DNA of 26,215 bases from IMG/VR virus record IMGVR_UViG_3300034356_000430, positions 1 through 26,215 of that record; one strand, given 5' to 3'. The stretch comes from a virus. Below the pieces are notes generated by a model. It ran no database searches and was not told where the DNA came from. It saw only the letters and a program-made list of their open reading frames with translations. A program made the position numbers and the translations under genes. Of the stretch, positions 1 through 26,215 are shown piece after piece; positions within the stretch are counted from its first letter, which is position 1; every line of letters begins with the position of its first letter.

Positions 1-48
1 TCTTCCACGCGTCGATTCTTTCTTGTATCGGGCGTAGGGTTTCAAGTT

Positions 49-297
49 TTATTCGGGTAGAGCTTCGGGTTCTGTTTCGACTTCGGGAACGTATTTTGGC
101 TTCGTAGGTGCGTCCGGGCTGTCCCCCGCGTCGTCTGCGTCGGGGTCAGTCATAGCAAGAATCGCTTGCTCTGCCCACGCTTCGGCTTCACCTACCGCCC
201 ATTCTGAGCCGTCTGGCCAAGTAGGTTGAAACAAAAAAGGCGTTTCGCTTTCGCCTTCAAAAATTAGAACTGCGCCGTCTACTATTTCGTATCTCAT
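49..297 (-). CDS. Small acidic tail-region protein, unknown
   Basis: An 82-aa acidic protein encoded directly after the fibre gene; its ATG overlaps the fibre stop by one base (TAATG), so the two are translationally coupled. The N-terminal half is compact and rich in Trp and aromatic residues (TWPDGSEWAVGEAEAWAEQA, residues 26-45) and the C-terminal 30 residues are a low-complexity Asp/Pro/Glu tail. No catalytic motif or membrane segment is visible. Position after a receptor-binding candidate suggests a fibre assembly chaperone or a small tip component; this is inference from context only. Confidence 0.75.
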   Translation of the reverse strand: MRYEIVDGAVLIFEGESETPFLFQPTWPDGSEWAVGEAEAWAEQAILAMTDPDADDAGDSPDAPTKPKYVPEVETEPEALPE

Positions 298-1355
298 TAT
301 CCGTTACTTGGTCCAAATCCGCCTGTTAGCCTTGACGCGTAACTTGCTGTCGATCCTGTGTTTACTGAAGAGAAAGAGCCAGAAGCTCCAGTAGTGCTTC
401 TAAAGACTGTTCCGTCGCCGTTGAAAATAACGTAAGTTCCGTTTCCATAAGCAATATTGTTGCTTTGTTTTGAAGCGGGCATAGTTATTGTTGCCCAAGT
501 TCCGAGCGGTGTTGATAGTTTGTAAGCTGTCGAGCTAGTGTAACCGCCCGAAAGAATCCAAAGCTCGTTATTAGCGATAAACATTGGGCTATTGACGTTT
601 GCGAGCGTCGTCATTGTCGTCCAAGTTGGCGACGCGGTAGCGATATTTGCGGTTCTGTAAATAACGCCGTTGTAATCTTCTACAAACCAATAGCCCTGCC
701 AGAAAATAATATCCCTAAAGTAGTTCGCGGCGGGCGGTGTATAGAAAGCCCAGTTAGACCAACCTAACTTACCTGCTCCGTCGAACTCGACGGGCATAAT
801 ACCTGACCCTGATGTTCCCTGAGTCGTAAACCTAGCCCATTGAGTCGTATTGTTATCGCTTAGAACTGCCCAAGTCGAAGCCCCGTCCCAAGCAGGACGG
901 CACATAGCCGTAGCGTAAGGGGCTGATCCGTAATACTGACGCAACTTCGCAGACTGATCCTGAATACGGGACTGCGTATTTATTCCCCAGTAAAGATTTG
1001 CCCCAGCCGCCGTCTGAAACCACCCGTTATTAACAGGGGTGTTATTATTTGACTGATTATTGTAGTCGCCGTCTAGTTTGCCAGTCAGAAGATCCTTATT
1101 AAAAGACGGGATATAGTTTGCTCCGCCGTTCCACCATTGCCAGCCAAGAGTTGACCCGTGATAGGTCAAGTATTGCTGAGTAACCGAACCCGGTGTTGTG
1201 CGCGAAGTCCAAGTAGACCCGTCCGGGCTAGTTCTAAAAGTAGAAGTTGCGTCCGCAAACGCGAAGAGTCCTTCGGCTGAAACGTTACCGCCGCTTGTTC
1301 TATTGAACTTATCGAAGGTCGTAATACTTGATTTTTTTAGTGTAGAGATCGCCAC
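297..1355 (-). CDS. Tail fibre or tip protein, beta-propeller-like repeats
   Basis: A 352-aa protein starting at GTG (1355) with AGGGG about seven bases upstream. It is rich in Thr, Ser, Asn, Trp and Gly and shows repeated beta-hairpin units in which an aromatic strand is followed by a turn such as DGST, NGVIY or DGTVFRS and then a W-T strand: near residues 28-56, 216-248, 255-290 and 295-337. Such units occur in BNR/sialidase-like and propeller receptor-binding proteins. The place at the distal end of the tail module, after hub and tip proteins, fits host recognition. The exact fold and ligand cannot be read from sequence. No sialidase Asp-box repeat is fully conserved, so an enzymatic role is not claimed. 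Confidence 0.75.
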   Translation of the reverse strand: MAISTLKKSSITTFDKFNRTSGGNVSAEGLFAFADATSTFRTSPDGSTWTSRTTPGSVTQQYLTYHGSTLGWQWWNGGANYIPSFNKDLLTGKLDGDYNNQSNNNTPVNNGWFQTAAGANLYWGINTQSRIQDQSAKLRQYYGSAPYATAMCRPAWDGASTWAVLSDNNTTQWARFTTQGTSGSGIMPVEFDGAGKLGWSNWAFYTPPAANYFRDIIFWQGYWFVEDYNGVIYRTANIATASPTWTTMTTLANVNSPMFIANNELWILSGGYTSSTAYKLSTPLGTWATITMPASKQSNNIAYGNGTYVIFNGDGTVFRSTTGASGSFSSVNTGSTASYASRLTGGFGPSNG

Positions 1356-1364
1356 GATCTACCC

Positions 1365-1697
1365 CTAAGAGATTTCTGAACCGAAAGCCGCAAAGGTTAG
1401 GTTAGCGTTTCCAGCGTAGACAGTTAGAACGTCCGAAGCGTCCATAGTAATACCGAGAGTTAGGTTCGTTGAATCGTTCGCCGCGATAGCCACGTCATAA
1501 GCTAGATAGTGAGTATTTGCGAGAGTTGCCCCGTCCGGGCGAACCGAGATACGAAAAGTCGTAGCCGTAGCCCCGCGGTTACATACAACTAGAGTCGAGA
1601 TAACAGTCTGCTTACCTGCGCCGACAGTGTAAATATCCGTCGAAGTAGTCGCTGAAGTTGCGTTCTGAGCTAGAACTTTATATGAAGTAGTTGGCAT
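1365..1697 (-). CDS. Small beta-sandwich virion or tail-tip protein
   Basis: A 110-aa protein with alternating beta strands and many Ala/Thr. The order is YKVLAQ, IYTVGAGKQTVISTLVVCN, TFRISVRP, YLAYDVAIAANDSTNLTL, and a final strand DVLTVYAGNANLTF. This strand order is typical of the short jelly-roll proteins that decorate phage virions, and it resembles the 86-aa protein at 12634-12894. It lies 9 bases from the fibre gene and 4 bases after the next tip protein. Structural role is inferred from context and fold character; no enzyme motif is present. Confidence 0.7.
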   Translation of the reverse strand: MPTTSYKVLAQNATSATTSTDIYTVGAGKQTVISTLVVCNRGATATTFRISVRPDGATLANTHYLAYDVAIAANDSTNLTLGITMDASDVLTVYAGNANLTFAAFGSEIS

Positions 1698-1701
1698 TTA
1701 T

Positions 1702-1959
1702 TTATGCTCCCATTAGTAGAAATTGGTCGAACCCGCCGCCGCCGCCGACAGACTGCCAAGCGGCCCCGTCGTAAACAGTAACTTCGTTAGTATCCGCGAG
1801 ATAAGACATCATACCTTCGGAAACCGCAGTTCCCAGCGCCGAGCTTCTAGCCGCTGAAGAAGCAAAGACCATTACAGTTTGGTCCATTAGGTAACCCTGA
1901 ACGTTTACGGCAGTAAGAACTTCACCTGCCGAAAAGACTTTGCGACCTAAACCAGGCAA
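1702..1959 (-). CDS. Small tail-tip protein, unknown fold
   Basis: An 85-aa protein that begins at TTG (1959) with a strong AAGGAG six bases upstream, which decides this non-ATG start. The N-terminus (FSAGEVLTAVNVQGYLMDQ, residues 9-27) is a pattern common in short tail proteins of actinobacterial and environmental phages. The middle reads as SEGMMSYLADTNEVTVYDGA, followed by W-Q-S-V and a Gly5 linker before a short hydrophobic end. The pattern DTNEVTVYDGAAW resembles short beta-hairpin repeats that describe a trimeric tip attachment domain. Likely a structural adaptor between hub and fibre; function not shown. Confidence 0.7.
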   Translation of the reverse strand: MPGLGRKVFSAGEVLTAVNVQGYLMDQTVMVFASSAARSSALGTAVSEGMMSYLADTNEVTVYDGAAWQSVGGGGGFDQFLLMGA

Positions 1960-1969
1960 TTGGGACTCC

Positions 1970-3202
1970 TTAGAAACCTAGAACGTTGCTATTAGTATCT
2001 AGCATACCAAATACAGGGTCGTCCAAAATTAGGTAGGTTAGATCGACTGTAGCCAGACCGAAGTTTACGATATGTTCGCCCGCGATATCGACTGAGTGAT
2101 TTAGGCGGATAATCTCGGCGTAGCGCACGATAGCGGGCGGAAGGTTGGACGGCAAGAACGTAACCTTTACCACCGAGCCGAGTTCAAGACCGAGAATTTG
2201 ATTCTGCTCGGCCAAAGTCAAACTGTTTAGGCGGACGTTTAGAGCGTCGAACCTGTATTGCGGTTGCGAGTATTTCGAAGCCAGAAACAGGGCCGTATCG
2301 GTAAGCTGAGTGTCGTCATTTAGAAGAAGGTCATTAAGCGTTAGGTTATAGATTCCGTAAGCGTTCTGTGAGTCTGTATCGTTAGCGATAACCTGCGTAT
2401 TAGTAATAACCGAAGTCGCTACAATCTCATTCGCTAAATCTTCCGAGCCATACATAACTACTAGATCTTGATAAGGGATACCTGTCCCAGTGTTTGAAAG
2501 TTCGATAAGTCCGACCGAACTTGGCGCAACTGTTCTATCCTGAAAAGTTGCTTTTCCGTCCTTAGCGATAAAGAATCGCCCAAGTTCCGACTGCTCGACC
2601 TTCTGAATGTAAGCAAGTGCGCTAGTCCCGTCGGCAATTACGTCTGGCCCAAGATAAGCCGAGCCAGTATCTATTTGGCGATTATCTGGGGCCCACTCTA
2701 CAAACGGACTGTCCAGAACTGCGTTCACTCTCGCACCTGAAAACTGCGGCGTAGCGGTCGAAGCGGGCAACGTCTGATTAGTGAGCTCGGCAAAGCCGTC
2801 CGAAGTAACAAAAGAAGCAATAGCGTCGCCATTAGAAGAGTAAGCAAGATTCCAGTCGTCTACCGAACCGAAATACTGAATAGTCCCGTTAGTCGAGATC
2901 CGAACCTGCCGCTTAGGAATAATGTTTCCAAAATAAGGGGACGCTTCGTAAGTGGGGTCATAGTAGCGATTCTGATTATTGAGTTCGACGACCGCTTCAC
3001 CTGAAGAGAAGTTAGCAATATCGTTAGCCTTACCCCGTCGAATAGAGAAACCCGTAACGTCTCCCGTTATGTCGATAAAAATAGTCCCACCTAGAACCCA
3101 GTCTGGGTCGTCAAGTCGGCCCGCAACTGGGTCGTCCAAAACTAGGAATGGCCCACCCGCGCCCCGCAGGTCGAACCCGATTTCGACTTTCTCAGTAGGC
3201 AT
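1970..3202 (-). CDS. Minor tail protein (tail hub / distal tail candidate)
   Basis: A 410-aa protein encoded next after the tape measure, sharing a TAATG overlap with it. Residues 45-115 carry a hub-like pattern (GEAVVELNNQNRYYDP, PKRQVRIS, YFGSVDDWNL), matching the minor tail proteins that form the tail tip ring and hub in siphoviruses. The C-terminal half (VRLNSLTLAEQNQILGLELG, VKVTFLP, INHSVDIAGEH-like) is also typical of these hubs. A short motif LDDPV-G-LD with a following VLG is found near both the N-terminus (about residues 21-40) and the extreme C-terminus (about 390-409), an internal terminal duplication. Function from family and position. Confidence 0.82.
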   Translation of the reverse strand: MPTEKVEIGFDLRGAGGPFLVLDDPVAGRLDDPDWVLGGTIFIDITGDVTGFSIRRGKANDIANFSSGEAVVELNNQNRYYDPTYEASPYFGNIIPKRQVRISTNGTIQYFGSVDDWNLAYSSNGDAIASFVTSDGFAELTNQTLPASTATPQFSGARVNAVLDSPFVEWAPDNRQIDTGSAYLGPDVIADGTSALAYIQKVEQSELGRFFIAKDGKATFQDRTVAPSSVGLIELSNTGTGIPYQDLVVMYGSEDLANEIVATSVITNTQVIANDTDSQNAYGIYNLTLNDLLLNDDTQLTDTALFLASKYSQPQYRFDALNVRLNSLTLAEQNQILGLELGSVVKVTFLPSNLPPAIVRYAEIIRLNHSVDIAGEHIVNFGLATVDLTYLILDDPVFGMLDTNSNVLGF

Positions 3203-5361
3203 TAGACCAGAGCCACGTTCGATCGGTTGTATTTGTTTAGCTCGGCTTGGATAGCCTGACCTACTGCCTTGCCGTCCGTTCCAAGACCAGCTCGGACGTT
3301 GATAGTAATAGTCTGAGCACCCTGCCCGCCCGTAGCCATTATGTAGCGGTTTGCCAGCCCGCGACTCACTGCGCTATTCGCACCCGCAACCCCAGAGTTA
3401 CCCTTAGCGATATCGGCGATACTAAGAGTCATACTCTCGATTTCCTGCGAAGGCACTTTCAGATTTGTAATCATAGAATTAAACGTAGAAGTAAACGCGT
3501 CCGCGAGCGCGGTAGCCGCGTCCACTAAGGCTTGCTCTTGGCTCATAAGACCAGCCACAAGGCCACCCGCGACTTCCACGCCGTTATTGAACATAACTAG
3601 CGCAGTATCTTCCGCTATGGCCGCTCCAACGCGCTCAAGTTCGCTAAACAGGTTATTCAGTTCGCTAACAGTTCCAGCGCCGCCCTTGATAATCTCAGCG
3701 GCCGTAGCAGACCCCGCTTCAAGCCCTGCGTCTACGATCTGCTTATACAGGTTCTTATCAAGACCTAGTTCGCGGAGTTGCTTCAACTGCGAAGCAAAAG
3801 CCTTAGTCTTAGAAACTACATCTGTAAAGTTCGAAACTAGGTTGCCCGTTTCCTGATTTACCAAATCAGTAACAGTTGCGAAACCGCGAACCGCGTCTTT
3901 TACTTCACCGATAAGAGCTTCGGCAAGTCCACGCTTAGAAGCAAGTTCGTCTCTTTGGCGAGCAATAGCAGTTAGGGCTTTACGTTCGGTTTCGACATAA
4001 GCAAGAAGGTTTCTACCAGCCCGCTCGATAATCGTCCCGTTACCGATTCCGTCCTTTATAGACTCCGCAATAGCGTCGAAACTATCGACCGAAGCTTGCT
4101 CGAACTGTCCTATCTCACGTCCTAGCAAAATAAGCGGTTGGACTGCTCCTGTAAGACCTTGAAGTTCTTTTACTAAATCAGCGAGAGCTTCTTGCTCTTT
4201 CGCCAAGGCTTCTGCTAGGGCTTTTGATTCAGCGGCAAGTTTCTTCTTAGATTCCGCCGCCGCCTTCTGCGCCGCAGTAAGGGCCTTAGTTCCTTTAGTT
4301 GCGGGGTCTAGACCCTTTATCTCTGGAACTTTTAGATCAGTAGTAGTCTCTTCAATGTTCTTAATGTTGCTACTAATACTGCCAATCATTAAGTCGAGAG
4401 CAACGAAAGTTCCGATACCAGCCGCGAGAGCCGCCGCCGCCGTAGCGATAGCCGCCCAGCCCTTACCCGATTCCGCACCCTTGATAACAAACTGAGTTAG
4501 GGCGATAGCCTTTTGTGCGCCGTAAATTGCTTTCGTAATGTTGAAGATTACGACCCAAGCTTTAGCCATAGCCGCAAGACCAGCGATAGTCTGGACGATC
4601 CACCTATTGTTACCGAGCCAAGTAACCATAGAAGCGACCGAAGTTACAATCTCAGCGAAGGCCCTAGCAATTAGTTTCAGTTGCTCTTGCCCTAGCGGTG
4701 AACTTAGCCAGTCTGCGAACTGATTTAGATAAGGCAGAAGTGCCATACCGATTTGCTCTTGGAGATCTCCGAAGATTATGCTTAGACGCTGGTAGGGGTC
4801 TAGGTCTGCCGCCGCTTCAGCCGCGCCGCCGTAAGTTTCCTGTAGGAAAGCCATTTTGTCGCTAACATTAGCGATTCCAGGAACTAGCCTATTTAGTGCG
4901 GTTGCTTGCCCGCCGTGGGCTTTCGCAAGAGCCGAACTAACGGCAGATAGGTCTTTGCCTGTTCCTGCCGAAACGTCAAGAGCAAGCGACATAAGCCCAG
5001 TCGCCGAAGTGATATCGCCCGTAGCAACCACTAAGCGGGAGAAAGCTGGGCGAATATTGTCGTCGGCGATAGCCGAAAGATTCTGGAACTTAGTTATCTG
5101 AGTTTCAACTGCGGCAATTTGCTCATTAGTTGCGCCTACAGTATTTCTAAGAGCAATAGCTAAGAGTCCCTGAGATTTAGCGTCCTGCGCCGCGGCTTTA
5201 CCCGCCGCCTTCAACTGGCCAGTGAGAGCCGCCAAACCAAGGCCAACACCGATACCAGCCAAAGATTTCTTGATATTGCTACTAAGGTCGCCAAAACCCT
5301 TCTTAGCGTCCTTGAAACCTTTAGGGTCTATCTTTGCGAGAATAGGGACGATTACTGCCAT
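3202..5361 (-). CDS. Tape measure protein
   Basis: A 719-aa protein, the largest in the tail module, located after the frameshifted chaperone genes as expected for a tape measure. It is mostly helical, rich in Ala and Lys; the first 220 residues are amphipathic helices, two hydrophobic stretches lie near residues 254-282 and 301-327, and a charged coiled-coil (KALAEALAKEQEALADLVKE) follows near residues 376-400. The C-terminus ends with a beta segment (ITINVRAGLGTDGKAVGQAI) also seen at the end of other phage tape measures. At about 0.15 nm per residue (known for this family) it predicts a tail near 105-110 nm. No peptidase or lysozyme domain was seen. Confidence 0.93.
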   Translation of the reverse strand: MAVIVPILAKIDPKGFKDAKKGFGDLSSNIKKSLAGIGVGLGLAALTGQLKAAGKAAAQDAKSQGLLAIALRNTVGATNEQIAAVETQITKFQNLSAIADDNIRPAFSRLVVATGDITSATGLMSLALDVSAGTGKDLSAVSSALAKAHGGQATALNRLVPGIANVSDKMAFLQETYGGAAEAAADLDPYQRLSIIFGDLQEQIGMALLPYLNQFADWLSSPLGQEQLKLIARAFAEIVTSVASMVTWLGNNRWIVQTIAGLAAMAKAWVVIFNITKAIYGAQKAIALTQFVIKGAESGKGWAAIATAAAALAAGIGTFVALDLMIGSISSNIKNIEETTTDLKVPEIKGLDPATKGTKALTAAQKAAAESKKKLAAESKALAEALAKEQEALADLVKELQGLTGAVQPLILLGREIGQFEQASVDSFDAIAESIKDGIGNGTIIERAGRNLLAYVETERKALTAIARQRDELASKRGLAEALIGEVKDAVRGFATVTDLVNQETGNLVSNFTDVVSKTKAFASQLKQLRELGLDKNLYKQIVDAGLEAGSATAAEIIKGGAGTVSELNNLFSELERVGAAIAEDTALVMFNNGVEVAGGLVAGLMSQEQALVDAATALADAFTSTFNSMITNLKVPSQEIESMTLSIADIAKGNSGVAGANSAVSRGLANRYIMATGGQGAQTITINVRAGLGTDGKAVGQAIQAELNKYNRSNVALV

Positions 5362-5372
5362 TTAATAATCTC

Positions 5373-5891
5373 CTACAATCTGACCATTTTTGTATATTTA
5401 TCCAAGACCATTCTAACTTCTGCTTCGACAGCGGGCAGTTTCTTATCTACCGCGGGCCAAACAATACGAGAAGGATTACCGCCCAGACGAGCATTAAGCG
5501 ATTCAATAAAAGCCGCGCCTTGTTTACTTCTGGCCCGTTGAGCAGTATCGGCTATGGCAACCGAAGGTGCGTTCGCAACTACTCTTACTAACGAAGTGAT
5601 AAGAGTTTTTTTAGATCCAGTGCTCTTGAAACTAACTGAAACTGATTTGGCGGGAACTCTTTGTTTTTTATAGTTAACAGAGTTATTCCACGAAGTTCGC
5701 CCGTTATGACTCCAGCCGTCTTTACGTTTACCAAGAAACGGAGAATAAGCAGGGATAGCCTTTACGATAGCGTCCTGAATTACCTTCGCGGGCTTCTTTG
5801 CTTCCTTCTGAAGTTCCCGCTTCAACTTCACATCAATAAGGTCTAGCCGCCGATTTAGCTCACGAACGTTTGAGTAGATAACGTCTGCCAT
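5373..5891 (-). CDS. HK97 gp10-like tail/neck protein candidate
   Basis: A 172-aa basic protein whose ATG overlaps the stop of the frameshifted chaperone by one base (TAATG). The first 50 residues form a Lys/Glu-rich helix, then a Gly/Asn/Ser segment (DGWSHNGRTSWNNSVNYKKQ), a beta region (SVSVSFKSTGSKKTLITSLV) and a C-terminal helix. This order resembles HK97 gp10-like proteins, which sit at the head-tail junction and help to complete the tail. The unusual part is the position: gp10-like genes normally precede the tail terminator, but this one lies between chaperone and tape measure. It could instead be a distinct minor tail protein; assignment is tentative. Confidence 0.6.
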   Translation of the reverse strand: MADVIYSNVRELNRRLDLIDVKLKRELQKEAKKPAKVIQDAIVKAIPAYSPFLGKRKDGWSHNGRTSWNNSVNYKKQRVPAKSVSVSFKSTGSKKTLITSLVRVVANAPSVAIADTAQRARSKQGAAFIESLNARLGGNPSRIVWPAVDKKLPAVEAEVRMVLDKYTKMVRL

Positions 5892-6300
5892 TATCGTTTA
5901 CTCATTTCGTTTGCTTTCCAAATAAGGTATCGCCCCATAGTCCAGAGCATACGATCTGACTGCTCTAGAAGGACACTTGGAGCGATACCTGTTTCGCAAG
6001 CTAGGCTAGCGATATACCAATGGGAACTATCGTCGCCTAGACCTACTATTTTGGGTCTAGTTCCTCACTTGCGCCGACTGTATCTACAGTATCGACCCAA
6101 GTATCGAAGTCGAGAGTAGTTGCTTTCGTGCGGGTTTCTGAAGCGTGGACCAAGAAAAGCAAGTAGCTTATCTTTAAATCATTCTCCAACTTACCCACGG
6201 ACATATTGAAGTGATTTTCGAACTTGACTAGATCACTAGCCGAGCAAACCACTTCTTTAGTTTCGCCGTTTAGAAAACTAACGCGTAGGGTTATTCTCAT
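5891..6300 (-). CDS. Tail assembly chaperone, -1 frameshift fusion (GT type)
   Basis: Translation of the 84-aa upstream frame can continue in the -1 frame after the heptamer CCCAAAA (6049-6055), adding 52 codons to give 136 aa. The added part begins IVGLGDDSSHWYIASLACET and ends WKANEMSKR before TAA at 5891-5893. It has the usual look of the T domain of siphovirus chaperones, with Trp, Cys-Glu, G-I-A-P and L-W near the end. The T part has no start codon of its own and fills the gap up to the next gene with a TAATG overlap. Known role of the family: G and GT bind tape measure and recruit tube protein during tail assembly and are absent from the virion. Confidence 0.88.
6046..6300 (-). CDS. Tail assembly chaperone, short form (G type)
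   Basis: The unshifted product is 84 aa and ends VGASEELDPK followed by TAG directly after the slippery site. N-terminal residues 1-25 form beta strands (RITLRVSFLNGETKEVVC) and the rest is helical with a conserved-looking F-N-M-S and Trp (FDTWVDTVD). The gene lies 19 bases after the tube protein gene. In this family the short form is made in excess of the fusion, and the ratio is set by frameshift efficiency. Confidence 0.88.
   Translation of the reverse strand: MRITLRVSFLNGETKEVVCSASDLVKFENHFNMSVGKLENDLKISYLLFLVHASETRTKATTLDFDTWVDTVDTVGASEELDPK
6049..6055 (-). other. Programmed -1 ribosomal frameshift site CCCAAAA
   Basis: On the minus strand the codons GAC CCA AAA TAG contain a perfect X XXY YYZ heptamer (C CCA AAA) in the correct phase, one codon before the zero-frame stop. 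The -1 frame is open from here to TAA at 5891-5893 and encodes a plausible chaperone T domain. The stop directly after the heptamer could add to pausing. No strong stem-loop directly 3' was obvious by eye. Confidence 0.88.
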
Positions 6301-6319
6301 TCTTGTTTATCCTTTTGGA

Positions 6320-6730
6320 TTAGGCGGTTGCCCGCGTTATTGCCCCGACAGTCGGAATCGTGATATCGAATGTCTGGAGATCGCCGACTGCGCCCGTGAT
6401 TGGCATATATTGAGACACCAGGACAGTTGCGCTATAGGCGGGATTTGTGGCAGAGACAGTTCCCGAAGCTGGACGAATGACTACAGTTCCTTCAGTTCCC
6501 AAGAGCGGGAATAGAGTTGCGTCTACCGAACCTGCTCCGAAGTCCTGGAGAAAGTTTAGAGTGACCGAACCACTCTTTAGACCTGCGGCAACTTCGCGCC
6601 AGCCCTGCGAACCTAGCGAAGTCTTGTCGATCTCTTCGACAGTAATTTCAAGCGAAGCCCCAGCCAAGCTTGACGATAGGTCAGTTCCGTTTAGACTGAC
6701 GAATCTTGATGTAACTACTACTTTTGGCAT
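6320..6730 (-). CDS. Major tail (tube) protein
   Basis: A 136-aa protein rich in beta strands, small for a tube protein, starting at ATG with AAGGAA a few bases upstream, a strong ribosome binding site that fits an abundant protein. Visible elements are SLNGTDLSSSLAGASLEITV near the N-terminus, a helix-forming GWREVAAGLKSG segment (residues 43-54), SVTLNFLQDFG, GTVVIRP and the final strand DLQTFDITIPTVG. This matches the tube beta-barrel with one helix known for siphovirus tail tubes. Its position between the tail terminator and the frameshifted chaperones is diagnostic. Confidence 0.85.
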   Translation of the reverse strand: MPKVVVTSRFVSLNGTDLSSSLAGASLEITVEEIDKTSLGSQGWREVAAGLKSGSVTLNFLQDFGAGSVDATLFPLLGTEGTVVIRPASGTVSATNPAYSATVLVSQYMPITGAVGDLQTFDITIPTVGAITRATA

Positions 6731-6742
6731 TTTTTTCCTTTT

Positions 6743-7147
6743 TTAGTCAGCCTGAACGACAACGTTAAATTCTGCCGCTAGGTATGTTGTTTCCCCGATA
6801 TTTGTTGCGCCGTAGTTGCGCATATCGGTAACCACGACAGCGTAAGCCACGCCGCCGAGAGTCTTATCTGATTCTATCGCACGTCTGATAGATGAAACTC
6901 CGCTAGCCGAGCAATAAGCGTCAAGAGCGTTCTGGGCCGTTCTAGCGTCTGCTCTACCTACGATTAGAGTAACTGTGAAATTGTATTCGCTAAGTGCGTC
7001 ATTGAAAGCGCGGTGGTAAGTTACGCCCGCAGGGACGATTAGCGCGAAGGGTGGGTTTACTAGTTCTGGAAGAGTGGCCGAGCTTCGAACGTTAGCGGTA
7101 AGAAGGTTAGCGGCAAGTCCAGACCGAAGAGCGGAAATAGAAGCCAT
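6743..7147 (-). CDS. Tail terminator / tail completion protein
   Basis: A 134-aa protein whose ATG overlaps the stop of the connector gene by one base (TAATG). The order is an N-terminal helix (ISALRSGLAANLLTANV), a strand PPFALIVPAGVTYHRAFND, a strand YNFTVTLIVGRADARTAQNAL with a following helix, and C-terminal strands VAYAVVVTDMRNYG and YLAAEFNVVVQAD. This alpha/beta order is that of the lambda gpU / HK97 tail terminator family, which caps the tube and joins it to the head. Placement between connector and tube supports this. Confidence 0.8.
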   Translation of the reverse strand: MASISALRSGLAANLLTANVRSSATLPELVNPPFALIVPAGVTYHRAFNDALSEYNFTVTLIVGRADARTAQNALDAYCSASGVSSIRRAIESDKTLGGVAYAVVVTDMRNYGATNIGETTYLAAEFNVVVQAD

Positions 7148-7746
7148 TAGGCGAACTTCACGATCCTATAAGGGTCTACAAGTTGAGCAACGTCCGGGTC
7201 GATTCTTGCGCCGACTCGGATAAAGCCGAGATCGGGCGACGAGAGCACGCCAAGGGGCGAGTCTAGACGTTTGAAAATACGGCTTGACTGAATAATCGTT
7301 GCTTGCTTAATGGCGATAGGGACGGCAGACCAGCCCCAAACTCCCGTTACCTTGACTAAGGCTTCTCCGCCCCAAATAGGGAACGTATAGTCGCCAATTG
7401 CTCTAATGGCGTTGTAAGGAACTACGAGTCCGTCTACTCGTCCATTTAGCGGCTCTAACTGGTAGTCGTCTGCTTGCCAAATAATATCGAAAGTTCCGTC
7501 CGCAGAAGTGTCTGTAGCGACCTGCGTAATCGTTATTGCGTCGTCTAGGTTAGTTAGGAAATCGTTAGTAGCTTCAAAATAGCGGACCGCAGTTCCAGCG
7601 TTGTAGAAGCTTCGCGCGGTATAAGAATCCAGTAGGCGAGAAGCAGACTCAATCGCCATTTCGAGCAAAGAATCGTCGAGATTATCCCCGATTCTGAGCG
7701 CGGCCTTAACTTCCGCTAGGGTTGCGTATCCGTTAGTAATTGCCAT
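7147..7746 (-). CDS. Head-tail connector (gp6-like adaptor)
   Basis: A 199-aa protein beginning YATLAEVKAALRIGDNLDDS, followed by LLEMAIESASRLLDSYTARS and F-Y. This helical start with acidic D-N-L-D-D and an R-L-L-D-S-Y-T motif is characteristic of the HK97 gp6 / SPP1 gp15 adaptor family that binds under the portal. The C-terminal part has strands (AVRYFEAT, TFDIIWQADDYQLEP) and a final helix region. Seventeen bases separate it from the glycosyltransferase stop. Function is by family pattern and order. Confidence 0.85.
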   Translation of the reverse strand: MAITNGYATLAEVKAALRIGDNLDDSLLEMAIESASRLLDSYTARSFYNAGTAVRYFEATNDFLTNLDDAITITQVATDTSADGTFDIIWQADDYQLEPLNGRVDGLVVPYNAIRAIGDYTFPIWGGEALVKVTGVWGWSAVPIAIKQATIIQSSRIFKRLDSPLGVLSSPDLGFIRVGARIDPDVAQLVDPYRIVKFA

Positions 7747-7763
7747 AAACCCATTCTATCTGA

Positions 7764-8957
7764 TTAGCGTTTGAGCAATTTAGTTAGCGTCGGCAACCAA
7801 TGATTCTGCCAAACAGTTTCGGAATCGAACTGTTGAGCAAACTCGACTGACTTCTTGGAGACTCCACGCTCGGCTTTATACGCTTCTTCGAGCGCGGCGA
7901 CAATCGACGGGACTAGCGGGACTTGCCAGAAAGACGACTGAGAAGCGTCCCAAGTAGGTTGCCCTTCGACTAGCCAAGAGTCGTCTGAAACTAGATCTGG
8001 AGTAGCGGCCCAGTTTGAGCCGATAGTCCGCACTCCGCAAGCCTGGGCTTCAATAGTTGGAACTCCAAATCCTTCTCCGAAGGACGGGGCAAGAAATACG
8101 TCCATAGTCGAATAAAGCCCTGCTAAGTCTGTATTAGAGATTCCGTATTTATAGTCGATAAAAGGCGCAAACAAAACTGCTTCCTTCGGGATACCGAAAG
8201 CCTGAACCATAGTAATAAGATTCCAACCGCCCGCACTCCCTAACGGGTCTGTGTGTAGATAAAGCACCGCGTCTGGGTGCGACTGCCTAAAGATCGAGAA
8301 AGCCAGTAAATTCTCGCTAAAGGCTTTGCGGTGAATAAGGCCCGAAGCTTTATTCGCGGCGTTCATACCAATAACAAACTGGTCCTTCACGCCAAGATAC
8401 TCTCTGCCGGGTTGCCCGCCGATCGTAGCCGTCGGCTTGAATACCTTTGTGTCTACGACGTGCGGAACATACTCGCAAGCAATACCCTTCGACTCCATTT
8501 GCCGAACCCCGAACGGGCTCATAGCGATAGGTGTTACGTTCTCTTTCCGCAGGAACTCTTCGACCATAGGCGGCATAGTAACGTGATCAAGCGGAGTCCA
8601 CCAAGCTACAGGGTGCTTATCCCACGCTTTACCCTTGATAACCCAGCAGTCATACAGACCTAAAAGCAAATCGGGCTGGTCTCCGTTTAGCGATTTCCAG
8701 TGCGCGTGATTCATAGGCGCAACGTCATTCGAATAAGGGTCGCTACCCCGCGCATAGTGCGGAATCTCCCCATAAGCCGTTCTATAAGTAGATCGGTTGC
8801 CTTCAAGACCATAATTCGACTGAGCGGCCACGTCAAGCCCCGCCCGCTTCATCTGTTCAATAAGAACCTGAGCTTGGACCCCGTAGCCCGTAGGTTGCCC
8901 CGGACTGTTTGAGTAGAGCGTTACAGTGCCCTTTAGTTTCTGCGTAGATTTAGCCAT
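7764..8957 (-). CDS. GT-B glycosyltransferase (family 4-like) in the head module
   Basis: A 397-aa protein with a GT-B layout. The N-terminal domain opens LYSNSPGQPTGYGVQAQVL (residues 14-32), the acceptor-side pattern with P-T-G-Y-G seen in phage GT4-like enzymes. The C-terminal donor domain carries APSFGEGFGVPTIEAQACG with the E-x7-E pair at E295 and E303, which contacts the sugar nucleotide. There is no signal peptide or membrane segment, so it acts in the cytoplasm. It sits between major capsid and connector genes, separated from capsid by terminator-like hairpins. Glycosyltransferases of actinobacteriophages are known to glycosylate virion proteins; capsid or tail modification is the likely role here, but the acceptor is unknown. 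Host wall or DNA modification is possible. Confidence 0.85.
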   Translation of the reverse strand: MAKSTQKLKGTVTLYSNSPGQPTGYGVQAQVLIEQMKRAGLDVAAQSNYGLEGNRSTYRTAYGEIPHYARGSDPYSNDVAPMNHAHWKSLNGDQPDLLLGLYDCWVIKGKAWDKHPVAWWTPLDHVTMPPMVEEFLRKENVTPIAMSPFGVRQMESKGIACEYVPHVVDTKVFKPTATIGGQPGREYLGVKDQFVIGMNAANKASGLIHRKAFSENLLAFSIFRQSHPDAVLYLHTDPLGSAGGWNLITMVQAFGIPKEAVLFAPFIDYKYGISNTDLAGLYSTMDVFLAPSFGEGFGVPTIEAQACGVRTIGSNWAATPDLVSDDSWLVEGQPTWDASQSSFWQVPLVPSIVAALEEAYKAERGVSKKSVEFAQQFDSETVWQNHWLPTLTKLLKR

Positions 8958-8971
8958 TTCTCAAGCATAGC

Positions 8972-9006
8972 GAAAACCCCACCGATTTTAAGTCGGCGGG
9001 GTTTTC
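8972..9006 (-). terminator. Rho-independent terminator, possibly bidirectional
   Basis: A long hairpin has arms GAAAACCCC-A-CCGA (8972-8985) and TCGG-C-GGGGTTTTC (8993-9006): thirteen pairs with one A/C mismatch and a 7-nt loop. T-rich flanks exist on both strands. It lies between the major capsid stop and the glycosyltransferase start, so on the minus strand it would limit read-through from the capsid gene. Confidence 0.75.
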
Positions 9007-9066
9007 TTTTCGGTAACTAGGGGGAAACCGCTTCGTAAGCGTATCACAGAAACCAAGCAAAGGTAA

Positions 9067-9094
9067 ACCCCGCAAGCCTACGCACTTACGGGGT
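9067..9094 (-). terminator. Second hairpin after the major capsid gene
   Basis: Arms ACCCCG (9067-9072) and CGGGGT (9089-9094) are perfectly paired and extend by a wobble and three further pairs around an 8-nt loop. The following T tract on the minus strand is weak, so this may be an RNA stabilising or processing hairpin rather than a terminator. A smaller 6-bp hairpin (9104-9118, loop TAG) lies between it and the capsid stop codon. Confidence 0.4.
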
Positions 9095-9122
9095 CTACCA
9101 GTCTAGAACTAGGTTCTAAGGT

Positions 9123-10277
9123 TTAGCTTGCGCCACCCTTGAAGAAACCTACGTGGCTAGGAATGGTCAAGCCACCGCCAACACGAACAGTTCCCCGGAA
9201 AGTTGTAACGTCTGTGTTGAAAGCGTAGTCGCTTGACTGTGCGATCTGGATTCCACCTGCGACGCGAACTTTGTAAGACGGCAAGTGCCCAAATAGGACT
9301 GACTTAGTGCCAGTTCCAGTTGCCGGGACTGCCGGGTTCTCGAAGACAGGGTAACCGAGCAACTGTGCTGGCTGTCCGTTTACTGCGTTGTCTAGCCAGA
9401 TGTAATTGCCCGCGCCGTCTTTAAGTTTGCGCGCGGCCGCGATACCACTCTTAGACATTTGGAAACCGAGCCCGGGCAAAACGCGAGCTCCGTCGGCAAT
9501 TCCATATACCAAGTCGATTAGATTTTCGTAACTCGCAACACCAGAAACTCCAGTGCCACCTGTTACAACTGAGCCCGCTGAAGTTACAAGACCAGCAGTT
9601 CCAGTAGTTAGTTCCGCGTTCATAGCAATACCTAGAGACGTGCCCAACTGTTGCGCGATATATGCGCTAATGTCGAACCCTGCGTCGGCTACTAGTTCGT
9701 TAGCAACACTAACTAGCGCACCGAACTTCGTAGCTCCAAGAGTAATGCTTGCGAAAGTAGGGTTGCTCTCTGGAACTGCCGAACCTGCCGCAGTTGCGGT
9801 CGAAGATGAAATTGCGGTGGCAGTTGGAATGACCAAGTTCTCCCCGGAAGTTGTGTTGAAAACTTCTGAAGTCTGAAGCATAGGTCCTACGAGCGTAGCA
9901 ATTTGAAACACCTGGTCGTAAAAACTGCTTCCGACAGTGTTCGCGCTTGGCACAAGAGCGGCGCGACGTGAGAACTCAGTTCCGCGCATTTCACCGCGAG
10001 CAATTGAACGCAAAACGTCTGCGTCTGAACTCGAAGTTTCAGCGGTAGGAGTGAATGAAGCCGCCGCCTGAGCCGCTTCAGCCGAACGCTGTGCGACCTT
10101 CTGTGCGGTAGCGATTGAAGAGTCCGCTGAAGCGATATCTGCTTCTAGGCGGTCGATCTTCTGTAGATCTTCGGCAGACAATCCGCGCTTCTCCTGCTCG
10201 GCTAGGTCGATAACTTCTCGGACCTGCGCGATTAGGTTTGAACGAACGTCTGCCTGAGCTTTAATAAACTCAGACAT
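9123..10277 (-). CDS. Major capsid protein, HK97 fold
   Basis: A 384-aa protein with ATG at 10277 preceded by AAAGGAA at a good distance. Residues 1-80 are a charged helical, coiled-coil scaffold-like delta domain (REVIDLAEQEKRGLSAEDLQ, then a Glu/Ala helix), expected to be cut off by the protease upstream. From about residue 110 the mature HK97 fold follows: SSFYDQVFQIATLVGPMLQT, VPESNPTFASITLGATKFGA (E-loop and P-domain type), VSVANELVADAGFDISAYIA, and the C-terminal GGGLTIPSHVGFF. It is a single-gene unit flanked by terminators, with a tRNA-like RNA in its leader, unlike the rest of the tightly overlapped operon. Confidence 0.95.
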   Translation of the reverse strand: MSEFIKAQADVRSNLIAQVREVIDLAEQEKRGLSAEDLQKIDRLEADIASADSSIATAQKVAQRSAEAAQAAASFTPTAETSSSDADVLRSIARGEMRGTEFSRRAALVPSANTVGSSFYDQVFQIATLVGPMLQTSEVFNTTSGENLVIPTATAISSSTATAAGSAVPESNPTFASITLGATKFGALVSVANELVADAGFDISAYIAQQLGTSLGIAMNAELTTGTAGLVTSAGSVVTGGTGVSGVASYENLIDLVYGIADGARVLPGLGFQMSKSGIAAARKLKDGAGNYIWLDNAVNGQPAQLLGYPVFENPAVPATGTGTKSVLFGHLPSYKVRVAGGIQIAQSSDYAFNTDVTTFRGTVRVGGGLTIPSHVGFFKGGAS

Positions 10278-10313
10278 AATATTCCTTTGTTTGTTTGATT
10301 AGGGATTTTCTGC

Positions 10314-10352
10314 CGAGCAGACTCAGAGCAGAGCAGGTCGAGCAGACTCAGA
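10314..10352 (-). repeat. Two 14-nt direct repeats in the capsid leader
   Basis: The sequence CGAGCAGACTCAGA (plus strand) occurs at 10314-10327 and again exactly at 10339-10352, 25 bases apart, in the stretch between the tRNA-like element and the capsid start. In the minus-strand transcript each copy contains GAGUCU, which is complementary to AGACUC in the loop of the tRNA-like element. They may be a protein or RNA binding site; function unknown. Confidence 0.7.
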
Positions 10353-10391
10353 ACCTATAAACAATTCTAAATGGTGAGTGTAATGCGGAAA

Positions 10392-10475
10392 TGGTGGACT
10401 AGCAGAGAATCGAACTCTGGTCTTGTCGCTTCTCACTGAGAGTCTTAGACGACAATCGAAACCATTACCTAGCCC
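10392..10475 (-). ncRNA. tRNA-like RNA resembling a minimal tmRNA tRNA-like domain
   Basis: Read on the minus strand, 84 nt fold as follows. The acceptor stem is GGGCTAG (10475-10469) with CTAGTCC (10402-10396), 7 bp including a G3:U70 wobble, then A73 and encoded CCA (10394-10392). The T stem CAGAG/CTCTG with loop TTCGATT joins the acceptor directly. Between acceptor and middle stem is GTAATGGTTTCGA; GG-TTTCGA is the conserved tmRNA D-loop pattern at the same distance. The middle stem TTGTCG/CGACAA (10455-10450 with 10428-10423) closes a 21-nt loop holding a 4-bp TCTC/GAGA hairpin. No 5-bp stem with 7-nt anticodon loop can be drawn. G3:U70 plus A73 are the known alanyl-tRNA synthetase identity elements, also used by tmRNA. 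Likely substrate of RNase P and AlaRS; real function unknown. Confidence 0.75.
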
Positions 10476-10483
10476 CAGTAAAC

Positions 10484-10489
10484 ATTATT
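10484..10489 (-). promoter_or_regulatory. Candidate -10 element for the tRNA-like/capsid unit
   Basis: AATAAT on the minus strand (5 of 6 matches to TATAAT) ends seven bases before the G at 10476, so a transcript could start at the 5' end of the tRNA-like element. No recognisable -35 box lies at the right distance (TAGCGG only), which makes the call weak. Confidence 0.25.
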
Positions 10490-10496
10490 ACCAAGC

Positions 10497-10539
10497 AAAG
10501 AAAACCCCGCTAGCCGAAAGGGTTAGAAGACTAGCGGGG
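10497..10539 (-). terminator. Rho-independent terminator before the capsid unit
   Basis: Perfect 9-bp arms CCCCGCTAG (10505-10513) and CTAGCGGGG (10531-10539) with a 17-nt spacer are followed on the minus strand by TTTTCTTT. It lies after the 52-aa gene and just before the tRNA-like element, so it would separate the terminase-portal-protease transcript from the capsid transcript. A further hairpin, ACTCGC/GCGAGT (10541-10562), overlaps the end of the 52-aa gene. Confidence 0.8.
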
Positions 10540-10553
10540 AACTCGCCGAGCGA

Positions 10554-10712
10554 TTAGCGAGTTTCTTCTGCGGCTTTCACGCGAACTTCTTTAGTCGCGT
10601 TAGCCGAGTTTTGAATAGCGTCGATAAGTTCCTTGACCACGCCGACGCTAGGGTCTCCAGCGACTTCCTTGATAAGTTTTACCGCTAGTTCGATTTCGTC
10701 TTTCGTTGCCAT
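10554..10712 (-). CDS. 52-aa helical protein between protease and capsid genes
   Basis: A short gene read from the gap: ATG at 10712 overlaps the protease stop by one base (TAATG) and TAA is at 10554-10556. The product starts MATKDEIELAVKLIKEVAGD and ends KEVRVKAAEETR; it is 52 aa, highly charged and predicted almost wholly helical. Coupling to the protease gene and the place before the capsid gene suggest an assembly role such as an extra scaffold or protease partner, but no family is recognised. A terminator follows it. Confidence 0.8.
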   Translation of the reverse strand: MATKDEIELAVKLIKEVAGDPSVGVVKELIDAIQNSANATKEVRVKAAEETR

Positions 10713-12634
10713 TAGATTCCTAACATTAGTAGATCGAGCTTCTTCTTCTTCAGCGCCAAAATGTCGCCTTCGACTTCTTGAACTTCTGGAGTCTTAGTAA
10801 GTTTACTAACTACTTCGCTAACTAGATTTGCTTGCTCCGCTTCTAGTTCTTCTCCAAGTTCAAGTTTTAGCAAAGCGTCTGCCAGAGTGTCTGCGTCTAT
10901 CGCGCCTTCAATCGAGCGAACCGAAGTCGTCCCAGTTGTAGACATATATGCCGGGAAAGCAACTAAAGATACTTCGTGAAGCGAAACTCGATTTAGGGTT
11001 CGAACGTTACCCGTCTTATCCCAAGAGTCGCCGCCCTGCGGAACAGTAAAGCCAAAGCTCATAGCCGAAACGTCCCCACGTTTAAGAAGAACAGAAGCGT
11101 CCCGCCCTGCCTGAGTGTCCGGGAGAGAAGCAATAGCCTTCAAGCCGAAAGAATCTTCTACTAGGCGCAGGGTCCCCGCTCTAGTCGATCCAAGAACGAT
11201 TCCCGTATCGTGATTCCAGAGAAGCTTTATATCGTTCCTAGACTGAAGGCTCTTGCGGAAAGCACCCGGCGCGATACGTTCGATAAAGGGTAGCGGGCTA
11301 GAGTCTGAATTGAAAACAGCCGCGTAGCCTTCGAAGGTCATTCCGTCGCCTGTTTCACGAATCTCGAACTTTACGTCTGCGGTTCGGGTTTCATTAGGGT
11401 TCTTGGCCCTGCCTTCGTCCGATACGCCTTCGATTCTGGCCTTTATTGCGTAAGCCGCGTTTAGCCACTTCGTTCGGGTAGGAATAACCATAGACTCGGT
11501 AAGTTCTGGAAGTTCTTCGGGCTCGATAAGCGGCTGGACCTTCTTTAGATCGGCGATAAGGACAGTAACAGTTAGGCCAGTGGATTCCCAGTTTCTATCT
11601 TCTTCTTCGTAGATAGTAACCTGAGCAGAATCGCCTTCAAGGGCTACAACTTCCCCAGCATAGGCTTCAGTCCCAATAAGCCAAGCAACATAGTCGCCGA
11701 CGGCTAGTTCGTCTGGGAGAGCGCGGGTCTGTTCAATCATACGTTCGCTTTCTTCTTGTTCTCTAATTCTAGCAACCACCGAGTCGGCGTAATCTTGAGC
11801 GCGGCGAGCGGCGGTCTTGCTTGGTCCACTACCCCAGAGAAGGTGAGCAACTACGCCCGCCGAAGGATAGTTGTCTGAATTAGGGTTCGCGTCTGGACTA
11901 TCAAGGTCTACTAGGTGGCGGGCAATCCACGCCGCTATTCGAATCCATTTGTCGTCTGAAACTTGGCCTACTGCCATAAGTCGAGCTTCTCGGATAGTTC
12001 TATCGACTACGCCGTCGCCCGCTAGTCCCTGCTCGTAGTAGCGAAGTCCTTGTCTGGCCGCCGCTCTCATATAGGCGGGTGCGTCCTGATTTATCGCGCG
12101 AACCGAGTTCTCGTCTGGGAGAGCAACAGGGTCAGTCGCTTTTAGACCGAGTGTGCGGTAAGCCGCGAGCGCGTCATAGTTATTCTCGACGACTTCGATA
12201 ATGTTATAGGTTTCGAGAAGTTTCTCGGCGGTGGCCCGCTTGTATTCGGTCTGATCTTCGCTAGAACCTGGGTTCATTATTAGGCGGGTATAAGAAACGC
12301 CCAAATCGTCTAGGGTCTGCTTAGTGTCCGCTTCGTCGTCTACAGACCTGCCCGTAACTATGAAAAGCGCCGCGTCGAGCGACTGAAGATAGTTATAGGT
12401 TTTGCGAATTAGAGAATTACCACGAATAAGAGTGTCGTCAAGATCACTAATAACAATAGGTTCGCCCGCTTCATTTCTCTCTCCCATAAAAGGTTCGTCG
12501 TCGCCAAGACTAATAGCGACCGCCTGAGCAATAGCCGAGTCTTTTGTTTCGTGGCAACCGAAAACTTCGCCGCCCTGATCGACTACCGCCCAGCCTGAGC
12601 AGTCCGCCGCTTCGTCCGTAATGTAGTAAGGCAT
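10712..12634 (-). CDS. Head maturation protease fused to HAD phosphatase and accessory domains
   Basis: A 640-aa protein; ATG at 12634 is preferred because it overlaps the upstream stop (TAATG), while the longer frame would begin at TTG. Domains in order: residues 2-45, a small domain with DCSGWAVVDQGGEVFGCHET; about 57-175, a HAD phosphohydrolase with DLDDT (64-68), IVTGRS (92-97) and a late VVENNYD; about 215-290, a helical domain with YPSAGVVAHLLWGSG; about 310-367, an SH3-like unit (GDYVAWLIG, YAGEVVALEGD); about 420-565, an HK97 prohead protease (S78/U35) with LWNHD (His475), SAMSFGF (Ser526) and LHEVSLV (His553). A helical tail follows. The protease cuts the capsid delta domain in the prohead; the role of the HAD part is unknown. 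The catalytic residues of both look intact. Confidence 0.88.
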   Translation of the reverse strand: MPYYITDEAADCSGWAVVDQGGEVFGCHETKDSAIAQAVAISLGDDEPFMGERNEAGEPIVISDLDDTLIRGNSLIRKTYNYLQSLDAALFIVTGRSVDDEADTKQTLDDLGVSYTRLIMNPGSSEDQTEYKRATAEKLLETYNIIEVVENNYDALAAYRTLGLKATDPVALPDENSVRAINQDAPAYMRAAARQGLRYYEQGLAGDGVVDRTIREARLMAVGQVSDDKWIRIAAWIARHLVDLDSPDANPNSDNYPSAGVVAHLLWGSGPSKTAARRAQDYADSVVARIREQEESERMIEQTRALPDELAVGDYVAWLIGTEAYAGEVVALEGDSAQVTIYEEEDRNWESTGLTVTVLIADLKKVQPLIEPEELPELTESMVIPTRTKWLNAAYAIKARIEGVSDEGRAKNPNETRTADVKFEIRETGDGMTFEGYAAVFNSDSSPLPFIERIAPGAFRKSLQSRNDIKLLWNHDTGIVLGSTRAGTLRLVEDSFGLKAIASLPDTQAGRDASVLLKRGDVSAMSFGFTVPQGGDSWDKTGNVRTLNRVSLHEVSLVAFPAYMSTTGTTSVRSIEGAIDADTLADALLKLELGEELEAEQANLVSEVVSKLTKTPEVQEVEGDILALKKKKLDLLMLGI

Positions 12635-12894
12635 TAGGTTACCTTCAGCCAACTAACTAAGTGATTACTTGAACTTGATACAACCCAAACAGAATCACCG
12701 GGAGAAACCTGAATCTCTGTGGAATCGGTCTTTTCTAAAATAAGTCCATTAGAAGTTGTAACGTCGCCGCCGCCAAGATAAAGATTTATCTGATTATCGT
12801 TATTATGGATATGTAAACGATAAACGCTTTGGCTTGTGCCGTTCAGTTGAACGCGCGTAGTTCCTACTGTAACTTGCCCCGAACTAATTGCCAT
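12634..12894 (-). CDS. Small jelly-roll-like head protein
   Basis: An 86-aa protein made of short beta strands: SGQVTVGTTRVQLNG, VYRLHIHNNDNQINLYLGGG, GLILEKTDSTEIQVSPGDSV and WVVSSSSNHLVSWLKV. This strand order with a P-G-D-S-V-W-V-V turn is typical of small cupin/jelly-roll proteins that decorate phage particles. Both ends use TAATG overlaps, with the portal before it and the protease after it. Likely a decoration or accessory virion protein. Not related by clear sequence to the portal; function unproven. Confidence 0.75.
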   Translation of the reverse strand: MAISSGQVTVGTTRVQLNGTSQSVYRLHIHNNDNQINLYLGGGDVTTSNGLILEKTDSTEIQVSPGDSVWVVSSSSNHLVSWLKVT

Positions 12895-14219
12895 TAGTAG
12901 ACGCTTTCGGGATCTTCTGGGTTTATCTGAGCGACTGACTGAAGTTGCGTCGAAGGTAGTCCAGTATGAATAATCGCAGGTAGACCCAGCTTCGCAAGAA
13001 CGTCGGCTGGGTCGAAGCCCGCGTCCGTAAGAGTCTTAGCCATAATAACTTTTTGCTGTTGCTCGACCAGACCTGCGGCCGCTAGATCTACGTTAGCAAG
13101 TGGGACTCGGTAAACTCCGCCGCCGTTTACAGGTGGCAAATCTTCGAAGCGTCGAACGTCGTCTACTGAAAGCCAGCCAGTTAGAAGCGCAGAGTTGTAA
13201 GCGGTAGTTCTTGAATTGAAGTCGCCACGAAGAAGGCCGTCCACGTTGAACTTAATAAACTCGCCTGGTGCGAGAAGTTTCGAATAAGACCATTCAATCT
13301 TCTCGATAAAAGGACGCAAGCAGTGAGTTACAAACTGAATGGCATTTTGCTCGACAGACGCGTAGCTCTGGGTGCCAGGAATGCCCATCATTGAAAGCGG
13401 AATGTTGAACGCTCTCGCAATTTCTTCCACCGAGAAGCGGCGGCTCTCTAGGAACTGGGCCGCGTCATTGTTTACAGTCGTAGTTTTGTAAGTTGCGCCA
13501 CCCGTTAGGATTCCTGTTCGGTGTGCTCTGCGGAATCCCTTGTGCGCGGAGTCGAAGCCGTCGCGCAGTTGCTTCGCTTGGTCTGGCAGAAGATTACCTG
13601 GATACTCGATAATTCCCTGAGTAGTCGCACCCTGACCGAAGAAGCGGGCGGCGAAAGACTGAAGCGCCGAAGCCACGCCCAAGGCTTCCTTGAGTTTCTC
13701 GACTCGGCTAATGCCCTTTATAGCGCCGGGTTCAAGAAGGTCTGTTATGTGGATTATGTCGTCCGAAGTGAGTCCGTTAGGTTCGCCGTCATAAGAGAAG
13801 ATTTTGCGACCGATAGCAGAACGGGTAACAGTAACCTTCGTCGGATCGAGAACTACTAGGTTTACTACTTCTCCAGCGTTATTTCTAAAAACCCTTGTAT
13901 AAGAGTTGCCATTGACCATAAGGGAAACTAGAACCTGCTGGTAGTGCGCCGAGCGGCTTGAGTCAATATCTGGCTGGTCCACCCAAGCAGGGCGGTTAGT
14001 TAGGTAAACCCTTTGGCCAAGTTCGCGGCGGTAAGCGCCAAGCGGAAGAGTCGAGATAGTATCGCTGATTAGGCTAACCGCTGAGAAGAAAGCGACGATC
14101 TCGAAAGCAGTCTTAGGGTTGATAATCGTTCCAGACTGATTCTGTATCTCTAAGTCCGAGCCAGCGCCCCAAACAGTCTGAAAACTTATCGCTCGACCTT
14201 CGAAGAGATTACCTAGCAT
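12894..14219 (-). CDS. Portal protein, HK97 family
   Basis: A 441-aa protein with the HK97-type portal pattern. It shows AFFSAVSLISDTISTLPLGA (about residues 42-62, the first wing helix), MVNGNSYTRVFRN, IIHITDLLEPGAIKGISRVE, the clip region FFGQGATTQGIIEYPGNL, and the stem and crown region FSVEEIARAFNIPLSMMGIP with SVEQNAIQFVTHCLRPFIEK. Twelve copies form the DNA channel at one capsid vertex and bind terminase during packaging and connector after it. It follows the small membrane protein with a TAATG overlap. Length is within the usual range of 380-450. Confidence 0.93.
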   Translation of the reverse strand: MLGNLFEGRAISFQTVWGAGSDLEIQNQSGTIINPKTAFEIVAFFSAVSLISDTISTLPLGAYRRELGQRVYLTNRPAWVDQPDIDSSRSAHYQQVLVSLMVNGNSYTRVFRNNAGEVVNLVVLDPTKVTVTRSAIGRKIFSYDGEPNGLTSDDIIHITDLLEPGAIKGISRVEKLKEALGVASALQSFAARFFGQGATTQGIIEYPGNLLPDQAKQLRDGFDSAHKGFRRAHRTGILTGGATYKTTTVNNDAAQFLESRRFSVEEIARAFNIPLSMMGIPGTQSYASVEQNAIQFVTHCLRPFIEKIEWSYSKLLAPGEFIKFNVDGLLRGDFNSRTTAYNSALLTGWLSVDDVRRFEDLPPVNGGGVYRVPLANVDLAAAGLVEQQQKVIMAKTLTDAGFDPADVLAKLGLPAIIHTGLPSTQLQSVAQINPEDPESVY

Positions 14220-14356
14220 TATTTACTTCTTTCTAAAGCCAAGCCGAAAAGGGTTAGCCCGATACCTGCCACGATCAGACCTGCGGGCGGAAAGATAAAG
14301 CCAACGCCTATAGCGATAGCGACTAAGCCGAGAGCTTGCGTAAGAGTAGCTAACAT
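14219..14356 (-). CDS. 45-aa membrane protein between terminase and portal genes
   Basis: A gene found in the gap between terminase and portal: ATG at 14356, TAA at 14219-14221, with TAATG overlap to the portal start. The product MLATLTQALGLVAIAIGVGF continues with IFPPAGLIVAGIGLTLFGLA and ends LERSK. It holds two hydrophobic segments (about residues 7-21 and 25-40) separated by a PP turn, a two-helix membrane hairpin. Small membrane proteins between terminase and portal occur in other actinobacteriophages; their job is not known. A holin-like or packaging-anchoring role would be speculation. Confidence 0.8.
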   Translation of the reverse strand: MLATLTQALGLVAIAIGVGFIFPPAGLIVAGIGLTLFGLALERSK

Positions 14357-14362
14357 ACCTGC

Positions 14363-15883
14363 CTAAGAGTAGAACTGCGGGATAACTTGTTCTTCCATTC
14401 TAGCCGAAGCCCTGTCGTAAGCCATAAGTAAAGCGATAGCATTATCGACCTTCAGTTTCGGTTGTCTGTAATCCTTCGTGATTCTTGCGCCGCGAGCGTC
14501 CATTTTGAGAACGCAGTTATCTATGTGCCTTGAAAGCGACGGATCGCCATTATGTATAAATTTTACATTTTGGATAGCGTCGTAAAGTTTCGAAGTTGCG
14601 GGGACTGTTCGTTCGGGACTGTTCCGATACATTACGACGGGGATTCCTGATTCCTGCCAGAGAAGAAGCTCGTCGAACCAATAAGACGGGTCGCAAGCCA
14701 TTTCCTTTATGCGCGGAAACTTGTCTACGAAGTCAAGAAGCCAAGCGGTTACTTCGTCCTTCGATACTCTCCAAGAGTCGTCGTCTACCGCGAAGTTCTT
14801 CTCCCACGAAGCCGCTCGGACCACTCTGAAGGGTTGCCCTTCTTCTTTCGGCAAGATAACGGCCACGATCGAAGTCGAGTCATTATTCCAAGACCCGTCG
14901 AAGCCGAGAACATACTCGTCGTCTGGGGACATTTCGAAGTCCCGTTTCAGATTCTCCCAAGCGCCCGCAGGTAGCCAAGCCTGTTTCTGGCTAACCCACT
15001 GATTAAGACGTTTAGTTCGAAACTCGGCTTCAGGAGTGCGCCTAACTGTGCTCTCGAAATCCTGCTCGGAAACTAGATCGTTAAAACCTGGGTTTGCTTT
15101 GCGCCATTGAGCAGGGTCTTTATGGTCGCCTTCGGGGTCGGCTTCCCACCACGCCATAAAGAACGCTGGGTCTATCACTTCGCCGTTGATTATCTGTTTG
15201 CCGTAATTGTAAAGTTTGTAAGCAATAGAGTCTTCGCCCGTAGAATCTGTCTTAGTTCCTGCCGTGGTAATCGCTACTAATTGAGCCAGTTTGCCGCGGT
15301 TACCCAAACTTAAACTGAAAACGTCGAATAGGTCGCGGTTCTTATGCGCGTGGAGCTCGTCCATAATTACGCGCGAACAGTTCAAACCTTCTTTCGAGTA
15401 AGCTTCGGCAGAGACTACCTTGAAAACTGAGTTAGTCGAAGGGACGTAGATCGAGTCCTTATAGATTTGAACTAACTCGCTAAGTTCCGACGACTCGACC
15501 ATTCTCTTCGCTTCGTTGAAAACAATTCTGGCCTGTTCCTTCTCGGCGGCCACCGCGATAACTTCTCCACCGCCAATACCTTCACCGAGCAAACTGTAAA
15601 GACCGATAGCCGCAGAAGATAGAGCGCTTTTGCCGTTCTTCCTGGGCATACCGATTAGGCAAGTTTGATGAACTAAGCCGCCTTCAGAATCTCGCGCATA
15701 AACTCGGCGCAATAGTTCCTTCTGCCAGTCCCGAAGTCTGAGCGGTTGCCCCATAGCGCCCGCGATTCCGTCCTTACCGATAGACCCGAACGCTTCAGCG
15801 AACTCGGCGACGTAATTGCCGTCCCCAGCCTTTATCGCTTCTTCGCTAACCGCAGTAACCCAAGCGGGCGGCCAACTACTCAC
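14363..15883 (-). CDS. terL: Terminase large subunit
   Basis: The preferred start is GTG (15883), 9 bases after AGGA and overlapping the small terminase stop by 8 nt, giving 506 aa; a TTG ten codons earlier (15913) is the alternative. The ATPase domain has Walker A GMPRKNGKS (about 79-86) and Walker B VIMDE (about 172-176), with ITTAGT as coupling motif (about 205). The RNase H-like nuclease has Asp in LGFDGS (about 329), MACDPS (about 398) and KVDNAIAL (about 480). The enzyme cuts the concatemer and pumps DNA into the prohead at the portal. The HNH gene upstream is in line with cos-type packaging. Confidence 0.95.
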   Translation of the reverse strand: MSSWPPAWVTAVSEEAIKAGDGNYVAEFAEAFGSIGKDGIAGAMGQPLRLRDWQKELLRRVYARDSEGGLVHQTCLIGMPRKNGKSALSSAAIGLYSLLGEGIGGGEVIAVAAEKEQARIVFNEAKRMVESSELSELVQIYKDSIYVPSTNSVFKVVSAEAYSKEGLNCSRVIMDELHAHKNRDLFDVFSLSLGNRGKLAQLVAITTAGTKTDSTGEDSIAYKLYNYGKQIINGEVIDPAFFMAWWEADPEGDHKDPAQWRKANPGFNDLVSEQDFESTVRRTPEAEFRTKRLNQWVSQKQAWLPAGAWENLKRDFEMSPDDEYVLGFDGSWNNDSTSIVAVILPKEEGQPFRVVRAASWEKNFAVDDDSWRVSKDEVTAWLLDFVDKFPRIKEMACDPSYWFDELLLWQESGIPVVMYRNSPERTVPATSKLYDAIQNVKFIHNGDPSLSRHIDNCVLKMDARGARITKDYRQPKLKVDNAIALLMAYDRASARMEEQVIPQFYS

Positions 15884-16328
15884 GTTGCGATTTCCTAGCC
15901 AATAACTCTTCAAGCTTTGTCTGCTTCTTTACTTCGGCAACTCCAAGGCGGCTTCTATCAGTAGGACTAAACCCAAGCAAAGAAAGATTATCCACGATAG
16001 CCCGCTCCAACATACGAAGGGCTTTACGATCTTCGTTCTCGCCTTCAGCCAGAACCTTCTCCCTAAGCCAAACCCGTTCGTCCATTTGCTCGCAAACAAT
16101 AAGCAAAAGGTCTACGTCCGTCGAAGGACTAATCCAAGAATGACCCATAGACCAAACCCGATCCCAAAGTTCTAGGCCAGCGCCGAGCAGTTCGCGGCTG
16201 GGTTCGGGAACAGCCGAAACCGCGGGCAAAAGAATAACCGAACTCTTATCGGGTAAAGCCCGTTTACCGGGGTTGCCAGTGGCCCGCTTTAGCTCGATCG
16301 GCTTAGGCGGTCTGCCCATAGTCGCCAT
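15876..16328 (-). CDS. terS: Terminase small subunit, P27 family
   Basis: A protein of 150 aa if the start is ATG at 16328 (AAGGG nine bases upstream); a third Met begins MGRPPKPIELKRATGNPGKR. That pattern, G-R-P-P-K-P followed by G-N-P-G-K-R, is the N-terminal signature of P27-type small terminases. The rest is helical (LEWDRV-like core ELWDRVWSMG, and DVDLLLIVCEQMDERVWLRE), with a C-terminal Lys/Arg-rich helix. It recognises the packaging site and stimulates the large subunit. It overlaps the large subunit start. Confidence 0.9.
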   Translation of the reverse strand: MATMGRPPKPIELKRATGNPGKRALPDKSSVILLPAVSAVPEPSRELLGAGLELWDRVWSMGHSWISPSTDVDLLLIVCEQMDERVWLREKVLAEGENEDRKALRMLERAIVDNLSLLGFSPTDRSRLGVAEVKKQTKLEELLARKSQRE

Positions 16329-16439
16329 AATCAAAAGCCCTTCCCACGCGTAGGTTCATACCAAAACAGTAGCAGACCAAACTCTGACTTTCGCGGATAG
16401 ACGAAACGAAGGGAGTTCGGGGTAAAGATTATGGGCGAT

Positions 16440-16500
16440 ATGTAGGTTTGACCCGCCCCCCGTGGTCTACGGGTGGGGCTAGGCTGGGGTTCTGCGGGGT
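16440..16500. other. GC-rich gap with hairpin, possible cos/packaging site
   Basis: The 170-nt gap between small terminase and HNH genes has no ORF. Its HNH-side third is strikingly G/C-biased by strand (runs of C and G around CCCGCCCCCCGTGG and GGGTGGGGC) and holds a hairpin CCCGT/ACGGG with loop AGACC plus two outer pairs. In HK97-like phages with an HNH next to terminase the cos site lies near these genes. The location is suggestive only; no ends can be seen in this window. Confidence 0.25.
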
Positions 16501-16833
16501 TTAGAGCGGTTTTGAGCCACGTTTAGCGTTACAGGCTCGGTGCGCGGCGGCTAACTGGTCTAGGGCTGTAACGGGCGTTGAAGGGGTTAGGTGGTCGGCT
16601 TCGATTTGGTCGCCCAGTTGGAAGGGTTTGCCGCATAGGTGGCAGACTACGGCCGTATCTCTAACGATCTTGGCTAGGCGAGAGTAAGCGCCGCTATACT
16701 GGCCCGTCTCTCTCTTTCTTCTGCCCCTTCGCGCGTTACGCTCGGCTTCAACCTTATACGCGTGCTCTATACAACGACTCCCGTTAGTGGAGAGTCTGCC
16801 GCAGGTTAGACAGGGTTCGGGTAGGGGTGGCAT
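16501..16833 (-). CDS. HNH endonuclease (packaging-associated)
   Basis: A 110-aa protein with an N-terminal zinc knuckle (C8, C11, C21), an Arg-rich linker (residues 32-41) and a C-terminal HNH core: CHLC (64-67), the metal-binding EADHLTP (Asp80, His81) and AAAHRACNAKRG (His98, Cys101, Asn102). HNH proteins beside small terminase genes are known to work with terminase in cutting cos ends in HK97-type phages. The gene lies directly upstream of the GC-rich gap and terminase genes, which supports that role over that of a homing endonuclease. Confidence 0.9.
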   Translation of the reverse strand: MPPLPEPCLTCGRLSTNGSRCIEHAYKVEAERNARRGRRKRETGQYSGAYSRLAKIVRDTAVVCHLCGKPFQLGDQIEADHLTPSTPVTALDQLAAAHRACNAKRGSKPL

Positions 16834-16850
16834 AGTAGGTATCTTTTCTT

Positions 16851-17033
16851 TTATTGTTTGTTTCGGTCTGTCGAGTAGAACCCAGACCCCTTGAAGGATA
16901 CTGCTACCCCAGCGATTACTTGTCGCAGGGGTTTAGAACATTCGGGACATTCTTTAGGTTCGTTGTCGTCGAAGATAGATCGTAACTGTTGGAGCTTGTG
17001 CCCGTCGTCGCAGACATACTCGTAGAGTGGCAT
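16851..17033 (-). CDS. FmdB-like zinc ribbon protein
   Basis: A 60-aa protein beginning MPLYEYVCDDGHKLQQLRSI. The start Y-E-Y-x-C and the end SFKGSGFYSTDRN are the FmdB zinc-ribbon signature. The second knuckle is complete (CPEC, residues 29-32), but the first has lost a Cys: C8-DD-G-H12 in place of C-x-x-C-G-H, so His12 may serve as ligand. FmdB proteins are thought to be regulatory, and phage copies are common near terminase genes; their function is not known. ATG overlaps the 36-aa gene stop (TAATG). Confidence 0.85.
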   Translation of the reverse strand: MPLYEYVCDDGHKLQQLRSIFDDNEPKECPECSKPLRQVIAGVAVSFKGSGFYSTDRNKQ

Positions 17034-17143
17034 TAGTTCATTCTCTTACCGCAGGGGCAGACTGCTACGAAGTCCGCGAGCGCGACGCTTATAGTCTGGG
17101 TTCGCTGGGTGTTACAGTCTGGGCAGGTGAGATCGACGACCAT
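17033..17143 (-). CDS. 36-aa zinc-ribbon miniprotein
   Basis: A very short gene found in a gap: ATG 17143 overlaps the upstream stop and TAA at 17033-17035 overlaps the FmdB start (TAATG at both ends). The product begins MVVDLTCPDCNTQRTQTISV and ends FVAVCPCGKRMN. CPDC and CPC are a two-knuckle zinc-binding pattern. Exact coupling at both ends argues that it is real. A regulatory or structural role cannot be chosen. Confidence 0.75.
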   Translation of the reverse strand: MVVDLTCPDCNTQRTQTISVALADFVAVCPCGKRMN

Positions 17144-17418
17144 TACTTGCTCTCTCCCTTGATAAGAGCAATAGCCAAGCGGAAACCGATAGCGACTTCG
17201 GCATAGGCGGGCCAGTTCTTATCGTCCGACTTTAGCCATTCGTAATACTGTTCATTGTCGAAGTCTGTTAGTAGTTTCACGATTCGCTCTATCTCTATCT
17301 CTGCGCCTTTGGCTATGCCCATTTGATACATCTTTGGCAAAGGTGGCAACGTTGCCGAGCGAGTTTGACGATCAAGCTTCTTAGGCTTCTTACTGCCAAC
17401 CGCTACATTCTTACCCAT
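17143..17418 (-). CDS. Hypothetical protein, 91 aa
   Basis: Not recognised. ATG at 17418 is 2 bases after the stop of the 39-aa gene. The first 28 residues are basic and Pro-rich (KKPKKLDRQTRS, TLPPLPKMYQMG); the rest is one helical domain with GAEIEIERIVKLLTDFDNEQ, an aromatic segment YYEWLKSDDKNWPAYAEVA and a final helix FRLAIALIKGE. The GxE-IERI-LL pattern is like that in other small proteins of this window (21865-22068, 22061-22456). No enzymatic motif seen. Confidence 0.75.
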   Translation of the reverse strand: MGKNVAVGSKKPKKLDRQTRSATLPPLPKMYQMGIAKGAEIEIERIVKLLTDFDNEQYYEWLKSDDKNWPAYAEVAIGFRLAIALIKGESK

Positions 17419-17538
17419 TTATTTCCCCTTTATCTCTAGCAGAATCTCTCGCAAGATAGCCGCTTCACGCGTAGCCCCATACTCTAGACACATCTGATAG
17501 TGCCTAACGATTATTAGGGTTATTTCTTGAGCGGTCAA
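17419..17538 (-). CDS. Small hypothetical protein, 39 aa, TTG start
   Basis: The gap after the methyltransferase holds a 39-codon frame from TTG at 17538, which overlaps the methyltransferase TGA by two bases, to TAA at 17419-17421. The product reads (M)TAQEITLIIVRHYQMCLEY and ends REILLEIKGK: a single helical unit. It has codon use like its neighbours and tight spacing on both sides. The non-ATG start lowers confidence. Confidence 0.55.
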   Translation of the reverse strand: MTAQEITLIIVRHYQMCLEYGATREAAILREILLEIKGK

Positions 17539-18629
17539 AATAGAGTCCCTGATTCTTCTTCTTTAGTTTGTTTGTAGGTCAATTCGGCGTGGTCCAGTCT
17601 GCCCTTGATTATTGGTAGATACTCTGCGGTTAGTTCTATCCCTATGAACTTGTAGCCATTGAGTAGCGCGGCTTTCCCAGTTGAGCCTGAGCCTGTAAAC
17701 GGGTCTAGGATAGTCGAACCTTCTGGGGCTACTAACTTGATTAGGTAAGTCATTAGGCTAGTGGGCTTTACTGTAGGGTGCGGGTTTGATTCGACCCCTT
17801 CGTTACGATCGCTCTTACTTGCTCTAGCCACATAGAAGAATCGAGAAGCCCCGCCTTCGTCGCCATAGTTGATACTAAGAGTCCCCGCTACTTGTCCCGC
17901 CTGATAACTTGTCTGCCCGAAACTATCGGTATTGCGCGTATAGGTAGAAGGGCTTTTACTTTGTCCGCTTTGTTCGTCTAATATCTTCGCGGCTTCTTCG
18001 TCAAGAATCACGTTCGCTGGCCAACGACCAAGATCGCTACCCGCAACCCACCCGTCATTAGAGTAGTTCGCGGCAAACCCACTAGAGCCTTTAGCGCCGC
18101 CGCCGAAATTATCTGTAGTTTTTATACGGGTTGCGTCTATGTTTAGACCGCCAACTCCCCAAGTCAAAACATTATTCGCAACAGTCCCGTCTAAAGGCTT
18201 CCGAGCCAAAACTATAGGTTCGACTGTTGGCTTTAGGGCTGTTCCCCAACCCGTCCACTTATCCGAGTTATCGCCCGTCGCCTTATCTATCGCTTTGCTA
18301 ACGTCCATAGACTTCGGAAATGTCTTATTGCTAATCCAAGAAACCATATCCCGAATCTCGAAACCCGAATCTTCGATCGCCACGACCATTCGGTGATAAG
18401 TCCGCGACCCGCTAAAGGCTAGCAAGTGTCCGCCGGGTTTCAACACTCTTAGGCACTCGCGCCAAAGCTCAACCGAATAAGCAATACCGCTAGAGTCCCA
18501 ACTCTTACCCATAAAGCCAAGTTCATACGGCGGATCGGTAACGATAGCGTCTACCGAGTTATCGGGCAGAGTAGGCAGAACGTCAAGATTAGAACCTTGA
18601 AAGACTTTATAGTTCTCAGATTCCAGCAC
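17535..18629 (-). CDS. DNA methyltransferase (N4-cytosine or N6-adenine), beta type
   Basis: A 364-aa protein from GTG at 18629, overlapping the zinc protein by 14 nt. The catalytic TDPPY (residues 31-35) comes first, followed by GFMGKSWDSSGI, ELWRECLRVLKPGGHLLAFSGSR split over the motif IV-VI core, a variable target-recognition middle (about 110-260), and the SAM-binding FTGSGSTGKAALL (from about residue 311). Catalytic motif before FxGxG is the beta-class order. No restriction enzyme is visible nearby, so this is an orphan enzyme that likely protects phage DNA or marks it. Target base and site cannot be told. Confidence 0.93.
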   Translation of the reverse strand: MLESENYKVFQGSNLDVLPTLPDNSVDAIVTDPPYELGFMGKSWDSSGIAYSVELWRECLRVLKPGGHLLAFSGSRTYHRMVVAIEDSGFEIRDMVSWISNKTFPKSMDVSKAIDKATGDNSDKWTGWGTALKPTVEPIVLARKPLDGTVANNVLTWGVGGLNIDATRIKTTDNFGGGAKGSSGFAANYSNDGWVAGSDLGRWPANVILDEEAAKILDEQSGQSKSPSTYTRNTDSFGQTSYQAGQVAGTLSINYGDEGGASRFFYVARASKSDRNEGVESNPHPTVKPTSLMTYLIKLVAPEGSTILDPFTGSGSTGKAALLNGYKFIGIELTAEYLPIIKGRLDHAELTYKQTKEEESGTLF

Positions 18630-18888
18630 TTCTTCTGCTTCTTTCTAATCGGTTGAGTCGAAGATAATGTTTAGCGCAAAGCTCTCGCGCCTTCATAGGG
18701 AGATCACAGGTCGGAACTCCGCAGGTAGTATGCTTCACGCCCACTTGCTTAGTCCGAGTCTGGGCAATAAGGATAGCACCCATAGAAGTTTTGACTATAA
18801 GGCCCGCTTCTTTTCTTTCCCTATAGTTTGCTAGGTAGTGTTTAGCGCAAAGCCCTTTAGCCTTTACGGGCAGACCGCAGAAGCACAT
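18616..18888 (-). CDS. Duplicated zinc-finger protein
   Basis: A 90-aa protein made of two copies of one short zinc motif. Copy one is C2, C4, C14, H17 (LPVKAKGLCAKHYL); copy two is C56, C61, C71, H74 (LPMKARELCAKHYL). A basic helix follows each (YRERKEAG; RLERSRRS). Motifs of the form G-L-C-x-K-H-Y are found in many phage HNH-associated and DNA-binding zinc domains. Likely a small nucleic-acid-binding protein coupled to the methyltransferase. No nuclease residues seen. Confidence 0.8.
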   Translation of the reverse strand: MCFCGLPVKAKGLCAKHYLANYRERKEAGLIVKTSMGAILIAQTRTKQVGVKHTTCGVPTCDLPMKARELCAKHYLRLNRLERSRRSAGI

Positions 18889-18915
18889 TTGAAACCCTTT
18901 CGTAGAGTAGATAGT

Positions 18916-20067
18916 TTACAGTTTGAGAACTGTTCCTGTGAACTCGGTTGCCTGTTCAAGAACGAAGCAGACTAAACCGGGCTGACTATCTTCTCCGCTG
19001 GTCAGTCGATACCAGTCTGACCCGTTATCTAATGTTGAAGCGAGAATCCAAAAGCGACTAGATCCGCGCTCGGTAGAAGCCATTTCTTGGACCCGGAGAT
19101 GATGAAAATGCCCGGTGGCTAAGATAGTTGCCGCTGAAATAGGCTGATTTCCGAAGGCTTGTGCTTTCCACCAATTCGGGATTCCTTCTGGGCGGTTTGC
19201 TTGGTGGCCGTGGGCCAGACCTAAGCGGTGGAACTTGTCGCCGAATACGTCCACGATTAGGGATTCGTCGTCGCGGTTAGGTTCAAGGAACTTTATTCCG
19301 AGCCCCACTTCGTTAGAGAGCCGCGCGAGAGTGCGTCCGATATGGACGGCCCAATCGTCCGTCGGAGTGCCTACCCGTTGCTTACTGACCCGCCATTGGC
19401 AGTGATTAGACCCCACCGAAGCGTAAGTAATTTCAGGCACTAGACCCGCTAACTGCTTCAGTGTTTCCCAAGCAAGAGTCGTCGCAAGATCTACCTGCGC
19501 CATTAGAGACAAATCGTTTGACTGTAACTGCGCTAGATTCGCGGCGTTCCCAAAGTTCTCGATAGTGTCGCCCACGTCGCAAAAGACCACGCGAGTAATC
19601 TTCTCGCGCTTCACTACCGCTAAAAGAGCTTCTATCTTTTCGTGAACCCTAACGATAAGTTCTTCAGTTCCGCCCCTGCTAGCCACTTTGCCAACCTGGA
19701 GATCTGACCATAGAACCACTAGGGCTTTACTGCCCGCTTCAGTCTTAGGTTTCTTTATCTTTGTTTTCTTTGCTTGCGAGTATAGAAGCGGCAAGTCAAT
19801 AGAAGCGTTTACTTTGCGGAATCGGAAGCGATAAGCAGTGAGCCATTCCCCGTCGTATCTTTGCCACCTGCTAGTTCTGGGTTCTCCGACGATCTCGATT
19901 TCGGCTGGGTCAAACCCTGCTTCGAGAAGGAACTGGTCGAAGTTAGGTTTATCTTCTACCCCGTAGCCGTTAGTAGTCGCTTCGCCTTCTGACCCGTTGA
20001 ACTCGACCGCAGGTTTCCAGCCAACAGGTGCGTCAATCTTCGGCGCGGGCTTCAGGTTCTCAAGCAT
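18916..20067 (-). CDS. Calcineurin-like metallophosphoesterase
   Basis: A 383-aa protein. After an N-terminal region of about 110 residues, which may bind DNA or a partner, come the metal-binding motifs in order: WSDLQ (120-124), GDTIEN (166-171), GSNHCQW (219-225, the GNH motif), AHGH (285-288) and TGHFHH (318-323). The set is complete for a two-metal phosphoesterase related to SbcD/Mre11-type enzymes. In actinobacteriophages this gene is typically paired with a small HTH protein as here; the ATG overlaps the HTH gene by 8 nt. DNA processing is likely; the substrate is not known. Confidence 0.9.
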   Translation of the reverse strand: MLENLKPAPKIDAPVGWKPAVEFNGSEGEATTNGYGVEDKPNFDQFLLEAGFDPAEIEIVGEPRTSRWQRYDGEWLTAYRFRFRKVNASIDLPLLYSQAKKTKIKKPKTEAGSKALVVLWSDLQVGKVASRGGTEELIVRVHEKIEALLAVVKREKITRVVFCDVGDTIENFGNAANLAQLQSNDLSLMAQVDLATTLAWETLKQLAGLVPEITYASVGSNHCQWRVSKQRVGTPTDDWAVHIGRTLARLSNEVGLGIKFLEPNRDDESLIVDVFGDKFHRLGLAHGHQANRPEGIPNWWKAQAFGNQPISAATILATGHFHHLRVQEMASTERGSSRFWILASTLDNGSDWYRLTSGEDSQPGLVCFVLEQATEFTGTVLKL

Positions 20068-20284
20068 TACAACCGCATAGGTTCTTGCGGTGGCGCTCGA
20101 TAACTGTTCTAGAAAGTTTCAGACCCCTACTCGCAAGCTCGGATACTAGGGCGTTAGTAGACCAGCGTAGATCGACTACCGCGTCAAGAAGAATCGCTTT
20201 ATCTTCTTTCGATAGTTCGTTAGCCAACTTCAAAACTAAGCAAGCGTGTTTCGGTGGCGGCGTTAGCCCGCTGAGAATACTCAT
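20060..20284 (-). CDS. Small HTH DNA-binding protein
   Basis: A 74-aa protein. Residues 24-70 form a three-helix HTH: LSKEDKAILLDAVVDLRWS, TNALVSELASRGLKLSRTVI and E-R-H-R-K. The pattern is like the small DNA-binding proteins that precede phage metallophosphoesterase genes, and also like the N-terminal domain of some small terminases. It overlaps the phosphoesterase start by 8 nt. Probably guides the enzyme to DNA or regulates this operon; inference. Confidence 0.8.
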   Translation of the reverse strand: MSILSGLTPPPKHACLVLKLANELSKEDKAILLDAVVDLRWSTNALVSELASRGLKLSRTVIERHRKNLCGCNA

Positions 20285-20288
20285 AGTT

Positions 20289-20492
20289 TCAGTCTATCGT
20301 CAAGTTATTAGAGAAGTCGTCTAGCAACGCGGCCGAAAGATTCACCGCAAGAGTCTTAGGGTTCTTCTTCTTCGACTGCTTCTTCAACCACTCCGCAAGA
20401 TACGGGCGTATCGCTTCGAGATCGTCGGACCAAATCAAGCGAGCTTCAAGAAGTAAAGCGGCTTCAAGGACTAGCTGTTGGCGGCGGTTCAC
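20289..20492 (-). CDS. Hypothetical helical protein, 67 aa
   Basis: Not recognised. It starts at GTG (20492), sharing a GTGA overlap with the gene before it, and ends 5 bases before the HTH gene. The sequence is helical throughout: RRQQLVLEAALLLEARLIWS, DDLEAIRPYLAEWLKKQSKK and LAVNLSAALLDDFSNN. Basic in the middle, acidic at the end. Operon position is the only clue. Confidence 0.7.
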   Translation of the reverse strand: MNRRQQLVLEAALLLEARLIWSDDLEAIRPYLAEWLKKQSKKKNPKTLAVNLSAALLDDFSNNLTID

Positions 20493-20737
20493 TTCTTATT
20501 TTCTTTCTCAATAATTGTTTGAGCGTTCTTATGAGCCCTAACCGCTTTTGAATCTCTAGCGCCTTCGAAGTAGCGCCCAGCGTGAAACATTATATTATCC
20601 CTAACCCTGTTATCGACCTTTGCTAGTTGCGGGGCGCGGTCGGCCTTGCGGGTGGCTGGGTGAAGCCACGTCTGATCGTGGCGCTCGGCTTCTAGGCTTA
20701 ATAGCCAGTTACGGGTTTCTTCTTCGGTCTTAGGCAT
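20489..20737 (-). CDS. Hypothetical protein, 82 aa
   Basis: The start is taken as ATG at 20737, with GGAG nine bases upstream and an 8-nt overlap with the ABC-GNAT stop (ATGCCTAA); a TTG five codons earlier is less likely. The product opens MPKTEEETRNWLLSLEAERH and has a charged middle with TWLHPATRKADRAPQLAKVD, an aromatic MFHAGRYFEGAR segment and a Lys/Glu-rich end. Not recognised; likely a nucleic-acid or protein-binding accessory protein. Confidence 0.72.
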   Translation of the reverse strand: MPKTEEETRNWLLSLEAERHDQTWLHPATRKADRAPQLAKVDNRVRDNIMFHAGRYFEGARDSKAVRAHKNAQTIIEKENKK

Positions 20738-21872
20738 TAGTTTTATCTCCAATCAGTTTGAATTCGTGGCTATAGGTAAATCGTTTAGGGTTTATTATCC
20801 AACTGCTAAATCTTTCTGGCCTTTGCTTTCTTATCTCGTCGGATACTGAATCAAGCCGATACTTCCTGTTCTTGCTTGTGGGTTTCCACTCCAAGCTTCG
20901 TTCTCTGTATTCTCCTAATCTTGGGTGGGCAGTCTTAGCAAAGAATCGGTTACCACGCGCAACATAGGCATTTGCTACAAAGTCTGCGAGCCTTGGACCA
21001 ATTCCTAAGCCTTGGTAATCGGGGTGGGTAACTAATCGGTGTCCCCGAAAAGCGTTATTGACTGTTCCGCTGGGGTAACTAATGACTGCGTAGAACCCTG
21101 CGGGTTGCTCTCCGACGACTGCGACGAAACATCTAGCGAACGGAGAAAGACTCGATTTGAGATAGTGGTGTTTAGCGTAAAACTCCCAAAAGGTCGCGGA
21201 TACTTCGTATACTTCTGCCACCATAGGTTCGAGCCGAAGACACTCCCGCGGATAAAGGACATACATTCCTGCGTCTGTATCTATAATCCAGTCTGGCTGA
21301 AGATAAGGCAGGATATCTCTATGGCAAGTAGCGATAACTAGGCCAGTCAGCTCTTCGCTCTTTATATGTTTGTGAAGTGATTTGCTCGCCGCTATTGCTA
21401 TGTTCCGATCCACTACCGAAGTATATTCGTCGATAACTAAGTTGCTTTGTAGGTTTACCGCTAAGTCTGCTCGGAACTTCTCGCCATTTGATAGGACTTT
21501 GTAAGGCTTTAGCCAAGTGGGAATTGAAGTTAGGCCAACTGCGTAAAGTTGCTTCTGGGCCGTAGTGGGGTCTGCGAAGTGATCTATTATCGCGGAGTCG
21601 TCCCAGACGTGCCCTTTTACTTCTCCAAACTGCTTTAGGAGAGTGCTCTTTCCCGTTCCACTAGCGCCCACGATTACGCCAAGACCAAAGGTTCTAGGTA
21701 GCGGCGGAAGTTTATACGGGGTGAAACTTGTAGTCCCGTCTGTTTCGTAGTCGAAGTTCTTTATAGCTTCTAGGGCCAGATCCGTAACTACGACCTTAGA
21801 AGTTAGGGGTTCTGATTCTTTATCTAGGGTTAGCCAAGAATCGGGGATAGTAAGTTCTTCGGTATTAGACAT
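20730..21872 (-). CDS. ABC-type ATPase fused to GNAT (Mom-like) acyltransferase
   Basis: A 380-aa fusion. Residues 60-200 form an ABC ATPase: Walker A GASGTGKST (69-77), signature LSNGEKFR (127-134), Walker B LVIDEYTSVVD (145-155) and switch His184 in ATCHRD. From about 220 a GNAT domain follows: YAKHHYLKSSLSPFARCFVA, GFYAVISYPSG, HRLVTHPDYQGLGIGPRLAD with the acyl-CoA loop QGLGIG (287-292), then TAHPRLG and LEWKPTSKN. Mom of phage Mu, which modifies adenine in DNA, belongs to the GNAT fold, and related GNAT domains occur in phages. A role in DNA base modification is therefore plausible but not proven; protein acylation is an alternative. The two domains are intact. Confidence 0.85.
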   Translation of the reverse strand: MSNTEELTIPDSWLTLDKESEPLTSKVVVTDLALEAIKNFDYETDGTTSFTPYKLPPLPRTFGLGVIVGASGTGKSTLLKQFGEVKGHVWDDSAIIDHFADPTTAQKQLYAVGLTSIPTWLKPYKVLSNGEKFRADLAVNLQSNLVIDEYTSVVDRNIAIAASKSLHKHIKSEELTGLVIATCHRDILPYLQPDWIIDTDAGMYVLYPRECLRLEPMVAEVYEVSATFWEFYAKHHYLKSSLSPFARCFVAVVGEQPAGFYAVISYPSGTVNNAFRGHRLVTHPDYQGLGIGPRLADFVANAYVARGNRFFAKTAHPRLGEYRERSLEWKPTSKNRKYRLDSVSDEIRKQRPERFSSWIINPKRFTYSHEFKLIGDKTNA

Positions 21873-22068
21873 TCTTAGTTCCCTTCAGAATGGCGATAAT
21901 CGCGTTTATGTTGGCGGTCTGAGATAGGTTCTTCTCTTGCGCCTGTTTACGAAGGTGAGTTAGGAGCTCGAACATTCGTTGCCGCTCTTCCCTACGTCCG
22001 TCGATAAGCCCAGCGTCGTAGGCGGCTTCTTCCCCTTCGGTTGCTAGCCGATCGTTAGGGTTAGGCAT
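21865..22068 (-). CDS. Hypothetical protein with GxxxERxR motif, 67 aa
   Basis: The start is ATG at 22068, which overlaps the previous gene by 8 nt (a longer frame exists upstream in another gene and is a shadow). The product MPNPNDRLATEGEEAAYDAG continues LIDGRREERQRMFELLTHL and ends NAIIAILKGTKNV. The G-R-x-E-E-R-Q-R-x-x-x-L-L helix is the same motif as in the 131-aa neighbour. Unknown function; overlaps the ABC-GNAT start by 8 nt. Confidence 0.75.
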   Translation of the reverse strand: MPNPNDRLATEGEEAAYDAGLIDGRREERQRMFELLTHLRKQAQEKNLSQTANINAIIAILKGTKNV

Positions 22069-22456
22069 TAGAACCGCCCTGTAGTTCCGTAATGGTCTGC
22101 CTAATCTCGTAGCACTTGCCAGAGTGATTGCCACAACGTCCGTCTGAGTCCGCGAGCGCGTCAAAACAAATCTGTCGCTCAAACTTGGTAAGAATCCTAT
22201 TCCGTTCCGCTTTAGCCCCAAAGTAGAGTTCTGCCGAGCGGACTGTTCCCGCTAAGTCGGCGGTTTCTGAGATAAGGGTCATTAGGTTAAACAGTTCCGT
22301 TGGATAGTTGAATCCACTCGGCTTCTGCCAATTGTCTTTTACAGTTGCGATAAGCGAAATAATTCTTTGGCGCTCCAACTGCCGCCCCGTCGATACTGCG
22401 TCCATAATGGCCGTCGATAGTTCTTCCTGCTCAAGCTCTAGTTTCGTCATTCTCAT
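22061..22456 (-). CDS. Hypothetical protein with two GxxxERxRI motifs, 131 aa
   Basis: Not recognised. A helical protein with two versions of one motif: AVSTGRQLERQRIISLIATV (about residues 19-38) and YFGAKAERNRILTKFE (about 78-93). A possible zinc pair CGNHSGKC lies near residues 107-114. Short proteins with this G-x-x-x-E-R-x-R-I helix are common in phage early operons but have no known function. Starts at ATG 22456 or at Met3. Confidence 0.75.
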   Translation of the reverse strand: MRMTKLELEQEELSTAIMDAVSTGRQLERQRIISLIATVKDNWQKPSGFNYPTELFNLMTLISETADLAGTVRSAELYFGAKAERNRILTKFERQICFDALADSDGRCGNHSGKCYEIRQTITELQGGSNA

Positions 22457-22604
22457 ACTTTCTAATAAGATCGGTGATTTGTTTAGTCGGCTTAGGAATC
22501 GCCTTTAGTTCGGTTAGGATTTCCCGCCGCGCTTCTAACTTCGCGGTCTTACGGGCCAGATCGAGCATACGCTTCATCTCGTCATAGATAGGGGTTTCAC
22601 TCAA
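22431..22604 (-). CDS. Small helical protein, 57 aa, TTG start
   Basis: Read from the gap between two annotated genes: TTG at 22604, which overlaps the stop of the 61-aa gene by 8 nt, to TGA at 22431. The product (M)SETPIYDEMKRMLDLARKT continues AKLEARREILTELKAIPKPT and ends KYENDETRA. It is charged and helical. If ATG at 22577 is used it is 48 aa. It overlaps the next gene start by 26 nt. Codon use and overlaps support it. Confidence 0.6.
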   Translation of the reverse strand: MSETPIYDEMKRMLDLARKTAKLEARREILTELKAIPKPTKQITDLIRKYENDETRA

Positions 22605-22782
22605 TTAGCCCACCATAAACCCTTTGTAAGTGTGCGATTACTTCTCGGCGGGCGGCGTTAGCGACGGCTAGGATTTCGGGGTCTTGCTCCGAGTAGGATT
22701 CTTCCTTTGCGTCGGCGAACCGAGTTGCTTCTACCAGAACTTCATTTACTAGTTCGATAGTGTCTTTTAGGCGGTCGCTCAT
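22597..22782 (-). CDS. Hypothetical acidic helical protein, 61 aa
   Basis: A 61-aa helical protein (MSDRLKDTIELVNEVLVEAT, then DPEILAVANAARREVIAHLQ) with an ATGA overlap to the preceding gene. No family recognised. The pattern of two helices joined by an acidic loop (KEESYSEQDPE) suggests a small binding protein. Confidence 0.72.
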   Translation of the reverse strand: MSDRLKDTIELVNEVLVEATRFADAKEESYSEQDPEILAVANAARREVIAHLQRVYGGLIE

Positions 22783-23102
22783 AGGTTGCCACTCCAGACC
22801 ATAGGGCTTCGTTCGCTGGCAAGACTACGGATTTCGAAGAGCCCGTCTAGGTCTGCTTCGTTCTTCATAATCTTTCGAGCGTATAAAGCGGTGAAATTAT
22901 TGTTTAGTTTGTAGCCGTCTGACTCGGTGAGCCCTGCGACGTGCCATTCCCAGCGAAGCTTCTCGAAGAGAGTTTTGATTCCTAGTTTCGCTCTTCCCGC
23001 CGCTGTCCATTGGCGGGCTAGGCGGACTAACTGTTTGTAGACTTCTGGGTTCTGCGTATCGAACTCGATAAAAGCCTGTTCGATCTTGTTAAAACTTTCC
23101 AT
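22779..23102 (-). CDS. Conserved phage protein of unknown function, 107 aa
   Basis: This looks like a family often met in phages of Actinobacteria and others: AFIEFDTQNPEVYKQLVRLA, TAAGRAKLGIKTLFEKLRWE and YKLNNNFTALYARKIM followed by FEIRS. F-D-x-x-N-P-x-V-Y and L-N-N-N-x-x-x-x-Y-A-R are the conserved-looking parts. Function is not known for the family as far as I can tell. ATG overlaps the membrane protein stop (TAATG). Confidence 0.8.
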   Translation of the reverse strand: MESFNKIEQAFIEFDTQNPEVYKQLVRLARQWTAAGRAKLGIKTLFEKLRWEWHVAGLTESDGYKLNNNFTALYARKIMKNEADLDGLFEIRSLASERSPMVWSGNL

Positions 23103-23263
23103 TACTTCTTACTCTCCTTTACTGCTCGAATTACGAAATAGGTAAATACGCTGAAGAAAGTTAGGGCGATAAACCAATTGGATTCTTTGGCCAGTTCATT
23201 ACTGACCCACTCAATAGCGACGATCCCAGCGACTATGCCAAGAACGATTAGAAGTTCTTTCAC
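23102..23263 (-). CDS. Small membrane protein, 53 aa
   Basis: The start is taken as GTG at 23263 (GTGA overlap with the gene before); an upstream ATG at 23299 would lie within the other gene. The product MKELLIVLGIVAGIVAIEWV contains one hydrophobic segment (residues 4-20), a polar N-E-L-A-K-E-S-N loop and a second hydrophobic segment (NWFIALTFFSVFTYFVIRAV), then a basic end. Two-helix inner membrane protein. A holin or signal role is not supported by position. Confidence 0.72.
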   Translation of the reverse strand: MKELLIVLGIVAGIVAIEWVSNELAKESNWFIALTFFSVFTYFVIRAVKESKK

Positions 23264-23508
23264 GCTTCGCACCCTTCTTCGCCGCAGTTCGAGTCGCAAG
23301 AGCAGTCTTCTTCGTCGTCTTCGCTATAAGCTTCGACATTCTGGAGAAGAGACAGGAGCTCTAGAATCTTTGGCAGTTCTGGGTTTGTATCGAAGAAGCG
23401 CCCGATTCGGTTAGCGGCAAAAGCGATTCCGTCTTGGAACGCTTCGTTTTGTGCTTGCTTAAGTCCGCCGAAAGTTATTGTTAGTTCGTCGTCTGCTTTG
23501 TAAGGCAT
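23260..23508 (-). CDS. Hypothetical protein with Cys-rich acidic tail, 82 aa
   Basis: An 82-aa protein with TAATG coupling to the gene before it. Residues 15-60 are helical (LKQAQNEAFQDGIAFAANRI, LPKILELLSLLQNVEAYSED) with a G-x-x-F-A-A-N-R-I helix related in spacing to the GxxxERxRI motif of nearby genes. The last 20 residues are acidic and hold four Cys (CSCDSNCGEEGC), a possible metal-binding tail. Unknown function. Confidence 0.72.
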   Translation of the reverse strand: MPYKADDELTITFGGLKQAQNEAFQDGIAFAANRIGRFFDTNPELPKILELLSLLQNVEAYSEDDEEDCSCDSNCGEEGCEA

Positions 23509-23720
23509 TAGTTCGCTCCCTGTAGTTCGTCTAGGTCTGCGATTACGCGCTCGGTAAGGATTTCCTGAATAACTTCAATCCAGTCTTGCGCGTGTTGCCC
23601 TACGACCAAATCTTTCTCGACGTAGGCACGATCGTAAGACTTCTTGAAAGCGTCTAGTAGCGCGGTTAGTTCTTCGGTGCTCTTGGCGTTTGCTAGGAGT
23701 CTAATTAGTTGGATACTCAT
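23508..23720 (-). CDS. Hypothetical helical protein, 70 aa
   Basis: The start is ATG at 23720, sharing TAATG with the preceding gene; a longer frame upstream is a basic shadow of that gene. The product MSIQLIRLLANAKSTEELTA continues LLDAFKKSYDRAYVEKDLVV and ends RVIADLDELQGAN. It is all helical and acidic at the end. Not recognised. Confidence 0.75.
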   Translation of the reverse strand: MSIQLIRLLANAKSTEELTALLDAFKKSYDRAYVEKDLVVGQHAQDWIEVIQEILTERVIADLDELQGAN

Positions 23721-24046
23721 TATGCGTTTGCTCCTAGCTCTTCGCCCGAAAGAATTGCGATAACGAAATCTTCTACGTCGTCTAGGTCCGCGAGTGTCCA
23801 AGTGTCGATCTCTACGTCGCCACCAGTAGTTTCGCCCTTCTCCCAAGCAGTCGCTTCCCAAGTTCCGTAGTAAGTGAACTTGATTCGAAGCCACCTTTTA
23901 CCAAAGAGTGGGTCTAGGTCAAGCGAAGATCCAATTTGCTCTCCGCTTTTCGGCTCGGTTTTGTAAATCTTGACTGGGGCATACTTGCCGCTAACTTCAG
24001 TCGCTACTGTAAAGACGTTTTCTACGTTCATTACTGGATTAGTCAT
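23720..24046 (-). CDS. Hypothetical protein, 108 aa
   Basis: The start is taken as ATG at 24046 (purine-rich GGGAAAGAAG upstream); the longer frame from 24085 would start at GTG without a binding site. Mostly beta: NVENVFTVATEVSGKYAPVK, KRWLRIKFTYYGTWEATAWE, then an acidic helical end DLDDVEDFVIAILSGEELGA. Not recognised. A gap of about 120 nt separates it from the resolvase gene and may hold the leader of this small-gene run. Confidence 0.75.
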   Translation of the reverse strand: MTNPVMNVENVFTVATEVSGKYAPVKIYKTEPKSGEQIGSSLDLDPLFGKRWLRIKFTYYGTWEATAWEKGETTGGDVEIDTWTLADLDDVEDFVIAILSGEELGANA

Positions 24047-24166
24047 TTTTCTTCTTTCCCTAGTTGTCTGTAGCCAGTTGGCCACTCTTAGAGAGTATCA
24101 AAGTTTCGACTAAATAGGGGACATTTCTACAAGTTTTTTAGTTCGTTATCATTCCGTTACAAACGC

Positions 24167-24601
24167 CTAAACCCTTGATAAATAGACCCTAGCGCCCGCA
24201 ACTGGGTAGGTTTCGGGGGTAGGGCCCGTCCATAACTTGCGAGCGTCGATCTCGACAATAAGGGAATCGTCTAATAAAACGCCCGCCTGAGTCAGAGAAT
24301 CGCCGACTGCCCGGACTAGGTGGTCCAGGTCAGGCTTCCCAGCGGGATAGTCCACATACTTTGACTTAGCGGGCCGCTCGATAAAGAAATCGACTTCAAG
24401 CTTTACGGGCTCACTAAAAGGCGTAACGTCCATAGACTCATTCAGCGCAAGTTTCGCCGCCAACATAACCGCCGATCTCCACTCAGGAAGATACTTCGAC
24501 GATTCGACCATAACGGCCCTACCACCACGAACGTAAGCGGTCTTGCTACCCTGCGGCGCAGGTCGCCCTTCGACCAAGAAAGAAAACTCAGTCCTAGACA
24601 A
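24167..24601 (-). CDS. rusA: RusA-family Holliday junction resolvase
   Basis: A 144-aa protein starting at TTG (24601), two bases after the SSB stop. The N-terminus has the RusA signature VEGRPAPQGSK (10-20). The catalytic core is KPDLDHLVRAVGDSLTQAGV followed by LLDDSLIVEI, with Asp91, Asp93, Asp111 and Asp112 as metal ligands and later Lys in A-R-K-L-W. RusA resolves recombination junctions and branched DNA, needed for clean packaging. The partner SSB gene is adjacent. Acidic residues of the family are intact. Confidence 0.92.
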   Translation of the reverse strand: MSRTEFSFLVEGRPAPQGSKTAYVRGGRAVMVESSKYLPEWRSAVMLAAKLALNESMDVTPFSEPVKLEVDFFIERPAKSKYVDYPAGKPDLDHLVRAVGDSLTQAGVLLDDSLIVEIDARKLWTGPTPETYPVAGARVYLSRV

Positions 24602-24603
24602 AA

Positions 24604-24966
24604 CTAGAACGGCATATCGTCGGCTACGGCAGTCCAGTCCGACGGAACTTTGTTATTAGAAACATTTACGCCGACGGGTTCGAACGTAGTTCCGTTTATC
24701 GAAACCTTTACCGAGCGACCAGGTTTACCTTCACGATCGAGCTTTATCGAGCCGTCCACGTTCTTCCAATCTTCGATAACCGCCGAGTGAATCCCACTAA
24801 AGACACCTTCAGCGCCCACGTCAAAACGAACAGGCTTCTCAAACCAAGCCGTATAAGTTCTCTGCGCCGACTCACCATTCTTAGTAGTGAAATACTCCGT
24901 AACAGTAACCGCCTTGCCGTCCCAGAAAATCTTCGTAGCAAAACCCTTAACACTGATAGTCGCCAT
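24604..24966 (-). CDS. ssb: Single-stranded DNA-binding protein
   Basis: A 120-aa protein with ATG at 24966 after AAGGGG. It is a beta-rich OB-like domain (ATISVKGFATKIFWDGKAVT, RTYTAWFEKPVRFDVGAEG, GRSVKVSINGTTFEPVGVNV) and ends ADDMPF. That D-D-x-P-F end is the acidic tip by which bacterial SSB recruits partner enzymes; it is decisive here because the OB domain is divergent and shorter than host SSB. It would coat single-stranded phage DNA and recruit host proteins or RusA. Directly coupled to rusA. Confidence 0.85.
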   Translation of the reverse strand: MATISVKGFATKIFWDGKAVTVTEYFTTKNGESAQRTYTAWFEKPVRFDVGAEGVFSGIHSAVIEDWKNVDGSIKLDREGKPGRSVKVSINGTTFEPVGVNVSNNKVPSDWTAVADDMPF

Positions 24967-25004
24967 TTAGCAACCCCTTCCAATAGATACCACAAGCCTA
25001 GCGG

Positions 25005-25271
25005 CTACGGCCGACAATGTTCAACTTCCACGCAATCCTTATGACCGCAAATTCTCAGCCCGATCATAAACAGCTCGCCGTCCACAATCGGATTGTCGTC
25101 CCCGTCAAACTCCCCACCCCAAGGCTTACAAGGCTTACCAAAACCATAACTAATAGTCTTCGCTGGACGCATACGGCAACTAAAGCACAAGCCGTCTTTA
25201 CGCTCCCGCTTATCCAAGGCCACGAAACTCACCTGCCCGCACCTAACGCAAACTATCTTCTTATCGTCCAC
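25005..25271 (-). CDS. Zinc-binding protein, unknown
   Basis: An 88-aa protein starting at GTG (25271) with AGGG seven bases before it. The N-terminal ribbon is C8-x2-C11 and C29-x2-C32 (CVRCG, CFSCR). The middle is SYGFGKPCKPWGGEFDGDDN, and the end holds CGHKDC and VEHC (C75, H77, C80, H85, C86). This arrangement is common in small actinobacteriophage zinc proteins and may be an HNH-like treble clef without an obvious catalytic pair. Located right before ssb. Function not known. Confidence 0.78.
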   Translation of the reverse strand: MDDKKIVCVRCGQVSFVALDKRERKDGLCFSCRMRPAKTISYGFGKPCKPWGGEFDGDDNPIVDGELFMIGLRICGHKDCVEVEHCRP

Positions 25272-25705
25272 CCTAAAACCCTAGCAGTTCTAATAAACGC
25301 TTATGGGTTCTCGAAGGGAGAGAGAAGGGCTTAGTTGAGCGCCAACTCTCTTACGCCAAGGGACTCTTGGGTTTCGGTCGGGGTCAGGTCTTGCGATACT
25401 GACTATCTACGCCATATGCGATAACGGGCTTCTTCGGTTACTAGGTAGATACGGGTTAGTAACGCCGCTATTGCTCTGCCGATCTCTCTTCGGCTCTTGC
25501 TCGGCCAAGGCTACATTTCTGCGCCGAGCATACTAAACAGTCTGGCTCTAACCCACTGAAACCGCGACTATGAATCGACGGGAAATTGACTTTAGTTCGG
25601 GTTAACGAGTTGGCACTCTCCGAACACTTGGCCGAAGCCAAGATTTTACCCGAATAGTTCGGGCCTGTTGCTATTCAGTTATAGGAATCTTTCGCTTTCT
25701 TGCTC
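25272..25705 (-). other. 434-nt stretch without a standard gene, hairpin-rich
   Basis: No ATG-initiated gene fits. On the minus strand there are several perfect hairpins: 25649-25663 (6 bp, loop CTA), 25627-25642 (CTTGGC-TTCG-GCCAAG, a UUCG tetraloop), 25498-25530 (8 bp TGCTCGGC/GCCGAGCA), 25478-25494 (5 bp), 25356-25370 (5 bp) and 25334-25346 (4 bp). A 68-codon open frame without a usual start (25674 to TAG at 25468) encodes a Cys-containing sequence ending DCLVCSAQKCSLGRA; a -1 frame reading REIGRAIAALLTRIYLVTEE follows it to TAG. It may be a structured RNA, a regulatory or origin region, or a decayed gene. Confidence 0.5.
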
Positions 25706-26215
25706 TTAGGTTAGTCCGTCATAATAAGGCGGAACTTCGTTCTTAGTTCTCTCAAACCTAGGCTTTCCCCACCGCTCAAACCAAAACTTTATTACTTCAT
25801 CTCTTTTAGCGGGATCGTTAGCCACGTGATAGTAGATACCCCTTTTCTTTCCGTGAACCAAGGTCCGAGATTTATCTCCGCTTGCTTTACGATAAGCACT
25901 TATTCTACGCATACGCGGATTACTACCAGAACCAAACTTAGACGAAGGCACTTCAAAATTATTCGCTCGAAGCCAGTTCATCATTTCTAAATACTCGGAA
26001 TCTGAAATATGTTCGTGCCCGAAACCTTTTGTATACCCTAAAAACTTATAGACCCGATTATACTGACTGCCTTTGCCGTAAAGACTTGTGGTAGTTATAC
26101 CGATAAGGTCGTCCCCGTATTGCTCTTTCCAGAAGTCGCCAAAGGTCGTCGCTAGAAGGGCAACTAGTTTGCCGCCGTTCCAGTGCCAACCGAACGGCTG
26201 ATTGGCAACGCAGAC
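25706..26215 (-). CDS. DUF4338/DruA-like protein, N-terminus beyond window
   Basis: The open frame runs without stop from the right window edge (26215) to TAA at 25706-25708, 169 visible codons; the ATG at 25984 is internal. The visible part has ANQPFGWHWNGGKLVALLAT, W-K-E-Q-Y-G-D-D-L-I-G-I-T-T-T-S, YGKGSQYNRVYKFLGYTKGF, a basic segment NPRMRRISAYRKASGDKSRT and an end RWGKPRFERTKNEVPPYYDG. W-x-x-x-Y-G, a T-T-x loop, then L-G-x-T-K-G-x-G is the order of DUF4338, the domain of Druantia DruA. Family assignment is by pattern only. In phages such genes may act in DNA modification or recombination; role unknown. Confidence 0.65.
   Translation of the reverse strand, partial: VCVANQPFGWHWNGGKLVALLATTFGDFWKEQYGDDLIGITTTSLYGKGSQYNRVYKFLGYTKGFGHEHISDSEYLEMMNWLRANNFEVPSSKFGSGSNPRMRRISAYRKASGDKSRTLVHGKKRGIYYHVANDPAKRDEVIKFWFERWGKPRFERTKNEVPPYYDGLT

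What the first reader, a model, noticed from the sequence alone, without database searches (positions are those of the whole stretch)
10392..10475. Minimal tmRNA-like, alanine-type tRNA mimic in the capsid gene leader
Seen: a perfect 7-bp acceptor stem with G3:U70, A73 and encoded CCA; a perfect T arm with TTCGATT loop; a D-region GTAATGGTTTCGA at the distance and with the GG-TTCGA pattern of tmRNA; a 6-bp stem (TTGTCG/CGACAA) placed like tmRNA P2. Absent: any 7-nt anticodon loop, tag ORF or pseudoknots. Known: G3:U70 with A73 is the alanyl-tRNA synthetase identity in tRNA-Ala and tmRNA. Inference: a charged, decoding-incompetent RNA that could act on stalled ribosomes, titrate AlaRS or EF-Tu, or serve as RNase P punctuation that frees capsid mRNA.
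Basis: partly seen in the sequence, partly recalled or inferred. Interest (0 to 1): 0.88.

Follow-up and report, generated by a model that had tools for sequence, protein, structure and literature searches.

The report
Phage-encoded tag-less mini tmRNA
Just upstream of its capsid gene this phage carries an 84-nucleotide RNA that is the tRNA-like half of the bacterial ribosome-rescue RNA (tmRNA) without its message half; about a hundred distinct relatives occur in phages of many bacteria, which suggests that phages commonly interfere with, or take over, their host's rescue of stalled ribosomes.

Summary
Window 10475-10392 (minus strand) is a tRNA-like domain (TLD) of tmRNA with a short capped P2 arm and no tag ORF or pseudoknots. 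Rfam tmRNA aligns end to end with the middle 308 positions skipped (34.7 bits, E=4.9e-13); ARAGORN finds no tRNA. IMG/VR scans and a covariance model give 99 distinct sequences. All helices covary (score 0.73 vs 0.16 shuffled, 0/500), while the alanine identity pair G3:U70 never changes: forbidding U70 leaves one match without a TLD fold, forbidding A73 none, against 114. The family is nearly absent from bacterial genomes. A third lie within 1 kb of a phage tRNA; many have a -10-like box at the 5' end. Named carriers: Streptomyces phages GiJojo and LuckySocke, Stenotrophomonas Jojan60, and Pontimonas phage phiPsal1, where it also precedes the capsid gene, unannotated. The kind is known from one phage, DS6A ("TLD only"); a similar RNA was reported to inhibit tmRNA (PMC4131195). 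Most likely it is alanylated, binds SmpB and EF-Tu, and competes with host tmRNA at stalled ribosomes. Capsid-mRNA punctuation is unlikely: relatives carry it elsewhere or lack it cleanly. No function was tested.

The parts
10392..10475 (-). TLD-only mini tmRNA (84 nt with encoded CCA)
   Evidence: sequence; RF00023 match E=4.9e-13; covariance model R1 90 bits (the model was built from members of the family, including this sequence via L001); 99-sequence covariation
10469..10475 (-). acceptor stem 5' strand GGGCTAG, carrying G3
   Evidence: 7/7 pairs with 10396-10402; pairs 4-7 covary, 1-3 invariant
10456..10468 (-). D region GTAATGGTTTCGA (the region that contacts SmpB in tmRNA)
   Evidence: aligns to tmRNA D region; SmpB contact of the tmRNA D arm from PMC3985003
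10423..10455 (-). P2-like arm TTGTCG/CGACAA with a 21-nt cap (internal loop with conserved AA, small hairpin CUC/GAG)
   Evidence: helix 2 94.4% and helix 3 98.4% of cells paired, changes on both sides at every pair; column counts
10403..10419 (-). T arm CAGAG-TTCGATT-CTCTG
   Evidence: 100% of cells paired, 4 of 5 pairs covary
10392..10402 (-). acceptor 3' strand CTAGTCC (U70), A73 and CCA
   Evidence: U70 and A73 controls (against 51)
10476..10490 (-). possible -10-like box (TAATAATGT; TAATGT ends 6 nt before the 5' end)
   Evidence: family-wide TANNNT peaks at 6 and 9 nt; weak in the window itself, no sigma-70 consensus match
10497..10539 (-). terminator-like hairpin CCCCGCTAG...CTAGCGGGG plus TTTTCTTT, ending the upstream gene and separating it from the element
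   Evidence: sequence, conserved in relatives; not called by the simple scan because its loop is too long
10364..10369 (-). capsid promoter -10 TAGAAT, downstream of the element
   Evidence: kept in relatives with and without the element

Best explanation
It is a phage-encoded tmRNA reduced to its tRNA-like domain plus a short capped P2 arm. Shown: the fold, homology to tmRNA, covariation of every helix, strict keeping of the alanine identity (G3:U70, A73), a conserved D/T elbow, frequent placement in phage tRNA clusters or behind a -10-like box, and near restriction to phages. Inferred: it is cut out by RNase P and 3' processing, charged with alanine by host AlaRS, bound by host SmpB and EF-Tu, and delivered to ribosomes stalled without a codon in the A site. 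Having no resume codon or tag, it cannot complete trans-translation, so it competes with host tmRNA for SmpB and stalled ribosomes and suppresses SsrA tagging during infection.
For: RF00023 tmRNA match over the whole TLD with the middle skipped. 99 distinct sequences, 97.9% of cells paired, 594 double changes, covariation 0.734 vs 0.163 shuffled. G3:U70 in all; U70 or A73 forbidden gives 1 chance match or 0 against 114. No tag ORF; cap at most about 20 nt in nearly all members. 32/97 within 1 kb of tRNAs, several 0-5 nt away; -10-like boxes at the 5' end. Found in named phages of Streptomyces, Pontimonas and Stenotrophomonas. Only 3 of 14 pattern matches in 84,980 bacterial species hold up. 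Literature: phage DS6A has a TLD-only tmRNA; a similar molecule strongly inhibits tmRNA, perhaps by titrating SmpB (PMC4131195; PMC11915505).
Against: No expression, charging, SmpB-binding or inhibition data for any member of this family. The reported inhibition did not need charging, so SmpB titration alone does not explain the absolute conservation of G3:U70. The window's own promoter match is weak. Some relatives seem to lack the element, though most records are fragments. Whether DS6A belongs to this same family could not be checked.
Confidence: 0.6

Rival explanations
1. Tag-less rescue: the alanylated TLD enters stalled ribosomes with SmpB, takes the nascent chain and frees or recycles the ribosome without tagging, which helps the phage keep ribosomes and proteins (the kind of role suggested for tag-less mitochondrial tmRNAs).
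For: Absolute conservation of charging identity fits an active acceptor better than a passive sponge. Tag-less mitochondrial tmRNAs co-occur with imported SmpB and are thought to help with incomplete mRNAs (PMC11915505).
Against: A TLD-only molecule was reported to inhibit tmRNA. After transfer there is no stop codon, so a further release factor would be needed. Tag-less mitochondrial tmRNAs have been argued to lack the bacterial type of trans-translation (PMC3985003).
Confidence: 0.22
2. Decoy for AlaRS or EF-Tu, or a store of alanyl-RNA for a non-ribosomal reaction; the ribosome and SmpB are not involved.
For: G3:U70 and A73 are absolute; an ordinary acceptor/T-arm minihelix would be enough for AlaRS and EF-Tu.
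Against: The D region and P2-like arm are kept and covary although neither is needed for AlaRS or EF-Tu; both are tmRNA/SmpB features.
Confidence: 0.08
3. RNase P punctuation: the element is cut out to set the 5' end of capsid mRNA.
For: Lies between the upstream gene and the capsid gene in the window, in close relatives and in phiPsal1.
Against: The capsid promoter and 5' hairpins are kept without it; six relatives carry it elsewhere; other phages have it in tRNA clusters; a terminator-like hairpin follows it in L049 and L026.
Confidence: 0.04
4. attP remnant for integration into host ssrA, or a decayed tmRNA gene.
For: Many phages integrate at ssrA; Mycobacterium phage Validus carries an ssrA-like 3' segment just before an integrase gene.
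Against: Both halves of the TLD are present and covary. None of the 20 window proteins scanned is an integrase. phiPsal1 was described as lytic and has no annotated integrase. The Validus segment scores only 15.6 bits with model R2.
Confidence: 0.02

Closest known systems
Mycobacterium phage DS6A TLD-only tmRNA (tmID 11587; Mao et al. 2009, as cited in PMC4131195 and PMC11915505)
   Different: A single recorded phage; its sequence could not be fetched, so shared arm and cap are unknown. Here a large covarying family in phages of several bacterial groups.
Bacterial tmRNA, ssrA (Rfam RF00023)
   Same: Acceptor with G3:U70, A73, deformed D region, T arm, P2 helix start.
   Different: No mRNA-like domain, tag ORF or pseudoknots; about 300 model positions missing.
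Tag-less mitochondrial tmRNA of jakobids and oomycetes (RF02544; Jacob 2004, Hafez 2013, as cited in PMC11915505 and PMC3985003)
   Same: TLD kept, tag and pseudoknots lost.
   Different: Organellar, usually from a permuted gene; no RF02544 match was listed for the window.
tRNA-Ala
   Same: G3:U70, A73, T arm.
   Different: No D stem and no anticodon arm; ARAGORN finds none.

Membership tests
tmRNA (full, RF00023) | tRNA-like domain with G3:U70 acceptor, A73, D region and T arm | tested here: met
tmRNA (full, RF00023) | mRNA-like domain with resume codon and tag ORF | tested here: not met
   only 21 nt of cap inside the arm; 308 model positions skipped; UAA in the cap is not conserved
tmRNA (full, RF00023) | pseudoknots | tested here: not met
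   no room for them; model positions skipped
tmRNA (full, RF00023) | score above Rfam's gathering threshold (47 bits) | tested here: not met
   window 34.7 bits; relative L107 53.2 bits passes
TLD-only phage tmRNA (DS6A kind) | phage gene consisting of the tmRNA TLD without a tag | tested here: met
   G000 is a virus record
TLD-only phage tmRNA (DS6A kind) | sequence kinship with DS6A's RNA | not testable with these tools
   record not held
TLD-only phage tmRNA (DS6A kind) | inhibits host tmRNA | not testable with these tools
   experiment needed; reported for a similar molecule
tRNA | anticodon arm with 7-nt loop and D stem | tested here: not met
   ARAGORN 0 genes; no such arm in the alignment
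attP at ssrA | ssrA 3' half next to an integrase gene | tested here: not met
   no integrase among the 20 window proteins scanned; both halves present and covarying

The most novel reading that the evidence does not exclude
A phage-run, tag-less form of trans-translation: the alanyl-charged TLD acts on stalled ribosomes as a real acceptor of nascent chains (possibly repeatedly, leaving alanine additions) instead of only soaking up SmpB, and this is a widespread phage strategy across bacterial groups.
Probability: 0.25. Interest if true: 0.87.

Novelty: new member of a known kind. Interest (0 to 1): 0.7.

Why it matters
In the papers I could read, one phage with a TLD-only tmRNA was on record as an oddity. 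Here it is a large, strongly covarying, nearly phage-restricted RNA gene family that the annotation seen misses (in GiJojo a protein gene is called over it). It points to ribosome rescue as a common target of phages, makes that testable in cultured phages, and offers natural minimal TLDs for structural work on SmpB, AlaRS and the ribosome.

Tried and rejected
Whole-window Rfam scan at E<=10 and ARAGORN missed it. Folding energy was uninformative (z -0.09). The first collection pattern was off by one base and gave mostly chance matches plus one real variant, L087; corrected. BLAST with the window element in phage records found only tRNA and chance matches; other family members found the Streptomyces and Stenotrophomonas phages. 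Bacterial genome matches were mostly ends of other RNAs (several look like tmRNA 3' parts) or chance and fail the pairing test. A longer-middle pattern gave five matches; by eye L233 and L236 look like longer relatives, L232 contains a normal-length element, L234/L235 were not resolved. Phage cr130_1 holds an annotated full tmRNA. Streptomyces phage Alone3 has what looks like a decaying copy (55 bits, D-loop and T stem damaged). DS6A could not be fetched. Ideas rejected: attP, capsid punctuation, pseudogene (covariation), hidden stop or tag codon in the cap (UAA is often GAA, CAA or AAA).

Full report
What is there. On the minus strand, 10475-10392, upstream of the major capsid gene (9123-10277, Pfam Phage_capsid), lies an 84-nt sequence with a perfect 7-bp acceptor stem (G3:U70), A73 and encoded CCA, a perfect T arm, the D-region GGTTTCGA of tmRNA, and a 6-bp arm capped by 21 nt. 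ARAGORN sees nothing, and the whole-window Rfam scan does not list it. Given the short stretch alone, Rfam's tmRNA model aligns it from its first to its last position with 308 positions skipped, 34.7 bits, E=4.9e-13 for that search. A relative, L107, scores 53.2 bits, above the gathering threshold. Folding energy by itself is not remarkable.

Relatives. Capsid homologues in IMG/VR show the element in the same leader in close relatives, with base changes that keep the stems. A pattern that fixes only loop and end letters (GTTTCGA, GACC, T loop, CCACC) and leaves the stems and position 70 free gave 49 stretches with 31 distinct elements. All had 7/7 acceptor and 5/5 T-stem pairs and G3:U70. A second scan, without the CCA but with U70 and A73 fixed, gave 114 stretches (80 listed). 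After parsing, 98 candidates passed loose pairing, 96 of them with perfect stems; one of the 98 (L227) is a chance match and is left out below.

Covariation. A covariance model made from nine members separates the family (48 bits or more) from other matches in the same loci (28 bits or less). On the 100-row alignment (99 distinct), 97.9% of cells pair and 17 of 21 pairs show changes on both sides. There are 594 double changes against 147 in shuffles, and the covariation score is 0.734 against 0.163 (0/500); sliding the partner strand destroys the signal. This alignment was fitted to the model, so it leans towards the structure, but the acceptor and T stems have fixed length and hardly need fitting. 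GTTTCGA and GACC were imposed by the patterns, so their conservation is partly built in.

Controls at positions 70 and 73. Repeating the scan with U70 forbidden gave one match, which shows no TLD fold on reading and no model score above background. With A73 forbidden it gave none. So alanine identity is under near-absolute constraint while acceptor pairs 4-6 exchange freely.

Distribution. The bacterial-genome scan (84,980 species) returned 14 matches, of which only L220, L224 and L225 pass the pairing test. L224 lies on a contig of the same length as the viral record behind L109, and L225 carries the same element as L101. One circular 27-kb Pseudonocardia plasmid with an integrase also carries one (72.5 bits). 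Among phage records it is in Streptomyces phages GiJojo, LuckySocke and pSt2308, in Stenotrophomonas phage Jojan60, and in Pontimonas phage phiPsal1, annotated as an RNA in none. In phiPsal1, whose capsid is 49% identical, it lies at 5569-5649, just before the capsid gene. That phage was described as lytic, without integration, and is no longer available (PMC6106888). Microbacterium phage Armstrong has a more diverged 92-nt candidate beside tRNA-Asn (37.5 bits).

Gene-like behaviour. Of 97 elements, 32 lie within 1 kb of a tRNA and several directly abut one (0-5 nt), consistent with maturation like tRNA. Among 95 elements with enough upstream sequence, TANNNT occurs 31 times at 5-9 nt before the 5' end, with sharp peaks at 6 and 9, against roughly one per position elsewhere. 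In the window the -10-like box is weak, and no full sigma-70 match is found. In L049 and L026 the element is followed within a few bases by a G+C-rich hairpin and T run (read by eye). L009 lacks the element together with the stretch before it, as a clean gap between the upstream terminator and the capsid promoter. Six other relatives carry it elsewhere in the genome; in L245 it overlaps what looks like the stop codon of the gene before it. It therefore behaves as a unit and is not part of the capsid leader as such.

Mechanism. By established knowledge, tmRNA's third acceptor pair is completely conserved as G-U for AlaRS, and its deformed D arm contacts SmpB (PMC3985003); TLD plus SmpB mimics a whole tRNA in the A site of a stalled ribosome. 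A TLD without message can make the early steps but not the last. [quoted passage not shown] a similar molecule, chargeable or not, strongly inhibited tmRNA, perhaps by titrating SmpB (PMC4131195; PMC11915505, citing Mao et al. 2009, which I could not read). I therefore favour a competitor or inhibitor of host trans-translation. Titration alone was reported not to need charging, yet charging identity is strict here, so a step on the ribosome is likely part of the function. Whether that step poisons or rescues without a tag is open. Everything after the fold and identity elements is inference.

Novelty. The kind (TLD-only phage tmRNA) is known from one phage in the papers read; the update of the tmRNA database lists only nine 'standard, no CDS' sequences from all sources. 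What is new is the scale, the covariation, the strict alanine identity and the near restriction to phages. I found no description of this family in the held library, which lacks most subscription journals. Limits: patterns miss diverged members, so the counts are minima; most viral contigs are fragments, so absence in them means little; hosts are known only for the few isolates.

Noticed in passing
window 10310-10355, minus strand: Two tandem bulged hairpins in the capsid mRNA 5' leader (GGTTCTGAGTCTGCTCGACC and CTGCTCTGAGTCTGCTCGGCAG), present in all 23 aligned capsid relatives including phiPsal1; 98.5% of cells paired and the middle pair of each inner stem swaps among C-G, U-A and A-U. Possibly a protein-binding or mRNA-stability element of capsid mRNA.
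   Followed up: partly
L075 about 1275-1700 and L076 4375-4459 (capsid leaders of relatives): Further tRNA-like units with T-arm-like hairpins ending in AGTCCAC or AGCCCAC, apparently several in a row in L075; they score only 15 bits with the family model, so they are a diverged or separate kind.
   Followed up: partly
L019/L020, about 100 nt upstream of the mini-TLD (before 5809): An apparently structured stretch closed by GCCCGC...GCGGGC behind a -10-like box; the capsid leader looks like a hotspot for variable small RNA genes.
   Followed up: no
L145 and L154 (both IMGVR_UViG_3300027749_000047): One phage contig carries two different mini-TLDs.
   Followed up: no
window 20730-21872, minus strand: One ORF with a P-loop-like ATPase part at its N-terminus (read by eye) and a GNAT acetyltransferase domain at its C-terminus.
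   Followed up: no
window 10712-12652, minus strand: Prohead protease (Peptidase_S78) with an extra HAD-type acid phosphatase domain near its N-terminus.
   Followed up: no
L134 2999-3241 (Streptomyces phage GiJojo gene 44): A hypothetical protein gene is annotated over the mini-TLD; it may be a false call on RNA gene sequence.
   Followed up: no
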